Both the position numbers and the translations under genes were made by a program. Shown here one piece after another: positions 1-64,000 of a stretch of DNA of 64,000 bases (position 1 is its first letter; the number at the start of each line of letters is the position of its first letter). This stretch comes from Acetobacter senegalensis. GTDB taxonomy: Bacteria > Pseudomonadota > Alphaproteobacteria > Acetobacterales > Acetobacteraceae. The stretch is from positions 1-64,000 of the forward strand of contig NZ_LHZU01000145.1 of the NCBI RefSeq assembly GCF_001580995.1, in the 5' to 3' direction. A model generated the notes under the pieces. That model was not told the origin of the DNA, did no database searches, and worked only from the letters and a program-made list of their open reading frames with translations.

Positions 1-152
1 GGTGTTGCCAATGGCACAATTTCCCTTATCGAATCAAACGCGAAAAATTCCGACAAATTCATTGGAAGTGAGTTGACGATCTGGCGCAGTAGCCCGACCG
101 AAGGGTTGATGGCGTTTGATTCGATAAGGGAAATTGTGCCATTGGCAACACC
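1..152. repeat. 41-bp perfect inverted repeat at window edge
   Basis: Bases 1-41 are the exact reverse complement of 112-152, with a 70-base spacer. The right arm lies inside the conserved HTH coding sequence of the regulator, so it is the original copy. The left arm replaces what should be the continuation of that gene. The arm reaches base 1 and may extend further left. A contig-end fold-back artefact is the simplest reading; a real inversion or duplication is the alternative. Confidence 0.9.
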
Positions 153-227
153 ACAGCGCCTTGCCAGTTCACGCTGAGACAATCCCCTTTGCATGCGCAA
201 GGCATAGAGCGTACCCCCAACATCCAT
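1..227 (-). CDS. XRE-family (PuuR-like) transcriptional regulator, partial
   Basis: Reading leftwards from an ATG at 227, the frame encodes an N-terminal XRE helix-turn-helix domain of the PuuR/SutR cupin-regulator type. Segments LSQRELARRCGVANGTISLIE (about residues 16-36) and NPSVGLLRQI (about 41-50) are typical, followed by PMNLSEFF. In this family a C-terminal cupin domain normally follows, and PuuR controls putrescine use. After SEFFA the reading enters the 1-41 inverted-repeat copy, so the last 12 or so residues are not family sequence and the gene is broken or misassembled here. It is divergent from the amine locus, so it may regulate it (inference). Family call is firm; function is not. 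Confidence 0.75.
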   Translation of the reverse strand, partial: MDVGGTLYALRMQRGLSQRELARRCGVANGTISLIESNAINPSVGLLRQIVNSLPMNLSEFFAFDSIREIVPLAT

Positions 228-644
228 GTTTCCCGCCTTTCCTGTCGTGTATATTTTTTAATCGTAATGAAAGACTCTGCCTGATGGCAAGGTGGCGGAT
301 GTGTGCAGATTTGCATCAAGGCTGACAAAATTCTGTTTGAAGTGTTTTTTATATTGAACACTCTGGAGCCCAATGGATGAGGGCTGCGGGGTGTAAAAAA
401 GACAACAAAACTGTTGCGATTCAGCATTGTTATTTATATTATCATGAAAATGAAACGTTTTCTGGGAGTGATAAGGGGTAAGTTAAAGCGTCCAGCCTGT
501 TTGGTATGTGTGTAATAGCATGCATGACGGGCGCTTTTGTGAGGAACTCGTGTGAGTTTCTTTCTTCATGACCTCGACTCTTTTGAACGCAAGTAGCGTT
601 TTTAACCTTTGCCGCATCTGATATTCAAAGTGGAAGAAACACAC
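228..644. other. Divergent intergenic region, regulator / TonB receptor
   Basis: This roughly 400-base region separates the PuuR-like gene (leftward) from the TonB receptor (rightward). I see no convincing coding sequence. It is AT-rich around 410-460, where a promoter-like element sits, and is the natural place for operators of the divergent regulator. No clear palindromic operator stood out. Confidence 0.5.
414..442 (+). promoter_or_regulatory. Candidate sigma70-type promoter for the amine locus
   Basis: TTGCGA at 414-419 is followed after 17 bases by TATTAT at 437-442. These match the -35 consensus at 4 of 6 positions and the -10 at 5 of 6. The spacing is ideal, but a 200-base leader to the receptor start would follow. 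Found by eye only. Confidence 0.35.
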
Positions 645-3134
645 GTGAGCAGAAAAACAAAATCAGCGGCTTTCACCGTTGCCTGCCGCAAACTGCCGTT
701 GCGATGCGCTTTGTCATTCTCAACGTTGATACTTCCTGCACTGCTCTCTCCAGAGTCGGCAAAGGCTGCGCCAGATGATGTGGCTTCTCCCAAAACTCCC
801 GTTAACCACCATGCGCCGCGTCCTACGCAAAGCCTGCATGTGGCTCCCGGTTCCCGGCATGCGGGCACACGGGCGCCAGCGCGTTCTCCGGCCAGAACCG
901 TTCCTGCTGCGCGGCGCCATCAGGGCCCGGTGCAAGGGGGGAGTGAAGCCGTTGAAGTCAGTTCTCATCGCAGTGTTTCGCGTGGGGCGGATAACGTTGT
1001 TTCCAAAGCTGTCATGGAACAGTTTACGCCCGGCACTTCGGTGTTGAAATCGGCTGATCGTCTGCCGGGTGTCAGTTTCAGTTCTACAGACCCTCTTGGT
1101 ATCGATTTGTGGGGGTCCAGCATTTATGTGCGTGGCTTCTTTATGGATCAGCTAGGCGTAACGCTGGATGGTATTCCGCTGAATGATCAGACTTATGAAA
1201 GCAATAACGGCCTGAATATCATCCAGGCTGCCATTTCTGATGATATTGACCGCAGCATTATCTCCGAAGGGCCGGGCGGTGTGGCTGTGCCCTCCACGTC
1301 CACGCTGGGCGGAACAATGCAGTTCGAGACCGGAGATCCCAAAGATCAACTGGGGGGTAAGGTTTCTCAGGGTTTTGGTAGCTATAGCTCCTTCCGTACC
1401 TATGCTCGCTTGGATAGTGGGAAGCTGAACAGCACGGGCACCAAGTTCATGACTGCCTATTCACGCTCGGATGAGGGGATGTGGGCCGGAGGCGGTTCTC
1501 AGTTCCAGCAGCAGGTGGATGCCAAGCTGGTGCAGCCCATTGGGCATGAAAGTGTCATGAAGGCTTTCTTCAACTGGAGTGATCTGGCGGAGTGGGGCTA
1601 CTGGGATACTTCTTTGGCTATGTTGAATGGGCTTGGCTGGCGTACCCCGCACCTTTATCCCAATTACGCCAAAGCCTATAATTATGCGGCTGGAAATATT
1701 TCCCTGCCGACCACTGATGCCATTGAGGAGAATGGGGACGAACCGTACCTGTATGACGGTGGTCAGCATGAAACCAATTACACCGGGGGCCTGAATTTCG
1801 ATCTTGCCCTGACAGACAGACTACGTTGGCGGTCCACTCTCTACGGTACCAGCCAGACAGGGTATTATACTTATGCCGATACCTCTACGCCTTCTGCTGA
1901 TACAGAAGCACCATTTTCTGAGGAAGTCTGGCAGAACAGGCAGGAGCGTTATGGCTTTACCACGAGCTTCTTGTACAAAATCGCTAACCACAATATTGAT
2001 GCTGGCGTATGGTATGAAAACAACAACCAGGAAGCAGGGTTGTTCTGGTACAATGAACCAACTCTAGGGGAAGGTTCTCCTCTTAAAACGGTTGGTCCGT
2101 ACAACACATATGGTAAAGCGTTCCAGCAGGGCTACGGCTTTAACTGGAGAACAAACAATTTTGCCTTCCATCTACAGGATACGTGGCGTCCTATCGAAAA
2201 TCTGCGCGTAACAGCGGGCTTTAAATCTGTTCTGGCAACCACAGCCGGAGGGGCGACTTACAACAATCCTGACTATACGGGGGTGGATGCTCTTCCCAAC
2301 GGCAGCATGACAGCATCAAGTGCTTTTTTGCCGCATGTGGGGGCCAGCTATCATTTCCTCCAGCATCATGAATTCTATTTTGATCTGGCGGAAAACATGC
2401 GGACTTATCAGGTTCTACCAAATGGCGTAGGGAACTCCCCCTGGTCTGTGCAGGATCAGGATGCTTTCAGAAAACTTCAGCATAGCGTCTCGCCAGAAAA
2501 AGACTGGGTCTATGCTGTAGGGTATCGCTATACAGATAAACTGGTGCAAGCCAGCCTGGCCGGATACCATGCAGATGCCCGAAACCGGCTTCAGGCCGCA
2601 ACGGAAGGCACTATTCTTGCTCCCGTTTCCACGGTTGTTCCCACAACAGTGCATACAAACGGGGTTGATGCCGCTGTTACGCTTACTCCTATCAAGGGAT
2701 TGGCGATCTATAATAGTGTCAGCTACAACCATTCAACATATGGCGGAAATATTACAACTTCTGATGGTATATACTATACCAAGGGAAAGAAGATCGTAAA
2801 CTTCCCGCAGTTTATGTATAAAGCCAATCTGTCTTACCGGTGGAAGGGGCTGGAAACACACTTTGACGTTCATTACTACTCAAAGCGTTACTACAGCTAC
2901 GTGAATGATACCTCGGTGCCTGGTTACTGGCTGGCAAGCACTGGCGCACGCTACAATTTTGGGAAGGTTGGGTTTGCCAAAAACCTTTCTGTAGATTTCA
3001 ATGTCTATAACCTGTTCAACTCGAAATATATTTCCATGATGGGGCAGAACGGTAACCCGATGTCCGGAGATTATCAGTCGCTTGAACGAGGGGCCGTTCG
3101 TGAATTCTTTGGGACGGTAAGCGCAGAATTCTAA
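645..3134 (+). CDS. TonB-dependent outer-membrane receptor
   Basis: Outer-membrane beta-barrel receptor that would bring a substrate into the periplasm using TonB energy. A signal peptide is followed by a low-complexity Pro/Ala-rich linker (about residues 40-100) and a plug domain (SRGADNVVSKAVM..., IYVRGF, LDGIPL). The long barrel ends with the typical terminal aromatic, GTVSAEF. I chose GTG at 645 because GGAAGAA lies just upstream and it starts at the signal peptide; a TTG at 609 would add 12 residues. It is paralogous to the receptor at 17353-19878. As the first gene of the amine locus, it may take up polyamines or another amine (inference from context only). Confidence 0.85.
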   Translation: MSRKTKSAAFTVACRKLPLRCALSFSTLILPALLSPESAKAAPDDVASPKTPVNHHAPRPTQSLHVAPGSRHAGTRAPARSPARTVPAARRHQGPVQGGSEAVEVSSHRSVSRGADNVVSKAVMEQFTPGTSVLKSADRLPGVSFSSTDPLGIDLWGSSIYVRGFFMDQLGVTLDGIPLNDQTYESNNGLNIIQAAISDDIDRSIISEGPGGVAVPSTSTLGGTMQFETGDPKDQLGGKVSQGFGSYSSFRTYARLDSGKLNSTGTKFMTAYSRSDEGMWAGGGSQFQQQVDAKLVQPIGHESVMKAFFNWSDLAEWGYWDTSLAMLNGLGWRTPHLYPNYAKAYNYAAGNISLPTTDAIEENGDEPYLYDGGQHETNYTGGLNFDLALTDRLRWRSTLYGTSQTGYYTYADTSTPSADTEAPFSEEVWQNRQERYGFTTSFLYKIANHNIDAGVWYENNNQEAGLFWYNEPTLGEGSPLKTVGPYNTYGKAFQQGYGFNWRTNNFAFHLQDTWRPIENLRVTAGFKSVLATTAGGATYNNPDYTGVDALPNGSMTASSAFLPHVGASYHFLQHHEFYFDLAENMRTYQVLPNGVGNSPWSVQDQDAFRKLQHSVSPEKDWVYAVGYRYTDKLVQASLAGYHADARNRLQAATEGTILAPVSTVVPTTVHTNGVDAAVTLTPIKGLAIYNSVSYNHSTYGGNITTSDGIYYTKGKKIVNFPQFMYKANLSYRWKGLETHFDVHYYSKRYYSYVNDTSVPGYWLASTGARYNFGKVGFAKNLSVDFNVYNLFNSKYISMMGQNGNPMSGDYQSLERGAVREFFGTVSAEF

Positions 3135-3180
3135 ACCGATTGTGAAGCCATCCCATCAGCAGAATAATGATAGGTCTGAT

Positions 3181-5163
3181 ATGCAGCACCGCATTACACG
3201 TCGCGATTTTGTTGGAGGGATGCTGGTTTCGACCACCCTGAGTGCTTTTGCCACTCTGCCATCAGCTTCCGCTCAGGCTTCTTCTTCTGATCACTTTGTG
3301 TCCCCGCCGTTACGTACAGGCATGCGGGGCAGTCATCCTGGCGCATTTGAAGCGGCCCACGCCCTGAGAGACGGCACTCTTCAGGAAAAAGAGATCAAAG
3401 ACACGGGGGAAGTGTATGATCTTATTGTTGTCGGGGGAGGGCTCAGTGGGCTTTCAGCGGCACATTTTTTTCGGAAATATGCAGGTGCAGACAAAACTGT
3501 TCTGATTATAGAAAATCATGATGATTTTGGCGGGCACGCAAAAAGAAATCAGTTTTCCGTTAACGGACATGATCTGGTTCTGAATGGTGGAACGCTGGAA
3601 ATAGAATCACCACAGCGATACAACCAGTGGGCATCCATGATCCTGTCTGACATAGGCGTGGATATAGAAGCCTATAAAAAAGAAAATACAAAGACAGGAA
3701 AAACGTACGAAGATATGGGCCTGCAAGCGGGCCTGTTTTTTAATCAGGAAGGCTGGCAACGCGATTATCTTATGCGCAAAAGCCAGAATCAGGCGGAAGA
3801 TCACTGGCGTTTTGTGTCTGCCTCTGCCTTGAAAGCGGCACCACTTACGGACAAGGCGCGTGAAGATCTGATCAGGCTTGTGAACTCCAAACAGCCTGAT
3901 TATCTGGCAGGAAAAAGCTTTTCTGAAAAAAAGAAGCTGCTCGCGACCAAATCTTACAAAGAGTATTTGCTGAATGTTGCCAACATAGATCCTGCGGCTG
4001 CTGCCATATTTCAGAAGGCCGCAGCCGGGGTGTTTTGCGTGGGTGCCGATGCATTGCCTGCTCTTTTTGCATGGGCAATGGGGTATCCTGGGTTTTCGGG
4101 GCTGGGGTTGGGCGAACTGCCTGAAGGTCTGCTGTCAGATTTACAGGGTGGCCAGCATGGCCGACAGAAAGATTCTGAAGAAACAGTGCATTTTCCGGAT
4201 GGCAATGCAACGCTTGCACGTCTTTTGGTGGCGCATCTCGTGCCAGAGTCAACAAAGGCTCGCTCTCAGGATGATATGGGTCTTGCCAGCTTTGATTACA
4301 CAAAGCTCGATCAACCGGGAAAACCTGTTCGCATCAGGTTAGGCACGCTAGCACTAAATGTTGCGCATGATGGTACGCCAGAAACTGCCGAGACAGTCTC
4401 GGTATTGTGTGCACCTGCAGGAGAAGAAGCGCCACGGCAAATCAGCAAGGTTCGGGGCAAGCAGGTTGTGCTGGCCTGCTGGAATATGATCATCCCTTAT
4501 ATGGTGCCCACTCTTCCTGCTGCGCAGAAAGAAGCTCTTGCGTGTGCAGTCAAAGGGCCGATCGCTTATGTTAATGTCGCGTTGAAAAATTGGCGGGCTT
4601 TCAAGAAACTGGGAGTTTCAGAAATTTCCTGTCCGGGGATGTTTTTTGAGGACGTGCAGCTTGCCGAGCCAGCCTCTCTGGGTGGGCTGAAAGCTCCCAC
4701 GGACCCGGAAAAACCCATTGTGGTCCGTATGATCAAAACATTTGGCATGCCGGGCCTGTCTAAACGGGATCAGCATCGGGCTGGACGCAGTGTTTTGCTG
4801 GGTCTGACTTTTGAACAGTTTGAACATGAAATACGCCAGCAGTTGCAGCGTATTCTCGGCCCCGGTGGTTTTGATGCCGACCGCGATATTGCGGCCATTA
4901 CGGTTAATCGCTGGCCGCATGGTTATGCCTACACCTATAATAGCCTGTATGATCCTCTGGACTGGGTTTTCACGGAAACGTCTGATCGGCCCTGCGTAAA
5001 AGCCCGGCAACCCTTTGGCCGTATTGCCATTGCAAATTCGGATGCCGGGGCCAGCCCTCATACAGATGCGGCATTTGAGCAGGCTCACCGTGCTGTTGTG
5101 GAACTGCTGGAGCGGCAGACTTTCCCGTTCGTCTCTGCTGCGCCGGGAGCGAGTACTCTGTGA
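3181..5163 (+). CDS. Spermidine dehydrogenase-like FAD oxidoreductase (SpdH family), Tat-exported
   Basis: Flavoprotein of about 660 residues. It starts with a twin-arginine signal (RITRRDF, residues 4-10), then LRGSHPG-type and HALRDG sequences. A Rossmann FAD site (VVGGGLSGLS, about 83-92) is followed by ENHDDFGGHAKRN. This order is characteristic of the SpdH family, which cleaves spermidine to 1,3-diaminopropane and 4-aminobutanal and is not a simple oxidase. ATG 3181 is preferred over GTG 3142 because AGG lies about 8 bases upstream and the Tat motif sits at the correct distance. It follows the receptor and overlaps the permease gene. Location should be periplasmic. Substrate is inferred from the family and not visible in the sequence. 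Confidence 0.75.
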   Translation: MQHRITRRDFVGGMLVSTTLSAFATLPSASAQASSSDHFVSPPLRTGMRGSHPGAFEAAHALRDGTLQEKEIKDTGEVYDLIVVGGGLSGLSAAHFFRKYAGADKTVLIIENHDDFGGHAKRNQFSVNGHDLVLNGGTLEIESPQRYNQWASMILSDIGVDIEAYKKENTKTGKTYEDMGLQAGLFFNQEGWQRDYLMRKSQNQAEDHWRFVSASALKAAPLTDKAREDLIRLVNSKQPDYLAGKSFSEKKKLLATKSYKEYLLNVANIDPAAAAIFQKAAAGVFCVGADALPALFAWAMGYPGFSGLGLGELPEGLLSDLQGGQHGRQKDSEETVHFPDGNATLARLLVAHLVPESTKARSQDDMGLASFDYTKLDQPGKPVRIRLGTLALNVAHDGTPETAETVSVLCAPAGEEAPRQISKVRGKQVVLACWNMIIPYMVPTLPAAQKEALACAVKGPIAYVNVALKNWRAFKKLGVSEISCPGMFFEDVQLAEPASLGGLKAPTDPEKPIVVRMIKTFGMPGLSKRDQHRAGRSVLLGLTFEQFEHEIRQQLQRILGPGGFDADRDIAAITVNRWPHGYAYTYNSLYDPLDWVFTETSDRPCVKARQPFGRIAIANSDAGASPHTDAAFEQAHRAVVELLERQTFPFVSAAPGASTL

Positions 5164-6545
5164 CCATGTTTGTTCCAGAGACTTCTCGCCACAAGGCGCA
5201 TCGTTCTGAAAACCTCCCTGGCGCACCTCATGCGCCAGCACCCGCACTGGCCAAGAGTTTGCGTCCGCGGCACATCACCATGATTTCTCTTGGTGGTGTT
5301 ATTGGGGCTGGGCTTTTCATCGGGTCTTCAGGTGCTATTCTGACGGCAGGGTCCAGTGTCCTGATCTCTTACGTTTTATCCGGGCTGATTGTTTTTCTGG
5401 TGAACATCATGCTGCGGGATATTGCGCTGCATGCACCCGGCCATGGATCTTTTGTAAACCAGATTCACTTTGCCTTGGGTCCTTTATCCGGATTTGTAGC
5501 CGGGTGGGTTTACTGGATTGTGTGGGTGACCACTCTTGGTGTGGAGGTCATTGCCTCAGCATCCCTTCTGGCACCGTATGTTCCGTTGCCTTACGCTTTG
5601 ATCGAGATACTCATTCTTGCGGTGATGACAGCCATTAATCTGCTCTCTGTCAAAAACTATGGAGAGTTTGAATACTGGTTTGCCATGATCAAGGTTGCGG
5701 CAATTTGTTCCTTTGTTGTCATCGGCTGCCTGTTGCTGGGAAATCGCCCCGTACCCGTGGCACAGAATGTGTTCGGGCATGGCGGTTTGATGCCCATGGG
5801 TGTTTTTGCCTTTCTGGCAGCCATTCCAACAGTCCTGTTTTCCATGACAGGCAGTGAAATTGCGACCATAGCGGCCTTGGAATCTGATAATCCGGACCGA
5901 AATATCGCGCGTATCACCCGTACGGTAGCTCTGCGGCTTCTGGCATTTTATCTGACATCCATCGTGTTAATTCTGTGTTTGATACCATGGTCGGATAACA
6001 TTCGGGGCTTTTCGCCTTTTTTGATGGTTTTGACCCGTTTTCATGTTCCTTATGCCAGCATGATCATGACCGGTGTGATCTTGTCGGCAACGCTTTCCAC
6101 CCTGAATTCCGGGTTATACGCCACCTCTCGCGTTGTCTATGAGATGGCGTGCAAGGGGGACGCTCCCCGCGTTCTGCAAGCCATGTCTCCTCAGGCGCAC
6201 CTTCCGCGCCGTGCTGTGCTTGCCAGTTCTGCTGTCGCACTTCTGATCTCTGCAACAGCCATATTCTCTCCGGGCGTCATGTTTGCTTTTCTGGTTGCCA
6301 CAACCGGAACTTTCATTATGTTCTATAATGTAATGATTGTCTGCGCCCGTCTGCGTTTATACCGGTTGTCTGCCTGGAAAGGCTGGCTGGCCATCACTCT
6401 GCTGCTTGGGGTTCTGCTGTCCATGCTGATGACGCCGGAAACGCGGCATGAGCTGGCTGCCGGGTCAATCGCGCTGATTCTGATTACCGTCGGGGGCTGG
6501 ATAAAACTTTATCGGAGTATCCATGCATCCGATGGTGGAGCATGA
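5160..6545 (+). CDS. APC-family amino acid/amine permease (GabP/AnsP-like)
   Basis: Integral inner-membrane protein of about 460 residues with roughly 12 hydrophobic segments. The first segment carries the APC signature (MISLGGVIGAGLFIGSSG, about residues 41-58). The helix 6 region contains GSEIATIAALESDNP, typical of the amino acid transporter subgroup that includes GABA and proline permeases. The GTG start overlaps the preceding stop (GTGA) with GGGAG 10 bases upstream; ATG 5166 is an alternative. In context it would import an amine, aminobutyrate or a deamination product made in the periplasm (inference). Confidence 0.8.
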   Translation: MTMFVPETSRHKAHRSENLPGAPHAPAPALAKSLRPRHITMISLGGVIGAGLFIGSSGAILTAGSSVLISYVLSGLIVFLVNIMLRDIALHAPGHGSFVNQIHFALGPLSGFVAGWVYWIVWVTTLGVEVIASASLLAPYVPLPYALIEILILAVMTAINLLSVKNYGEFEYWFAMIKVAAICSFVVIGCLLLGNRPVPVAQNVFGHGGLMPMGVFAFLAAIPTVLFSMTGSEIATIAALESDNPDRNIARITRTVALRLLAFYLTSIVLILCLIPWSDNIRGFSPFLMVLTRFHVPYASMIMTGVILSATLSTLNSGLYATSRVVYEMACKGDAPRVLQAMSPQAHLPRRAVLASSAVALLISATAIFSPGVMFAFLVATTGTFIMFYNVMIVCARLRLYRLSAWKGWLAITLLLGVLLSMLMTPETRHELAAGSIALILITVGGWIKLYRSIHASDGGA

Positions 6546-6613
6546 CGTTTTTATTTTACCTGCGCAGCCTTGCTGTGTCTTCATCTGGCCTATCAGGCAA
6601 GGAGTTTGACTTT

Positions 6614-7819
6614 ATGCACTGTTTCCCCGCTCTTCGCTCCGGTACTGCGGCTCTTGTGCTGGGCATGATGGCACTTGGTGCGTTCTCGGTCACTTCAGTC
6701 AAGGCATGGGCGGATGAACCTGTGGTGCAGGAGGAAGAAAGCGATATCATCAAGCTTTCTCCCGTTACCCCACATCGCATTCTTGTGCAGGACACCGTAG
6801 GCACCCATGCCAAGGATGGCCGGGTTTATGTTGTGGATGCGGATCAGGGCAAATTGCTGGGCATGGTCCAGGCCGCCTATAATGGCAACGTTGTGCAGGA
6901 CCCCAAGGGTCGCGCATTTTACGTGGCGGAAACAGTATGGTCACGGGGTAACCGCGGAGACCGCCTTGATCTGCTGCCCGCTTATGACCCCCAGACACTC
7001 ACCATCACCAATGATGAAGTTCTGCCGGGTAGAGCATTGGTTACGCCCAAAAAGAATAATCTTGCAATCAGTCAGGATGGCAGCCGCGTTTATATTTTTT
7101 CAATGGTGCCGACAAATGCGGTGCACGTCATTGACACAGCAGCCCACAAGGTAAGCCAGACGGTCGATTTGCCCGGGTGTGCTCTGGCCTACCCGTGGGG
7201 GAATGATGGGTTTACGTCTATCTGTGCCGATGGTGGTCTTGCCAATGTCAGCCTGAAGGATGGCAAGGCGAGCGTCACGCACACCAAACCATTCTTTGAC
7301 CCTGAAAAAGATGCCGTTTTTGAACATAGCCCCACTCGTCGTTCAGATGGCAAAACGTGGTTTATCTCCTATAGCGGGCTGGTCTACCCCACGGCTCTTT
7401 CGACAGACAGCACGGTTGAGCCTGCCTGGTCCATTCAGGAAGCTGCGGGCATGAAAAAAGCCCCGGCTGCCGAAGCGCCTTTTGCCAAAACGTGGCGTCC
7501 CGGCGGCTGGCAGCTTTCTGCTCTGCATTATGCTAGCGGACATCTGTTTGTGCTGATGCATCAGGGAACATTCTGGACCCACAAAAAAGCGGGAACGGAA
7601 GTATGGGAGCTGGATACAGCCACGCATAAACTTGTCCGGCGTATTCCTCTGCATGCCCCGGCCACCATGGTAGGGGTGACACAGGATGATAAACCGCTTC
7701 TGTTTACCAATGATGATGAAGGTGACCTGTTTATCTGGGATATGAAAACCGGCAAGCAGATGAAAAAAATGCCGCATCTGGGTGATGATCTGTACTTTAC
7801 GGTCGCGCTGGGTGAATGA
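6614..7819 (+). CDS. Amine dehydrogenase heavy (alpha) chain, AauB/MauB type
   Basis: About 401 residues with a cleavable signal peptide ending near VKAWA. The rest reads as repeated beta-propeller blades (VYVVDADQGKLLGMV, VHVIDTAAHKV, TEVWELDTATHKLV), as in the heavy chains of methylamine and aromatic amine dehydrogenases. This subunit scaffolds the TTQ light chain and sits in the periplasm. ATG 6614 is chosen because AAGGAG lies 9 bases upstream and the signal peptide starts there; ATG 6542 overlaps the permease stop but adds a poor N-terminus. The next gene overlaps by 4 bases. Identity as the heavy chain is strongly supported by the MauE-MauD-MauA genes that follow. Confidence 0.88.
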   Translation: MHCFPALRSGTAALVLGMMALGAFSVTSVKAWADEPVVQEEESDIIKLSPVTPHRILVQDTVGTHAKDGRVYVVDADQGKLLGMVQAAYNGNVVQDPKGRAFYVAETVWSRGNRGDRLDLLPAYDPQTLTITNDEVLPGRALVTPKKNNLAISQDGSRVYIFSMVPTNAVHVIDTAAHKVSQTVDLPGCALAYPWGNDGFTSICADGGLANVSLKDGKASVTHTKPFFDPEKDAVFEHSPTRRSDGKTWFISYSGLVYPTALSTDSTVEPAWSIQEAAGMKKAPAAEAPFAKTWRPGGWQLSALHYASGHLFVLMHQGTFWTHKKAGTEVWELDTATHKLVRRIPLHAPATMVGVTQDDKPLLFTNDDEGDLFIWDMKTGKQMKKMPHLGDDLYFTVALGE

Positions 7820-8340
7820 GGATGCAAAGCCTTCCTTTACAGGTTCTGGGCGCGGTAGGGAGTGGCGCTTTTGGTGCGTTGTTCCTGTTCACCGGCATTG
7901 GAAAGGCTACGGATATTTCCCGTTTTGCGTCAGATATTGCCGCCTATCGTCTGCTACCGCTTGATGCTGCTTTTCCTGCGGCCTATGGCATTATTACTGT
8001 GGAAACAGCGTTGGGTGTCTGGCTTTTTTCAGGCTTTGCCGCGCTTCTTGCCGGTGTGATATCCGCGCTTCTTCTGCTGGTGTTCGCTACAGCCATGGGC
8101 ATTAACGTTTGGCGCGGTCGTACACATCTTGCCTGTGGATGTATTCCCGGTATTGATGCCCGTCTTTCGTGGAACTCTGTTTTCCGCAATGCTGCTCTGG
8201 CGTTTCTGGTTTTTCTTGTTGGCCTTTGTGGCCAGCCGGGTTCTTTTTTCCTGTGCGTGGAAGGGCTGCTTGTTGGCGTTACCATGCTGCTTCTTTCAGT
8301 TGCCACGGTGTCTCTCCTGAAGCGTGAGGCGCGGATCTGA
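7816..8340 (+). CDS. MauE-type membrane protein for amine dehydrogenase maturation
   Basis: About 174 residues with four or five hydrophobic helices. An early GALFLFTGIGKATD segment and CGCIPG in the second half (about residues 111-116) fit the MauE/DoxX-like superfamily. MauE proteins are needed with MauD for export, disulfide formation and stability of the light chain. The ATG overlaps the heavy-chain stop and its own stop overlaps mauD, so translation is probably coupled. Place between heavy chain and MauD matches the known mau and aau order (B-E-D-A). Confidence 0.85.
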   Translation: MRMQSLPLQVLGAVGSGAFGALFLFTGIGKATDISRFASDIAAYRLLPLDAAFPAAYGIITVETALGVWLFSGFAALLAGVISALLLLVFATAMGINVWRGRTHLACGCIPGIDARLSWNSVFRNAALAFLVFLVGLCGQPGSFFLCVEGLLVGVTMLLLSVATVSLLKREARI

Positions 8341-8933
8341 TGATGACTGTTCTCATCGTTTCCACTGTGCTGTTAACGGTCTGTGTGCTTGCATTGGGTG
8401 TAGGGGTGTTTGTGCTGGCGCGTCAGATCGGGGTGTTGCATGAACGGCTGGCACCTATTGGCGTGCAGCCTGTTCTTGCCGGTTTGCAGGCCGGTCAGGC
8501 ATTGCCTCAGATTACGGCGCGTACGCTGGACGGTACGGCTGTTTCTGTTGGCGGCCTCAATCCTTCCGGCCGCGCCATGGTGTTGATGTTTGCTTCGGCA
8601 GACTGCCCGGTTTGCAAGCGAACACTGCCTACCGCCCGGTCTGTGGCGAAGGAACACGATCTTGATCTGGTCCTGATAGGCGAGGGGGATGTTGCTGCTC
8701 TTTCCGCCATGGCCAGTCGTACTTCTCTGGATGGTGTGCCTTTGCTGCTCAGCACCGAGTTGCTGCTGCTCATGCAGATTGAACGTTTGCCCACATTGGT
8801 GGCGTTGGATGCCCGAGGCGTGATAACCGCGCGGGAAATTGCCAGCAGTCGCCGCGAAATTGAAGCTTTGGTTGCCACGCTGCCCCCGGTGCGTCAGGCC
8901 CTAACGGAGGAGTCTCTTCATGTCGCAGTCTGA
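8340..8933 (+). CDS. MauD-type thioredoxin-like protein (CPVC), light-chain disulfide maturation
   Basis: About 197 residues: an N-terminal membrane anchor (about residues 3-27) followed by a thioredoxin-fold domain with a redox motif C89-P-V-C92. MauD is thought to form or rearrange the six disulfides of the amine dehydrogenase light chain in the periplasm. It overlaps mauE by one base at the ATG and overlaps the light-chain gene by 14 bases. A paralogue with the second cysteine replaced by serine lies at 10482-11081. Confidence 0.88.
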   Translation: MMTVLIVSTVLLTVCVLALGVGVFVLARQIGVLHERLAPIGVQPVLAGLQAGQALPQITARTLDGTAVSVGGLNPSGRAMVLMFASADCPVCKRTLPTARSVAKEHDLDLVLIGEGDVAALSAMASRTSLDGVPLLLSTELLLLMQIERLPTLVALDARGVITAREIASSRREIEALVATLPPVRQALTEESLHVAV

Positions 8934-9531
8934 TGCATTTTCGCGCCACAAGGCGCGTTCAGAAAAAGAAGATACGGGCCGCAGTCTGCTTGACCGTGCG
9001 GTAGAGCGTCTGACGCGCCATGTTGCCAGCCGGAGTTCGCGCCGTAGTCTGCTTGGGCGGGCGGGAGCCTGGGTGACATTTGGCGCGCTGGTACCAACCT
9101 TGCCGGTTGAACGTGCTTCTGCCGCGACACCAGCCAAGCCTCAGCCAGCAAAGTTCAAGGCCCCCACACCGTTTGCAGCCAATGCGCAGACGAAAGACCC
9201 CACTGCCTGTAATTATTGGCGCTATTGCGCGATTGATGGGTTCCTGTGTGCGTCTTGCGGCGGCGGGGTTCATAGTTGTCCACCGGGCACAAGCCCGTCT
9301 CCAACCTCATGGATTGGCACCTGCTTCAACCCGGGAGATGGGCAGTCCTATCTGGTTGCTTATCGGGATTGCTGTGGGCAGGACGCGTGTAGCCAGCCCA
9401 TGTGTCTTGGCAGTGAGGGAGATCAGCCCAGTTATCGCCCTCAGGCCAATAACGATATCATCTGGTGTTTCGGAACAGGTGCGTTAATTTACAACTGTTC
9501 CACGTCAGTCATTGTTGGGAACGCATCATGA
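8920..9531 (+). CDS. Amine dehydrogenase light (beta) chain with TTQ cofactor, AauA/MauA type
   Basis: 203 residues, closely matching the light chains of TTQ amine dehydrogenases. A Tat leader (SRRSLLGRAG, about residues 40-49) precedes a Cys-rich catalytic domain. All twelve family cysteines are present (97, 103, 110, 113, 120, 135, 151, 152, 157, 162, 183, 193). The two TTQ tryptophans correspond to W131 (PTSWIGTC) and W182 (NDIIWCFG). Catalytic Asp is D150 (AYRDCCG). By my alignment S194 sits where Paracoccus methylamine dehydrogenase has Thr122. GGAGGAG precedes the start. It oxidises a primary amine to aldehyde and ammonia and passes electrons to a carrier. Aromatic versus aliphatic specificity cannot be told. 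Confidence 0.93.
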   Translation: MSQSDAFSRHKARSEKEDTGRSLLDRAVERLTRHVASRSSRRSLLGRAGAWVTFGALVPTLPVERASAATPAKPQPAKFKAPTPFAANAQTKDPTACNYWRYCAIDGFLCASCGGGVHSCPPGTSPSPTSWIGTCFNPGDGQSYLVAYRDCCGQDACSQPMCLGSEGDQPSYRPQANNDIIWCFGTGALIYNCSTSVIVGNAS

Positions 9532-10004
9532 TAAAAAAAGGCTTATTTCTCTTTGCTGGTGCAGCCGCCTCCGTTCTGGGGGTAATGGCAGGATCAGCCC
9601 ATGCAGCGTCTGACGGCGCTGCGGTCTATAATACTAATTGTTCAGTCTGCCATCAGGCGGCCGGAGCAGGGATGCCTGGCCAGTTTCCTGTTCTCAAAAA
9701 CCGGATTGATAAAATTGCTTCCAGCCCGGAAGGGAAAACCTATCTGGCAGATGTGGTGTTGAATGGTCTTCATGGCCCCATTCAGGCGGGCGGTGTCACC
9801 TATGCGGGTTTCATGCCGTCCCTGAAAGCCTTGTCAGATGACGATATTGCTGCGGTGCTGACCTATGTGGCTTCCTTGAGCGACAGCAAACCCAGCCCGA
9901 CCATTACGGCTGACGAGGTAAAAGCCGCCCGGGCGACCCCCAAGAAGAGTTCAGATATCCAGGCTGAACGGAACGCCTTGAATGCCGCGCATCCCATTCC
10001 ATAA
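9528..10004 (+). CDS. Periplasmic monohaem c-type cytochrome
   Basis: 158 residues with a signal peptide (MIKKGLFLFAGAAAS... cut near GSAHA). One haem motif, CSVCH, lies near residue 37, with a likely Met ligand in YAGFMPSL. The ATG overlaps the light-chain stop (ATGA), tying it to the amine dehydrogenase operon. It is the obvious candidate electron acceptor, in place of the copper protein amicyanin (MauC) of methylamine systems. A start at 9465 would add an unlikely leader. Confidence 0.88.
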   Translation: MIKKGLFLFAGAAASVLGVMAGSAHAASDGAAVYNTNCSVCHQAAGAGMPGQFPVLKNRIDKIASSPEGKTYLADVVLNGLHGPIQAGGVTYAGFMPSLKALSDDDIAAVLTYVASLSDSKPSPTITADEVKAARATPKKSSDIQAERNALNAAHPIP

Positions 10005-10005
10005 G

Positions 10006-10485
10006 ATGGCAGCCGCTTGCAGATTTCTACCTGCAAAGGGAACAAAATGGCTGGCAGGGGCCGCGTTTGCGGCTCTGATGTGGGGGGGAAGTCCCTGTGT
10101 ATCAGACGCTGCCCTGTTGGATCACGCGACCACAAACTATCTGACCCATTGCGGAGGGTGTCACGGAATTGAAGGGGCCTCTCCGCGCACCTTTGTCCCG
10201 CTATTGCGGGACCATGTCGGCACATTTGACTGCTCTGCTGAAGGCAGAGCCTATCTTGTGCGGGTGCCTGGTGTGTCCATGTCCCTTATTCGGGATGATC
10301 AGGAACTGGCGGATGTCATGAACTTTGTGCTGTTCCGGTTGGGGAGAAGCAGTACACCCGCAGCAGCCAAACCGTTTACTGCGCAAGAGGTTCATACGTT
10401 GCGGGCACAGCCCCTGACCACCACAGACCTGTTGAAGCTACGGGCAGAAGTTCTTTCTCGCGCTGCTGCGCAGTGCCCGCGTTAA
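10006..10485 (+). CDS. Second c-type cytochrome of the amine locus
   Basis: About 159 residues: hydrophobic export signal ending near CVSDA, one haem motif CGGCH (about residue 49), and a likely distal Met in PGVSMSL. It follows the first cytochrome directly. ATG 10006 gives a clean signal peptide; ATG 9982 overlaps the previous gene and is possible, and neither has a strong ribosome site. It shares the pattern of a C-terminal VHTLRAQPLTTTDLLKLRAE helix with the end of the first cytochrome, suggesting a related pair. Its 3' end overlaps the convergent MauD-like gene by 4 bases. Confidence 0.8.
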   Translation: MAAACRFLPAKGTKWLAGAAFAALMWGGSPCVSDAALLDHATTNYLTHCGGCHGIEGASPRTFVPLLRDHVGTFDCSAEGRAYLVRVPGVSMSLIRDDQELADVMNFVLFRLGRSSTPAAAKPFTAQEVHTLRAQPLTTTDLLKLRAEVLSRAAAQCPR

Positions 10486-11081
10486 GAGGGCGATAGCGCA
10501 TGCGGGTTGGCTTCCAGAAAAGACTGAATGGAGGCATGGCCTGTTTCCGTTACGGCCAGCAAGCTTTCCAGATGCTCCCGGTTGTTGACCAGCCCCCGGG
10601 CTTCCACCGTGCCATCCGGGCCAAGCAGGACGGCAAATGGCACACGGTCTACACCCAGCAACCGGCCTACCGTTGCGCTATTGACCATCTGGTGCGCTGC
10701 AATGTGCAGGGTGTGCAAAGCCGCTTCCTGAGCCTGGGGCGTATCGTCACCCACAAAAAGCAGATCCAGATTTTCCCGGTAGCAGAAATCCTGCGTGATA
10801 GGAGCCATTTTCCGGGAAACGGGACAGTCGCCCGAAACAAACAGCAGAAGCTGTTTTTTGCCGTTCGTTCTTGGTCCGCCAATTACGCTCGTTTGGCCGC
10901 CCAATGTTGTCAGATGCTGCGCATCAAGCCTGTTTACGGCAGGCTGCGTGGGAGCCAGCGCGCCCAGAGGAGCGATTTTGCGATAAAGGGCTTTTATGCG
11001 TTCCAGCAACAGCAGGGTTACCGCCGTTGTCAGCAAAATCGCAATCCAGAGCATTCCCTGCGCGAGCATCAGAGCCGTCAT
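10482..11081 (-). CDS. MauD-like thioredoxin-fold protein with CPVS motif
   Basis: 199 residues with an N-terminal membrane anchor (about 8-26) and a thioredoxin-like domain. It aligns along its length with the MauD at 8340-8933: both have IAPLG/LAPIG after the anchor and a [G/A]DCPV motif. Here the motif is C86-P-V-S89, so the resolving cysteine is missing, which would favour isomerase, reductant-dependent or holdase roles over dithiol oxidation. It is encoded on the opposite strand, converging on the cytochrome gene and divergent from the aldehyde dehydrogenase, so it may have its own promoter in 11082-11171. Confidence 0.8.
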   Translation of the reverse strand: MTALMLAQGMLWIAILLTTAVTLLLLERIKALYRKIAPLGALAPTQPAVNRLDAQHLTTLGGQTSVIGGPRTNGKKQLLLFVSGDCPVSRKMAPITQDFCYRENLDLLFVGDDTPQAQEAALHTLHIAAHQMVNSATVGRLLGVDRVPFAVLLGPDGTVEARGLVNNREHLESLLAVTETGHASIQSFLEANPHALSPS

Positions 11082-11148
11082 GATCTGTCAGTCCTTGTCA
11101 TTTATATGACTATCGCAACAAATTACCTGATGGTCGATACCAATCTTG

Positions 11149-11160
11149 TATAATAAGGAA
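11149..11160 (+). promoter_or_regulatory. Candidate -10 box and ribosome site for the aldehyde dehydrogenase
   Basis: A consensus TATAAT lies at 11149-11154 and AAGGAA at 11155-11160, 11 bases before the ATG at 11172. The overlap of -10 and ribosome site would give a very short leader, and no good -35 is visible at 17 bases, so the promoter reading is weak while the ribosome site is plausible. Confidence 0.3.
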
Positions 11161-11171
11161 AATTAACAATC

Positions 11172-12605
11172 ATGTCCCATGCTTTGCAGTTTTATTATGA
11201 TGGTCAATGGGTTGCGCCCCGCGGCATCCGCACTCTTGATGTTATTAACCCGGCTACTGAAAAAGCCTGCGCCACCATTGCCATGGGAAATGCGCAGGAT
11301 GTGGACCGTGCAGTGGCTTCCGCGCGCAAAGCCTTTCCCGCATGGTCCGTCAGCACGCGGGAAGAGCGACTGGCCGTTCTGGAACGTATTCTGGTTGTTT
11401 ATAAAAAACGCTCTGAGGATATGGCGCAGGCTATTTCTCAGGAAATGGGATCTCCCATCGCACGGGCGCGTGACAGTCAGACATGGGCCGGGATGGCTCA
11501 TCTGGAGGAAATGATTTCCGCGCTCAAAACGTATGTGTTTGATGAACAGCGCGGCAATATGCTCATCACGCGGGAGCCAGTTGGGGTTGCTGGCCTGATT
11601 ACACCCTGGAACTGGCCCATGAACCAGATCATGTGCAAGGTGGCGCCTGCGCTGGCGGCCGGCTGCACCCTGGTCATGAAGCCCAGCGAAGTTGCACCGC
11701 TCAGTGCACTGGTTTTTAGTGAAATCATAGAGGAAGCCGGTCTGCCCCCCGGTGTATACAACATGATTAACGGTGATGGGCCTGAAGTTGGTGAGGCCAT
11801 TGCGCGCCATCCAGATGTCGATATGGTTTCTATTACCGGGTCAACGCGTGCGGGTGCTGCTGTTGCAAAACTGGCAGCCGATACAGTCAAACGTGTGCAT
11901 CAGGAGCTTGGGGGGAAATCTCCCAACATCATTCTTCTGGATGCTGACTTTGAAGATGCTGTAAGACGAGGTGTTAAAGGTTGCTTTAGCAATTCCGGAC
12001 AGTCCTGCGATGCCCCCACGCGGATGCTTGTACCGCGTGCCAAAATGGATCGTGCCATGGCCATTGCGAAAGAAACGGCAGACTCTTTCAAAATGGGGGA
12101 TCCGGCAGATGAAACCACACAGCTTGGGCCGGTTGTCAGTGATGTCCAGTTTGGCCGCATTCAGGCGTTGATCGCAAAGGGCATCGAAGAAGGCGCTACT
12201 CTTGTCACTGGTGGTCTGGGCAAGCCGGAAGGTCTTGAAACAGGATATTACGTCAAGCCCACTGTCTTCGGAAATGTAGAGCCGGATATGACAATTTCAC
12301 GAGAAGAGATCTTCGGCCCGGTTCTGTCTATTCTGGCATATGATGATGAAGAGCATGCCATTCAGATTGCCAATGATACGCCATATGGACTGGCCGCTTA
12401 TGTTCAGTCGGGTGATCTGAAACATGCTCGGGCGGTTGCGCGTCGGTTAAGGGCCGGGAACGTAAATATCAATGGCGCAGACTGGACTGTTGCGGCTCCG
12501 TTTGGCGGTTACGGTCAGTCCGGCAATGGGCGCGAATGCAGTGAGTTTGGTCTGACAGACTTCCTGGAAATCAAAGCCATTCTTGGATACGGTGAAACAG
12601 CATGA
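11172..12605 (+). CDS. NAD(P)-dependent aldehyde dehydrogenase
   Basis: 477 residues, full length for the ALDH superfamily. Visible are the TPWNWP oxyanion/cofactor region (about 144-149), ITGSTRAG (about 221-228), catalytic Glu245 in QELGGKSPN and catalytic Cys279 in SNSGQSCDAPTR. Class is that of general aldehyde/aminobutyraldehyde dehydrogenases. In this locus it would oxidise the aldehyde made by the amine dehydrogenases, such as 4-aminobutanal or an arylacetaldehyde (inference). It is cytoplasmic, so the aldehyde must cross the membrane. It overlaps the downstream oxidase gene by 4 bases. Confidence 0.88.
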   Translation: MSHALQFYYDGQWVAPRGIRTLDVINPATEKACATIAMGNAQDVDRAVASARKAFPAWSVSTREERLAVLERILVVYKKRSEDMAQAISQEMGSPIARARDSQTWAGMAHLEEMISALKTYVFDEQRGNMLITREPVGVAGLITPWNWPMNQIMCKVAPALAAGCTLVMKPSEVAPLSALVFSEIIEEAGLPPGVYNMINGDGPEVGEAIARHPDVDMVSITGSTRAGAAVAKLAADTVKRVHQELGGKSPNIILLDADFEDAVRRGVKGCFSNSGQSCDAPTRMLVPRAKMDRAMAIAKETADSFKMGDPADETTQLGPVVSDVQFGRIQALIAKGIEEGATLVTGGLGKPEGLETGYYVKPTVFGNVEPDMTISREEIFGPVLSILAYDDEEHAIQIANDTPYGLAAYVQSGDLKHARAVARRLRAGNVNINGADWTVAAPFGGYGQSGNGRECSEFGLTDFLEIKAILGYGETA

Positions 12606-13876
12606 AAACCGTGGCCAGTCTCTATGCCGCAGATGGCGGGGCTGGCCTCGCTTATCCTCCTCTTGATGGGCCAGTGCGTGCTGATGTTGCTATTGTTGGG
12701 GCAGGTCTGACAGGACTTTCCACAGCGCTTCATCTTGCTGAACAGGGCGCATCCGTCATTGTGCTGGAAGCGGAACAGCCCGGCTGGGGGGCTTCCGGAC
12801 GGAACGGAGGGCAGGTTAACCCCGGTCTTAAGCCGCTTCCTGATGAGGTTGAGAAAGAGTTCGGCCCGGTTCATGGTCCAGCACTGGTTGACGCCGCGTG
12901 GAATGCGCCGAACCGCGTGTTTGAGCTTATTGAGCGCCATGCCATAGACTGCGCTGCGCAGCGTGGAGGGACACTCCGTGCGGCAACTGCTCCGGTGCAG
13001 ATTGCCCCCTTGCGTGAACTGACACGACAATGTCTGGAACGTGGCTGGCCCGTGAAGTGGCTTGAGCCGGAAGAAATGCAAGCCCGAACAGGAACCTCTC
13101 TTTATTGTGGAGGGATGCTGGATATGCGGGGCGGTCAACTGGACCCGTTGGCTTATACTCGCGGATTGGCACGTGCAGCGACTCAAGTAGGCGCTACCAT
13201 TTACGGTGCAACGCGCGTGGTCTCCTTTGCCCGGAAAGAAGGGGCATGGCATGTGCAGATAGGGGCAGGTAGCGTGGTTGCGCAACGGCTGGTATTCGCA
13301 ACCAATGGCTATACGGACAAGGCATGGGATAAGCTTCGGCGGTCCGTGGTCCCTGTATTTAGCGGTATTGTCGCCAGTTCCCCGCTTTCGGATGCACTGG
13401 CCGAGCGTATTCTGTCTCAACATGAAGTTCTGTATGAACTGGGACAAATTACCACCTATTATCGGGTGGATGCTCATAAAAGACTGTTGATGGGCGGCCG
13501 GTCATATTCACATGATCTACAGGGAGCCTTGGCTTTTCCGTATCTGGTGCAACGTGCATTGTTTCTCTGGCCAGAGTTGCAGGATGTCGGCTGGACCCAT
13601 GGCTGGAACGGGCAACTTGGTATAACGCTTGACCACTACCCCCATTGGCATGAGCCGGATGCGGGATTACTGGCATGCCTCGGTTACAATGGGCGGGGCG
13701 TTGCAATGGCGACCGTCATGGGGCAGCACCTCGCGAATTATCTTAGTGGAGCAGGCGTACCCCTTTTTCCTCCGTCTCCTATCAAACCAATAGCTGGCCA
13801 TTTTGCATGGAAAGCAGGGGTTGCCGGACGTATTCTATGGGGCCGTCTTTCTGATCGGCTTGGTTTGCCTTTCTGA
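12602..13876 (+). CDS. DAO-family FAD oxidoreductase (PuuB-like)
   Basis: 424 residues. The FAD Rossmann motif is VAIVGAGLTGLSTALHLAE (about 29-47), followed by GWGASGRNGGQ, typical of gamma-glutamylputrescine oxidase (PuuB) and related DadA-type enzymes. The C-terminus has GYNGRGVAMATVMG, the conserved FAD-site segment. No signal peptide is visible, so it should be cytoplasmic. ATGA overlap with the aldehyde dehydrogenase means a two-gene operon. Together with the PuuR-like regulator this suggests polyamine or amino acid oxidation, but no PuuA ligase is in the window, so the substrate is open. Confidence 0.8.
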   Translation: MKTVASLYAADGGAGLAYPPLDGPVRADVAIVGAGLTGLSTALHLAEQGASVIVLEAEQPGWGASGRNGGQVNPGLKPLPDEVEKEFGPVHGPALVDAAWNAPNRVFELIERHAIDCAAQRGGTLRAATAPVQIAPLRELTRQCLERGWPVKWLEPEEMQARTGTSLYCGGMLDMRGGQLDPLAYTRGLARAATQVGATIYGATRVVSFARKEGAWHVQIGAGSVVAQRLVFATNGYTDKAWDKLRRSVVPVFSGIVASSPLSDALAERILSQHEVLYELGQITTYYRVDAHKRLLMGGRSYSHDLQGALAFPYLVQRALFLWPELQDVGWTHGWNGQLGITLDHYPHWHEPDAGLLACLGYNGRGVAMATVMGQHLANYLSGAGVPLFPPSPIKPIAGHFAWKAGVAGRILWGRLSDRLGLPF

Positions 13877-14360
13877 GTAAAATGCGGTGCTCTTTTGTCA
13901 GTTAAATGAGGAGGGATCGCAAAAATAGGAATAACTGGCAGGACGGTGTTGGTGCCGTGTGGCCATATTCTGTGCATAATGAAAATATAGCCCCTTAGAT
14001 TGCCGGACGATCGGGGGCTGTTTCCTCTATTTTTTGTCTTTGCATCATGTTTTAGAAACAGATGCAGTAAATTCTGCATGGAAGTAAATACAAAAAAGAG
14101 GGCCACTTTCGCACCGGTAGCACTTAAATTGTGTTCCCTCAGCACCCTGCCTAAGGGACAGCATATTGTGGCTTGCGATGAATGAAAGTATCGAAGGAGC
14201 GTGTCAGTTAGGCAGATTGGCTTTCATCCTCTGATGGAAATGTTACACTGATCAAAACTGGGTTTTCTCTGGCAGTTATTTGTTCAGGTTTCAGATGATT
14301 TTGCAGATAAGGTTGCAATAGAAATCATCTGTATGGCTTCAAGCAAGGAGGCGAAGGGTT
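13877..14360. other. Intergenic region
   Basis: About 480 bases between the oxidase and the VanX-like gene. Apart from the terminator-like hairpin near 13989-14037 and GGAGG-like sequence just before 14361, I see nothing definite. Short open frames here lack family features. Confidence 0.5.
13989..14037 (+). terminator. Possible rho-independent terminator after the oxidase gene
   Basis: AGCCCC at 13989-13994 pairs with GGGGCT at 14014-14019 across a 19-base loop, followed by a T-rich tract with six Ts. The stem is short and the T-tract begins late, so this is tentative. Confidence 0.35.
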
Positions 14361-15098
14361 ATGAGAACTGGTTATGCGATCCCTTCGTTCGTGATAATGG
14401 GGCTGTCCGTATCTTCTGCCTACGCTGCCAAGGATCAGACAAGTATGGTTTTTCGCATAACGCCTCTTAAGCCTGTGGATGAGCTTATGCAGCAAGCGCG
14501 TCGTGCTACGCCTCCCGCTTCAGGTATGGGGCTGCGTAAACCGGAATTGGTTGATCTGGCACACCTCTCTCCATTGTTCAAATTTGATGTGCGTTACGCC
14601 ACAGATAGGAATTTTCTGGGAACACCTGTTTATTCGTCATCACATGCTTTTTTGGAAAAACCAGCGGCCGATGCGCTACTGCGTGTAGCAGAATTTCTGA
14701 AAACAAAAGGGTATGGACTTCTGATTTTTGATGCGTATCGCCCATGGTATATCACAAAAGTGTTCTGGGATGCGACACCAGCCGATAAACATCAATTTGT
14801 AGCAGATCCGGCCACAGGCTCACGCCATAATCGCGGGTGCGCAGTGGATTTGACATTATATGATCTGAAAACGGGACAGCAGGTGCCTATGCCCAGCGGC
14901 TTTGATGAAATGACACCCCGAGCTTATTCAGATTATACAGAGGCTCCTGAAGAACAGAAGACAGCCCGTGCTTTGCTGAAAGATGCCATGCAGCATGAAG
15001 GGTTTGAACAACTTCCTGAAGAGTGGTGGCATTTCGATTATAAAGACTGGAGCCTGTATCCCGTTCAGAATATTCCATTTGAAGAGATCAAAAATTAA
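14361..15098 (+). CDS. ddpX: D-alanyl-D-alanine dipeptidase, VanX/DdpX family, exported
   Basis: 245 residues with a signal peptide ending near AYAA. Peptidase family M15D motifs are intact: R127 (DAYRP), zinc ligands H156 and D163 in SRHNRGCAVD, catalytic E221 and zinc ligand H224 in EEWWHF. Such enzymes hydrolyse D-Ala-D-Ala. Periplasmic versions without van genes usually recycle cell-wall dipeptides for nutrition. The start is backed by AAGGAGG upstream. No vanHA-type genes are nearby, so a glycopeptide-resistance role is not supported. Confidence 0.88.
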   Translation: MRTGYAIPSFVIMGLSVSSAYAAKDQTSMVFRITPLKPVDELMQQARRATPPASGMGLRKPELVDLAHLSPLFKFDVRYATDRNFLGTPVYSSSHAFLEKPAADALLRVAEFLKTKGYGLLIFDAYRPWYITKVFWDATPADKHQFVADPATGSRHNRGCAVDLTLYDLKTGQQVPMPSGFDEMTPRAYSDYTEAPEEQKTARALLKDAMQHEGFEQLPEEWWHFDYKDWSLYPVQNIPFEEIKN

Positions 15099-15393
15099 AG
15101 GGCAGTTGAAAGGGTATTGGGAAGGTTATCCCCAAAATGCCACTATACCATCCCAGTAATCGGTTTCGGTCACTTTTTCTGCCATGAAAAGGCTCTGTCA
15201 GGCACATACCTGATTTTTTGAAATAGCCGCAAGAATTTTTGCACATTCTCACGCAGAAGGCTCATGCCATAAAATATTGTCGCTTTCTGCGTGAGTGTTT
15301 TCTTGATCAGGCTTGTGGTTGTCTTACGTGTTCTCTGCTCAGGTTATGCTCCAGACTTTAAGTTGTGCTTCTTGAAGGTGCCCGTGTAAGGGT
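15099..15393. other. Convergent intergenic region
   Basis: About 295 bases between the dipeptidase (rightward) and the ester hydrolase (leftward). I see no coding sequence or clear terminator. Confidence 0.45.
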
Positions 15394-17286
15394 TCAGTGC
15401 ACCTGAACCCAGCTTTCGGCGGTATCGATACTGATTGTCGCAGGCTTGTAGCTGTCCGGTGCCGCATTAAAAATATTATCGACATAGGTTTGTGGATTAC
15501 GATCATAAAGCGGAAACCAGCTAGACTGGATCTGTACCATAATCCTGTGACCTGGTAGAAAAGTGTGGGCCGCAACAGGAAGTTTCATGTGATAGACTTG
15601 GGGAACGTTGGCAGGGATGGGCTCCGGATGGTCAAAGCTGTTCCTGTAACGGCCCCGCAGAATATCTGCACTGATCATGAGCTGGTAGCCGCCCATTTCT
15701 CGCTGCGCGGGCACTTCATCCGGATAAACATCAATCAGTTTCACAACAAAATCGCCATCGGTACCCGTGGTTGTGGCGGTAAGATGCACCAGAGGCTGGC
15801 CTGAAATGGAAACTGCTTTTGTCAAAACCGGAGAGGTGAAGGAGGCAACATCTGGTCGAGAGGTTGCGTTCCGTTGATCAGTCGTCAACCACCATTGCCA
15901 TTCCGAGTTAGGAAGATTTTTGGAGAGAACAGGCCGCTGAACATACGGAACAGGATGTTCAGGGTCTGATACATATTGCACCGTCTCTCCTTTTTGCGTG
16001 CTGGCGTCGAACGTCAAACCATGCTGAGGCGCAAGATGCAGTGTCGTGCATGTGGAATTGCAGTCTTGTGACGGCAAAGCGGGCATCGTCTCCCACTCAT
16101 TGATGCCTGTGCGAAAAGTTGTAACGCGAGCAGGGAGGGGCACAGTGCTGTCTTTGAGATAATGCGCCAGAAAGGGCTCCAGTATTTTCTTACGGAAATA
16201 TAGCCCTGTATCAGAATGCAGATCTATGGCGCCGAGCATGCTGGCGTCTTTTATTTCTCTGCCATGGTTCCACGGCCCCATGGCCAGCCATAAATCAGAT
16301 TTTGCAGATGGCGTTTTTTGCAGGGCATAATACAGCGCGATTGCACCATAATTATCTTCCTGATCCCACAAACTATGAACAAGAAGCGTTGGAACAGTAA
16401 GACCTTCTTTTGGGAGAAGACGATCCAGCGCCTGAGACTGCCACCAGCTATCATAAGCAGGGTGTGCTAAAATCTGCCGGAAAAACCCGATCTGTTCCAT
16501 ACCATATGCTTTGCCAATAGCACCAGCAGAGACACCATTCAGGAAAAGCTGGTAATTGTCATACTGGTTGCTCCACCATTTGACTGTATTTTTTGGGGTC
16601 GCTTCCTGATTGTAGATGTAGGAAAGCATTTCTTCCCGAAATGCGCCGTTATGGAACCAGTCATCACCCATCCATCCGTCAACCATGGGGTTCATGGGCA
16701 CAGAGACTTTAAGGGCGGGGTGAGGATGAAACAGGGCTGTGATGGCGGTGTAACCATCATAGGATACACCAAGAATGCCAACCTTGCCGTTGCTTTCAGG
16801 AACGTTGTGCACCAACCATTCAATGGTATCCCAGGTGTCCGTGCTGTGATCTACTTCCGTGGCATTTAATGGCCCCCGCATGGGGCGGTTCATTATATAA
16901 TGCCCCTCGGAGCCATATTTGCCCCGCACATCCTGAACAACCCGAATATACCCGCCATCGGCTATAACGTCGGGCATATTGTCATAACCTTGCAGAACAG
17001 AGGCCATGGTGCCGCTGTCTGCCTGAGATGTCATGTGGTCGGCATTATAAGGGGTGCGTGTTAGCAGAATGGGCGCATTGTGTGCGTTTTTGGGCACCAG
17101 AATAACGGTATGTAATTTTACTCCGTCCCGCATCGGAATCATGATTTCCTTGCGGATAAAATCAAAGTCCTGAGTGCTGACTGTAAAATGGTCTGGCATG
17201 TCCGGGCTGATGCCGCCAGATGGCTGCGCGACGGCGGGCAGGCTTGTCGTGAGAAGACATGCCATGAGTAGAGAGCTTGTTTTCAT
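15394..17286 (-). CDS. Alpha-amino acid ester hydrolase (CocE/NonD, peptidase S15-type), exported
   Basis: About 630 residues with a signal peptide (MKTSSLLMACLL... cut near AVAQ). The alpha/beta hydrolase domain has the nucleophile motif G-V-S175-Y-D-G (family GxSYxG), D308 in LWDQEDNYGA and H341 in GPWNHG. A C-terminal jelly-roll follows. Spacing of this triad is one residue off the Xanthomonas citri alpha-amino acid ester hydrolase (S174/D307/H340, from memory) and the family is known from Acetobacter. These enzymes hydrolyse alpha-amino acid esters and amides, including some beta-lactam side chains. ATG 17286 is preferred over GTG 17313 for its AAGGT and signal peptide. It is probably cotranscribed with the receptor upstream. 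Confidence 0.85.
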   Translation of the reverse strand: MKTSSLLMACLLTTSLPAVAQPSGGISPDMPDHFTVSTQDFDFIRKEIMIPMRDGVKLHTVILVPKNAHNAPILLTRTPYNADHMTSQADSGTMASVLQGYDNMPDVIADGGYIRVVQDVRGKYGSEGHYIMNRPMRGPLNATEVDHSTDTWDTIEWLVHNVPESNGKVGILGVSYDGYTAITALFHPHPALKVSVPMNPMVDGWMGDDWFHNGAFREEMLSYIYNQEATPKNTVKWWSNQYDNYQLFLNGVSAGAIGKAYGMEQIGFFRQILAHPAYDSWWQSQALDRLLPKEGLTVPTLLVHSLWDQEDNYGAIALYYALQKTPSAKSDLWLAMGPWNHGREIKDASMLGAIDLHSDTGLYFRKKILEPFLAHYLKDSTVPLPARVTTFRTGINEWETMPALPSQDCNSTCTTLHLAPQHGLTFDASTQKGETVQYVSDPEHPVPYVQRPVLSKNLPNSEWQWWLTTDQRNATSRPDVASFTSPVLTKAVSISGQPLVHLTATTTGTDGDFVVKLIDVYPDEVPAQREMGGYQLMISADILRGRYRNSFDHPEPIPANVPQVYHMKLPVAAHTFLPGHRIMVQIQSSWFPLYDRNPQTYVDNIFNAAPDSYKPATISIDTAESWVQVH

Positions 17287-17352
17287 GATAACCTTGAATG
17301 TCTTTGTGCGCACTGGACGTAATTTACACGTCCAGTGTGGTTAACGAATCTT

Positions 17353-19878
17353 TTAAAATTCAGCGGCAATTGTGCCAAAGAACTGCCGGGGAGCAGCAAC
17401 AAACAGGTTGGCGTTATCGTCTCCTGATACGGAGGCTGCGCCATATACCCCACCAATATAGTTGGAGTTGAACAGATTGGTGATTCCAAAGGTGGTTTTC
17501 AGGTTTTGGGTAAAGCCAATTTTGCCAAAGTTATAGGCAAGATTAAGATTGGCGACCCAGTAAGCCGGAATTTTTTCATCATTCAAATATGTCATCGGGC
17601 GTGAGCCAATATAGTTCACGTTAAAGTTGAACATGGCACGTTTGTAGGTGTAGTTCAGGTTCGCTTTATACATGAACTTTGGATAGTAGACCTGATGCTT
17701 GCCCTTGATGTTGTATGATGTTCCCCCGTAATTGATGGAACGGCTTTGATATTCGGCATCGTTCCAGCTAAAACTATTGGTGATTTCAAGCCCTTCCACC
17801 GGGCGGATTGTGCCCATCACATCCGCGCCATTCATGGTTTCCCGACCGACGTTCAGGTAAGCGCTGTTCGCTGTATTTGCGCTGCCTTCCGTGATGGACG
17901 CAAGGCGGTTGTAATAGTCGGTATGGTAAAAATCGACGGATGCTGAAAAAAGATGCGTGTCATATCGGTATCCGACAACGTAGTTCCATGTCCGTTCTGG
18001 GCGAAGAACTTTCTTGTTGGCATCAAATACCTGCTGGGCGGTATAGGTGGAATTGCCTAGGCCACCCCATGCAGTGCTGCTTGCTGTCTGGGAATAGTAG
18101 TCATATGCGCGCATATTTTCCGCGATATCCCAGTAAAATTCATGATGATTAAGAAAGTGGTAGTCAAAATTGAAATGCGGCAGGAAGGCCGCCGATGCGG
18201 TTAAGGTGCCGTTTGCTGCGTGGCGATAATAAGTGTTCCATCCCTCAGCAGCCAACTGCTGGGTGTAGTCATCTTTGGTGCCACCATGCGTTGTTTGTGT
18301 GAGAGATTTGAACCCAGCCAGAAGATTCATGCCGGGAATAATGGTCCAGCGGTCCTGAAGGAAAAACTGGAAAGTATTGGTATTATAGGAGTTATTGAAC
18401 CAGGTATGCCCCGTGCCCTGTTTGAAGTCAGATAGCCAGTTGTGCGCAGAGTTCAAACCGTCTTCGTAGAGCCTTTGGTTATAAATCCAATGGTTGTTTT
18501 CATACCATACGCCCGTTTCAATACGGTTGTGATGAGGGGCTTCAATGGTAAATTTCTGTGTGCCGCCCAGACGGCGCATGAAGGCATGCGCCATTGAGAG
18601 CGCCATGGGAACACCAGATACCGTGCCATCAGCCAGAAGTTCCGGCGTGCCATAAGAGGGAGACGTGACAAAGTTGTTCGTGCCACCATGCACCGCACTG
18701 CTGACGTTACCGTAAATAATGGTATCTGATTTTACATTTTTGAATAAATCGTAGTGGGTATTGATGGAGGATAGGTAGGTCCGCTGGATCTGCGAGGCAT
18801 CCCAAGCATAATCACCAATTTCGTCATTAGACAGAAGACCTTCGTATCCCGGGGGGACGTCAGATGTATATTGGGCGTAATATGCCCAAAGTTTTGCTTT
18901 ATCGTAGTCTGGTTTCAGATATGTGGAATTCCGCCCCATTGTTTTCCACATGTTTTTGGTCATTGTCAGGTAATTGCCCTGCGTAAAGTTACCATAGCCA
19001 AAAAAGGCCGTCACTTTGCCGCGGTCACCAAGGGGCTGAACAACCTTTGCATCGGCTTGCAGTTCGCTTTGGTAACCTTGCCCTTTCCACATATTTGTTT
19101 TGGTGCGCGCAAAAGATGCGTAGAATTTTGTTCCTGTGGAGTTCAGAACACCACTATCCACCCGGCCGTAAGTGCGAAAAGCGTTGTAACTGCCAAAAGT
19201 CTGGCTGATCTTGCCGCCAGCCTTGTCCTTGGGATCAGAGGTGACGTATGTCATTGCTCCGCCAAGGTTCTGGGCAGAGAAGGTGTCCAGAGAGCCTGCG
19301 CCCTGAGACATCGTCATGCCGCCGATGTCATCCTGAATCATTGCCTGGGTGATGGACACGCCGTTGTAGTTGGCAAAACCCTGGGTTCCCATCGGAATAC
19401 CATCCAGCGTTGCGCCAATCTGCATTTGCGTAAATCCGCGCATGTAGAAAGTGTTGCCGTAGGTATCAAGGCCAAAGGCATCTGTTGATGTAAAGTTGGC
19501 TCCTGGTGTGGTTTGGGCAAGGATCTGCATCGGGTTAGTGCCCTCTACAAAGCGATCCATCACCTTACGCGTTACAGCAACTTCAGCACCGCGGCTGGCA
19601 ACGCGGCGCGTGCTCACGTTTATTTCTTCATTGTCTTTGCTATGCAGCGGGCCGGATCGGCGATGTCGCGGCGGCGCAGAGCGCACTGCACTTGCGGGAG
19701 TGGAAGAAAGAGATTTATGCGGCTTGGTATGAAGGGGAGCTTTTTTGATCCCTGCCGTTGTGTGAACAGGGGTTGCCGCTGATGCTGCGGGAATAGTGAA
19801 AAGAGTAGCAAGAGCCGTGCCAAACAGCAGAAATGGCCTGCTATATCGTTCATAGAGCGTTTGACACCGGTATCCCAT
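17353..19878 (-). CDS. TonB-dependent outer-membrane receptor
   Basis: 841 residues with an N-terminal export signal ending near AASA, a basic/Pro-rich linker, a plug (FYMRGF, LDGIPMG, SQTFGSYNAFRTYGRVDSG) and a barrel ending GTIAAEF. AAGGG lies 6 bases before the ATG. The plug and early barrel are clearly related to the receptor at 645-3134 (shared SDPKD..GGK.SQ.FGSY..FRTY.R.DSG.LNSTGTKF). It sits 66 bases upstream of the ester hydrolase on the same strand, so the pair likely imports a peptide- or ester-like ligand that the hydrolase cleaves in the periplasm (inference). Confidence 0.87.
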   Translation of the reverse strand: MGYRCQTLYERYSRPFLLFGTALATLFTIPAASAATPVHTTAGIKKAPLHTKPHKSLSSTPASAVRSAPPRHRRSGPLHSKDNEEINVSTRRVASRGAEVAVTRKVMDRFVEGTNPMQILAQTTPGANFTSTDAFGLDTYGNTFYMRGFTQMQIGATLDGIPMGTQGFANYNGVSITQAMIQDDIGGMTMSQGAGSLDTFSAQNLGGAMTYVTSDPKDKAGGKISQTFGSYNAFRTYGRVDSGVLNSTGTKFYASFARTKTNMWKGQGYQSELQADAKVVQPLGDRGKVTAFFGYGNFTQGNYLTMTKNMWKTMGRNSTYLKPDYDKAKLWAYYAQYTSDVPPGYEGLLSNDEIGDYAWDASQIQRTYLSSINTHYDLFKNVKSDTIIYGNVSSAVHGGTNNFVTSPSYGTPELLADGTVSGVPMALSMAHAFMRRLGGTQKFTIEAPHHNRIETGVWYENNHWIYNQRLYEDGLNSAHNWLSDFKQGTGHTWFNNSYNTNTFQFFLQDRWTIIPGMNLLAGFKSLTQTTHGGTKDDYTQQLAAEGWNTYYRHAANGTLTASAAFLPHFNFDYHFLNHHEFYWDIAENMRAYDYYSQTASSTAWGGLGNSTYTAQQVFDANKKVLRPERTWNYVVGYRYDTHLFSASVDFYHTDYYNRLASITEGSANTANSAYLNVGRETMNGADVMGTIRPVEGLEITNSFSWNDAEYQSRSINYGGTSYNIKGKHQVYYPKFMYKANLNYTYKRAMFNFNVNYIGSRPMTYLNDEKIPAYWVANLNLAYNFGKIGFTQNLKTTFGITNLFNSNYIGGVYGAASVSGDDNANLFVAAPRQFFGTIAAEF

Positions 19879-20199
19879 CTTAAACCCTTTTCAGATCGTA
19901 ATGATATGCGTTGCTCAAACATCATGGCTGGCTGAATTGACCATAAAAGATCAGGTCAACCGCGAACCATAGGCTCTATGTTGTTGAACCGAAACGTATT
20001 CTGTCAATGCCCAAAAAATGATGGGTATGTGATAACTTTAGGTTAAGTTGTGGGACGGTGAGATCAAAGCAGAATGGAATGATCAGGTTCTTATTGTTGA
20101 TGTAAGTACAACAATGGCTTCCTGCACTATAAACAGGAAGCCATTGGAACTGAAAATTTTATGTGTCTGTTTGTTTATAGTCTGTTTTTGGAAAAGTGC
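19879..20199. other. Promoter region of receptor and 3' flank of DUF4142 gene
   Basis: About 320 bases with no coding sequence. It must hold the promoter for the receptor at 17353-19878 and the end of the DUF4142 transcript; the only structured element is the hairpin at 20112-20146. Confidence 0.45.
20112..20146 (-). terminator. 13-bp perfect hairpin, likely terminator of the DUF4142 gene
   Basis: Arms 20112-20124 and 20134-20146 are perfect reverse complements with a 9-base loop, about 54 bases downstream of the DUF4142 stop on the minus strand. The following sequence is only weakly T-rich, so factor-independent termination is uncertain. Confidence 0.5.
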
Positions 20200-20745
20200 T
20201 TATTTGATTTCTGATTGATAAGTGGTGAGTTTGGTTTTGGTATCGGTTGCGAGTTTAACCAGATCTGTGTTCTTGGAGGTGGTGATTTGAGCCTCAAGCA
20301 CTGATTTCATTTTGGTTGTGCTGGTCATGAAATAGCGGGTGTAGCTTCGGTCAAATGCCGAGCCATGCAAATGTTGCAACTGGTCAATGACTTTTTGGCT
20401 TTGCGCAGAAGGTTTGGCCGGCAGAGTCAATGTGTGGGTTGTGGCCAGCTTGGTTAGCGTATCGTGGTTTTCTGTCAGTTCTTTTACAATGGTTGTGCTG
20501 AGCAGAGCGATATCGTTACGAGCCGCGTGGGTTTTGGCGATGTTTGCCAACGCAATGTGGGTAAGATCCATATCATTGAGTTTTTGAACAAAGTCCGCGT
20601 CAGCTGACGTGAATGGCGCAGCTTTTTCCAGGGCAGGCAAGGGAGGAGCTGGCGGTTGGCCGGGGCTGATGCAGGCGCTCAGCGCAAAAAGGGTCACGAG
20701 AAGAGGGGAGCAGGCAAGCGCCTTACGACGGGACAGGACCAACAT
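20200..20745 (-). CDS. DUF4142 lipoprotein
   Basis: About 181 residues with a lipobox (LFALSAC). The remainder is a helical DUF4142 domain (SADADFVQKLNDMDLTHIALANIAKTHA..., KELTENHDTLTKLA, DRSYTRYFM). DUF4142 proteins are ferritin-like four-helix periplasmic or lipid-anchored proteins of unknown role, often linked to stress. ATG 20745 is chosen because AAGGAG lies about 12 bases upstream and the lipoprotein signal starts there; the longer upstream frame is low-quality sequence. Confidence 0.75.
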   Translation of the reverse strand: MLVLSRRKALACSPLLVTLFALSACISPGQPPAPPLPALEKAAPFTSADADFVQKLNDMDLTHIALANIAKTHAARNDIALLSTTIVKELTENHDTLTKLATTHTLTLPAKPSAQSQKVIDQLQHLHGSAFDRSYTRYFMTSTTKMKSVLEAQITTSKNTDLVKLATDTKTKLTTYQSEIK

Positions 20746-21063
20746 GATCAGCAAATTCTCCTTTGGCCACACGGGCCGTTTTGTCTGGCTGTCTTTAGGT
20801 GGTAGACGGCGCTTGGAAAAGCCCATGATGCTAGGGAGTGATAGGGATGGCAAGATAAGAGAGGCAGTCTGTTTTGATAAAAAGGACGAAATCAAGCGAG
20901 AATTAAGAGCGATATATTGGTCTGATGGTGACATATTTTGTCAGAAAAGAAATATTCCACACTTTATTTGACCTCTTGCATTGTATGGAAAGAGCACAGT
21001 AACTTAGAAGTGCTGCGCTTCATAGTGTGAGTGTTTGGGAAACGGGTGAGGATAGTCGAAGAA

Positions 21064-21663
21064 ATGAAGTGTCGGATTGCGGGTTTGGTCGCGGTTGCCT
21101 CACTCTCTGTGAGTGTAAGTGGGTGCGGGTATTTTGATTCACGGGCTGCTCATAAAGCGCAGATCACAATGATCGGGATGACCTCTTATGATCTGCAGGC
21201 CTGTGCAGGCCTGCCGACGGCCACCAAACAGATCAATGATACAACTCAGATCTTTGTTTACACAGGAACGCAGCCACAGCCGAGTTATGGCGGTTCCACC
21301 CTTATTCCGATTGGTGATATTGCCACAACAATTGCACAGCTTGGCGGTGGGGGCGGAACAACTTGCTCTGCCGTGATCCGTCTGGATCATGACCGTGTCT
21401 CTGACGTGCATTACACAGGCAATAACGATGAAATGGTCGGAACAGATGGTATCTGTTCCATTATTACACGCGGTTGTGCCCGCCAGCCTGAAGGCACGAT
21501 GCAGAAATCTGCTGGCGGCGTGTTTGGTCCGGTTTCAGCGTTCCATCCTCCCAGAACACCGCAGCAATCCACAACCGCAACTTACTCCACGCAATCAGGT
21601 GGGGCTGTGCTTAATTCTGATAAAAAATCTTCAGATCCTATTATTGTGCCCAGAACACAGTAA
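21064..21663 (+). CDS. Putative lipoprotein, unknown function
   Basis: About 199 residues with a lipoprotein signal (VSVSGC, Cys near residue 21). The middle holds a short conserved-looking domain (MIGMTSYDLQACAGLPTATKQINDTTQIFVYTG) like the SmpA/BamE-type small lipoprotein fold, a Gly-rich stretch, then a Ser/Thr/Gln-rich tail that looks disordered. ATG 21064 is favoured because the signal peptide starts there. Resemblance to BamE is faint and I do not assign it. Confidence 0.6.
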   Translation: MKCRIAGLVAVASLSVSVSGCGYFDSRAAHKAQITMIGMTSYDLQACAGLPTATKQINDTTQIFVYTGTQPQPSYGGSTLIPIGDIATTIAQLGGGGGTTCSAVIRLDHDRVSDVHYTGNNDEMVGTDGICSIITRGCARQPEGTMQKSAGGVFGPVSAFHPPRTPQQSTTATYSTQSGGAVLNSDKKSSDPIIVPRTQ

Positions 21664-21739
21664 AATTCTGGGTTGAAAGAGCATTCAGTTATATTGTTTT
21701 AGAGGAAGCATTGCTCCGGTCATGTTTCCTCTTCTGCTG

Positions 21740-22198
21740 TTATTTGCGTAATCCCTGAGTTTTGGGTTGCTCTGGGGGTGATGCGTGTTGGGAAGCCTGA
21801 TAATAGGCTTTCCTTGTTACCCAATGGAGGGCTGTTTCCCCTTCCGCTACGGTCAGAGCTCCTGAATCAATATCCAGTCCTACACGCAAGGATGCTTGGT
21901 CTATCTGCTGAAGAAGGGCGGCGTGAGTGCCCATTGCATCAGGTCCGTATTGTGAGTGTGCCTGATAGATGCAGCTAAAGCGTTTATATGCAGTGCCTTT
22001 TGCCAGCGGATATTTTGAGAAACAGCGTGAGGTAGCAGCGTGCATCGCACCTTTGCCATGATCATCCACGCATCCTGATAAAAGCACACAGATAGAAACA
22101 GGAGCCAGAAAATGCTTCCAGAAGGGAAGGGGCGGCTTTCGTATGTGATGGGTGGTTTGGGGGGCGTTATGCCGCCTTGTTTTTACAAAAATTTTCAT
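21740..22198 (-). CDS. Putative small lipoprotein, unknown function
   Basis: 152 residues. A basic N-terminal region leads to a hydrophobic segment with a lipobox-like LLSGC (Cys near residue 43), then a short domain with three further cysteines. The n-region is long for a lipoprotein signal; an internal start is possible but no other ATG with a good ribosome site is evident. I recognise no family. It is convergent with the lipoprotein gene at 21064. Confidence 0.45.
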   Translation of the reverse strand: MKIFVKTRRHNAPQTTHHIRKPPLPFWKHFLAPVSICVLLSGCVDDHGKGAMHAATSRCFSKYPLAKGTAYKRFSCIYQAHSQYGPDAMGTHAALLQQIDQASLRVGLDIDSGALTVAEGETALHWVTRKAYYQASQHASPPEQPKTQGLRK

Positions 22199-22560
22199 GT
22201 TCCAGATAAAGCTTTGGTCAGCGACGATACGTGCAGATGGCCTCAGTAACTACATGGAATATATCATAAAAACCCAGAAATGTTATGTGTCAATCAAGTG
22301 GCAGACGGTTGGATGTTCAATGTTTGGCCCATTATCCGAACAGCTTCCGGCAAGACATGCCAACCCAGTATTGCCGAAGAGGGGTAAATCGAGTGCCCGG
22401 ACACCGGGCGTCCTGCTGTGAGTATGGTTTTTCTGCCGAGCAGGCTGAAGAAAGCAGAGCGATCACAGATTTTTTTATGACATCGTGTATATTTTTTATG
22501 TTCTATAACGTAAAGTAAGAAATACATTTCTCGCAATTATGGTATATGTAATTCTCTGTT
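22199..22560. other. Intergenic region upstream of TetR gene
   Basis: About 360 bases without a recognisable gene. The last 90 bases are AT-rich (ATATTTTTTATG, CTATAACGTAAAG) and probably hold the TetR promoter and an operator; no symmetric site was clear by eye. Confidence 0.4.
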
Positions 22561-23160
22561 ATGGCTGTTGAAAATAAACACGATCTTGCAAAGAAACGAA
22601 TAATAGAAGCCGCTCGTCCTTTGATTGGAAAGCGGGGTTTTTCCGGTGTGGGAATTTCTCAAATATTGGAAGTGGCACAGGTTCCTAAAGGATCATTTTA
22701 TCACTATTTTGAATCGAAAGAAAAATTCGGGGAAGATCTTCTTAGGCTATATATCCATGACTACCTTGCAGATATGGAACATTTGAGTTCCAAGAAGACT
22801 CAGACAGGGTACGAGCTGGTTTCATCTTATTTTGAACGCTGGCGTATCACCCATGTTGGGGGGCGGGTGGGCGATAAATGTCTTATTGTGAAACTGGCCG
22901 CCGAGATATCTGATCTTTCTGAAGATATGCGCGTTGTTATGGATAATGGTGTGGCTGCCGTTATCAAACGTTTGGCTGCCATGATCAAAGCAGGGCAAAA
23001 AGATAGATCAATTTCATCTCCTCTCTCCGCACATCAGTTGGCGACGTCTCTGTATCAATTATGGCTTGGGGCAACGCTGATGGCCAAGATCACCCACGCT
23101 CCCCATCCTTTTGATGAAGCTTGGCAGACGTCAATCATGCTTTTGAATGCGTCAAAGTAA
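22561..23160 (+). CDS. TetR-family transcriptional regulator
   Basis: 199 residues. The N-terminal HTH is typical: IIEAARPLIGKRGFSGVGISQILEVAQVPKGSFYHYFESKEKFGEDLL with the GSFYHYF core at about residues 45-51. The C-terminal domain resembles the AcuR/NemR-like subgroup (SLYQLWLGATLMAKI). Effector and targets are unknown. The nearest genes are the Rieske oxygenase (convergent) and a lipoprotein (divergent). Confidence 0.85.
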   Translation: MAVENKHDLAKKRIIEAARPLIGKRGFSGVGISQILEVAQVPKGSFYHYFESKEKFGEDLLRLYIHDYLADMEHLSSKKTQTGYELVSSYFERWRITHVGGRVGDKCLIVKLAAEISDLSEDMRVVMDNGVAAVIKRLAAMIKAGQKDRSISSPLSAHQLATSLYQLWLGATLMAKITHAPHPFDEAWQTSIMLLNASK

Positions 23161-23243
23161 GAAGCCGATTGAAGCGTTCGATAACGCGAGGCTTGCGTAG
23201 AGCAAGGGTGCCAAAAGGCAGTTGGTAGCAGATTTGGCAGCAC

Positions 23244-23296
23244 GCAGCCTCTTGGAAACATGTGTTGTGAACAAGAGGCTGCCTGAGTATTTTTTT
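23244..23296. terminator. Bidirectional rho-independent terminator
   Basis: GCAGCCTCTT at 23244-23253 pairs with AAGAGGCTGC at 23273-23282. A T-run follows at about 23290-23296 on the plus strand. It lies between the convergent TetR and Rieske genes. Confidence 0.65.
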
Positions 23297-24392
23297 AAGC
23301 TGTGAAAAACTGGCTTAAACCGATGGACCGGAGTGCGCGGCGGTAAGCAATTGAACTTCGATCTGCCATCACATGAACCTCAAGCGAAGGGTCAAGGGGC
23401 AGGTTTTCCGGCTTTTGCGCTTCTACCAAAGCACGGTCTTCCTCAAAAACCTTGAGATTGAAGTCGTATACATCCTGCACGGGAAGGTCCGTATCAAAAT
23501 TGCGGCAGATGGGGGCAAACATGCGTGTCTTGCGCGCAGAAACAGGAGAGGCTGCATTCATGATCACAAGCCGTTTCTCGTCGGGAAAATGAATTTCCAG
23601 GGTTGCGGTAAATGGCACATGCACCCGGAAATGCCTCAGCCATTCAAAGCCGGGCCGTCCTTTTTCAGAATGACCAATCGGATAATTGCCAACACTGCTC
23701 CGGTATTCTGCTTCAAACCCATAAGGGGTTATTTTGGGCATGTAGGCTGGCACAACAGGGTTTTCCGGGTCAGCAAAGGTCGCGGTATGGACGAAGGCGA
23801 AGTGAGCTACATCGATAAAGCCTTCAACCTGCCGGCCAGCAAAGCCGTTAATATCAATCCAGGGACAATTGATCTGTTGAAATTCAGGATCATTCCAGTG
23901 GGGCATGGAAGGAAGAGAAGCTTCTCCTTCCTGCGGGCGAAGGCAGGTCCAGATCAGGCCATAGCGCTCCATAACAGGATAGGTGCGCAGAGTAAGCCGT
24001 TTGGGAATGGCGTTATCCGGATGGGCTGGTACTTTCACACAGCGTCCTTCGGAGCCGAAGCGAAAGCCGTGATAGGCACAGGCTATGCTTTGCCCGTCTC
24101 CTCTACCCATGCTGAGAGGGACGCCCCGATGGGGGCATAGATCATCTGCCACCACAATCTCCTCCCCTGAACGGTAAAGGACAAGCGGCGCATCCAATAG
24201 CGTGACGCCGAGTGGCTTGTCTTCAAGTTCGCGCACAAGGGCGACTGGATACCAGTATGAAGCCAGAATAAGCCAATCATCCGGCTCAAACGTGTTGTCG
24301 CGGGGGAGCTTGGCTTCGGTGGTGCGGGCAGCGAGGGGGGGCGTGGTCACGGCAGGCGCTCCTGAAACAATGAAGGAGGAGGCAAAAGCCAT
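23295..24392 (-). CDS. Rieske non-haem iron oxygenase, alpha subunit
   Basis: 365 residues. The Rieske [2Fe-2S] site is C86-P-H88 with C105-A-Y-H108. The catalytic domain has FIDVAHFAFVH (about 190-200), giving the mononuclear iron ligands. Overall form resembles single-component-type ring-hydroxylating or O-demethylating oxygenases (VanA-like). No reductase gene is adjacent, so electrons must come from elsewhere. A divergent LysR gene about 90 bases away is its probable regulator, a common arrangement. The substrate is unknown. Confidence 0.82.
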   Translation of the reverse strand: MAFASSFIVSGAPAVTTPPLAARTTEAKLPRDNTFEPDDWLILASYWYPVALVRELEDKPLGVTLLDAPLVLYRSGEEIVVADDLCPHRGVPLSMGRGDGQSIACAYHGFRFGSEGRCVKVPAHPDNAIPKRLTLRTYPVMERYGLIWTCLRPQEGEASLPSMPHWNDPEFQQINCPWIDINGFAGRQVEGFIDVAHFAFVHTATFADPENPVVPAYMPKITPYGFEAEYRSSVGNYPIGHSEKGRPGFEWLRHFRVHVPFTATLEIHFPDEKRLVIMNAASPVSARKTRMFAPICRNFDTDLPVQDVYDFNLKVFEEDRALVEAQKPENLPLDPSLEVHVMADRSSIAYRRALRSIGLSQFFTA

Positions 24393-24481
24393 CCAGTCAT
24401 AGGAAGGAGTATTTCATTGATTGTATATTATCGGATATATCTGTTTCATGCAGTATGCATTCTCAAATTGAGAACAGTCGA

Positions 24482-25396
24482 ATGAATCCGTTTTCTCGCT
24501 TCCTCATCTATTTTCTGGCTGTGGCGCGCCATGGGTCGATCCGCAAGGCATCGGAAGATCTGCGCATCGCCCCTTCCGCTATCGACCGGCATATTCTGTT
24601 GGGTGAACAGGCACTTCAAACGCCTCTGTTTGAACGTCTTGCGTCCGGCATGCGTCTTACTGCGGTGGGAGAACTGTTTCACGCTCATGCGAGCCGGTGG
24701 GTAAAGGATTTTGAGAGCCTGAACCGCCAGATTGATGAGTTGAAGGGGATGCGGCGGGGGCAGATTGATATTTTGGCCCCCCAGGCGCTGGCAAGCGCTT
24801 TTCTGCCGGATATAGCCGTGCGTCTGAAGGAGCATTATCCGGGTATTATTCTGAATATTCACATTCATGATAATGCCGAGTTAAATACCCGGCTTTTTGC
24901 CGGAGATGGGGATCTGGCCTTTCTGCTGGACCCTGTAGATGTGCGGGATTTACAGGTGAGGTCCGTTCTTTCTTTTCCGTTGGGAATTGTCAGTCCAGTG
25001 GGTCATCCCGTGACCGCACAGGCGCAGGCTCACTTTTCGGTTTGTGCGGAATATCCGGTTATTGTGCCAGAAGAACCTTTGGCGCTGGCTTCAGTATTCA
25101 GAAAACTGGAAGCTGATTGTCGGCTTAACGCTTATAGGGTTGCCAGTGGTAACAACGTGCAAATGATCAAATCCCTTGTCAGAACGGGATTGGGCATCAC
25201 GCTTCTCAGTTATCTTGATGTTATGGAAGAAGTGCAGACAGGTGATCTTGCATTTACGCCCTTGGCAGGAGCAATGACGCCTCGCCTCACTTTGGCGTTG
25301 GCGCATGATCGTACGCGCCCTTTGTCTGGCGTGGCGCGACGTGTTGCCGATAGGGTCGAAGCAGAATGGACGCAATTACGACAGAAACTGGCGTAA
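24482..25396 (+). CDS. LysR-family transcriptional regulator
   Basis: About 304 residues. The N-terminal winged HTH is visible (FLAVARHGSIRKASEDLRIAPSAIDRHILLGEQALQTPLFER) and the rest is a periplasmic-binding-protein-like effector domain (FLPDIAVRLKEHYPGIILNIHI). ATG 24482 matches the usual LysR start; ATG 24455 in frame would add 9 residues and overlaps less well with a ribosome site. It is divergent from the Rieske oxygenase and probably controls it and itself. Confidence 0.85.
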   Translation: MNPFSRFLIYFLAVARHGSIRKASEDLRIAPSAIDRHILLGEQALQTPLFERLASGMRLTAVGELFHAHASRWVKDFESLNRQIDELKGMRRGQIDILAPQALASAFLPDIAVRLKEHYPGIILNIHIHDNAELNTRLFAGDGDLAFLLDPVDVRDLQVRSVLSFPLGIVSPVGHPVTAQAQAHFSVCAEYPVIVPEEPLALASVFRKLEADCRLNAYRVASGNNVQMIKSLVRTGLGITLLSYLDVMEEVQTGDLAFTPLAGAMTPRLTLALAHDRTRPLSGVARRVADRVEAEWTQLRQKLA

Positions 25397-25489
25397 TTGC
25401 AGATCTCAATAAGAGAAAATTTTGGAAGGTTTCTCCAACTCTGCGTTGAGTTAGCATGCAGAAATTTTTATCAGCCTTCCATGTAGATT

Positions 25490-26782
25490 TTAGTCCAGAC
25501 GAACGGAAGGGCGGATAATGGCTTCTATCCAGTCTGCAACGATGGAGGCCATGCCCCGGAAATAACCGAACAGTTCGATCTGATGCTTACGATAGAGCAT
25601 GATGTGCCCAAGGCGCGCTGAAAGCCCGTGCATGATGCCACCACCTAAAACAGTGCCCCCCGGCAGCGCTGCCCATCCATTGTAATTGCCTAAAGCAACA
25701 ATGGCCCCTTTATTGTGGAAAATGCAGGATGGGACTTCTTTACCGTGCTCCAGCCATGCAGGGAGATGTTGGGCAAGGTGGTGGGCCTGCTGCCGCGCCA
25801 CCTGTGCTGTTGCGGGTAACGGTTCATCTGCAATGAAGGAGCAATCTCCCATTGCAAAAATCCTGTCATCATCAACTGAACTCAGATTAGGCTTAACCAT
25901 AATCTGGCCGGACCGGTTGAGAGAAAGGCCCCCATAAGCTTTGGTGACTTCCGGTGCTTTGACGCCAGCCGCCCATACACGCAGGGTTGCGGCAATATGA
26001 GAGCCATCTTTCAAAATAAAGCCAGTGGCATCTGCTGCAGCAACACGAGAGGACGTGCGTACGGTAACACCCAACCGCTCAAGTTCTTTCTGCGCTGCGA
26101 TGGAGACAGATTCCGGAAAAGCAGGCAGAATACGTGGGCCGGATTGAAGGAGTGTCACACTAAGTTTTGGAGGAGCCTTACCAAAGGCGTGCAAGCTGAG
26201 AGGATCGACAATCTCAAGCGATTTATGAAGTTCCGCGGCAAGCTGTGTGCCGGTTGCGCCCCCACCCACTATGGCAATGTCCAGTTTGGAACTATTGGCA
26301 AAAGATTTCAGGATTTCCATCCTGAATTTCTCATTGAAAGAATTGGCTTCAATTAGATTATCAATAAAAAGGCAATGTTCGGCCACGCCGGGGGTACCAA
26401 AATCATTGGCACAGCTTCCAACAGCCAGAATGATGGCATCATATTTCAGAGTGCGGCTTTCCAGAACCTTTGTGCCATCTGATGCATGAAGCGGGCTTAA
26501 AACAACTTCCCGTTTAGTGCGGTCAACTGAAATGACTTCTCCAGGCCAGAATTCAAAATGGTGGCTGCTGGCTTGAGAGATAAAGCTGATCCGATCATTT
26601 TCATTCAGTACAGTGCCGGCTGCAAAGCAATGCAGCATGGGTTTCCATACATGTGAAAAGCTTTTGTCAATCAGGGTAATACGCGCTTTCCCCTGCCTTC
26701 CGATCGTTTTTCCCAAACGGGTTGCAAGGGCCAGTCCTGCCACACCACCACCGACGATAAGAATTTCAGATTTGGATGCCAT
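25490..26782 (-). CDS. ndh: Type II NADH dehydrogenase (NDH-2) / FAD-dependent oxidoreductase
   Basis: 430 residues with two Rossmann sites: FAD at ILIVGGGVAGLALATRLG (about 7-24) and NAD at IAIVGGGATGTQLAAELH (about 169-186). KPMLH near residue 48, the FAD segment GDCSF, and a C-terminal membrane-associating region fit the NDH-2 family. NDH-2 passes electrons from NADH to ubiquinone without pumping protons, and acetic acid bacteria use such enzymes in oxidative fermentation. Monocistronic as far as visible. Confidence 0.82.
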   Translation of the reverse strand: MASKSEILIVGGGVAGLALATRLGKTIGRQGKARITLIDKSFSHVWKPMLHCFAAGTVLNENDRISFISQASSHHFEFWPGEVISVDRTKREVVLSPLHASDGTKVLESRTLKYDAIILAVGSCANDFGTPGVAEHCLFIDNLIEANSFNEKFRMEILKSFANSSKLDIAIVGGGATGTQLAAELHKSLEIVDPLSLHAFGKAPPKLSVTLLQSGPRILPAFPESVSIAAQKELERLGVTVRTSSRVAAADATGFILKDGSHIAATLRVWAAGVKAPEVTKAYGGLSLNRSGQIMVKPNLSSVDDDRIFAMGDCSFIADEPLPATAQVARQQAHHLAQHLPAWLEHGKEVPSCIFHNKGAIVALGNYNGWAALPGGTVLGGGIMHGLSARLGHIMLYRKHQIELFGYFRGMASIVADWIEAIIRPSVRLD

Positions 26783-26962
26783 CAGTTTTACAAGCCTCTT
26801 TCAGAGAGTAAGCAGGGGAAGGTCCATTTTTTGGAATGTTGTTTGGGATGTGTATTTATAAAATATCTGTAAATAGAGTATATTTTAACGTTTATTTGTA
26901 TTTTGTATGATCGGGAGAGAGGTGCCAGCAGAAGTCGGTCAAGACAACTGCTGGCGGTTTGA

Positions 26963-28354
26963 TCAGAACGGTGCGTCGATATCAACCGTGTTGATCAGTT
27001 TGTGGTTCACAAATTCCTTGATCCCCAGGCCGATCAGTTCACGGCCATAACCGGAGCGTGCAATGCCCCCGAACGGCAGATCTGCCTTCGGCACCAGCGG
27101 ATGGTTGATGAACACCATGCCGGTACGGATCTTTGCTGCCACGCGGGCACCACGCGCTTCATCTTTGGTGAAGACTGCACCACCAAGACCATAAGGAGAG
27201 TCATTGGCAATACGAACGGCGTCGTCTTCATCTTTGGCGCGGTAAAGCTGTGTTACCGGACCAAAAAATTCCCAATGGCGTGCTTCGTTATCGCCATGCA
27301 GGTTGGTCATCAGCAGTGGGCGGAAGAAAGCGCCTTTTCCAGGAACTTCCGGCCCAATGACTTCAACCTTGGCACCGTGCTTGATCGCGGCGGTTACCTG
27401 ATTGTGCAGGTCATCTACCGCACCCTGAGAGCACAGGGGAGCCAGCGTGGTGGTCGGGTCCATCGGGTCGCCGGCTTTCAGTTCGGCAACGCCTTTTTTG
27501 TAAAGTTCCAGGAAGCGATCATAAACCGCGTCAGCCACAATCAGGCGCTTGGCTGATACACAAACCTGCCCAGCGTTCCAATGGCGGCCGACAACGGCCC
27601 ATTTGGCTGCTTTTTCAACGTCTGCATCGTCCAGAACAATAAAGGCGTCTGCACCCCCCAGTTCCATGGTGGCTTTTTTCAGCGCTTTACCAGCAACACC
27701 AGCAATAATTGTGCCAGCGCCTTCTGAACCCGTAAGAGCGACACCACATACGCGCGGGTCATTCAGGATCAGTGCTGTATGAGACCGGGCAGCGTACAGA
27801 TTGCGGAACAGCCCTTTGGGCAGTCCTGCTTCGTTCATCAGGTCTTCACAGGCTGCAGCACATTGCGGCAGGTTGGAAGCATGCTTCAGCAGAACAGCGT
27901 TCCCGGCAGAAAGCTGCGGAGCAATAATGCGGACAACCTGATAAAAAGGGAAGTTCCACGGTTCGATGGCGAACACAATACCAAGCGGTTCATGCACCAG
28001 AACAGCTTTTCCTTCGGCAGGATCAGCAACCGGCAGGCTTTCCGGCTTCAGAAGTTCTTCTGCATATTTCGCATAATATTCGAAAATTTCTGCAGAAAGA
28101 ATGACTTCTTTCTTGGATTCTTCAAAAGTCTTGCCCATTTCAAGCGTGCCGAGGCCGGCATACTTGTCAACATCCCGCCGCAGAATGGCACCAGCAGCAT
28201 TCATGATGCGGGCACGTTCGGCAAAAGGCGTATCACGCCATTTTTCAAAAGCTGAATAGGCGTCAGAAAGCGCTGTCTGAACCTCTTGATCTGTGGCTTC
28301 AGGGAAAGTGGCAAGAACTTCCCCTGTGTAGGGGTTGGTTGTCGCGTACGCCAT
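26963..28354 (-). CDS. NAD(P)-dependent succinate-semialdehyde-type aldehyde dehydrogenase
   Basis: 463 residues of the ALDH superfamily in the GabD/Sad-like group that starts MAYATTNPYTGE. EPWNFPFYQV (about 131-140), LTGSEGAG (about 207-214), catalytic E231 (MELGGADAF) and C265 (NAGQVCVSAKR) are all present. It oxidises succinate semialdehyde or similar short aldehydes. ATG 28354 with GAGGT just upstream is clearly the start; the frame extends further 5' without support. It could complete GABA degradation downstream of the polyamine locus at 1-14 kb (inference). Confidence 0.85.
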   Translation of the reverse strand: MAYATTNPYTGEVLATFPEATDQEVQTALSDAYSAFEKWRDTPFAERARIMNAAGAILRRDVDKYAGLGTLEMGKTFEESKKEVILSAEIFEYYAKYAEELLKPESLPVADPAEGKAVLVHEPLGIVFAIEPWNFPFYQVVRIIAPQLSAGNAVLLKHASNLPQCAAACEDLMNEAGLPKGLFRNLYAARSHTALILNDPRVCGVALTGSEGAGTIIAGVAGKALKKATMELGGADAFIVLDDADVEKAAKWAVVGRHWNAGQVCVSAKRLIVADAVYDRFLELYKKGVAELKAGDPMDPTTTLAPLCSQGAVDDLHNQVTAAIKHGAKVEVIGPEVPGKGAFFRPLLMTNLHGDNEARHWEFFGPVTQLYRAKDEDDAVRIANDSPYGLGGAVFTKDEARGARVAAKIRTGMVFINHPLVPKADLPFGGIARSGYGRELIGLGIKEFVNHKLINTVDIDAPF

Positions 28355-28998
28355 TTTTACCTCGTAAACAATGGAAGACAGGCAAAAGGGACCCGCAACC
28401 GCATATGCGGCATACATCTGGAAGCGCAAAACAGGATATTCTGCATCACCATTGTCCCTTTGACCGACAAAAAATAGACCGGTCAACTTCTAACAGAAGG
28501 GAAAGACCCCTTTACAAAAAGCCCTCGGCTGGAAACAAAAAATCTTTTACCTCCTGCCATAGCTCACTGTTCTGTCTGCAGGTGTCTATATATAAACGGA
28601 TATAGACACGGTCAACGCATAAATAGATTATTCAAATTAATAACTCTTATCAGGTTCCTCAGGTAAGAACGATGAAAGGGGGTAAAGGGGCGACACGCTT
28701 CAATGGAGCGAAGAGTATGGCCTGTGGGTGGCCAGCCAGAGTCGTGTCATCACGAAAAAGAGGGTATCTCTCCTCTCTCCGAAACAATGGCGCAGCCGTC
28801 GGCAGAACTCTCTTTTTGAAAATATTCGTTAATGTTCGTCTAGTGACGGAAAATACAGATGATCTGGAGGGATTAAAGAATTGTTGAGTGAGGCCCCAGT
28901 ATCCTGATTTTGGACTCAATGAGCAGGTGTTGATGGTTCAGGGTTATGACTTTCACTCTGCGTTTGAGGCAAAAGGGGAAGCACTATCCTCTGGTTTT
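28355..28998. other. Intergenic region between SSADH gene and IS remnant
   Basis: About 640 bases. The part next to 28355 must hold the dehydrogenase promoter. From about 28660 the sequence looks like mobile-element debris (open frames on both strands, no intact gene), leading into the transposase fragment. I assign no gene here. Confidence 0.4.
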
Positions 28999-29244
28999 CT
29001 AAGCGGCGATACTGATCCGATCCAGGAACAGAAAGCGGTGCATGTTGTAGATGATGTTGGCCAGCCCGATCCTCGTGGTGGCACGAGTGATACCCACTGT
29101 CCGGATAAACAGTCCCGTCTGTGCTTTCTGATCAGCAAAGACATGCTCGACACGAGATTGGATGACGGACTTGCCTACATTAGACCGTTGGATATGCCGT
29201 GGCATGAGCTCGAGATGCAATTTTTTCCAGTGAATCTTCCGATT
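28999..29244 (-). pseudogene. IS5-family transposase, C-terminal remnant
   Basis: The frame encodes about 80 residues matching the C-terminus of IS5-group DDE transposases: RSRVEHVF-type sequence (SRVEHVFADQK), GLFIRTVGITRA and LANIIYNMHRFLFL, ending at a stop. An in-frame TGA at 29245-29247 closes the frame upstream and no N-terminal half is present, so this is a decayed copy. It sits just outside the left end of the tRNA-Leu islands. Confidence 0.65.
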
Positions 29245-29325
29245 TCATTCTTTTAAAGGGTATCATGGAAATGTACCGGAACCCGTATCATGAAATGGAA
29301 ACCTGAATAAAAACAAGAAGTATGG

Positions 29326-29352
29326 TGGTGCGAACTGCGGGACTCGAACCCG
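29326..29352 (-). repeat. Left attachment site (att) copy of tRNA-Leu 3' end
   Basis: 27 bases identical to 32914-32940. The inner 23 bases (29330-29352) equal 41641-41663, the T-arm and acceptor 3' strand of the intact tRNA-Leu gene. On the minus strand this copy ends in GCACCA, an encoded CCA that the intact tRNA lacks, so it probably marks the original chromosomal tRNA end. Confidence 0.9.
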
Positions 29353-29542
29353 CTCTCTTTGGTCGTAATCAATCAGATAACCCATTGAAAAAGAACGATA
29401 GTTTCAGAAGAAATCATCCTTCGCATGGTGACTGCGGGTTCACTCTGCGAGCAAACCCATGGAGCAGTCAACAGATACATAATGATAAATTTATGATTCC
29501 CTACCCAACTCTTAATAGAAATACTGATCTTATAAATGAAAA

Positions 29543-31057
29543 TTAATAATCAATATTTATACGTTGAAATTCTGATAATTTACTATCTATTTCGTCAGAT
29601 ATTATTTCCATAGATTTGCTAAAATCTTTAACGGCAACAATGGGAAATGGATAAGAATTTTGCCATTCTTGAATTTTACCATTTTGATCTCTTCTTTTAG
29701 ACCTTTCAAATATCATTTTATATAAGCTAGGAGAAATTCCATAGAAATGAACAAATTTGACGCCATTTAAACCATCGCTATCTGTAATGGCATGTCTATA
29801 TAACTTAGATGCCCGACTTTTTGGATACGGTTCAATATAAACAACTCTAGAGATACCAGAAGATACGATGTGTTTTGCACAATTATGACAGGGGTAAGTA
29901 GTAACATACATATTTGTATCTTTTAGAGGTCTCCCTAATCGAGCTGCATCAGTTATGGCGTTCATTTCAGCGTGAACCATTCTTCCATATTCTGTAATCT
30001 CACCAATCATAGATTTAGAAATTGTTTCTTTAATTTTTTGATCTGATAGTAAGCTTTCTGTTGTTCTTAATATTATTTTTTCATTTTCAAGAGTTTTAAG
30101 GAAACTGTATATTATTCTACTTGTCTCTTCTTTGTTTGCTTCTGAGCCTATGTCTATATCGCGATTTTTTTCTTGATCTTCTTCCCAAAATAGACCGCCT
30201 CCAGCTTTAGCTACATCATTACAGCCAGTAATAACAATTTCACCATTTTGGGTGAAAATGGCGGCTCCCACCTGCCGACTAGTATCAACACTCTTTAAGC
30301 TAGATGCGTTTGCAAAGTAACTTCCGTATTCATCTTTTGTGGGAGATATTAAATTACTTCCAAATATTCCTTTTATAAAGCGTTTAACTGAAACATCTAC
30401 GGCTTCTCTACTTTTACAATTAACAAAAAAATCGGCAGTATAAAATGTTTTTGATATTCTTTGCCCATATTTTTCTCTTAATTCGTCAGCATCATCGCTT
30501 ATTATTTTTCTACAAAAATTATCAACTTCTGTTGGATCTTTTTCTGGATATTCTTTAAATATTATATCCTTAAGAACTCTTGATCGGATGGACTCATCAT
30601 TATTGGCAGAAATTTGTATAAACTGCTCACCAAAGCATTTTTTCAAACATTTTATTTCTTCTGGTCTTTTTAATTGTCTAATTATAAAGCATAATGGATT
30701 TTTTTCTTTTGGTATTATAGTGTCTTCTTCTTTTACGTTATTTGATTTTATTATATTATTTATTTTTTTTATAGTGGCTTTTGCAAGATAGTCTTTTTCT
30801 TTTGTTATCGAACATATTTTATTTCCAAGTTTAATTTTATCATCTATTCGTAAAGGCTTTGCTATATTTTCTATTATTCTAAATTTATCTGATATTTTTT
30901 CTATAATATTTGAAACATTAATGATGTGCACATCGTAACCGTATGATCTTATTTCAGTTTCTAACGACGTTTGGAGTAAATCGATTTTTGATCCAATTGG
31001 GGCTGTAAGACCAAATATCAGTATTGGTCTATTATCTGGATTATATTTTAGAGACAT
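29543..31057 (-). CDS. Anti-phage-type dCTP/dCMP deaminase (AvcD-like)
   Basis: 504 residues. The N-terminal part has a P-loop-like GLTAPIGSK (about 16-24), as in the nucleotide-kinase-like domain of AvcD proteins. The C-terminal zinc deaminase domain has SRQVGAAI (about 260-267), NDVAKAGGG, H362-A-E364 and P-C390-H-N-C393. Such proteins deplete deoxycytidine nucleotides during phage infection. The gene is strikingly AT-rich and sits in an integrative element, which supports horizontal transfer. It has no visible partner protein; AvcD is held off by an upstream small RNA in Vibrio, and the 390-base gap upstream could hold one (inference). Confidence 0.85.
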   Translation of the reverse strand: MSLKYNPDNRPILIFGLTAPIGSKIDLLQTSLETEIRSYGYDVHIINVSNIIEKISDKFRIIENIAKPLRIDDKIKLGNKICSITKEKDYLAKATIKKINNIIKSNNVKEEDTIIPKEKNPLCFIIRQLKRPEEIKCLKKCFGEQFIQISANNDESIRSRVLKDIIFKEYPEKDPTEVDNFCRKIISDDADELREKYGQRISKTFYTADFFVNCKSREAVDVSVKRFIKGIFGSNLISPTKDEYGSYFANASSLKSVDTSRQVGAAIFTQNGEIVITGCNDVAKAGGGLFWEEDQEKNRDIDIGSEANKEETSRIIYSFLKTLENEKIILRTTESLLSDQKIKETISKSMIGEITEYGRMVHAEMNAITDAARLGRPLKDTNMYVTTYPCHNCAKHIVSSGISRVVYIEPYPKSRASKLYRHAITDSDGLNGVKFVHFYGISPSLYKMIFERSKRRDQNGKIQEWQNSYPFPIVAVKDFSKSMEIISDEIDSKLSEFQRINIDY

Positions 31058-31241
31058 TATACAGGATCCAAAAAATTAAGTTTCAAACAATTAACTTAAT
31101 TTAAAAAGGTTGCCCATTCATTACATATTGTCAACACCATGCGGCTTACAAATAATGGCATCAAAGTTGTTTGAAAGGCTCCTTCTTCAGGAATGTTTTA
31201 AATTATCAGGTTTTTAGGGGGAAGAGCGTAGGAGCCAGCCA

Positions 31242-31278
31242 TGTAAACCAGCGGACACGTTGTGTCCGCTGGTTTACA
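31242..31278. repeat. 17-bp perfect inverted repeat, 3-base loop
   Basis: Arms 31242-31258 and 31262-31278 are exact reverse complements around the loop GTT. No T-run follows on either strand, so a simple terminator is unlikely. It lies upstream of the deaminase on its strand and next to a second hairpin at 31290-31308 (GGGAGAGC / GCTCTCCC). Confidence 0.85.
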
Positions 31279-31374
31279 ATCTGGTCAGAGGGAGAGCATG
31301 GCTCTCCCCCTGTGAACCTCCTCATTTTCACGTTTGGGTTGCTCCAGTCTCAAAACAGCAGTTTTTGTGCTTTA

Positions 31375-31446
31375 GGGGGTCAACGGGGGAAAGGTATTCC
31401 CCCTTGCCAGATGCTCAATGGGTAGCCATTCGGCACTGCTGGCTCC
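31375..31446. other. Putative oriT-like module, copy A
   Basis: Shares blocks in the same order with 35304-35385 near mobC: AGGGGGTCAACGGGGGA, CCCCCTTGCCAG, GGGTAGCCATT and CACTGCTGGCTCC. Both copies form GGGGG..CCCCC and GCCAG..CTGGC stems with an inner hairpin; the sequence between the blocks differs. Function as a transfer origin is inferred from the mobC-adjacent copy. Confidence 0.5.
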
Positions 31447-31450
31447 CTTT

Positions 31451-32824
31451 TTAAATCGTTCCCTTTTTGAAGACTGTTGCCGGGTAGCTTATTGCCTCTA
31501 TGGTTTGCAGCAGATTGGCTGTTGAGATGCTGGTGAGATAGGTTGTGGTGCCCTGACTTTTATGGGTGGCTTCATGACCCAGCAGGCGGTCAATCCACAC
31601 CTCTCGGATATTGGCATCCGCGTTTCTGAGTTGTGTGGAGACGGTGTGCCGGAATGAGTGGAACGTAATTTCAGCGGGCAGGCCAATACGGGTCTTGAGC
31701 AATGAGAAGGCTCTGCCAAGGGCTGCTCCTCTGACACCCTGTTTTGAGGTTTCAAGACCGGGAATGAGGTAGGGGCCTTCAGTGGTATCCTTAAGGGCAA
31801 GAACTCCTGCTTCAATCAGTTTTGGATGGACAGGCACCACGCGGGTGCTTGCTTCTGTCTTTGGTGACCAGCCATCGTCGGAATGTGGTCTGACCATAAA
31901 GCAAGGGATGCCATCAATGTTTTGGAGGTCTTCTTTGCGCAAGGCGCAAATCTCGCCCAATCGCATTCCGCTGTAAGCTGCAACAAGAGTGACCAGTCGG
32001 AAGGTCTGTTCTGGCACCGAAGTGCTATGCCATGAAGCAGAGGCCAAGAGTGCTAATTCGCTAGCTGTCCAGCTTCTCCTGACGGTCTTTTGCCCATTCT
32101 CGAAATTCCAGCCTGTCCACGGGTTGCGTATGACCAGTTCCCGCTGGTGTAACTGGTTCCAGAGGGCAGAGAGGCGCATCATATGGTTTTTAACGCTCTT
32201 GCCACTCAAAATTGGTAAACCTTCCTCTCTGGCCCTCTGTGCTTCTTCTTCAAGGGTAAGGCTGCTCTTGCGTTTGCCCAATGATGCTGGAAGGGAAAAT
32301 AGGAGGTCTCGGAATGCCCCAGCCTTCTCGCCACCAATAATGGACACAGGGGCATCTCCAAAGGCTTGCAGGAAAAGGTCTACGGCCCGTTGTGTGGCTT
32401 TTTTGGTGTCAGCACTGGCATGGGGACTGTCCAAGACAAAGCGTTTCAGAGCACCGGAGAGCATCAAGGGAGCCGCTTTGGGTGCTTTGGCCGTTTTCTT
32501 CATCGTTCGGGGTTTGGGTATCGGCGCTGAAACTGGCACAGTCCCCGTTTCATGAGCAGATGAAGGCAGGTTCACGCTCTGCAAATCCCGCAGTGAAACC
32601 CGCAGTCCTTCAAGCCTGCTTAAAGCGTCTGGTTCCAAGAGGACCAGATGGGCCTGTATGAACAGTTCTGTGGTTCTGGCATGAAGAATGGATGCCCGTT
32701 TACGGGCTTCGTTCTGGTAGCCGGTTTTCAGGGAAACCCAGATTTCCCGCCGGTTTAAGGCTGCTCGCAGGGCAGGGGGAACAATACGGCGGAAGTGGTA
32801 AGTGGTGCCTCTAACTCGGAGCAT
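31451..32824 (-). CDS. Tyrosine recombinase / integrase of island A
   Basis: 457 residues. An N-terminal DUF6538-like segment (LRVRGTTYHFRRIVPPALR) is followed by a SAM-like core-binding region and a catalytic domain with the family residues: Arg in YSGMRLGEICALR, HxxR in FHSFRHTVS, then GHE and the Tyr in TTTYLTSI. ATG 32824 has AGGGAAG upstream; an upstream start at 32860 is poorer. It lies about 90 bases from the att copy, as expected of an island integrase acting at tRNA-Leu. It is homologous to the integrase at 39923-41545. Confidence 0.9.
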   Translation of the reverse strand: MLRVRGTTYHFRRIVPPALRAALNRREIWVSLKTGYQNEARKRASILHARTTELFIQAHLVLLEPDALSRLEGLRVSLRDLQSVNLPSSAHETGTVPVSAPIPKPRTMKKTAKAPKAAPLMLSGALKRFVLDSPHASADTKKATQRAVDLFLQAFGDAPVSIIGGEKAGAFRDLLFSLPASLGKRKSSLTLEEEAQRAREEGLPILSGKSVKNHMMRLSALWNQLHQRELVIRNPWTGWNFENGQKTVRRSWTASELALLASASWHSTSVPEQTFRLVTLVAAYSGMRLGEICALRKEDLQNIDGIPCFMVRPHSDDGWSPKTEASTRVVPVHPKLIEAGVLALKDTTEGPYLIPGLETSKQGVRGAALGRAFSLLKTRIGLPAEITFHSFRHTVSTQLRNADANIREVWIDRLLGHEATHKSQGTTTYLTSISTANLLQTIEAISYPATVFKKGTI

Positions 32825-32913
32825 AGAATCTTCCCTCGGTGGGGAAGGACGATGGAGCAAAGACAGCCTTTGCCCCTCATTCAGCCGAAAAATCGTGCTA
32901 TTTCAGGTGTCTG

Positions 32914-32940
32914 TGGTGCGAACTGCGGGACTCGAACCCG
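32914..32940 (-). repeat. Middle attachment site between islands A and B
   Basis: Identical over 27 bases to 29326-29352 and over 23 bases to the intact tRNA-Leu 3' end. It separates the integrase of island A from the relaxase of island B and shows the two elements are in tandem at one target. Confidence 0.9.
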
Positions 32941-33076
32941 GAGAACAGGGTGAGGTGCGTTCGAAACCTTCATGATTTCATCAAAAAAAACGCTAAAAGA
33001 CGTCCTTCTTGGTAACGATTTACGAGAAACACTTTGGAGAAGAAGTGAGTTCTCGTCAAGAGACTTTCCAAAGTCT

Positions 33077-34867
33077 TTAAAACGGTGAAGGTGTGCCAGG
33101 GGTTGGGTGTCGGGTCTGCGGGTTCGGTGCGGGAAAAGATGCGGGACTGCGGGAACGAGACGGGCTGATAAGCGCCTGATGTTTCACTTTATGGGTTTTC
33201 GTGTTGAGCAAATCAGAAAGTCGTTTGATTTCACGCTGAGCAGCATCTTTCTTGTCTCTGTGCGCTCTGTTCCAATCCATAATGCGCTTTTGGCGCGCTT
33301 GCACGATACGGTCAAAACGCTGGTTAAGCCATGGGTCCAGCATCTGTATGTCGGCCATGGCTGAAAATTCGGCATCATAGGTTTTCCTGAAGTGTTCCAG
33401 AGCCGGTTTGTTCTTTTCACTCAGGATGGAGCGGATCGGATTGGGCGGCTCTGCACGTAGCCCTACGATATGCAGCAAGGCTTGCACGACAAAGCGCAAG
33501 ACTTCCAGAAATTCTAAAAAGAGCTGATCCGCTCTTCTTTCAAGTCTTGTGGCTTTCCCAGTGAGACGCTGCCAGCGACTTTTCTCAGCGTCCTGCCACT
33601 CTCGTTTTGCGACGCTATAATGGTCAAAGCTTTTTCTGAGCTGCTTCTGGTAAGGGGTAAGCTGCTTGCGCCATGTCGCTATCATCTTGTCTCGATCAAG
33701 AGGTTTCCAGCTTGTCTCTGGTGCCTGCTGGGCAAGAATAGCGTGTTGTTGTGCAATGGCTTGCCTGATCTCTTTCCGAAAATATGCTTCCTCTGCACTT
33801 ATGATGTGCACGGAAGAGGAGGAGGGGAGTGGTTCTGTCGTGAGAGCGTCAACGTCAGCCATTTTTTTGAGCCAGAGTTCTTTTCGCCATGTAGGAATTT
33901 TCAGGAGCTTTATAACGGGCGTTTTTCGGAGCACTGGCTGAGTGTCAGATGGTTTGGGGATGGGGTATTCATTATAAAAATCTGCGGTCGTCCGGCGGAT
34001 CGACAAGCGTGTGCTCTGGATTTTGACGTCTCGTTCATGCTCCGTTTGATTCTGCTCTTCGGAAAGCAGTTTTCGAAAGTCTGCGGCTTTGACTTTTGCC
34101 AGACGGGTAAAGCTTCCCACAAGAAGGCCATCACTTGTTTCGATAATATGAGCGCCCGGTCGTGTCTCTTTTCGGTCGCCTTCACGCAGTGTCAGAGAGT
34201 GGTCTTTCAAGGCTGCCCGGAAAGCTTTTAACCCGTCTGATTGCGACCAGAGGGACGTGACCAGCTTTTTCAGGGCTGGAAGATCAAGTCCTTGCCGTTC
34301 GGTGATACGTCGCGCCTCTGATGTATAGGCAGCGCGGGGTTTTGCACCATCAGCAACAGGAATGAGCGCATCGACCTGTTTCGCTTCACTGTGACGACCT
34401 TCCTTGCGCAAGGCTTGGGCAATCGCCCTGTCATGCCGACCGGCTACAAGTTTGTGCCCCAGCCGGATTTCTTCAAGACGCGCGACTTTTTCCATGCGCA
34501 TCCATGTGAACCGGCTTTCCAGAACATGATCCTGTTGCCACTCTGGCAGGATGAGATGGCCGTGTGTGCTTCCGTCTTTCTGATGAACAACAAGAGTGAG
34601 GTGTTCAGAGTCTGCATGGAGTTCGTCACACAGACGACGAGCAAAGGCTGAAAGCTGTTCATCGGTCATCGCTTCATCTGGATTGAAGGCGATATGACGG
34701 AGACCGTATTTCAGCCCTTCGCGGTGGGCTTCACGCATATGGTCGTGCAGGAGCCATTCAGACCCGGACATAACCCTGATGGCTTCATTCTTCGCACCAT
34801 GCAGCACATGGCTGGCAATGGCACCCGCTCCGCTCTTTGTTGTGATCCTGCTTTCCTTGACGATCAT
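33077..34867 (-). CDS. MobA/VirD2-like relaxase
   Basis: 596 residues. The N-terminal nickase domain starts MIVKESRITTKSGAGAIASHVLHG. A metal-binding region follows, HLTLVVHQKDGSTHGHLILPEW (first His near residue 93, later HGH), as in plasmid mobilisation relaxases that nick oriT. The C-terminal half is long, charged and helical, ending in a Ser/Pro-rich tail. MobC lies 22 bases upstream on the same strand, the usual mobilisation pair. The exact relaxase class is not certain from the motifs alone. Confidence 0.82.
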   Translation of the reverse strand: MIVKESRITTKSGAGAIASHVLHGAKNEAIRVMSGSEWLLHDHMREAHREGLKYGLRHIAFNPDEAMTDEQLSAFARRLCDELHADSEHLTLVVHQKDGSTHGHLILPEWQQDHVLESRFTWMRMEKVARLEEIRLGHKLVAGRHDRAIAQALRKEGRHSEAKQVDALIPVADGAKPRAAYTSEARRITERQGLDLPALKKLVTSLWSQSDGLKAFRAALKDHSLTLREGDRKETRPGAHIIETSDGLLVGSFTRLAKVKAADFRKLLSEEQNQTEHERDVKIQSTRLSIRRTTADFYNEYPIPKPSDTQPVLRKTPVIKLLKIPTWRKELWLKKMADVDALTTEPLPSSSSVHIISAEEAYFRKEIRQAIAQQHAILAQQAPETSWKPLDRDKMIATWRKQLTPYQKQLRKSFDHYSVAKREWQDAEKSRWQRLTGKATRLERRADQLFLEFLEVLRFVVQALLHIVGLRAEPPNPIRSILSEKNKPALEHFRKTYDAEFSAMADIQMLDPWLNQRFDRIVQARQKRIMDWNRAHRDKKDAAQREIKRLSDLLNTKTHKVKHQALISPSRSRSPASFPAPNPQTRHPTPGTPSPF

Positions 34868-34889
34868 GGGTCATGCTCTCACAGGACTT

Positions 34890-35279
34890 TCAATGACGCG
34901 TCATATGAGCTTCGTCGCACCGGCGAGAGGCTGGCCGAATGGAAGGGCTCTTGCGAGCTCGGGACAGTATCTGGTCAAGCTGACAGATTAGCATGTCAAG
35001 ATCATCGAGCACACACCCGCACCGGACAGCATCCTCGCAATTTGCAGAACGGGCTAATTGATTGAGGTTGTTGCCAACGCGGGAAAGCTGATGGCGTATG
35101 CCACGCAGTTCTTCGGGAACGGGACGGCCATCATGACCAGACAGTTCTGCACGGGTGAGTAGCGAACGTATCCAGTCGGCTGTTGTGGCATGGCTCTGAG
35201 CACGAGCGATATGGTTCCAGCGCATCAGCTCGTCTGGGGATGCCCTAACAGAAAGGCGGGAAGTGCGAGATATAGGCAT
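34890..35279 (-). CDS. MobC-like mobilisation accessory protein
   Basis: 129 residues. A ribbon-helix-helix-like N-terminus (SRLSVRASPDELMRWNHIAR) is followed by the conserved MobC segment LRGIRHQLSRVGNNLNQLARSAN and a helical tail. MobC helps the relaxase open and nick oriT DNA. ATG 35279 has AAGGAG 8 bases upstream; an upstream frame to 35375 is not supported. The predicted oriT lies directly upstream. Confidence 0.82.
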   Translation of the reverse strand: MPISRTSRLSVRASPDELMRWNHIARAQSHATTADWIRSLLTRAELSGHDGRPVPEELRGIRHQLSRVGNNLNQLARSANCEDAVRCGCVLDDLDMLICQLDQILSRARKSPSIRPASRRCDEAHMTRH

Positions 35280-35303
35280 GACTGGTTTCTCCTTGCTTAA
35301 GAG

Positions 35304-35385
35304 GGGGTCAACGGGGGAGATTTCTCCCCCCTTGCCAGCTGTCAAATGTACCCGGAACGGGTAGCCATTTGACACTGCTGGCTCC
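35304..35385. other. Putative oriT-like module, copy B
   Basis: Three stems are visible: GGGGGAGA / TCTCCCCC (35313-35330), TGTCAAATG / CATTTGACA (35340-35374) enclosing TACCCG-GAA-CGGGTA (35349-35363), and outer GCCAGC / GCTGGC. It sits just upstream of mobC, where transfer origins of mobilisable elements usually lie. Blocks are shared with 31375-31446 in island A. Confidence 0.55.
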
Positions 35386-35868
35386 TCTTAAAGGTAACCC
35401 ATCAGAACCTGCGATTTCCTGTTTTTATTTCTATGCAAGGAACGAAAAAAGAACAAAATATTAAAGCTTAAAATGGAGGAGGCTTCTGGAGAGATTTTTA
35501 CTTCCGGAAAGCTAACATGATCGTGTGATATACAAGTGTAGGATTCCTGCGATCCGGAAATGGTTCAGAGCAGATCTAATGGCCATACGCAGAGGTAAGC
35601 CGTGGCTGAAGCTCTGCCTATGGTTCCTAAAACCGGGGCACGTTGGTAAGCGTGACCGGATACTGTGGGCACCCCTCTGGACCGCATCTCAAGGAACATG
35701 TAACTTACCAAAATTAAATTCTATCAATCTAGAATGCAGTTTACGCGGAGCTTTCTCATGAGGAAAAAAGTATACTCTCTGTCCATTCAATTTACTTAAA
35801 AACCTCGCAAAAACCCTGAAGGAAATTCAGGGTGCGTTCCATATGTTAGACTAGGAGGGAGACTAAAA
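35386..35868. other. Promoter region of the ABC-3C operon
   Basis: About 480 bases between the oriT-like module and the first ABC-3C gene. A perfect 8-bp hairpin (ACCCTGAA / TTCAGGGT, 35813-35833) lies 36 bases before the TTG start and could regulate or attenuate. An open frame at 35525-35761 shows no family features and is not called. Confidence 0.45.
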
Positions 35869-37101
35869 TTGGAATGCGGAGATACAACGCAGCCCTTGGA
35901 TATAACGCCACCTAGTGACGCGCCGCTTCCCTTTGATGCGACGCTTCTAGTCAAGGCACTCCAATACCAGTTTTTGGTGGCCGTCGAATATTGCTATGAC
36001 TTGGAAGAGAGTGAAAGCCTGTGGCTTGAAGTATTTGGCGACGTCACGGTGCCAGGGAAAATGCAAACCGAGGTCAAGAACTATTCTGACAGTCTCACAG
36101 ATGGCCATTCAAATTTCTGGAACACCCTTAAAAACTGGCTCCATGAGGAATTTGATCACACCTCCTTTAAAAACCTTGTGCTGTTGACGACGCAGGAGTT
36201 CGGGAACCGGAGCCAACTCAAAGGCTGGAACAAGCTCACTGCCTCTGAACGCCTCGCGATCATGGAGCAAATCTCCACAGCTTCTTCCTCCCGTGCGAAG
36301 AAGAAGAAAAATGCGGATCAATCCGAGATCAAAAGCGAAACCTCTAAACCCTCGAAATCCCAGTCACTCCAACAGTACGTGATGGCTCCTGAACGCCGTA
36401 CTGCGCTGATGGAAGTCTTGGAACGGATGCAGATCATAACGGGAGCGGACTCGCTGGAACAACGTATCCAGAAGTACAAGACGCGCCATCTCAAGACCAT
36501 TCGTGCTTCTAAATATCAGCAATTCATAGATGATCTTCTAGGCTTCATGTGCAGCACCAAACTCGTGAGTGAAGGCTGGCAAATCACCCACGAAGCCTTT
36601 TCTGCAAAATTAACAGAACTTACAAAACAGTATACGAAATCTCCAACAGTCTTCCCCCAAGTAGATACAGCGGCGCTCGAGAAGCATATCAATATTCAAG
36701 AAATTCGACCCATGCCGTTCGCTCAAAAAATTATTGAAATCGGTGGTGAACAACGGCTGAAACGAGCGGCACTGCACCGCCTAATTGCTCAGACTACGAT
36801 TTCCGATTTCTACAAAGATGGCGTTCTCTTTAAATCTTCTGTGGATCTATACCTACGTAATCATCTAATGCGGCATCTAGATGGACGAGAGCTCGCAATG
36901 CTCGATTGCACGGGTATTACATGTCGAACGGAACTGAAAACCCGATCTATGAAGTTCTATCTGGAATGCCACTCCCGGACAGTTGAGCCATTTTGCAGTC
37001 TGGAGCATACGATGACCGAATTTCGTAATGGCATCTATCACATGCTAGCAGGAGATAAGCCTAAGGACAAAGATGAAGAATTTTTCTGGAGGCTATGGTA
37101 A
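35869..37101 (+). CDS. ABC-3C system component with nuclease-like N-terminus and C-terminal domain
   Basis: 410 residues. The N-terminal 100 residues read ALQYQFLVAVEY..., then LWLEVFGDV and QTEVKNYSD. This is the E54..D58..E68-x-K70 pattern and layout of DUF4297/Cap4-like restriction-endonuclease-fold domains. A Lys/Ser-rich linker (about 145-165) leads to a C-terminal domain ending in a Trp-rich tail, as in the effector subunits of ABC-three-component systems. The start is TTG 35869, supported by AGGAGGGAG 8 bases upstream. The next gene follows with no gap. The domain assignment is by eye and needs a profile search. Confidence 0.6.
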   Translation: MECGDTTQPLDITPPSDAPLPFDATLLVKALQYQFLVAVEYCYDLEESESLWLEVFGDVTVPGKMQTEVKNYSDSLTDGHSNFWNTLKNWLHEEFDHTSFKNLVLLTTQEFGNRSQLKGWNKLTASERLAIMEQISTASSSRAKKKKNADQSEIKSETSKPSKSQSLQQYVMAPERRTALMEVLERMQIITGADSLEQRIQKYKTRHLKTIRASKYQQFIDDLLGFMCSTKLVSEGWQITHEAFSAKLTELTKQYTKSPTVFPQVDTAALEKHINIQEIRPMPFAQKIIEIGGEQRLKRAALHRLIAQTTISDFYKDGVLFKSSVDLYLRNHLMRHLDGRELAMLDCTGITCRTELKTRSMKFYLECHSRTVEPFCSLEHTMTEFRNGIYHMLAGDKPKDKDEEFFWRLW

Positions 37102-37563
37102 TTGACTACTCAAGCCTCTGACTATCTGTATACCCTTCACAGAACTCCCTTCGCATTGGCTCCGGTTGTCCACAGCTTTTACCGAAACTGGGAGCCGGTC
37201 GAGAAGGATATTCTACTAAGCTATTTAATTCTTCCCATTGTAACCTACACCCCAATGCAGAGTTTTTTGAAAAATGCTCGACGAAACAGTTCTGTCCGAA
37301 CGATGACCTCGAATTCTAAAAGACTGATCGGATTGGCCATGCGTGTCGAAGAGTTTAAACCCATAACAAATGCAGCCTTGCTAATCCTTGCCGCTGAAAA
37401 ACGTCTCGAAATTACACCTGAGCTATCAGTGCGATCAAGAAGGACACCTCATGCAATCAACTCAGACAAAGACCTGCTGAGATACAGCCAGAAATTAGCG
37501 ATGGTTTTTTCTAACGAAAATGTCGTTTCAATTTACAGGATGTTGGGACTCAAATCGCTATGA
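37102..37563 (+). CDS. ABC-3C system middle component
   Basis: 153 residues, no signal peptide or membrane segment. Sequence such as [35 protein letters not shown] resembles the small middle components that bridge effector and ATPase in ABC-3C systems. TTG 37102 directly follows the previous stop and has GGAGG 9 bases upstream. Its stop overlaps the ATPase start. Identification rests mainly on its place between the two larger partners. Confidence 0.65.
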
Positions 37564-39563
37564 AATGTTATGTAAGATACATAGGTATCGTTGATAACAA
37601 GCATAAAGTCCACGAGGTCGCCTTTGAGCCTGGCCTCAATATTGTTACTGGAAATTCATCCAAAGGAAAGAGTGCAATACTCGATATTTTCGATTACTGT
37701 CTGGGGAGTTCCGAAGACACGATCCCGGAGGGAGTTATCACTGAGCGTGCAAAGTTGTTTTTTACAGTACTACGCTTCCCAACAATGGCTCTGGTCATCG
37801 GTCGTCTTCCAGGTAGCAATGATTGTTTTCTACGAGAGATTTCAGGGCCTGAAACGGACAGCATAATTCAATTCATTAAGGAGTTCGAAACCTTTTTTTC
37901 TGCGCATTTTTTTCATCCCCGGGATGAATTCATCAAGAGTCTAGGACGATATTTTGCGGTTACGCTTAAAAATATAGATGTTGATCCAATGCGCAAACAG
38001 ATTACTGGTAAGTGGAGTCCAACGCCCTCTGTGCGGAGCTTTACGTCGTTCATGCTGCAACACCAAAATCTCGTAGCAAACCGGCACGCAATTTTCTACC
38101 GCTTTGAAGAAAAACGCAAACGTGATCAGGCTATAGATCATTTCAAGATTTTCATGGATATTGTTGGAGAGGATTATTTCGACCTCGCCAAGCTTCACAC
38201 AGAAGCCATGTATGAGCTGAAACGAGCTCAAGCGCAAATACCGAAGCAAGACAAGATCAAAGCAGATTACCTCATAGAGTTTTCAACTCTCCTGAACGAG
38301 TATGAGGCTCTGGCCGGCCTTCCGTTGACCGGACTCACACCTGAAGATATTTGGCAGAAGCCTAAGTCTGTATTGAGTAGCCTTACTGGCATATCGGTCA
38401 AGGTTGATGGGCTTTCCAGCGCATTTGAAACCAAGCGTGCCGAGTTGCAGGGCAGAAAAGCCTTACTGATGTCCAGCATCCAGAAGGCACTAAACTCACG
38501 CTATCTTCTTACAGTGTCTGCCGGTCAAGCATCCGGATTTGCTGAGTCGTTGATATCGCTTCCCATCCCTAAAACCACTGACCTAGAGGATGGGGTTTGT
38601 CCCGTTTGTGCGTCTCAATCGGACGTAGCCGAGGATGAAGCCAATAAGTTGTCCGCAGCGATCCACTGGCTGAACGATGAGCTCAAAGTGTCAACCTACG
38701 CACGAGAAGGTTTTGGTGAAGAACGTAGGGCGATCGACAACGAGCTTAAAGATCTGCGCAAGAAGCTCGCAATTGTAGAGAAAGCACTAAAACCTCTTGA
38801 TGATGAAGCCGATCGGCTTGATAAATCGAGGTCTGTCGATGCAGCAGCGCAGAAGGCCAAGATCAAGCTGGAGCTCGCCATTGAGCGCTGCATCGAAAAC
38901 CCTCCATGCGAGGCCACGGGAATGGTGGAATATTGGCAAAAGAGAGTGAAAGATCTCGCCGAGAAAATGTCAAAATACGACGTCGATTATAAGTTGTCGG
39001 CGTTGCAAAATGGCATCAATAGTAAAATGAAGGCCATTGGAGAAAATTTTGACTTCGAAGATACCTACAAAAATGGCTCGTTAAAATTTAATGTCGGGAC
39101 GTTTGACCTATGGCATGAGAGATCAGCTACTGGTGGCAACACCAAAAAGGTTTTCCTGCGCTCAATGGGTAGTGGTGCAAACTGGCTTTACTCTCATCTA
39201 ACTTTGTTCCTTGCTCTACAGTATCAGTTTGCAAAAAATGAGACCTGTAAGATACCCCCTATTCTTTTCCTAGATCAGCCGACACAGGTTTATTTTCCGT
39301 CGACAGATGATGCTGACACATTCAAAGCAGATGATCTGCGCGGAGATAGGAAGACCGATAAGACTGTTGATGAAGATGTAGACGCAGTGTCGAAGATGTT
39401 CACCACCTTGGCCAGATTCTGCGATGATACGTTTAAAGAGACGGGTGTTATGCCGCAAATTATCGTTTGCGATCACGCTGATAAATTACCACTCCAAGAA
39501 GGCTATATCTTTGAGAACTTTGTTCGTGCCCGCTGGAGAAAGCATGGACTAATCGCCGACTGA
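37560..39563 (+). CDS. DUF3732-type SMC/Rad50-like ABC ATPase of the ABC-3C system
   Basis: 667 residues. Walker A is G31-NSSKG-K37-S, followed by [22 protein letters not shown], the DUF3732 hallmark. A long coiled-coil region (about 210-490) is interrupted by a Rad50-hook-like C347-PVC350. The second half has a signature-like [10 protein letters not shown] (about 534-543) and Walker B ILFLDQP (D572, with Gln instead of Glu next). These ATPases are predicted to sense or bind DNA or other polymers and trigger the partner effector. ATGA overlap couples it to the middle component. Confidence 0.85.
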
Positions 39564-39922
39564 TGGAAGGTTGCCAAAAAAGCAGCGTTGCTCCCCATTT
39601 TTCGAGAAGGGTGATAAGCTATAAATCTGTAACTTCATTCCCGAATGCACCTTCAGTTTTGACTTGGAGCTTGTAGGGCAATGTGTGTCACCTATTGGCC
39701 AATGGGAACGAAATCAACCCAACCTAGACCGGGATTGGGGGCTCGAATGCAGGAAGCGGCTAGACGTCCATGACCTTCCTTGCAGATGTCTCACTGCATT
39801 AAGTGGTGCGCGCTCACCAACTTTGCGAAGCTAAACGGGGCGCAAAGTCGTCGCGAAGGCGGTTCGCGTGAATGTCCTGTTTTCTGATCATACGCCCGAT
39901 AGCCGCCCCCCCCCCTAAGTCG
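39564..39922. other. Intergenic region with poly-C tract
   Basis: About 360 bases between the convergent ATPase and integrase genes. The only visible feature is a run of ten Cs (39906-39915) just past the integrase stop. I see no gene or clear terminator. Confidence 0.45.
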
Positions 39923-41545
39923 TCATAGATTTTGTCTTAAATAGAGCGTCGGATACCTAACAGATTCCGTGGTTTGCTTGAGGTTGTCGGTCGTAATACC
40001 TGAAAGATAGGTCGTGGCCCCCTGACTCTTGTGGCTAGATTCATGACCCAATAGGGCATCAATCCAGAGTTCTCTGAGGTCTCCTGCCTGATTACGAAGA
40101 CGGGTGGATACCGTGTGCCGAAAACTGTGGAAGGTAATGGCGGCAGGAAGCCCTATAGTCGTTTTGAACTTCGAGAAATTCCGGCCAAAGTCTGTGCCAC
40201 GCGGGCCGGTTTTGGGTGTTTTCAGTTCCGAGAACAGGAATTTCTTGCCGTCTTTCCTGAAGTCCAGAATGCCCCATTCCAGCAAAGTACTATGGATCGG
40301 CACATTACGGGTGCCTGCCTCTGTTTTCGGTGTCCATTTATCGTCCTTGTGAGGGCGAACAAGGAAACAAGGGATACCATCGACCTCCTGAATATCCTCA
40401 TTCCGCAGGTTACAGATTTCTCCCAGCCTCATACCGCTATACGCGGCGACCAGTGTAATCCCTGCAAAGGTGGCCTGTGAGATTGTGCTGCATGTCCATG
40501 CTGAAGACGAAAGAAGGGCGAGTTCATCGTCTGTCCATGCCCTGCGGGGGTTCCGCTTGGTCAGGTCAAAGTCCCAGTTGCTCCACGGGTTCTTTTCGGC
40601 AATCTCGCGGCGGATAAGCTGGTTCCACAAGGCCGAAAGACGCATGAAGTGGTTCTTCACGCTCTTGCCGCTCAATGTCGGGAGGTCAAATTCCTGCGCC
40701 CGCTCGACCTCAGCGTTTAAATCCAACTCCTGCTTGCCTTTGGCGTAGTAGGAGGGGAGAGAGAAAAGCAGGTCTCGAAATTCCCCGGCAATCCGACCAG
40801 TAATCTCTTGAACAGGTTTATCGCCAAAAGCCTGAACAAAGAGTGCTACCGTGCGGGCGGTTTCTTTCTTGGTGGCGTCACTCTTCTGCCTATCTGCCAA
40901 CAGGGCAAGGTCAAGAGCTTTCGTCAGGCGAGGAGAGGTCGGGGCAGTGGGAGTAGGGGAAGGCGATGCTAACTGGTGAGACGGCGGCACCGCGCCGGGA
41001 GCCTGAGACAAGGCTGGGCCAGTCTGAAACAGTTTGACCAGTGTGTCATGCAATCGTTCGATTTCTTCGGTCTTACTGGCAAGACTGGCTTTGTCCTGCG
41101 TTTTGCCGGTGATCATGTCCTGACGCAGCGTGATGATATGCTGATTGAGCCGTTCCAAAGCGTCTGTGGAGTAAGTCAGGAAGGCTCTGGTTTTGAGCAG
41201 GTCTTCATAACGGGTCATGCTGGCTGTGTAACGCTCAATCTTGAGCTGTTCTGCGGCATTCCGTTCGGTGGTCTCGATGACCTCTTCCTGTCTTTTGATG
41301 ATGTCTTCATACAGCGTCAGAAGGTCGTCCTTGGTGATGGGCTTGTTCTGGGCTGGGTCAGTCATGGTGCGGGCCGTCCTAAAAAGCGCGCTGGTCCGGG
41401 CATGGAGGGCCATGGCCGAGAGGCGGGCTTCTGATTTGTTCCCCGTTTTGAGGGAAATCCAGAATTCAGTTTTGCCGAAGAGGGGGCGCAAGGCAACGGG
41501 GACGACACGGCGGAAATGGTAGTGGGTGCCTACGAGAGCCAGCAT
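39923..41545 (-). CDS. Tyrosine recombinase / integrase of island B
   Basis: 540 residues, homologous to the integrase at 31451-32824 (shared YHFRR.VP.ALR, GKSVKNH.MRLSALWNQL, AAYSGMRLGEIC.LR, ITFHSFRHTVST.LRN, LLGHE..HKSQG.TTYL). Catalytic Arg, HxxR, GHE and Tyr are present. It has about 75 extra residues after the N-terminal domain, rich in Glu/Lys/Gln and probably coiled-coil (about 75-165). It ends 95 bases from the tRNA-Leu 3' end and reads away from it, the standard arrangement. Confidence 0.9.
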   Translation of the reverse strand: MLALVGTHYHFRRVVPVALRPLFGKTEFWISLKTGNKSEARLSAMALHARTSALFRTARTMTDPAQNKPITKDDLLTLYEDIIKRQEEVIETTERNAAEQLKIERYTASMTRYEDLLKTRAFLTYSTDALERLNQHIITLRQDMITGKTQDKASLASKTEEIERLHDTLVKLFQTGPALSQAPGAVPPSHQLASPSPTPTAPTSPRLTKALDLALLADRQKSDATKKETARTVALFVQAFGDKPVQEITGRIAGEFRDLLFSLPSYYAKGKQELDLNAEVERAQEFDLPTLSGKSVKNHFMRLSALWNQLIRREIAEKNPWSNWDFDLTKRNPRRAWTDDELALLSSSAWTCSTISQATFAGITLVAAYSGMRLGEICNLRNEDIQEVDGIPCFLVRPHKDDKWTPKTEAGTRNVPIHSTLLEWGILDFRKDGKKFLFSELKTPKTGPRGTDFGRNFSKFKTTIGLPAAITFHSFRHTVSTRLRNQAGDLRELWIDALLGHESSHKSQGATTYLSGITTDNLKQTTESVRYPTLYLRQNL

Positions 41546-41639
41546 TGAGAACTTCTCCAGTTTGGAGAAGGACTATGGAGAAGCGGGTTTACACTTCACC
41601 ACTTTCAGTGTTTCCCAATAAAATCAATACCTTAAGGTA

Positions 41640-41722
41640 TGCGAACTGCGGGACTCGAACCCGCACGCCCTTGCGGGCTGGAGATTTTAAGTCTCCTGCG
41701 TCTACCATTCCGCCAAGTTCGC
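41640..41722 (-). tRNA. tRNA-Leu (UAA anticodon)
   Basis: The minus strand folds as tRNA-Leu. Acceptor stem GCGAACT pairs with AGTTCGC, the D-loop region holds GGTAGACGC, and the anticodon loop CTTAAAA has anticodon TAA. A long variable arm (CCCGCAAGGGCG) and T-arm GCGGGTTCGAGTCCCGC follow. CCA is not encoded (the flank reads TACC). Its 3' end is the target of both islands. Confidence 0.95.
41641..41663 (-). repeat. Right attachment site within tRNA-Leu
   Basis: The 3' 23 bases of the intact tRNA gene, identical to the cores at 29330-29352 and 32918-32940. Confidence 0.9.
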
Positions 41723-41824
41723 TTAGAGGGCTGGGGCCGTTAGAAGTGTGTCGTGCCTGCCCGCCATGAGGCGTTGTTGAGTTGGGTTTTTAGCATGATG
41801 CGGCGCGGCGGCAAGGGGTGGTTT

Positions 41825-42541
41825 TCAGCGGGCGCTCAACAACTGGTTGCCGTGTTGTTTCAGCCACGCTTCGGCCTGCCGTCGGTGGGGGGTTAAGGCG
41901 TCTACCAAAGCCCAGAAGGCAGGACTATGGTTCATGTGCTTCAGGTGCGCGAGTTCATGGGCAATGAGATAATGCTGAATGGGATAAGCGGCCATAATCA
42001 GCCGCCAGGAAAGCATGATACGCCCTGAACTGCTGCAACTGCCCCAGCGACTGGATGTGTCTCTTATATCCAGTCGGGAAGGGAAAAGTTCAGCACTTCG
42101 CGCCAAAGCGCGTAGCTCCTGCCCCAAAATGGTTTGAGCGTGCTTTTTCAAAAAGTCGGCAACGCGGCGGCTAATGAAGTCTTCCTCACCAGTGACGACG
42201 AGCCTTGTGCCCTCCAGCCAGGCGCCCCCGCGTGCGTTGGGCTGGTGAACAATGGTGTGAGGCACGCCGCAAATGGGAATAATACTGTTGGGGGCAAAAA
42301 GGGGCGCGCGGGTAAGAAGCGTGAGCCGTGAGGTGATCCAGTGGGACTGGTTCCGTAAAAACAGGAGAGCCCTCTGCCTGGGAAAAGCAGGTGGATAGCT
42401 GACAATCACTGCCTGCTGTTTGGGATCAATGCGGACAGAAAGGCGGCGAGCTCGCACGGAGGGCCGCCAGATTATGGGGACAGCCGCATCTCCCAGTAGA
42501 ACAGTTTCTGTGTGGGGAGAGGTTGTGCGGGGGGCCGTCAT
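41825..42541 (-). CDS. YgjP-like (DUF45/M48-type) zinc metallopeptidase
   Basis: 238 residues. The zinc site HELAHLKHMNHSPAFW lies near residues 192-207 and RLSVRIDPKQQAVIVSYP near the N-terminus, matching the YgjP/DUF45 family. Members are putative metallopeptidases whose substrate is unknown. No signal peptide is evident. It is 42 bases downstream of the YcgN-like gene on the same strand, so they may be cotranscribed. Confidence 0.82.
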   Translation of the reverse strand: MTAPRTTSPHTETVLLGDAAVPIIWRPSVRARRLSVRIDPKQQAVIVSYPPAFPRQRALLFLRNQSHWITSRLTLLTRAPLFAPNSIIPICGVPHTIVHQPNARGGAWLEGTRLVVTGEEDFISRRVADFLKKHAQTILGQELRALARSAELFPSRLDIRDTSSRWGSCSSSGRIMLSWRLIMAAYPIQHYLIAHELAHLKHMNHSPAFWALVDALTPHRRQAEAWLKQHGNQLLSAR

Positions 42542-42583
42542 GTCAGAAGCAGGCCCCGTAAGTGAGATCGTGAGGGAAAGAAG

Positions 42584-43105
42584 CTAGCCTTTACGGGTGT
42601 GCACATGGCGTACGGCAGGCCGCTGCTGCGGGTGTCCCGTAACAGGCTCGGCCGGTTCGCCCGGCCATGTAACCAGATAATCTTCCAGATCTCCGGCTTT
42701 GCGTTCACTGATGCACCGCCCCGCTGCTGATGCGCCAGATTCTAGCACAGTTTCCGCCGTGCCGGTGAGTAGCGGATGCCACAAAGGGAGCGAGCGCCCT
42801 TCAGACAGGCGACGGTACGCGCAATCAGGGGGGAGCCAATCCAGCCCAGCCACCATCTCTGGGGTCAGGGTGATGCAGTCCTGTACTTTGCGGTGCCGTT
42901 GGACGTAGTCCGTGCATCGGCAGGTTGAAACATCCAGCAGGCGGCAGGCAACGGACGTATAATGAATTTCGTCCGTCTCTTCATCGCGCAGTTTGTGCAG
43001 GCAGCACCGTCCACATCCATCGCACAGAGATTCCCACTGTGCTGTGGTCATGTCTTGTAAAGGAGTAGTTTCCCAAAATGGCGCGGGGGCGGAAGACTGT
43101 GTCAT
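42584..43105 (-). CDS. YcgN-family (UPF0260) cysteine-cluster protein
   Basis: 173 residues. A Cys cluster near the N-terminus (WESLCDGCGRCCLHKLRDEETDEIHYTSVACRLLD, and CRCTDY) and WLPPDCAYR match the UPF0260/YcgN family, predicted to bind zinc or an iron-sulfur cluster. The cellular role is unknown. It is followed closely by the metallopeptidase gene. Confidence 0.82.
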   Translation of the reverse strand: MTQSSAPAPFWETTPLQDMTTAQWESLCDGCGRCCLHKLRDEETDEIHYTSVACRLLDVSTCRCTDYVQRHRKVQDCITLTPEMVAGLDWLPPDCAYRRLSEGRSLPLWHPLLTGTAETVLESGASAAGRCISERKAGDLEDYLVTWPGEPAEPVTGHPQQRPAVRHVHTRKG

Positions 43106-43109
43106 GACG

Positions 43110-43607
43110 TTAGAATAAACCGCCTTGTGTGCTCAGGGAAGAAGAAGCCTGTAACAGGCAGACTGAGCCCGCTATCCCCAAGATCACGGCAAGAAGCAGA
43201 CTAAGCATTAGAGGGCGCCGGATAAGAGGCAGCCAGAGGTAGCGAAGGCGCATCTGGCTGCTTGCCCCCAGCTCCTGCGCGGTCAGGGTCCATGTGGACG
43301 GAATGTTTCGCAGGCGGCTGAGAAGCACGAGAGAAAGAAGGGGGCTGATAAGGGCACCTTGCAGGATGGAGAGAGAGAAGGTCGATCCGGTAAGCAGAAA
43401 GGGCAGCATTAGTGCGGAGGCTGTGGCAGGGAGCACAATCAGCAGCAAGAGCACAAATATGCGTTGTCCTTGCTTTATCATCAGCGCCACGCAGGAGATG
43501 AGGGCCGCCAGACACAGGCCAACCAGTGCCACCCAAAGCGTATGGACAAACAGGGAGGGGAATGACGACAAACGGAGAAACTTTATGGTTAGGGTTCTTC
43601 TGCCCAA
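43110..43607 (-). CDS. Truncated ABC transporter permease (Pot-like)
   Basis: 165 residues with about four hydrophobic helices. An EAA-loop-like segment, TAQELGASSQMRLRYLWLPLI (about 109-129), is the signature by which binding-protein-dependent permeases contact their ATPase. Usual permeases of this kind have 260-550 residues, and only one such gene is present, so the system looks half-sized. It overlaps the binding-protein gene by 19 bases. Confidence 0.6.
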   Translation of the reverse strand: MGRRTLTIKFLRLSSFPSLFVHTLWVALVGLCLAALISCVALMIKQGQRIFVLLLLIVLPATASALMLPFLLTGSTFSLSILQGALISPLLSLVLLSRLRNIPSTWTLTAQELGASSQMRLRYLWLPLIRRPLMLSLLLAVILGIAGSVCLLQASSSLSTQGGLF

Positions 43608-44578
43608 TGTTCAAAACGGGCGGAGATGCTGGCCAGATGGGTGCTCCAGAACGTGTCGTCAACCGGGATGGCCGTGGGGAGGTGCTGTAACTCGGGCAAG
43701 CCGGAGGAGATTTCTTTAAGGGACGGGAGCGATGGCCACGCATTGGCGAAAGCCTGCTTCTGGGTCGGGTGCTCCAGCCAGGACGCGAAAGCCAGAGCTG
43801 TGTTGTCCTGCCCGGAGCTTTTGGGAACACCCCATGCGTAATTGACCTGGAGCCGCTGTGACCAGAACACCCCAAAGCGCAGGCGTTCACTGGGAGATTC
43901 GCTGAGAATCTCGCCCGTGGGTACGCAGCCCATCAGTGCACCGCCGCTTTTCAGGATATGGGCGGCTTCCGCTGGGGTAGACCACCACACAATATAAGGC
44001 CGGATCTGTTCCAGTTTGTGGAAGGCGCGGTCCAGTCCCTCATCACTATTGAGGACCCGGTAAAGGGCCTCTGGTGGAACACCGTCGGCCAGCAGGGCAA
44101 TTTCCAACGTAGTACGCGGGTCCCGGCGCAGGCTGCGGCGCCCGGGGTGTCTGGCAACATCCCAGAAATCGGCCCACGTGGGAGCAGTGTCAAAGCGAGA
44201 GCGATCCCACGCCATGGCGAAATCAATGGCGGCGGAGGGTTGCCCGCAACTGCTATTGGAATTGTCGGCAGGGTCGCGCGCCAATAGGCCAAGGGAGCAA
44301 CTGATTTGCAGACTGCTGTCTTCCATCATCACCGCTGCCCAGCGGTGAGGGGAAACGGTTTCCTGTTTGCGTAAAGCGTCGATTTCTCCATCCCACGGGG
44401 TGCTGGTTATGGAGCGTTTGAGAAGCTGGGCATAAGGTTTGAACAGAATTTTCTGCTGGGTGGTCGCAATCATCCCCCCAAATGTCAGAACCCGCAGAGG
44501 CGCTGCCGCCGGACGGATGCTGCGACGAGTGGTATGCGTACTGGCCTGTGCGCCGCCGTGTAATAACAGCATCCCCAT
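43589..44578 (-). CDS. Extracellular solute-binding protein (PotD/iron-spermidine type), odd 5' end
   Basis: About 329 residues. PLRVLTFGGMIATTQQKILFKPY at the mature N-terminus and TWADFWDVARHPGRRSL, WSTPAEAAHILKSGGALMGCVPTGE are typical of polyamine-type binding proteins. From ATG 44578 the leader is very short and uncharged. Upstream in the same frame lies a better signal n-region (ARLLRRSIGAFA), open to about 44698, but without ATG, GTG or TTG. A CTG or other start, or a lost start codon, is implied. Part of the odd transporter set 43110-45849. Confidence 0.65.
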   Translation of the reverse strand: MGMLLLHGGAQASTHTTRRSIRPAAAPLRVLTFGGMIATTQQKILFKPYAQLLKRSITSTPWDGEIDALRKQETVSPHRWAAVMMEDSSLQISCSLGLLARDPADNSNSSCGQPSAAIDFAMAWDRSRFDTAPTWADFWDVARHPGRRSLRRDPRTTLEIALLADGVPPEALYRVLNSDEGLDRAFHKLEQIRPYIVWWSTPAEAAHILKSGGALMGCVPTGEILSESPSERLRFGVFWSQRLQVNYAWGVPKSSGQDNTALAFASWLEHPTQKQAFANAWPSLPSLKEISSGLPELQHLPTAIPVDDTFWSTHLASISARFEHWAEEP

Positions 44579-44724
44579 GGCAAACGCCCCTATGCTGCGC
44601 CGCAGAAGGCGGGCAGGGGCTACTGGGGAAGGATGGTCCAGAACAGAAGATGGACGATGTCTGGGGCGGCGGAAAGAAAAAAACAGGGCAACCTCACACA
44701 GTTACGGCTTGGCTCTAAGTTACT

Positions 44725-45849
44725 TTAGCCTGATTTCTGGTCCATCGGGAAGGCGGTTGCGTTTGCTGTTTGCCACGCCAGCAACGCCAGCCGCCCAGGC
44801 TCAAGATCCTTGAGGGTATGGACGGGCGGCCGGTGCGCAATAAGTTCCCCTCCATCCTGCATGCGGAAGCGGATATGAATGACGGTGCCAAGGTGACGGG
44901 CAGAGACCAATGTGCCGACGACCATGCCCTCGGTTTCCTCTTTTGCAAGGGTGGCGGAGCGTGGAAACATGACGGAAAGCTTGTCTGGCGGGACGCAAAT
45001 AGCGGCCAGATCATGCTCTTCCAACCCGTGTGAGGCCATGGCCTCCACGGTCTCACCAGAGGGCAGGCGCAGCTCGGCGCAGTCATCATCAGTATAAAGC
45101 ACTTTGCCTGTCAGGACATTGGCCTCCCCAAACGCAACGGCAACGCTTTCGCTCGCTGGTCTTTGCAGCAGAGTGGGCGCGTTGCCGAGCTGAAGGAGAT
45201 GACCGTTCTCCATCACGCCGATGACATCACCCAGCAACAGGGCTTCCGTGCGGTTGTGGGTGAGGAGAAGCAGGCTCAGACCAATGGCGCGCTGGAGCTT
45301 TTCAAGCAGCGCTATCTGGCGAAGCACACTTGCATGATCCAGACCGGTGAACGGATGATCCAGAACTATGGCTTCGGGCCTGAGAATAAGGGCGCGTGCA
45401 AGTTGGGCGCGAAAAGTCTGCTCTGCGGTCAGCTTGCCGGGCAGCACAGACCGCACGGCGTCCAACCCTGTCAGCGCCAGTGTTTCCGAGACCCGATGGT
45501 GCATGGCGCTTTCGGAGAGCTGGCTTCTGGCTTTGAGAGGGAAGAGACAGTTCTCGGCAACGGAAAGATGCGGAAATAGAGGGGTGTGCGGGCCGATGGT
45601 GGCCAGCTTCCGGTGTCCGGCGGGTTGGGATGTGACATTCTCTCCGCTCACCTGCAGACTCCCGGCACGGACCGGGATGTGTCCTGCCAGCGCAAGGGAA
45701 AGGGATGCAAAATCCTGTGATCGGTCTCCGATTCCCAAAAGAGCCACACAGCGCCCCGTATGGACGGAAAAGCTGAGCCCTGGCGCGGTTGGGTGATACG
45801 TAAAGTTCAAAAGCGCCATTGGCGGTGGCGAGCCATGCGTTGTATGCAT
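44725..45849 (-). CDS. PotA-like ABC transporter ATPase with degenerate nucleotide-binding motifs
   Basis: 374 residues with the overall PotA form: ATPase domain followed by a TOBE-like domain (about 245-365). The Walker A position reads LLGIGDRSQDF (about 37-47), with Gln and Asp where Lys-Thr/Ser are required. The signature reads LTAEQTFRAQLARAL in place of LSGGQ, and Walker B has LDHPFTGLD with His for the catalytic Glu. The Q-loop region (LFPHLSVAEN) and H-loop (LLTHNRTEA) survive. ATP hydrolysis is very unlikely. AAGGA precedes the ATG. The frame is intact, which argues against simple decay. Confidence 0.75.
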   Translation of the reverse strand: MHTTHGSPPPMALLNFTYHPTAPGLSFSVHTGRCVALLGIGDRSQDFASLSLALAGHIPVRAGSLQVSGENVTSQPAGHRKLATIGPHTPLFPHLSVAENCLFPLKARSQLSESAMHHRVSETLALTGLDAVRSVLPGKLTAEQTFRAQLARALILRPEAIVLDHPFTGLDHASVLRQIALLEKLQRAIGLSLLLLTHNRTEALLLGDVIGVMENGHLLQLGNAPTLLQRPASESVAVAFGEANVLTGKVLYTDDDCAELRLPSGETVEAMASHGLEEHDLAAICVPPDKLSVMFPRSATLAKEETEGMVVGTLVSARHLGTVIHIRFRMQDGGELIAHRPPVHTLKDLEPGRLALLAWQTANATAFPMDQKSG

Positions 45850-45916
45850 GCAACGATGTCCTTACCGATCCGTTAAAAGGGTATCTTCAATAATTATAGA
45901 ACGAATAGGGTTTTCC

Positions 45917-46219
45917 ATGTCTTCTGATAAGCTCAAGGATGTAAAGGCTGCGGGTGAAAATGCAGCAGAAACGGCCCGCGATGAAATTGAAGCGGTAAAA
46001 GCCCACGTTGAACGCCTGATCACCAAACATATCGTGCCTGCATTGACGAACGCTGGTGGCAAAGCCGAGAATTTGACCGAGCAGGCGGTTGCCAATGCGC
46101 GTGAACTGGCCAATCATGCGCGCAATGATATTTCCAAGCAGACGCGTGGTCCGTCCTCTCTGGTCTCTATCGCTATTTCTGGCGTTGTGGGCTTTATCCT
46201 CGGTCGGTTGTCACGCTGA
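45917..46219 (+). CDS. YqjD/ElaB-like (DUF883) membrane-anchored protein
   Basis: 100 residues: a charged amphipathic helix rich in Ala/Glu/Lys (DKLKDVKAAGENAAETARDEIEAVKAHVERL) and a C-terminal hydrophobic segment with glycines ending GFILGRLSR. This is the DUF883/YqjD layout; E. coli members attach ribosomes to the inner membrane in stationary phase. ATG 45917 is chosen with AGGG upstream. It is 38 bases from the next gene, probably one operon. Confidence 0.75.
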   Translation: MSSDKLKDVKAAGENAAETARDEIEAVKAHVERLITKHIVPALTNAGGKAENLTEQAVANARELANHARNDISKQTRGPSSLVSIAISGVVGFILGRLSR

Positions 46220-46257
46220 AGCGTAACGTCATCTGAACGAAGGTAGTCTCGGAGTCC

Positions 46258-46683
46258 ATGCGTATCTTTGAACTTGGCAGGTCAGCCCTGCATGCCCAAT
46301 CAAGCCTCATGCAGCAGATGGCCATTCGCCTTGGTCGTCAGGCTGCGTTCCTGGTGGTTGCCGCTGTGTTTGGCTTTTTTGCGCTGGTCTCGGGGCATGG
46401 ACTCCTGTGGGCCCTTTTCCTGTTTACATTCCATTGGGGGCCGGTGAGCGCTGCATTTGCGGTGTTCGCGCTTGATCTGCTGGTTGCCCTGATCTGCGTG
46501 CTGTTTGGCCGTCGTTCCTATCTGACAACGGCGGAAGTGGATGCACGCATTGCCCGTAACCGCTGCATGACCCAGATGAAGGAATCTGTGACCATGGCGG
46601 CTGTTACCGCCACAGTGGCTAGTTCTCTGGGCCGCCACGGCACCCGCAAGGTGTGGGATGTGGTGCGCCGCAAGAAAAACTAA
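46258..46683 (+). CDS. Small membrane protein, holin-superfamily/YqjE-like
   Basis: 141 residues with two strong transmembrane helices (about 29-50 and 58-80) and a basic C-terminus. Pairing with a YqjD-like gene matches the yqjD-yqjE arrangement; YqjE-like proteins are annotated as holin-X-like but have no proven lysis role. No phage genes are adjacent. Confidence 0.65.
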   Translation: MRIFELGRSALHAQSSLMQQMAIRLGRQAAFLVVAAVFGFFALVSGHGLLWALFLFTFHWGPVSAAFAVFALDLLVALICVLFGRRSYLTTAEVDARIARNRCMTQMKESVTMAAVTATVASSLGRHGTRKVWDVVRRKKN

Positions 46684-46790
46684 GCGTTTTTCTTTTTCTC
46701 TCCGCCTTTGCCCATAGGTTCCATTCCAATTTTGCATTGGCGGGGAAGTATATTTTCTGTGAATGATGAGCCCAGCATTTTGTAAGTGTG

Positions 46791-46816
46791 CAAACAGTTT
46801 GTATACTTGCTAGTAT
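46791..46816 (+). promoter_or_regulatory. Candidate MarR operator(s) before the efflux operon
   Basis: Two adjacent inverted repeats, CAAAC-A-GTTTG (46791-46801) and ATACT-TGCT-AGTAT (46803-46816), lie 10-35 bases before the MarR start. Short palindromes of this kind overlapping the promoter are typical of MarR autoregulation. Found by eye. Confidence 0.4.
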
Positions 46817-46825
46817 GGGCACCTT

Positions 46826-47320
46826 ATGGAACCTGACCACGATTCCGCTAACAGTCATGAGATCCGCCGGTCCTTCGGGTACCGGCTGGCTCGTCTTGCG
46901 TCCGTATGGCGGCGTGAGATTGATGCAGATCTGCGGGAATTCGGGCTGACGGACGCAACGTGGCGGCCCATCTATTATCTCAATTTTTCATCAGCTCCGG
47001 TCAGGCAGACTGATCTGGCCCGCTCCCTCTCTCTGGAAGCGCCTTCGCTTGTGAGGCTTCTGGACGTGCTGGAGAAGCGCGGCTTTATTGTGCGTGAAAT
47101 TGATGAGGATGACCGCCGTTCCAAACTTGTCAGTATTACGGAAGAAGGGCGGGATGTTGCTGCTCTGGTCAGCCGCGCGGCTGATGAGGTGACAAACCGT
47201 CTGACAGCGGATGTCTCTTCCGCCGAACTGGAGCAATGCTGTCATATTTTTGACCGTGTGGAACAGGCTGCCGTTGGACAGAAAGACCAGCCGGCAGGTG
47301 AGAGAGAACCCGCACGGTGA
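46826..47320 (+). CDS. MarR-family transcriptional regulator
   Basis: 164 residues with the winged-helix core: QTDLARSLSLEAPSLVRLLDVLEKRGFIVREIDEDDRRSKLVSITEEG (about 53-100), where DDRRSK is the wing signature. It is the first gene of the efflux set that follows within 23 bases and most likely represses it until an aromatic acid or similar ligand binds (inference from family). Confidence 0.87.
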   Translation: MEPDHDSANSHEIRRSFGYRLARLASVWRREIDADLREFGLTDATWRPIYYLNFSSAPVRQTDLARSLSLEAPSLVRLLDVLEKRGFIVREIDEDDRRSKLVSITEEGRDVAALVSRAADEVTNRLTADVSSAELEQCCHIFDRVEQAAVGQKDQPAGEREPAR

Positions 47321-47342
47321 TGGTTGGAACGAGAATGGCGTC

Positions 47343-47537
47343 ATGCTGACGGAATTCAATCTTTTCGGTGTCTTTATGGCGCCGGTTGTTGTCTATGCGC
47401 TGGCGGCTTTGCCGCTCACGATGTTTGTACGGTTCGCCTTGTGGTGGAGCGGCCTGCTGGGCTGGTTCTGGCATATCGCGCTGTTCGAAGTCTCTCTTTA
47501 CGTGTGTATTTTCTGCTTGCTGATCCTGTACGTCTGA
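47343..47537 (+). CDS. DUF1656 small inner-membrane protein (AaeX-like)
   Basis: 64 residues, starting LTEFNLFGVFMAP and with two hydrophobic helices, matching DUF1656/AaeX proteins encoded beside AaeA-AaeB-type efflux pumps. Function is unknown. ATG 47343 is chosen by family length; longer upstream frames overlap the regulator. It lies 30 bases before the adaptor gene. Confidence 0.82.
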   Translation: MLTEFNLFGVFMAPVVVYALAALPLTMFVRFALWWSGLLGWFWHIALFEVSLYVCIFCLLILYV

Positions 47538-47567
47538 TCCCCCGATAAAGGCTTTTGAGTCCCCGCA

Positions 47568-48479
47568 ATGCCCCTTCTGCGCACCCTGATACGAGTTATT
47601 CTGACCCTGGCGGTCGTCTCACTGGCCATTGTTCTGGGGATAACCCTCTGGAACGTTTACATGATTGCGCCCTGGACCCGTGATGGCCGCGTGCGTGTGT
47701 ATGTGGTTGACGTTGCCCCTGAAGTTGCGGGAACGGTGGTTCAGATTCCGGTGGTGGACAACCAGTTTGTTCATAAGGGCGATCCCTTGTTCGTGCTGGA
47801 CCCGGTGCGGTTCCGTCTGGCGATTCGGGAAGCACAGGCCCGGCTGGATGGTGCGTTGGAAGACCTGAAGCTCAAGCGTAATGATGCACGCCGCCGCATG
47901 GGGCTGGGTGGCATTGTGTCAGCGGAAGAGCAGGAAGTCTTCAACTCCAATGTTGCAACCCAGATTGCCTCTGTGGATGCCGCCCGCGCTGCGCTGGATC
48001 TGGCAAAGCTGAACCTCCAGCGTTCCGTGCTGTATTCACCCGTTAATGGCTATGTGACCAACCTGAACGTACGGGTGGGGGATTACGCATCTGCCGGGCA
48101 GGCCCGGATGGCCGTGATCGATTCTGATTCCTACTGGGTTTACGGGTATTTTGAGGAAACAAAGATGTGGGGCGTGCATGTGGGGGATGAAGCCCGCGTG
48201 AAGCTGATGGGGTATAAACCTATCCTGACAGGCCATGTTGTCAGTATCGCCCGTGGTATCAATGACACCAACGGCACCCCCGACAAGCTGGGCCTTCAGG
48301 ACGTGAACCCCATCTTTACATGGGTGCGTCTGGCCCAGCGTATTCCGGTTCGTATCCATCTGGACCATGTGCCGGACAGCGTGACGCTGGCAGCGGGCAT
48401 GACGGCGACTGTCAGTGTTGGACCAGAGCCACGTGGGCGTCGGGGTAAGCTGACGACCTGGCTGCAAGATCATCTCTGA
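47568..48479 (+). CDS. AaeA/EmrA-like periplasmic adaptor (HlyD family)
   Basis: 303 residues with one N-terminal membrane helix (about 8-28). A biotinyl-lipoyl-like half (VDVAPEVAGTVVQIPVVDNQFVHKGDPLFVLD) is followed by a short coiled coil and the second lipoyl half (YSPVNGYVTNLNVRVGDYASAG). It would link an inner-membrane pump to the outer-membrane factor encoded next. In AaeAB systems it works with a FUSC-domain permease, which is not in this window. Confidence 0.87.
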   Translation: MPLLRTLIRVILTLAVVSLAIVLGITLWNVYMIAPWTRDGRVRVYVVDVAPEVAGTVVQIPVVDNQFVHKGDPLFVLDPVRFRLAIREAQARLDGALEDLKLKRNDARRRMGLGGIVSAEEQEVFNSNVATQIASVDAARAALDLAKLNLQRSVLYSPVNGYVTNLNVRVGDYASAGQARMAVIDSDSYWVYGYFEETKMWGVHVGDEARVKLMGYKPILTGHVVSIARGINDTNGTPDKLGLQDVNPIFTWVRLAQRIPVRIHLDHVPDSVTLAAGMTATVSVGPEPRGRRGKLTTWLQDHL

Positions 48480-48498
48480 GCGCGACGGGAAACGGAAA

Positions 48499-50013
48499 AT
48501 GAAGGTTCGTCGTCGCCTCGGCCTGTTCATGGCGTCTTCCATGCTGCTTTCGGCCTGCACAGTTGGGCCGAACTATCAGCCTGATCGCATGAAAGTGCCT
48601 GCGCAGTTCAAGGAAGCGGCGGAAGAACACCCCGCAACTCCGGAAGAAATTGCACACACCACTCAGGAAATGACCGAGTGGTGGGCTTCCTTCAATGATC
48701 CCATGCTGACCAGTCTGGTGAAGCAGGCGATTGAAGGGAACTTTGATCTCCAGATCGCTGGTCAGCGTATTCTGGCGGAACGGGCTATTCGTGATCGGTC
48801 AGCTTCCCAATGGTATCCTCAGATGGACGCCAATATGGGCGGGGGGGATGTTCGGTACTCTCTGAACATTGATAACTGGCCCATTCGTCCGGGTAATCCG
48901 CAAAACCGGCCAGAAGCGTCCATGCTGACATATGGTGCCATGGCCACATGGGAAATGGACGTATTCGGCCGTATCCGCCGTGATGTGGAAGCGCACGAGC
49001 GTGCGGTGGAAGCGTCCATTGAAGGCCGCCGCGCCCTGTTGATGACGCTGCTTTCCGAACTGGCGTCTGATTACATGCTGCTGCGGGTAACGCAGTTGCA
49101 GATCCATATCGCCACGGACAATATCCGGGTGGCCAAGGATGCGGTGGACCTGACCAACAAGCTGTATCTGGAAGGTGTGGGCAACACCTTGCAGATTGCA
49201 CAGGCGCAGGCGGAACTGGATTCCCAGATTGCGGCCCGTGAACCGTTGAAAACCCGTGTCTCCCAGATCACGCATGCCATTGCTGTGCTGCTGGGGAAAA
49301 TGCCGGGCGAGTTGGAAGATCAGCTCAAGGTGGTGCGGCCGCTGCCGACGGTTCCCGCATTCCCCGCGACTATGCCGTCTATTGTGATGGCGAACCGCCC
49401 GGATATCCGTATGGCGGAACGTAAATATGCATTGGCAACGGCGCAGATTGGTGTGGCAGTGGCCAACCTGTATCCGCACTTTGTTATTCCGCTAACGTTC
49501 AACCCCAACGCGTCAGCCATGTACCAGCTCTTTCAGGTGAACGCCATGAGCTGGCAGTTCCTGATGATGGCCAGCCTGCCCTTGATGCATGGCGGCAAGA
49601 TGACGGCGGAAGTCCGGGCAGCACAGGCATCAGCCGAGGCTGCGCGGTTGGAGTATAGGCAGACGGTGTTGACCGGCTTCAAGGAAGTTGAAGACGCCAT
49701 GGCCGCCTGGCATGATGACATTGAATATGCCGAGCAACTGCATAAGGCTGCGGAAGACAGCGCGACTGCCAGCGAGCGGGCACGCAAGCTGTACGGTGCT
49801 GGTCTGGTTGGCTTTCTGGAAGTGCTGACCACGGAACGCACAACCCTGAATGCCCAGAACCAGGAAGCACTGGCCAAGCTGGAACGTTTGCGTGATGCCG
49901 TGAACCTTTACACGGCTTTGGGCGCTGGGTGGAAAGGCGTGCCGCTTACCAACACCACACTTCCTGTTTCTCTTGAAACGCAGAATGTGTTAGCGCGGGC
50001 CTTCAAACAGTAA
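48499..50013 (+). CDS. NodT-type RND/efflux outer-membrane factor lipoprotein
   Basis: 504 residues with lipobox LLSAC (Cys20) and CTVGPNYQPD, the standard start of TolC-like outer-membrane factors. Two OEP repeats follow, with conserved segments such as MANRPDIRMAERKYALATAQIGVAVANLYP and GFKEVEDAMAAW. It forms the outer-membrane exit duct of the efflux complex. It starts 20 bases after the adaptor gene. Confidence 0.9.
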   Translation: MKVRRRLGLFMASSMLLSACTVGPNYQPDRMKVPAQFKEAAEEHPATPEEIAHTTQEMTEWWASFNDPMLTSLVKQAIEGNFDLQIAGQRILAERAIRDRSASQWYPQMDANMGGGDVRYSLNIDNWPIRPGNPQNRPEASMLTYGAMATWEMDVFGRIRRDVEAHERAVEASIEGRRALLMTLLSELASDYMLLRVTQLQIHIATDNIRVAKDAVDLTNKLYLEGVGNTLQIAQAQAELDSQIAAREPLKTRVSQITHAIAVLLGKMPGELEDQLKVVRPLPTVPAFPATMPSIVMANRPDIRMAERKYALATAQIGVAVANLYPHFVIPLTFNPNASAMYQLFQVNAMSWQFLMMASLPLMHGGKMTAEVRAAQASAEAARLEYRQTVLTGFKEVEDAMAAWHDDIEYAEQLHKAAEDSATASERARKLYGAGLVGFLEVLTTERTTLNAQNQEALAKLERLRDAVNLYTALGAGWKGVPLTNTTLPVSLETQNVLARAFKQ

Positions 50014-50028
50014 TTGCAGGGGGCCGCC

Positions 50029-50313
50029 ATGCGCAGCCAGTCCTCATCTTATGTGCGTCGGCTTTTGCTGATTTCCTTCTGTTTTCTGGGAGGATTTGCG
50101 CTTCTGTGTATCAGCGGCTGGGTCATGGTGGTCAGGAGCAGCCCGCAGGATACGACACTGGTTACAGTGTTTCGCTGGGTGCCTGTCATTCTGGGGGCGT
50201 TGACCGTTCTGTTCGGGTTCTATCTGCTTAATCTGCCCGTGCCAGAAGATCCGGAAGATTTTTTTCTGGGTGACGATGCAGATGGAACGGTTGAACGGAT
50301 GGATGGAAAGTAA
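50029..50313 (+). CDS. Small membrane protein of the efflux operon, unknown
   Basis: 94 residues with two hydrophobic helices (about 14-35 and 50-70) and an acidic tail (PVPEDPEDFFLGDDADG). ATG 50029 is preferred, with GCAGGGGG upstream. No family is recognised. It follows the outer-membrane factor by 15 bases and is the last gene before a strong terminator, so it belongs to the same transcript. Confidence 0.65.
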   Translation: MRSQSSSYVRRLLLISFCFLGGFALLCISGWVMVVRSSPQDTTLVTVFRWVPVILGALTVLFGFYLLNLPVPEDPEDFFLGDDADGTVERMDGK

Positions 50314-50421
50314 CCGGCTGTTTGAGACACTTCTCCGGCCAGTTTAGCAGGATTTTTGACTCAGATTGCCTTGGCTGCTTCCGTTGCGTCGGTATTACGA
50401 GAGCAAGAGAATAAAAAACTA

Positions 50422-50452
50422 TCCCCCGCTTTTTATGAGCGGGGGATTTTTT
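50422..50452. terminator. Strong rho-independent terminator
   Basis: TCCCCCGCT (50422-50430) pairs with AGCGGGGGA (50438-50446), followed by six Ts on the plus strand; the minus strand also ends in a T-rich run. It ends the efflux operon and may serve the convergent RidA operon. Confidence 0.85.
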
Positions 50453-50456
50453 CTTG

Positions 50457-50488
50457 AAAGACCTCGAACCTTAAAGTCTGAGGTCTTT
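50457..50488. terminator. Second hairpin, likely terminator of the RidA operon
   Basis: AAAGACCTC (50457-50465) pairs with GAGGTCTTT (50480-50488). It lies just past the RidA stop on the minus strand, next to the terminator at 50422-50452. Confidence 0.6.
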
Positions 50489-50502
50489 TTCAAGCGACTG
50501 CC

Positions 50503-51030
50503 TTATTTTTTGGGCGCGCGTACAGCCGTCACTTCAATTTCGATCAGCCAGCCGGGGTTGGCGAGTTGTGCCACGGCAAAAGCAGAGCGAACCGGCAGAT
50601 TGGGCTGTTTCGCTGTGCCGAAATACTGGGTGTAGGCTTTCATCATGCCCGCAAAATCAAGCTGTTTTGTGCGAGGGTCGGCCACCATGTAGATATGCAT
50701 CTGCACAACGTCCCCCATGGTCAGGTTCAGCTTTTTCAGCTCGGCTTCAATGCGCTGAAGAGAGGCAAGCGTCTGGGTCTGCGTGTCACCATAGGCTTCA
50801 AGGCTTTTGGGCGGAGCAGTTTTATCCTGCACCGGGGCCCCCATGCCGCTCAGGTAGATTGTGCTTGCCCCAGCCGGAACCTCAATGGAGGTCGAGATCG
50901 GAAAATCGCCTTCGGCATGACGCACAATGCCCGTTTCAGCCTTGGCCACCAGCGGCATGGCCGTTGTGGCGGCAACCAGCGCCAGCGTACCAGCGGAAAG
51001 AAGAGTTTTGGAAAGGCGCACGTTATTCAT
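50503..51030 (-). CDS. Exported RidA-family imine/enamine deaminase
   Basis: 175 residues. An N-terminal signal peptide (KTLLSAGTLALVAATTAMPLVAKA) precedes a RidA domain. Residues near the end, NLPVRSAFAVAQL with the conserved Arg, and WLIEIEVTAVR with the conserved Glu, match the active site of enzymes that hydrolyse reactive imines and enamines. Most RidA proteins are cytosolic, so export is notable. It is last in an operon with a Tat flavoprotein and a cytochrome c, overlapping the latter by 8 bases, and would hydrolyse the imine made by that enzyme (inference). Confidence 0.8.
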   Translation of the reverse strand: MNNVRLSKTLLSAGTLALVAATTAMPLVAKAETGIVRHAEGDFPISTSIEVPAGASTIYLSGMGAPVQDKTAPPKSLEAYGDTQTQTLASLQRIEAELKKLNLTMGDVVQMHIYMVADPRTKQLDFAGMMKAYTQYFGTAKQPNLPVRSAFAVAQLANPGWLIEIEVTAVRAPKK

Positions 51031-51442
51031 CCTCTACAGTCAGGTGAGGCCGCATGGCGGCGACGTCTTCAGGCTTGAGCGTGTCAGTATAGTGGTTGCC
51101 AAAGTGCGTGCGAACGTAATTCACAACATTGGCCACCTGCTGGTCATTCAGCGCCACACCAAACCATGGCATGCCACCAAATCCGTTCAGCACCACATAG
51201 GCCGGGTATTCGGCACTTTGTAGCTTGGGGTTTCCTGCCAGCGCGGGAAAGCGGGCTCCAGCGCCTTCCGCGCCTTTGCCGTCCGGCATATGGCACCCTT
51301 GGCAGACATGTTTGTAAACCGCAGCACCATCGGGCAGCGTCTGCACTTTGCCTTCAACTGAGCTGGCGCTGTCAGCATAGGCGACAACCGGCATAAGGGC
51401 GGAGGAGAGCATAAGGGCGGAGAGAAGGAGAATGTGACGCAT
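51023..51442 (-). CDS. Monohaem c-type cytochrome, amine oxidation partner
   Basis: 139 residues with a signal peptide ending near VAYA, haem motif C-Q-G-C-H (about 47-51) followed by MPDGKG, and a distal Met in GGMPWFG. The ATG overlaps the flavoprotein stop. Such a cytochrome next to a Tat flavin amine oxidoreductase parallels CycN of NicA2-type nicotine degradation, where the flavoenzyme is really a cytochrome-dependent dehydrogenase. Confidence 0.85.
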   Translation of the reverse strand: MRHILLLSALMLSSALMPVVAYADSASSVEGKVQTLPDGAAVYKHVCQGCHMPDGKGAEGAGARFPALAGNPKLQSAEYPAYVVLNGFGGMPWFGVALNDQQVANVVNYVRTHFGNHYTDTLKPEDVAAMRPHLTVEDE

Positions 51443-53040
51443 CAGGCGGCTCCCAGTGCGCGTTTGTGCAGACGGGTGACGGCATCCAGCGCGGAGAGGA
51501 TGGCTCCTTCCTGCCAGCAGCCAATGTAGGACGCGTGTTCACCAGCCAGAACAACCCGGTTATCGACACTGCACAGTGTTTTGTAGTGGGTTTTGCGGGC
51601 CTCTTCCGTCCACATGGAGCAGCAGCCGAGTGTCCAGGGCACGCGGCTCCAGGCAAAGCTGACGCCGTTTGAAAACTCCTTGCGGTATTGCGGGTGAATG
51701 GCCGTGCCTTGGGTCAGGGCGCGTTCAAGCCGCTCCTTGGGGGTCATGCCTGCAAAATCATACGCGGCGGGGCCAAACATATACCCCCCCAGCAGAACTG
51801 CCGGTCCTTTGGAGAAAATACCGTGGCTGGGGTAGGAGATCTGGCTGATCTGCTGGTCAGTAAAGCTGATGCCGCCGTAAATCTGATCATCTTCCTCCCA
51901 GAAGCGGCGTTTGAATTCCATGCCCATCTTGACCGAGGACGCATAGGGCACGGCCAGAATGGCGGCTTTCATGGCGTCACTCACCTGCACATCCAACTGG
52001 GACAGAACGGAGAGCGGAATGGTGCAGACGCAGTAATCGGCCTGGGCCTGGCGCACCGCTCCACCGTTGGCCATATCATTATAGGTAACGGTCACGCCTT
52101 TCTGGTCCTGATGCAGGGCTGTGACCTTGCAGTTGAGCGTGATCAGATCCTTCACCTGCCGGGTGAAGCCCTTGCCAATCTGGTCCATGCCGCCAACAGG
52201 CTGGAACATGGTGGTCTGCATATCCAGCCGTTCATGAAAGGCCATCCAGTTCCATAGGCCGGACTTCATGACATCGTCCCGTGCGAACAGATCGGAGGGA
52301 ATGGGCGCGCCATCAATGCCGCCGCCTTGCGGGCGGGCGAAGCCACGGCGAAGGGAACTGGTATTTCCTTTCTTGTAGGTGTAATCCTTGGCCAGCCCAC
52401 CCCAAGATTTCATGGCCGTGCGCAGATGGTCGCGTTCGTCCTCGCTGACAAGATCGTCCAGCTTGTGCTGATCAATGGCTTTGGCAATCAGTTCGGCCGT
52501 GAAGCCGGTGAAATCCGATGCAAATTCCCGATAACGGACAGCCTTGCCGCCAAAGGCCCCTGTGGAGTGCAGCCAGGAATTATGATTGAGCTCGATAAAC
52601 GGTTCGAGCTGGATGCCAAATTCCCGGCAGTAATGCAGGAGCCCCTGATGATGATAGGGGATACGCCACGGGCCGGGGTTGATGTAATTGCCCGGCGCAA
52701 ACCCCACTTTTTGCGTGGCTCCGCCCAGTTCTGTTACGGTATCGCCACCGCGCAGACTGATGTTGCGACCGCCACTGCGGCTCTGAAATTCAAGAATCTG
52801 AACATCATAGCCGGCTTTTCGTAATTCATAGGCAGAGAGCATGCCCGAAAGGCCAGACCCCAGCACGAGAACCTTGGTTCCTTTTTTGGCTCCGCCAAGG
52901 GCTGGCGGCCCTTTGAAATCCGTTCCCTGAGCGTGGCCAAGACTGGTCATGGCCTGATAAAGGGCGGCGCTTCCTGCCAAAGTGCCAATGCGCGTCAGCA
53001 ACTGCCTGCGGGTGGGAGGAGAAGAATGAGCTGATGGCAT
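51442..53040 (-). CDS. Tat-exported flavin monoamine oxidase-family dehydrogenase
   Basis: 532 residues. Twin-arginine leader (TRRQLLTRIG, about 9-18), FAD Rossmann motif VLVLGSGLSGMLSAYELRKAGYDVQILE, SRSGGRN, and the C-terminal FAD motif GEHASYIGCWQEGAILSA. This is the MAO/L-amino acid oxidase/NicA2 superfamily, oxidising amines to imines. ATG 53040 is preferred over the adjacent TTG 53043. It is first of three overlapping genes with cytochrome c and RidA. The substrate is not known. Confidence 0.82.
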   Translation of the reverse strand: MPSAHSSPPTRRQLLTRIGTLAGSAALYQAMTSLGHAQGTDFKGPPALGGAKKGTKVLVLGSGLSGMLSAYELRKAGYDVQILEFQSRSGGRNISLRGGDTVTELGGATQKVGFAPGNYINPGPWRIPYHHQGLLHYCREFGIQLEPFIELNHNSWLHSTGAFGGKAVRYREFASDFTGFTAELIAKAIDQHKLDDLVSEDERDHLRTAMKSWGGLAKDYTYKKGNTSSLRRGFARPQGGGIDGAPIPSDLFARDDVMKSGLWNWMAFHERLDMQTTMFQPVGGMDQIGKGFTRQVKDLITLNCKVTALHQDQKGVTVTYNDMANGGAVRQAQADYCVCTIPLSVLSQLDVQVSDAMKAAILAVPYASSVKMGMEFKRRFWEEDDQIYGGISFTDQQISQISYPSHGIFSKGPAVLLGGYMFGPAAYDFAGMTPKERLERALTQGTAIHPQYRKEFSNGVSFAWSRVPWTLGCCSMWTEEARKTHYKTLCSVDNRVVLAGEHASYIGCWQEGAILSALDAVTRLHKRALGAA

Positions 53041-53127
53041 CAATTAACCCCAAGATATCCTAAAAAGCGTTACATCAGAAGCGATCACGGCGGAGGAGTG
53101 TCTGGTGGAGCGTGACGGTGCTGTCCA

Positions 53128-53149
53128 AATGTTCCCTATTAGGAACATT
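53128..53149. promoter_or_regulatory. Candidate operator upstream of the flavoprotein operon
   Basis: AATGTTCC (53128-53135) and GGAACATT (53142-53149) form a perfect 8-bp dyad with a 6-base spacer, about 90 bases before the flavoprotein start. The symmetry and spacing suit a dimeric HTH regulator; which one is unknown. Confidence 0.45.
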
Positions 53150-53250
53150 ACGTTATCAATTTGAGAGTGACAACAGGTCTGATGAGAGGCAATGAGGGTT
53201 TGGGGGCGGCAGGGGCAACTGCCGCTTGAGATGCTCTGAAAAAACCGGGC

Positions 53251-55623
53251 TTAACGTGCCCAGCTCCAGTTTCGGATTTCCGGCATGTCTTCCCCATATT
53301 CACAAACATAGCGTTGATGTTCAGCCAGTTTGTCCTGCACGGCCTGGTGCGCATAAGCCGCTTTGGAGGCCAGCCTTGGTACGCGCCGGATAACGTTGGC
53401 AGCCAGATGGAACCGATCCAGATGGTTGCGGACCGTCATGTCAAACGGGGTGGTGGTTGTGCCTTCCTCACGGAACCCGTGCACATGGAAGTTGATGGCG
53501 TTCCGGCGCTTGTAAATAAGCTGATGCACCAGGGCAGGATAGCCGTGGAATGCGAAAATAACCGGCTTGTCGGTTGTGAACAGGGTATCAAACGTGGCGT
53601 CTGGCAGGCCGTGCGGGTGCTGGTCTGGCGTTTGCAGCGTCATGAGATCAACCACGTTGACCACGCGGATTTTCAGGTCCGGAATATGTTTGTTGAGAAT
53701 ACTGACAGCCGCCAGTGCTTCCAGTGTTGGCACATCCCCCGCGCAACCGATAATCACGTCTGGTTCTGAGCCTTTATCATTGCTGGCCCATTCCCAGATG
53801 CCAATACCCTGCTGGCAATGGGTGAGTGCGGCATCCATATCCAGCCACTGGAGCTCAGGCTGCTTGCCCGCCACAATCACATTGATACGGTTGCGGCTGC
53901 GCAGGCAATGGTCTGTCACACACAGCAGCGTATTGGCATCCGGCGGCAGATAGATCCGTACCGTTTCGGCTTTTTTGGTCACCATGTGGTTGAGAAAGCC
54001 CGGGTCCTGATGGCTGAACCCGTTATGGTCCTGCCGCCAGACGTGAGAGGTCAGCAGATAATTCAGCGAGGCAATAGGTTGCCGCCACTCGGTTTCAGAT
54101 GCTGTTTTCAACCATTTTGCATGCTGGTTGACCATGGAATCCACAATGTGGATGAACGCTTCATAACAGGACATGAAGCCATGACGGCCCGTCAGCAGAT
54201 AGCCTTCCAGCCAGCCCTGGCACGTATGTTCGCTTAGAATTTCCATCACGTGGCCATCAGGGGAGAGATGGTCATCATAGGAATAGGTTTCCGCGTTCCA
54301 CGCGCGGTTGGTCACATCCAGAACAGCGTTCAGGCGGTTCGAGTTGTTTTCGTCCGGGGCCACAATCCGGAAGTTCCGTTTATCCGCATTGGCGGCCATG
54401 ACATCTTTCAACCACGAGCCCAGAATGCGTGTGGATTCCGCTACGGTCTGGCCCGGGGCCGTGATCTGCACCGCATGGGTGCGGAAGTCGGGCAGGCGCA
54501 GGGGCCGCAGATGGGTGCCGCCATTGGCATAGGGCGTGGCGCTCATGCGTTTGTCGCCCTTGGGCGCAAGGGCAGCAAGTTCCGGTTTTAATGCACCTTT
54601 GGGCGTGAACAGATCATCCGGTTTGTAGGACCGCATCCATTCTTCAAGCACCGCCAGATGGCCGGGCTTGCTCATATTGTCCACCGGCACCTGATGGGAG
54701 CGCCAGTACCCTTCCGTGCGCAGGCCATCAACCGTTTTGGGGCCGGTCCAGCCTTTGGGGCTGCGCAGCACGATCATGGGCCATGCGGGGCGGGTGGTGT
54801 CTCCCTGTGTGCGGGCCTTTTCCTGAATGGCGCTGATGCTGGCAAATGCCTGATCCATGGCTGTGGCCATGGCCTGATGCATGGGGTCAGGTTCATGCCC
54901 TTCCACAAAAATGGGGTCATACCCGCAGCCTTTCAGGAAATCTCTCAGCTCGGGCTTGGGAATGCGGGCCAGAATGGTGGGGTTGGCAATCTTGTAGCCA
55001 TTCAGGTGTAGAATGGGCAGTACTGCCCCGTCTGTCTTGGGGTCAAGAAACTTGTTGGAATGCCAGGATGTGGCCAGTGGCCCCGTTTCTGCTTCTCCAT
55101 CACCGATCACGCAGGCCACAACCAGATCAGGATGGTCAAAAGCCGCGCCATAAGCGTGGGAGAGGCTGTAGCCCAGTTCTCCCCCTTCATGAATGGAGCC
55201 AGGCGTGGTTGCCGCGGCATGGCTGGGGATGCCGCCCGGGAACGAGAACTGGCGGAAGAGGCGGGTCATGCCCTCTTCATCCTGCGTTACGTCCGGAAAA
55301 TATTCTGTGTAGGTGCCTTCCATCCATGTGGAGGCAATCAGCCCCGGAGCGCCATGACCCGGCCCCGCGATGAACAGGATGTTGCGGTCCTGCGCGCGGA
55401 TAATACGGTTAAGGTGCAGCCAGATGAAGTTCAGGCCGGGCGTTGTGCCCCAATGCCCCAGCAGGCGTTTCTTGATGTCCTCCAGCTTCAGTGGCTCACG
55501 CAGTAAAGCATTTTTCAGCAGGTAGATCTGACCAACCGAGAGATAATTGGCAGCGTGCCACCACCTGTTGAACAGGGCCAGATCTGCGGCTGAAAGCGGT
55601 GCTGAGGGAGTTTGCGTGCTCAT
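53251..55623 (-). CDS. xfp: Xylulose-5-phosphate/fructose-6-phosphate phosphoketolase
   Basis: 790 residues, full length. Motifs include [11 protein letters not shown] (about 64-74), the thiamine-diphosphate site [15 protein letters not shown] (about 153-167), and [19 protein letters not shown]. The enzyme splits xylulose 5-phosphate (and often fructose 6-phosphate) with phosphate to acetyl phosphate and a triose or tetrose phosphate. ATG follows AAAGGAC. It lies 47 bases after acetate kinase on the same strand, an operon that turns acetyl phosphate into acetate and ATP. Confidence 0.93.
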
Positions 55624-55670
55624 GGAGTGTCCTTTTTCAGGAAAGAGGCCGGAAGCAGGAGGCGCAAGGG

Positions 55671-56900
55671 TCAGGCCGGAGAGGCTTTGGCCAGCAGATC
55701 CAGCGTTGAGATGACATCCTTGCAGATCATCAGTTCTTCATTTGTTGGCTCCACGCGGATGATGACGGAACTATCGGGCGTGCTGATAATGGGGGCATGG
55801 CGCTGGTTGGCTTCCGCATCCAGGCGCACACCAACCCACTGCAGGGCAGTGCACACCTCTGCACGGAGGGCGGCATCATTCTCGCCAATGCCTGCGGTGA
55901 AGACGAGCCCATCCAACCCTTGCAGGATGGCCGTAAGGGCACCGATTTCCTGCACCACGCGATAGGCGAACAGATTGAGGGCTTCCCGCGCATTGGCAGC
56001 TTGTGGGGTGGACGCCTTTGCCTGCTCGCGGAGGGAGCGCATATCTGCCGCAAGACCGGAAACACCCAGCAGGCCGGATTGATGGTAGAGGACATCAACA
56101 ATGGTATGCCATCCCGCGCCTTCTTCCTGCATCATGTAGAGCAGGACCCCTGGGTCCAGTGCACCGCAGCGCGTGCCCATCATCAGTCCGTCCAGCGCGG
56201 AGAACCCCATGGTGGTTTCAATGCTCTGGCCGTTTTTCAGGGCGCACAGGCTGGCCCCGCTGCCCAGATGCGCAACAATGGTCCGGCCCTGCGCAAGTTT
56301 GGGATCAATCTCGCGCAGGCGGGAGGAGATATAGGCGTAGGAAAGGCCATGAAAACCGTAGCGCCGCACGCCTGCCTGATCGTATCGGCGGGGAAGGGGC
56401 AGTAATTTGGCCAGCGGGGGCATGGTGTGGTGGAAGCCTGTATCAAAACAGGCAATCTGCGGAAGATCAGGGCGTTCGCGCGCAATCACTTTGATCGGGG
56501 CGAGTGTAACGGTCTGATGCAAGGGGGCGAAGGGCGTCAGCTTTTCCAGTTGCGCCAGAATATCCGGCGTAATGCGCACCGGAGCGATAAAATCAGGGCC
56601 GCCATGAACCACACGGTGGCCCACAGCCACCACTTTCCCACCGTCAAGATGGCTTTCTATCCATTTGAAAAGCGGACCAAGCGAAAACGGGGCTGTTTTA
56701 TCCGTATGGTCTGGCTGGCTCCAGGTACAATCCGTCAGAACGGTGCCTGTGTTGTCCACAGCATGAAAGCGCGGGGAGTCGGGCGTTGTTTCAACTGCGC
56801 CATGTGCCAGCACGGCTGGAGCAGCGTGTGCCTGCAAACGGAACAACGTGAATTTCAGGCTGGATGATCCGCAATTGAAGGCCAGTATGACGTCTGACAA
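55671..56900 (-). CDS. ackA: Acetate kinase
   Basis: 409 residues with the family signature [13 protein letters not shown] near the start, VVHGG (about 118-122), HLGSGASL and [12 protein letters not shown] near the end. It converts acetyl phosphate and ADP to acetate and ATP. The start codon is TTG at 56900, with GGGAG about 10 bases upstream; no ATG gives the conserved N-terminus. No phosphotransacetylase is nearby, so the acetyl phosphate source is the adjacent phosphoketolase. Confidence 0.93.
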
Positions 56901-57354
56901 CCCAGGGGCTCCCGTTGCTTGATAGTGGAGAAGGCGTTTGCAAGCATAACGTTAAACGGGTGATGCCCGTATTGATACGCCTCATGCCGAGCACTTTTTC
57001 AGGAATTTGTAACAGACAAACGCCGGTCGTCGTTCCCCGAGGTGCAGGGATAGCAAGCAAATCCGCCTTGTGCTGAAGAGTGTGAAAATGCTGGCTGCCG
57101 CAATAAGGAAGGCTGCCTTGCCCGAATAGAATGATTTTTTGGCAGATATCGTGGGGTAAGGCGCGTCTTGTCAGCGCACAAAAATGTCCGGCTTTTCCGA
57201 GAGAATAATGCATACGGGGCGTTAATGCTGAAAAAGGGACTGTTGGGCCGTGTTCTCTCACGACGGAACGAAAAAGGGGCAGCAATAGGGTGAAATGGAA
57301 AACGGCTCAGACTGCGTGAGCTTTCCGGCTGAGCTTATTTTTTAAAGAGGCTGT
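56901..57354. other. Intergenic region between hpnG and ackA
   Basis: About 450 bases. It must hold the ackA-xfp promoter and the end of the hopanoid operon. Long open frames here have no family features. I saw no strong hairpin. Confidence 0.45.
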
Positions 57355-58059
57355 TCAGGCAGCCAAACGCGCAAAGGCCGGTTGGGCGCGCTGGTGGTTC
57401 AGAAAAGTCTGCATGGCCGAGCGAGCCATTCCTGCGTCCCGGCCCAGGGCAATAAGCCCCGGAATCTGGCCGGGATGGCGCAGAAGGGACTTTGTAAGAG
57501 CCCCAACCTTCAGGCCGCCATCAGGCGACAACACTGTGCCTGCAATGGAAGGAAGAGAACGGGTTGCGGGATCACATACCACCCGCAGTACGGCGAATGG
57601 TAGCCCAGCCTCATCAGCAGTACGGGCCAGAAAACCACTTTCCATATCCAGCGCGGCACAATGAGAAGACGCGAACAGACGCGCCTTTTCATCCGCGTTC
57701 AAGACAACATCGTCACTGTGGAGCAACGATCCGCTTAGGACACCAGACTGCCCGGCCCCCAGAATGTGGCGCAAGGTAGCGTCTGCCGTGTAAGCACTGC
57801 CCCATGCCGAGACTTTTTCTGGCACGATAATGCTGCCCGCAGGCAAATTCGGGTCGAGGCCAGCGGCAAGCCCGAAAGAGAGAAGGCAATCTGCACCACA
57901 GGCCGCAAGGCGAGCGGCTTCCCGCAGGGCGCCTGCACGGCAGGCCCCGCTGGCGGCAATGGCCGCATGCGGAAAAACCTGCCGGATAAAGCGGGCTTCG
58001 GCCTTAAGCCCGACCAGAATACCCGGCCGGGATGGGGATGGCTGAGCAGATTGCGCCAT
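57355..58059 (-). CDS. hpnG: Hopanoid-associated nucleoside phosphorylase
   Basis: 234 residues of the PNP/MTAN fold: LLSFGLAAGLDPNLPAGSIIVPE (about 60-82) and ALDMESGFLARTADEAGLPFAVLRVVCD (about 133-160), including the conserved Met-Glu. HpnG removes adenine from adenosylhopane to make ribosylhopane. It starts 6 bases after the cyclase stop, in the usual shc-hpnG order. hpnH, its upstream partner in the pathway, is not in the window. Confidence 0.87.
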   Translation of the reverse strand: MAQSAQPSPSRPGILVGLKAEARFIRQVFPHAAIAASGACRAGALREAARLAACGADCLLSFGLAAGLDPNLPAGSIIVPEKVSAWGSAYTADATLRHILGAGQSGVLSGSLLHSDDVVLNADEKARLFASSHCAALDMESGFLARTADEAGLPFAVLRVVCDPATRSLPSIAGTVLSPDGGLKVGALTKSLLRHPGQIPGLIALGRDAGMARSAMQTFLNHQRAQPAFARLAA

Positions 58060-58065
58060 GGAGCC

Positions 58066-60036
58066 TCAGAACCCGAACGCGACGCGGCGGGTGTTGCTGC
58101 TTTCCAGATTACGGTAGCGGGCCAGCGCCATCAGCGGGAAGAACTGCTTGTATCCATGGTAGCGCAGGTAGAACACCTTCGGGAATCCAACGGCATTGTA
58201 GGGATCTTCATGCCATTCGCCGTTTTCATCCTGCTGTTCGGCCAGCCATGCCATGCCCTTTGCTACGGCGGGATCATCCCGGCGGCCAGCGGCCATCAGG
58301 CCCAGCGTAGCCCATGCGGTCTGGGACGGCAGGCTCTCGCCATAGGTGCCGTGTGCGCCGCCTTCATAGGATTCGCAGCCTTCACCCCAGCCACCATCGG
58401 CACCCTGAACGGAACGCAGCCATTCCACGGCTTTCACCACAGCCGGATCATCATGTGAGATACCCGCCGCGTTGAAGGCGCACAGAACAGACCACGTGCC
58501 ATAAATATAGTTGGTGCCCCAACGGCCAAACCAAGAACCGTCTTCTTCCTGGTCCTTGCGCAGATATTCTATGGCACGGTCAATAACTGCTTGATCTTCC
58601 ACATGCCCAAGCTGGGCCAGAAAGGAAATGCAGCGTGCCGTAACGTCTGCTGTCGGTGGGTCAAGCAGCGCGCCATGGTCTGCAAACGGAATGTGGTTGA
58701 GCAGATCCTTGTTGTTATCGATATCAAAGGCGCCCCAACCTCCGTTGGTGCTCTGCATACCGATAATCCACTGGCGGGCGCGTTCCAGAGCCTCGGCATT
58801 GGCCGGGTCACCTTCACGGTGCAGCAGCATGCCAACAACAGCGGTATCATCCACATCCGGATAATAATCATTGCCGTACTGGAAGGCCCAGCCGCCGGGG
58901 GCAAGGTCAGGCTTGTTGATGGCCCAGTCGCCCTTCACGTCCAGAATCTGCTTGTCGCGTAGCCATGCGCTGGCTTTGCGGAGTTCCGTGAGCGTTTCTT
59001 CCGGAGCCACACCATTGGGGCCGGAGGCGGCTTCAAGCATGGCATGGCCAGACAGGCCGGTATCCCAAATGGGGGAGACGCAGGGTTGGCAGTAGGCTTC
59101 ATCATCCTTGATGACCAGCAGCTTCTGCACCGCTTTCCATGCCGTTACCGCGCGGGGATCTTCATCTGGCACACCAAGAGCCCGGTACATCATGACCACG
59201 TTGGCCATGGCCGGATAAATGGCACCCAGTCCATCTTCTCCGTTCAGGCGGGGTTCAATGAAGTCCACTGCCGCCTTGATGGCTTTGTCATGCGTTTTGG
59301 TCGGAATAAACGGCAGAACCGGGCGCAGAACCGTATCCAGCCCCTTGAAGACCCGGCCCCAGACGGAACGGTAAGGACCACGGATCCAGTCTTTCACCAC
59401 TTCCGGGGGTGTTACAAACAGTTCGCGCACGTGAATCTGGCGCGGGTTGATGGCAATAGGTTTGAGGGCCGCAAGAACCAGAAGGGGCGCCACCACCGTG
59501 CGGGACCAGTAAGACATGTTCCATACGGAGAAGAATGCCTTGCGGGGCAGCAGCATCAGTTCCACTGGCATCACTGGCGTGGCGCGCCAGGGGGCATCTC
59601 CAAACAGGGCCAACTGACACCGGGTGAACACGTTGGTGCGCTCTGCGCCACCGTGATCCAGAATGGCTTCCCGTGCCCGGCGCATGTGCGGGGCGTTGAT
59701 GTCATCCCCAACGGCTTTAAGCGCGAAGTAGGCTTTTACCGAAGCGGAGAGATCAAACTTGCCGTTGTGATACAGAGGCCAGCCACCGTGATCCTTGCTC
59801 TGGATACGGCGCAGGTAGTTCCCTATTTTCTGTTCAAGCGCATCATCAATACGGTCCAGATAGTGCTCAAGCAGCACATATTCCGCCGGGATGGTGGCGT
59901 CAGCTTCAAGTTCGTAAACCCAGTGGCCATCAGCCTGCTGGCGCTTGCCCAATGCGGCATGAGCGTTTGTGACTGCGCGATCCAGTGTTTCTTTGGAAAC
60001 GGGGGCGTCGGAAAAAGCGCTGCCGTCAGCGGCCAT
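58066..60036 (-). CDS. shc: Squalene-hopene cyclase
   Basis: 656 residues. The catalytic D394-V-D-D-T-A motif (DXDDTA), several QW motifs (QSTNGGWGAF, QEEDGSWFGRWG, QGADGGWGE) and GTGFP-like C-terminal VGFPKVFYLRYHGY are present. The enzyme is a monotopic membrane protein that cyclises squalene to hopene and hopanol. It is central in the hpn operon, 57 bases after hpnE. Confidence 0.95.
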   Translation of the reverse strand: MAADGSAFSDAPVSKETLDRAVTNAHAALGKRQQADGHWVYELEADATIPAEYVLLEHYLDRIDDALEQKIGNYLRRIQSKDHGGWPLYHNGKFDLSASVKAYFALKAVGDDINAPHMRRAREAILDHGGAERTNVFTRCQLALFGDAPWRATPVMPVELMLLPRKAFFSVWNMSYWSRTVVAPLLVLAALKPIAINPRQIHVRELFVTPPEVVKDWIRGPYRSVWGRVFKGLDTVLRPVLPFIPTKTHDKAIKAAVDFIEPRLNGEDGLGAIYPAMANVVMMYRALGVPDEDPRAVTAWKAVQKLLVIKDDEAYCQPCVSPIWDTGLSGHAMLEAASGPNGVAPEETLTELRKASAWLRDKQILDVKGDWAINKPDLAPGGWAFQYGNDYYPDVDDTAVVGMLLHREGDPANAEALERARQWIIGMQSTNGGWGAFDIDNNKDLLNHIPFADHGALLDPPTADVTARCISFLAQLGHVEDQAVIDRAIEYLRKDQEEDGSWFGRWGTNYIYGTWSVLCAFNAAGISHDDPAVVKAVEWLRSVQGADGGWGEGCESYEGGAHGTYGESLPSQTAWATLGLMAAGRRDDPAVAKGMAWLAEQQDENGEWHEDPYNAVGFPKVFYLRYHGYKQFFPLMALARYRNLESSNTRRVAFGF

Positions 60037-60093
60037 GTCGATTGTTCCTTTTAGCTTTCAGCGTTGAATTGGAAAAAGCCCGACATGATGGGA

Positions 60094-61392
60094 TCATGAC
60101 GGAGAGCGAAGCCCAAGCGTATAAACAGCCCTTACACCTGAGCGCATTGCGCCTTCCAGTGTGGCGGGCAATCCGGTTGCCGTCCAGTCACCAGCCAGCG
60201 CCAGATTGACCAGCGCCGTTGCTGGGCCGGGCCGTAGGCGGTTCTGTTCTGGGGTTGCGGCAAAGGTGGCCCGTTTCTCCCACACCACCCGTTGCTGGGG
60301 CGGGGTGTCTGGCAGGGCTTCCATCAGAACCGGGTCACACGCATGGCGGACATCCTGCCAGATGGTGCGGGCCAGTTCATCCGGGTCCTGTTCCGTAAAG
60401 CGGTTTGCGGCGCTGACAGTTACGGAGAGGATGTCATCCCGCAGGAAAACCCACTCCGCAATGCTGCCCACCAACCCCATGAATCCACTTTTGGCGAATG
60501 TGCCAAGCGGGCGTGGGGGGGCAGCCAGACGGAAATGCAGGTTCAGGATGCTTTCAAACGCATCAGGTGCGGTAAAGCCCTGCACGCGGCCATCCAGCAG
60601 GCTGGCGGCAACCGGAGCAGGCACGGCAAGAATAACAAAATCGTCGTCCGTCAGCGGAATACTGCCTTCTGGGCCGTGCAGGGCAGTAATGCGGCCACGC
60701 TCAATATCCAGGCCACCAATGCGGCTTTGGGTCCGGATTTCCGCCTGCATCACACGCAGATGCGCCAGCGCGGGGTCCACCAGTGTCTCGGACAATCCAT
60801 CCCGCGCATACCATGGCACACAGGCTTCCCCGCCCAGAGAGAGGGATTCTCGAATGACCGCGCCAAGGAGCGCAGCGCTCCCTGTCTCGCAGGGGGTGTT
60901 GAGTGCGGAAATAGCAAAGGGCTCAAGCAGACGGCGGGAAAAGGCACCCGGCAGCAGGCACTCGGCCACGGTCTGATCTTCCTTGGCGGACATCAGCTTT
61001 TGCAGGCTGCGCAGTTCCACCAGTCGCATATCCGGCACCCGGCGATGCGGCTGGAAGACCCACCACGGAACCCGCCCGCGGGAGAGATCAAGCGTCCAGC
61101 GTGCATCTTCGGCCAGATCGACAAACGGAAACAGGGGTTCCCGCGGGCCAGTTAACGTGTCCAGCCCGCCGGTCATGGCCAGATAGCGGAACACGGTCTT
61201 GTTGGCGGAAAGAAGCAGATGGTTCCCGTTATCAATCCGGCACCCGATCTGACGATCTTCATAGGAACGGGCACGACCGCCACAGGCGCGTCCGGCTTCG
61301 TGCAGCACAATATGCTTGCCAGCGCCAGCCGCTTCTACTGCTGCGGCCAGTCCGGCCATGCCGCCGCCAATAATGTGCAGGGTGCCTGCCAT
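60094..61392 (-). CDS. hpnE: Hydroxysqualene dehydroxylase (squalene-associated FAD enzyme)
   Basis: 432 residues. The N-terminal FAD motif IIGGGMAGLAAAVEAAGAG (about 7-25) is followed by HEAGRACGGRARSY, and the C-terminus has LALAGDWTATGLPATLEGAMRSG. HpnE reduces hydroxysqualene to squalene after HpnC and HpnD. Gene order C-D-E-shc is that of known hopanoid operons. Confidence 0.92.
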   Translation of the reverse strand: MAGTLHIIGGGMAGLAAAVEAAGAGKHIVLHEAGRACGGRARSYEDRQIGCRIDNGNHLLLSANKTVFRYLAMTGGLDTLTGPREPLFPFVDLAEDARWTLDLSRGRVPWWVFQPHRRVPDMRLVELRSLQKLMSAKEDQTVAECLLPGAFSRRLLEPFAISALNTPCETGSAALLGAVIRESLSLGGEACVPWYARDGLSETLVDPALAHLRVMQAEIRTQSRIGGLDIERGRITALHGPEGSIPLTDDDFVILAVPAPVAASLLDGRVQGFTAPDAFESILNLHFRLAAPPRPLGTFAKSGFMGLVGSIAEWVFLRDDILSVTVSAANRFTEQDPDELARTIWQDVRHACDPVLMEALPDTPPQQRVVWEKRATFAATPEQNRLRPGPATALVNLALAGDWTATGLPATLEGAMRSGVRAVYTLGLRSPS

Positions 61393-61417
61393 TCTGTGTG
61401 CTCTTTCCGCTCTCAGC

Positions 61418-62308
61418 TTACGGGAGGTAGGAGGCGGTCAGCCAGAAGGCCTTGCCCAGAGTGGAGGTGTGAGGCCGGTCCAGCAAGACGGCGCTGTTCC
61501 AGCCGCGCTTCCGCATGGCCACCAGCACAGCCTCATAGCTTGCCCCCATGATGCGCGCTGGCAGCATGGCCTTGGGGCGGCAGTGGCGCATGGTGGCAAA
61601 AGCGGCGCGGAAATGATCTTCCGCACGGGCGGCCAGAATGTTGGCTACATCCTGCAAGCCGGGAGCCGAGAGCGCCTTGATGGGATCATGCGGCACATTG
61701 AAGCGTGTCAGAAGATCGCCCGGCAGATAAAGCCGACCACGCGCGGCATCTTCTGCAATGTCACGCAGGATGTTGGTCAACTGTAAAGCGCGGCCGAGGT
61801 GATGCGCCACTTTGTCCGCTTCCTGCGTGCTGTCCCCAAAAATACGGACAGAAAGGCGGCCAACGGCGGAGGCTACGCGATCACAATACAGATCAAGCGT
61901 TTTTTCGTCCGGGGCGACAATGGTGTTTTCGGCATCCATGATCATGCCGTCAATCACCGCATCAAAATCTTCCTGCCGAAGGGAGAAGAAACGGATGGTG
62001 GCCATCAGAACGCGATCAAGCGGGTCAATCGCTTTGCCATCATAGAGATCAGCAATGTGCTGATGCCATGCGTCCAGACGGGCCTTGCGCTCTTCCATGG
62101 GTTCATACCCATCGGCAATGTCATCCACTACGCGGCAGAAGGCATAGATGGCGTACATGCCGTAGCGGCGCATGGGGGGCAGAATGCGCATACCGGCGGC
62201 AAAGGATGTGCCAGCCTGTTTTACTGTGCTTTCTACCCACGCCAGATCAGCAGGATCACACCCAAGCGGGGTTGGCTTGTCATGCGTCTGGATGTCTTCG
62301 GCTGTCAC
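61418..62308 (-). CDS. hpnD: Presqualene diphosphate synthase
   Basis: 296 residues of the squalene/phytoene synthase superfamily, with Asp-rich motifs VVDDIADGY (about 60-68) and NILRDIAEDAARGRLYLP (about 178-195). HpnD joins two farnesyl diphosphates to presqualene diphosphate. The start is GTG 62308. Downstream hpnE follows after 25 bases. Confidence 0.92.
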   Translation of the reverse strand: MTAEDIQTHDKPTPLGCDPADLAWVESTVKQAGTSFAAGMRILPPMRRYGMYAIYAFCRVVDDIADGYEPMEERKARLDAWHQHIADLYDGKAIDPLDRVLMATIRFFSLRQEDFDAVIDGMIMDAENTIVAPDEKTLDLYCDRVASAVGRLSVRIFGDSTQEADKVAHHLGRALQLTNILRDIAEDAARGRLYLPGDLLTRFNVPHDPIKALSAPGLQDVANILAARAEDHFRAAFATMRHCRPKAMLPARIMGASYEAVLVAMRKRGWNSAVLLDRPHTSTLGKAFWLTASYLP

Positions 62309-62380
62309 GCGCTTTCCACCTGTTGGTTCATGGTTGTTCGAAACACGGTCTTTTTACAGAACTTCCGGCAGAGGGAAAGC

Positions 62381-63268
62381 TCAAGACCATCCCCGCAGGG
62401 CCGCAAGGGCTGCATGCATGGCATCAGTCCGTTTCAGGGCAACCCGCCCAGCCAGAGGATCTTCCCGGCGCAGGCGCAGGGTCAGCCGCTTGGCCAGTTC
62501 CACAATGGCGGCACATTCCATACGGAAACGGCGGTCTTTAATATGGGAGGGCAGCGTGGAGGCCTGACGGTTGAGATTGTCCACACCATCCAGCAGGGTA
62601 TTGAAGACGCGGCGCAGGCGCGGGCTGGTGCGTCCGGCCAGAATGTCCTCCTGCGATGCTCCGGCCAGCGCCAGCATGTCTGACGGCAGGTAGCAGCGTT
62701 TCAGCCGGATCAGGTCTCCCTGACAGTCCTGTAAATGGTTCAGAATCTGGAGAGAGGTGCACAGCGCATCAGATGCCGGGAAAGCATTGAGGCTTTCACG
62801 GTGCAACTGAATAAGGAAGCGCCCGACAGGATTGGCGGAATATTTGCAGTAGCGCAGCAGGTCATCCCACGTTTTGTATTCCACCCCGCGAGAATCATCC
62901 CGGAAGGCGATGATCAGATCTGTTGCGGTTTCAAAGGGAACCCCAGTGCGAGTGAGAGAGGCCCGGAGCACGGCGGCACTCATGGAGTCCTGTCGTGTAA
63001 TGGCTTCCCGCTTGCCCAGAAGAACGTCTTCCATGGCGTTCAGGCGGGCCAGCTTTTCCTCTGGTGTCAGGGTTTCACAGTCCGCAATGTCATCAATCAC
63101 GCGGGCGTAGGCGTAATAGGCATGCACATGCGGGCGCAGCGCCTTGCTGATCAGCAGGGAGCCAACAGGAAAATTCTCGTCAGACGCACCCTTGCCGGAG
63201 GAAACGTCTGCCGTGCCCCATACAGATGATGTCTCGGTCATGCTCGGCTCTGCGCGGTTGGCTATCAT
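62381..63268 (-). CDS. hpnC: Hydroxysqualene synthase
   Basis: 295 residues, second squalene/phytoene synthase paralogue, with VIDDIADCE and NHLQDCQGDLIRLKRCYLP. HpnC converts presqualene diphosphate to hydroxysqualene. ATG 63268 is used; ATG 63241 (MTETSS) is an alternative start with weaker evidence either way. Confidence 0.9.
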   Translation of the reverse strand: MIANRAEPSMTETSSVWGTADVSSGKGASDENFPVGSLLISKALRPHVHAYYAYARVIDDIADCETLTPEEKLARLNAMEDVLLGKREAITRQDSMSAAVLRASLTRTGVPFETATDLIIAFRDDSRGVEYKTWDDLLRYCKYSANPVGRFLIQLHRESLNAFPASDALCTSLQILNHLQDCQGDLIRLKRCYLPSDMLALAGASQEDILAGRTSPRLRRVFNTLLDGVDNLNRQASTLPSHIKDRRFRMECAAIVELAKRLTLRLRREDPLAGRVALKRTDAMHAALAALRGWS

Positions 63269-63419
63269 GAAGCGGACCTTTACACCCTCTGTTCAGGCGT
63301 GCCTACTCCTTGCGCGTGCAGACAGATTTTCTGGCCGGGTCCCGGGTTGAAGCAGGACCGGGTTTTCGCCTGCCCTGTGGTGTTGGGGTATTGCTCCGCC
63401 TGTTCTGCTTGGGGTGGGG

Positions 63420-64000
63420 TTACCGGCCGGGGCCGGCACCCCGCTGGGCGGAGCGAATCGGCTCTTCCTGCGGCGCAGGGACTTGGCTAATGCGGCCATC
63501 ATTGGGAATAGCTTCCCGATAGGCGCGATTTTTCCACACCACACCACGCCCACAGTAATGATTGACCGCAGAACCGATGGTGGCCGCTGTGTAGAAAAGC
63601 GCCACAAACGGCAGGGTCAGTGCCCACAAGGGGGAGAGACGGAAACGCCGCAGGGTTGGCACGAAGGAGCCGATGGAGACCAACCATGTGGCCGCCCCGA
63701 CCCAGGGGGCCAGACCGTGACCAAACAGCGCAATAACGCCCGGTGCCACCCACACCACGCACATGGCGAGAACCGTGAGCACCAGCAACACGGGCGAAAA
63801 ACGAAGCTGCACATAAGCGGTGCGGGCAATCATGCGCCAGACATCAGCCACATACGGATAAGGGCGGATGGATTTGGCGAGGCAAGAATGACCCAGATAC
63901 AGCCGTCCTCCGGCCTGTTTGACGCACATGGCCAATGTGCAGTCATCAATCAACGCACCTTTCAGTGCGGCAATTCCGCCGATTTCGGCCAATGTGTCGC
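63420..64000 (-). CDS. hpnB: Hopanoid-associated glycosyltransferase, C-terminal part
   Basis: The frame runs off the right window edge. It starts mid-protein with DTLAEIGGIAALKGALIDDCTLA, typical of HpnB-type glycosyltransferases of family 2, then several hydrophobic helices and a polar C-terminal tail. HpnB members are membrane-bound and linked to hopanoid modification. Immediately upstream of hpnC in transcription order. Confidence 0.85.
   Translation of the reverse strand, partial: DTLAEIGGIAALKGALIDDCTLAMCVKQAGGRLYLGHSCLAKSIRPYPYVADVWRMIARTAYVQLRFSPVLLVLTVLAMCVVWVAPGVIALFGHGLAPWVGAATWLVSIGSFVPTLRRFRLSPLWALTLPFVALFYTAATIGSAVNHYCGRGVVWKNRAYREAIPNDGRISQVPAPQEEPIRSAQRGAGPGR

Follow-up and report, generated by a model that had tools for sequence, protein, structure and literature searches.

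What would a Rid protein with a signal peptide do beside an exported flavoprotein and a cytochrome c? Rid proteins are usually cytosolic, and their known task is to protect the cell interior from imines; imino acids also hydrolyse in water unaided. The question is raised by three adjoining genes in a 64,000-nucleotide stretch of Acetobacter senegalensis DNA (contig NZ_LHZU01000145.1, positions 1 to 64,000; here called the window). As the probable answer, we propose a periplasmic L-amino acid dehydrogenase module, in which a Tat-exported flavoprotein of the L-amino acid oxidase (LAAO) family would pass its electrons to the cytochrome c of the same operon, and an exported Rid protein would clear the imines.

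Materials and methods

The survey of relatives covered 197 distinct loci, LAAO matches of fewer than 400 aligned residues and repeated core sequences having been excluded. Cytochrome c and Rid genes were counted if they lay no more than 2.5 kb from the LAAO gene and on its strand; many loci extend only 1.5 kb per side, and absences are provisional. The 112 loci with a Rid gene gave 108 distinct Rid proteins after merging of the identical pair L009/L010 and of three Rid genes, each of which has two LAAO genes nearby. Export leaders were assigned with a rule of our own; its hydrophobicity threshold was 1.55, lowered from 1.6, which admitted L186. The control Rid proteins, 33 after removal of a duplicate (L232) and two misframed entries (L239, L240) from 36 loci, gave the same result at both thresholds. 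The rule for Tat leaders was permissive, asking only for RR followed by a stretch with no more than one charged residue, and it also flags charged leaders in two LAAOs that have no Rid, L098 and L110. Fifteen LAAOs were designated as having a decayed Tat leader by our own reading. The other 93 Rid proteins comprise 89 beside LAAOs that pass the rule (88 of them with a leader), three whose LAAO has an RR motif that is clear on reading and was misplaced by the rule (L031, L083, L203), and one whose LAAO is frame-split (L025). In L212 it is the Rid gene that is frame-split.

Results

The triad of the first-pass annotation is confirmed: its genes lie head to tail between 50503 and 53040, on the minus strand. 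The flavoprotein gene (51442..53040, 532 aa; PF01593, E 5e-54) shares a TGATG, its stop overlapping the start of the cytochrome c gene (51023..51442, 139 aa; PF13442, E 4.4e-13), whose stop is in turn overlapped or abutted by the start of the Rid gene (50503..51030; PF01042, E 1.8e-16). The Rid protein has 175 aa if read from ATG 51030 and 172 aa from GTG 51021. The latter may be the true start: GAGG is located 9 bases upstream of it, and in three relatives (L013, L016, L017) the Rid frame permits no start earlier than its equivalent. The leader of the Rid protein is retained under both. A hairpin with T runs on both strands (50423..50445), read from the sequence and unscored, is a probable terminator 3΄ of the Rid gene. 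Upstream of the flavoprotein gene, an inverted repeat, AATGTTCC-N6-GGAACATT (53128..53149), was considered as a possible operator; it is kept in only 1 of the 24 relatives inspected, the nearest one (L010), so that we dropped it as a conserved element and make no regulatory claim. A search against Rfam at gathering scores returned tRNA and no other RNA match. Chance or a contig artefact as the source of the triad was ruled out, the cluster recurring across many genomes.

The flavoprotein belongs to the LAAO branch of the flavin amine oxidoreductases by both sequence and fold. LAAOs head both match lists: the closest solved relative is the Rhodococcus LAAO 2jae (E 1.1e-86, among the best 60 of 79 solved sequences), which is also the best fold match of the model (TMq 0.82), with other LAAOs next and MAO-A reaching just 0.57 among the best 50 matches. 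No nicotine or pseudooxynicotine enzyme appears by name among those best 60 sequences or best 50 fold matches. Arg126, in a G-x-x-R-I-P motif (codon 52663..52665, minus strand), aligns with the Arg that binds the substrate carboxylate in LAAOs and is invariant in the 26 sequences of alignment A1 and the 31 of A3, the window included; Lys371, on the flavin side, is likewise invariant in both. In the two LAAO alignments shown, R126 pairs with the Arg of that motif and Y420 with a Tyr, which is present in at least 90% of A1 and, in A3, is the majority residue while falling under the 90% listing. The carboxylate role is described for Arg90 of the C. rhodostoma LAAO (PMC6149928), and R126 and Y420 were equated with Arg90 and Tyr372 of that enzyme by counting alignment positions, the Tyr match being approximate; a literature search for Arg84 of the Rhodococcus LAAO found none. 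Because the enzyme is closest to LAAOs and its carboxylate-binding Arg is invariant, L-amino acids are its likely substrates. These matches rule out the NicA2-type amine dehydrogenase of the first-pass annotation, and with it a monoamine substrate. Export of the flavoprotein, as claimed there, is predicted from its N-terminus: a Tat signal peptide region recognized by eye (TRRQLLTR...GHAQ; 52927..53040, minus strand), in which R12 is invariant in A1 and R11 and R12 both are in A3. Residues 1-38 of the model, residue 17 excepted, are of low confidence.

The cytochrome c contains a single CQGCH haem motif (51290-51304, minus strand) and a Sec-type leader ending in AYA, and is thus also predicted to be exported. 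According to PMC12224317, a Tat leader and an adjacent Sec-type cytochrome c, which were put to a kinetic test there, are good predictors of cytochrome-using members of this superfamily, and the window has both signs, a Tat signal on the flavoprotein and an adjacent cytochrome c with an export leader. The flavin-side Lys, reputed to promote the reaction with O2 in oxidases, is present in the window flavoprotein, and according to the same source it is present in nearly all the dehydrogenases too. We predict that the flavoprotein is an L-amino acid dehydrogenase that uses the cytochrome c. A search of this genome yielded no cytochrome c oxidase.

The Rid protein groups with Rid3 by its best solved matches, PFL_1385 (9bkc) and PSPTO_3006 (9bka), which lead with E 4.6e-31 and 3.4e-26, the next being at 1e-6; 9bka is also the best fold match of its model. 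Both proteins are assigned to Rid3 in PMC5619798, and we call the window protein Rid3-like. The cut-off for RidA sensu stricto (TIGR00004) is not reached, with 38 bits vs 106.25. Arg148 (codon 50587..50589, minus strand) aligns with the catalytic Arg of imine-hydrolysing Rids, which is required for activity (PMC4433059) and is found in 113 of 113 aligned rows (112 loci and one further copy of the window). Its leader, MNNVRLSKTLLSAGTLALVAATTAMPLVAKA (50938..51030, minus strand; predicted cleavage AKA/E), has a positive n-region, a hydrophobic core and a small-x-small cleavage site, which by our own rule marks an exported protein, and pLDDT is about 50 in the first 30 residues vs more than 90 across most of the Rid fold.

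A genome survey for the triad, proposed with the first-pass annotation, found both cytochrome c and Rid beside the LAAO in 78 of the 197 distinct loci, Rid in 112, cytochrome c in 146 and neither in 17, an association that exceeds chance. Presence of the cytochrome c changes only 4 times on the tree and that of Rid 22 times. Rid was not found beside the LAAO in 85/197 loci, of which 9 have less than 1.2 kb of flank on a side, nor in any of the 13 Caulobacterales loci; given these 85 loci and its 22 changes, Rid is not essential. The claim of a self-contained route to the cytochrome, as first made, passes over two results: the genome search yielded no cytochrome c oxidase, and cytochrome c and Rid are each missing from beside the LAAO in many relatives among the 197 loci.

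Where Rid is present, its leader is conserved. Outside the group with decayed LAAO leaders, 92 of 93 Rid proteins are signal-like (74/74 with a cytochrome c, 18/19 without), which upholds the signal-peptide Rid of the first-pass annotation; inside it, none of 15 are, and among the other Rid proteins taken as controls a leader occurs in 2/33. The one exception, L272, has no Lys or Arg in its n-region, is signal-peptide-like otherwise, and was excluded from the count of Rid leader changes on the tree. The 15 leaderless Rids all adjoin LAAOs with a decayed Tat leader and form one clade, one event, so that the agreement in address between LAAO and Rid rests on a single tree change. Some leaders (L135, L139, L142, a Comamonas plasmid) are lipoprotein-like, i.e. 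the type of leader would have changed and export been retained. On a Metabacillus plasmid, a Tat-type LAAO, a leader-bearing Rid, tatA and tatC are consecutive. On a Rid tree built from few columns, in which long branches meet, the Rids beside LAAOs cluster together and separate from 27 other Rids. From these sequences, the prediction of an exported imine hydrolase that follows the address of its oxidase is well supported.

Discussion

We propose that the flavoprotein is folded with FAD and then exported by Tat, and that outside the cytoplasm it would oxidize L-amino acids to 2-imino acids, with the operon cytochrome c, and not mainly O2, as the acceptor that reoxidizes its flavin. The Rid3-like protein would reach the same compartment by its own signal peptide, and there speed hydrolysis of the imino acid, so that keto acid and ammonia are formed before other molecules are attacked. 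This keto acid (indole-3-pyruvate where tryptophan is the substrate) would remain outside the cytoplasm.

How electrons leave the flavin is the point at which a different reading of the operon must be weighed. The enzyme could be a plain periplasmic LAAO that uses O2 and makes hydrogen peroxide, with a cytochrome c that scavenges the peroxide or serves another pathway and a Rid that clears imines. Its closest solved relatives are indeed named oxidases, it retains the flavin-side Lys, our genome search yielded no cytochrome c oxidase, and in Pseudomonas-type, Metabacillus and other relatives we see LAAO and Rid with no cytochrome found nearby. We nevertheless regard this as rather unlikely, as a cytochrome c stands beside the LAAO in 146/197 loci with so few changes on the tree, a Tat leader and an adjacent cytochrome predicted dehydrogenase behaviour in PMC12224317, and Gluconacetobacter diazotrophicus mutants in cytochrome c maturation lose most of their auxin, as reported in PMC5053998.

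The part played by Rid can be read in other ways too. Instead of hydrolysing imines as a free enzyme, it could serve the flavoprotein as a second subunit with a structural or regulatory role; PMC5053998 mentions such a case from Chlamydomonas, an LAAO complex in which the RidA subunit is non-catalytic, and that the LAAO-adjacent Rids are one group apart from the 27 others is what a fixed partner would give. Against this, the catalytic Arg is present in every aligned row, PMC5619798 describes two relatives from this group that work as imine deaminases by themselves, and no Rid was found beside the LAAO in 85/197 loci; we judge it unlikely. Far less probable is a wrongly called start, with a leader that is spurious and a Rid that is cytosolic, as is usual for the family. 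While 31/33 control Rids are leaderless and a Met occurs at residue 25 within the leader, this Met is not at a position common to the aligned relatives, certain Rid leaders are lipoprotein-like, and the leader is kept in 92/93 comparable Rids despite sequence divergence vs 2/33 controls and is gone in 15/15 beside decayed LAAO leaders. The cytochrome-linked module with a Rid that hydrolyses imines in place is thus the reading that we retain.

The triad itself is already known. A lao-cccA-ridA cluster was published in 2016 for G. diazotrophicus PAL5 (GDI2456-2454), where, according to PMC5053998, insertions in lao abolished the formation of auxin (IAA) from tryptophan and lowered the cccA and ridA transcripts, the cytochrome c maturation mutants formed a reported 5% of the IAA, and cooperation of LAAO, cytochrome c and RidA was already proposed. 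The two clusters have the same three families in the same order, a Tat-type LAAO and an acetic acid bacterium as host; genetic support for the oxidation of L-amino acids comes from the G. diazotrophicus relative. In the portion of that report available to us, a signal peptide is given for LAAO only, and nothing is said on RidA export or on how well it is conserved. The PAL5 sequence lies outside the surveyed loci; three other Gluconacetobacter species (L146, L148, L149) have the Rid leader. In Chlamydomonas, LAO1 with LAO2/RIDA also places an LAAO and a RidA outside the cytoplasm and turns tryptophan into indole-3-pyruvate (PMC10805672, PMC5053998), although this is a eukaryote, its product is hydrogen peroxide, and no cytochrome c partner is given in what we had of PMC10805672. 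The novelty claimed in the first-pass annotation therefore falls for the triad, its cooperation and a periplasmic LAAO-RidA pair, and holds for Rid export matched consistently to the LAAO address, of which the papers found give no description; a search combining Rid family, signal peptide and imine deaminase found none. A search on Rid export matched two papers on cable bacteria, and a paper on Tat substrates of P. aeruginosa (PMC6085387) has none of the five terms looked for in it.

Other parallels share fewer features. Clustering of Rid3 and amine oxidase genes (PMC4433059) and Tat-plus-cytochrome-c dehydrogenases (PMC12224317) are both in print. The latter, of the NicA2/Pnao-CycN type, also combine Tat export of the flavoprotein, from the same superfamily, with a neighbouring cytochrome c exported by Sec, but they were found with a NicA2 query, whereas the window enzyme sides with LAAOs and has a Rid partner; neither 'LAAO' nor 'imine' occurs in the text of PMC12224317. 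The Rid6 of the Agrobacterium tumefaciens S33 nicotine cluster is similarly encoded with amine-oxidising flavoenzymes, whose reactive products it is thought to handle; it is, however, a Rid6 and not a Rid3, and all the enzymes of that pathway but NdhAB are cytoplasmic (PMC7688666). As for the two solved Rid3 proteins, both are reported to be active on LAAO-made imino acids, PFL_1385 having been measured on those made by snake LAAO (PMC5619798). The leader of PFL_1385 is visible in its deposited sequence and goes unmentioned in PMC5619798, from whose text 'signal' and 'periplasm' are absent. PSPTO_3006 is leaderless and resembles the Rids of the decayed-Tat-leader clade. Near relatives of both adjoin an LAAO gene in Pseudomonas-type loci, in which, unlike the window, no cytochrome gene was found.

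What does the operon mean for these families? With some reserve, we favour the view that the LAAO-adjacent Rid3 branch is a subfamily of exported imine hydrolases that guard the periplasm or cell surface and have moved together with their oxidase, such that in one Pseudomonas clade the oxidase went back to the cytoplasm and the Rid leader was lost too. The LAAO branch that combines a Tat leader with a cytochrome c would add one more set, distinct from those known, of L-amino acid dehydrogenases that use a cytochrome. As our search of this Acetobacter genome yielded no cytochrome c oxidase, its electrons would leave the cytochrome by some other route. The finding marks PFL_1385, a Rid3 protein for which a crystal structure and assays already exist, as leader-bearing, and offers a biochemical reading for the lao cluster through which plant-associated acetic acid bacteria form auxin. 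It also predicts that many cytochrome-using L-amino acid dehydrogenases may be present among genes annotated as oxidases. A conserved group of exported Rids, if true, would mean that imine damage is managed outside the cytoplasm too.

RESULTS

In the window, the genes for a flavoprotein (lao; 53040-51442, PF01593), a cytochrome c (cccA; 51442-51023, PF13442) and a Rid protein (ridA; 51030-50503, PF01042) are consecutive on the minus strand in this order, and the head-to-tail set read by the first-pass annotation at 53040-50503 is thus present. The flavoprotein stop overlaps the cytochrome c start. From ATG 51030 the Rid gene overlaps the cytochrome c stop, and from GTG 51021 it begins one base past it; a GAGG is better placed for the GTG, whose equivalent is the earliest possible Rid start in three relative loci (L013, L016 and L017). 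An inverted repeat, AATGTTCC-N6-GGAACATT, lies at 53128-53149, about 110 bases upstream of the L-amino acid oxidase (LAAO) gene; the nearest relative keeps its arms with a different spacer. By reading of their translations, the neighbours resemble phosphoketolase and acetate kinase (53251-56900, minus strand) and an efflux adaptor and outer-membrane factor (47568-50013, plus strand).

The flavoprotein had been taken for an amine dehydrogenase, and our results argue against this. Among the best 60 of 79 matches to solved proteins, the flavoprotein was closest to the Rhodococcus L-amino acid oxidase (E 1.1e-86); reconstructed tetrapod and snake LAAOs came next. The fold ranking of the predicted model (mean pLDDT 83.8) agrees with the sequence ranking: among the best 50 matches, the Rhodococcus enzyme (2jae) leads with TMq 0.82, ahead of snake LAAOs (0.65-0.69) and monoamine oxidase A (0.57). 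Arg126 and Lys371 are invariant in two alignments that contain the window protein, one of 26 and one of 31 sequences, and Arg126 aligns with the Arg of the LAAO G-x-x-R-I-P motif. The Calloselasma rhodostoma LAAO is reported to bind the substrate carboxylate by Arg90 with Tyr372 (PMC6149928), residues that we equated with window positions by manual counting along the alignment. Conservation is looser at the Tyr partner, Tyr420, which is Tyr in at least 90% of the 26 sequences and in a majority of the 31. Because sequence and fold are closest to LAAOs, and Arg126 stands at the carboxylate-binding position, the predicted substrate class is L-amino acids, not amines.

RidA sensu stricto was rejected for the Rid protein (TIGR00004 score of 38 bits against a cut-off of 106.25). 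By both sequence and fold its closest solved relatives are PSPTO_3006 and PFL_1385, reported as Rid3 subfamily members active on imino acids from snake LAAO (PMC5619798). The genome holds six more Pfam matches to the Rid family, one of them under the cut-off, and the window Rid matched none of its other Rid-family proteins at E 0.001. The catalytic Arg is present in 113 of 113 aligned Rid rows, and in a FastTree tree of few columns and long branches a single branch (support 94) separates the LAAO-adjacent Rids from 27 other Rids.

We sought LAAO relatives in 100 related genomes, of which 53 matched at E 0.001 and 36, by our own count, below 1e-30; at 1e-30 the numbers were 20/385 genomes for the class, 27/398 for the phylum and 35/149 for one further genus. 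These sets overlap, the related, class and phylum sets each including the window's own genome. With the best 80 of a longer list of named LAAO loci added, and short and identical LAAOs removed, 197 loci were obtained. Of these, 146 have a cytochrome c gene beside the LAAO, 112 a Rid gene, 78 have both and 17 neither, so that the survey proposed earlier does recover the triad elsewhere. Since the LAAO tree requires 4 changes in cytochrome c presence versus 22 for Rid, cytochrome c is a stable partner and Rid an accessory, frequently gained or lost. All 13 Caulobacterales loci have cytochrome c and no Rid, although PMC5053998 cites the lao cluster as conserved in Caulobacter crescentus. Several genomes of the window's own genus (G011, G044, G041, G029, G036 and others) carry at least two full-length LAAO copies at separate sites, and some copies have cytochrome c, with Rid not found nearby.

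The 112 LAAO-adjacent Rids represent 108 distinct proteins. By our own rule (positive n-region, hydrophobic core, small-x-small site), a signal-peptide-like leader is borne by 92 of the 93 outside the decayed-leader group (74/74 with cytochrome c, 18/19 without); among their LAAO partners, 89 pass a loose Tat rule, 3 have a readable RR motif and 1 is frame-split. None of the 15 Rids adjoining LAAOs with a decayed Tat leader has one. Control Rids from elsewhere in related genomes scored in 2 of 33 cases, both apparently genuine leaders on other exported Rids. Two Rid-family proteins that lie outside the LAAO-adjacent group, in differing neighbourhoods, have signal-peptide-like leaders (L290:1898-2344 and L291:1847-2314), and therefore Rid export may have more than one origin.

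The further genus gave 37 matches, 30 of them with loci, and we inspected 31 loci (28 from this search, 3 from another set). Every one has a Rid: 16 combine an intact Tat leader with a leader-bearing Rid, and 15 a relic leader (RR kept, hydrophobic stretch charged) with a Rid starting directly at the domain. No cytochrome c was found in their 1.5 kb flanks. The two Rid types of this genus align almost end to end with PFL_1385 and PSPTO_3006, and on this ground we take it for Pseudomonas. The deposited sequence of PFL_1385 (PDB 9bkc; 165 residues) opens with a signal-peptide-like leader, and its structure chains are listed at 126-128 residues. The joint change of Rid and LAAO address needs a single event on the tree, and is thus one natural experiment.

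Outside examples strengthen the exported-Rid reading. On the Metabacillus dongyingensis plasmid NZ_OK052578 (Bacillota; L289:3474-6737), a Tat-type LAAO, a leader-bearing Rid, tatA and tatC are consecutive, apparently an exported pair accompanied by its own Tat genes. A Comamonas plasmid, likewise strengthening this reading, carries LAAO and cytochrome c together with a Rid that shows a lipoprotein-like leader once its frame is extended upstream; leaders of this type are also seen in L135, L139 and L142. Plasmids of Deinococcus proteolyticus and Rhizobium gallicum carry LAAO and cytochrome c with no annotated Rid in the stretch; in the former (NC_015169, L286:2758-5054) cytochrome c precedes LAAO, a pair outside Proteobacteria.

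DISCUSSION

Where would the electrons go? A Tat signal with an adjacent cytochrome c is reported to predict cytochrome-using dehydrogenases in this flavoprotein superfamily (PMC12224317, in whose text the words 'LAAO' and 'imine' are absent). In Gluconacetobacter diazotrophicus, lao insertions are reported to abolish IAA, said to be 5% in cytochrome maturation mutants (PMC5053998), genetics that agree with a putative cytochrome-using enzyme. By three family searches, the window's own genome (G000) has bc1-type complexes, with two cytochrome c1 genes, and no detectable cytochrome c oxidase, since its sole COX2 match lacks the CuA motif and FixO was not found (L283, L284, L285). This oxidase is the usual exit for cytochrome c electrons. 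Among solved proteins, the triad cytochrome c most closely resembles the cytochrome subunits of fructose and alcohol dehydrogenases (E 3e-9), enzymes that in acetic acid bacteria pass electrons to ubiquinone; because of this resemblance, a quinone route is a candidate exit worth testing.

The exported RidA module had been thought new. The triad and a proposed joint action of LAAO, cytochrome c and RidA were already published in 2016 (PMC5053998), and the clustering of Rid3 and RidA with amine oxidase genes in 2015 (PMC4433059, where neither a signal peptide nor periplasm nor cytochrome is mentioned). For a Rid6 protein encoded in a nicotine cluster, the role considered is that of a cytoplasmic enamine/imine guard (PMC7688666), and a full-text literature search, with subscription journals mostly outside its coverage, found no paper describing exported Rid proteins of bacteria. 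Because of these precedents, novelty is limited to what the sequences suggest about the Rid itself: a group of exported Rids that changes compartment together with the oxidase.
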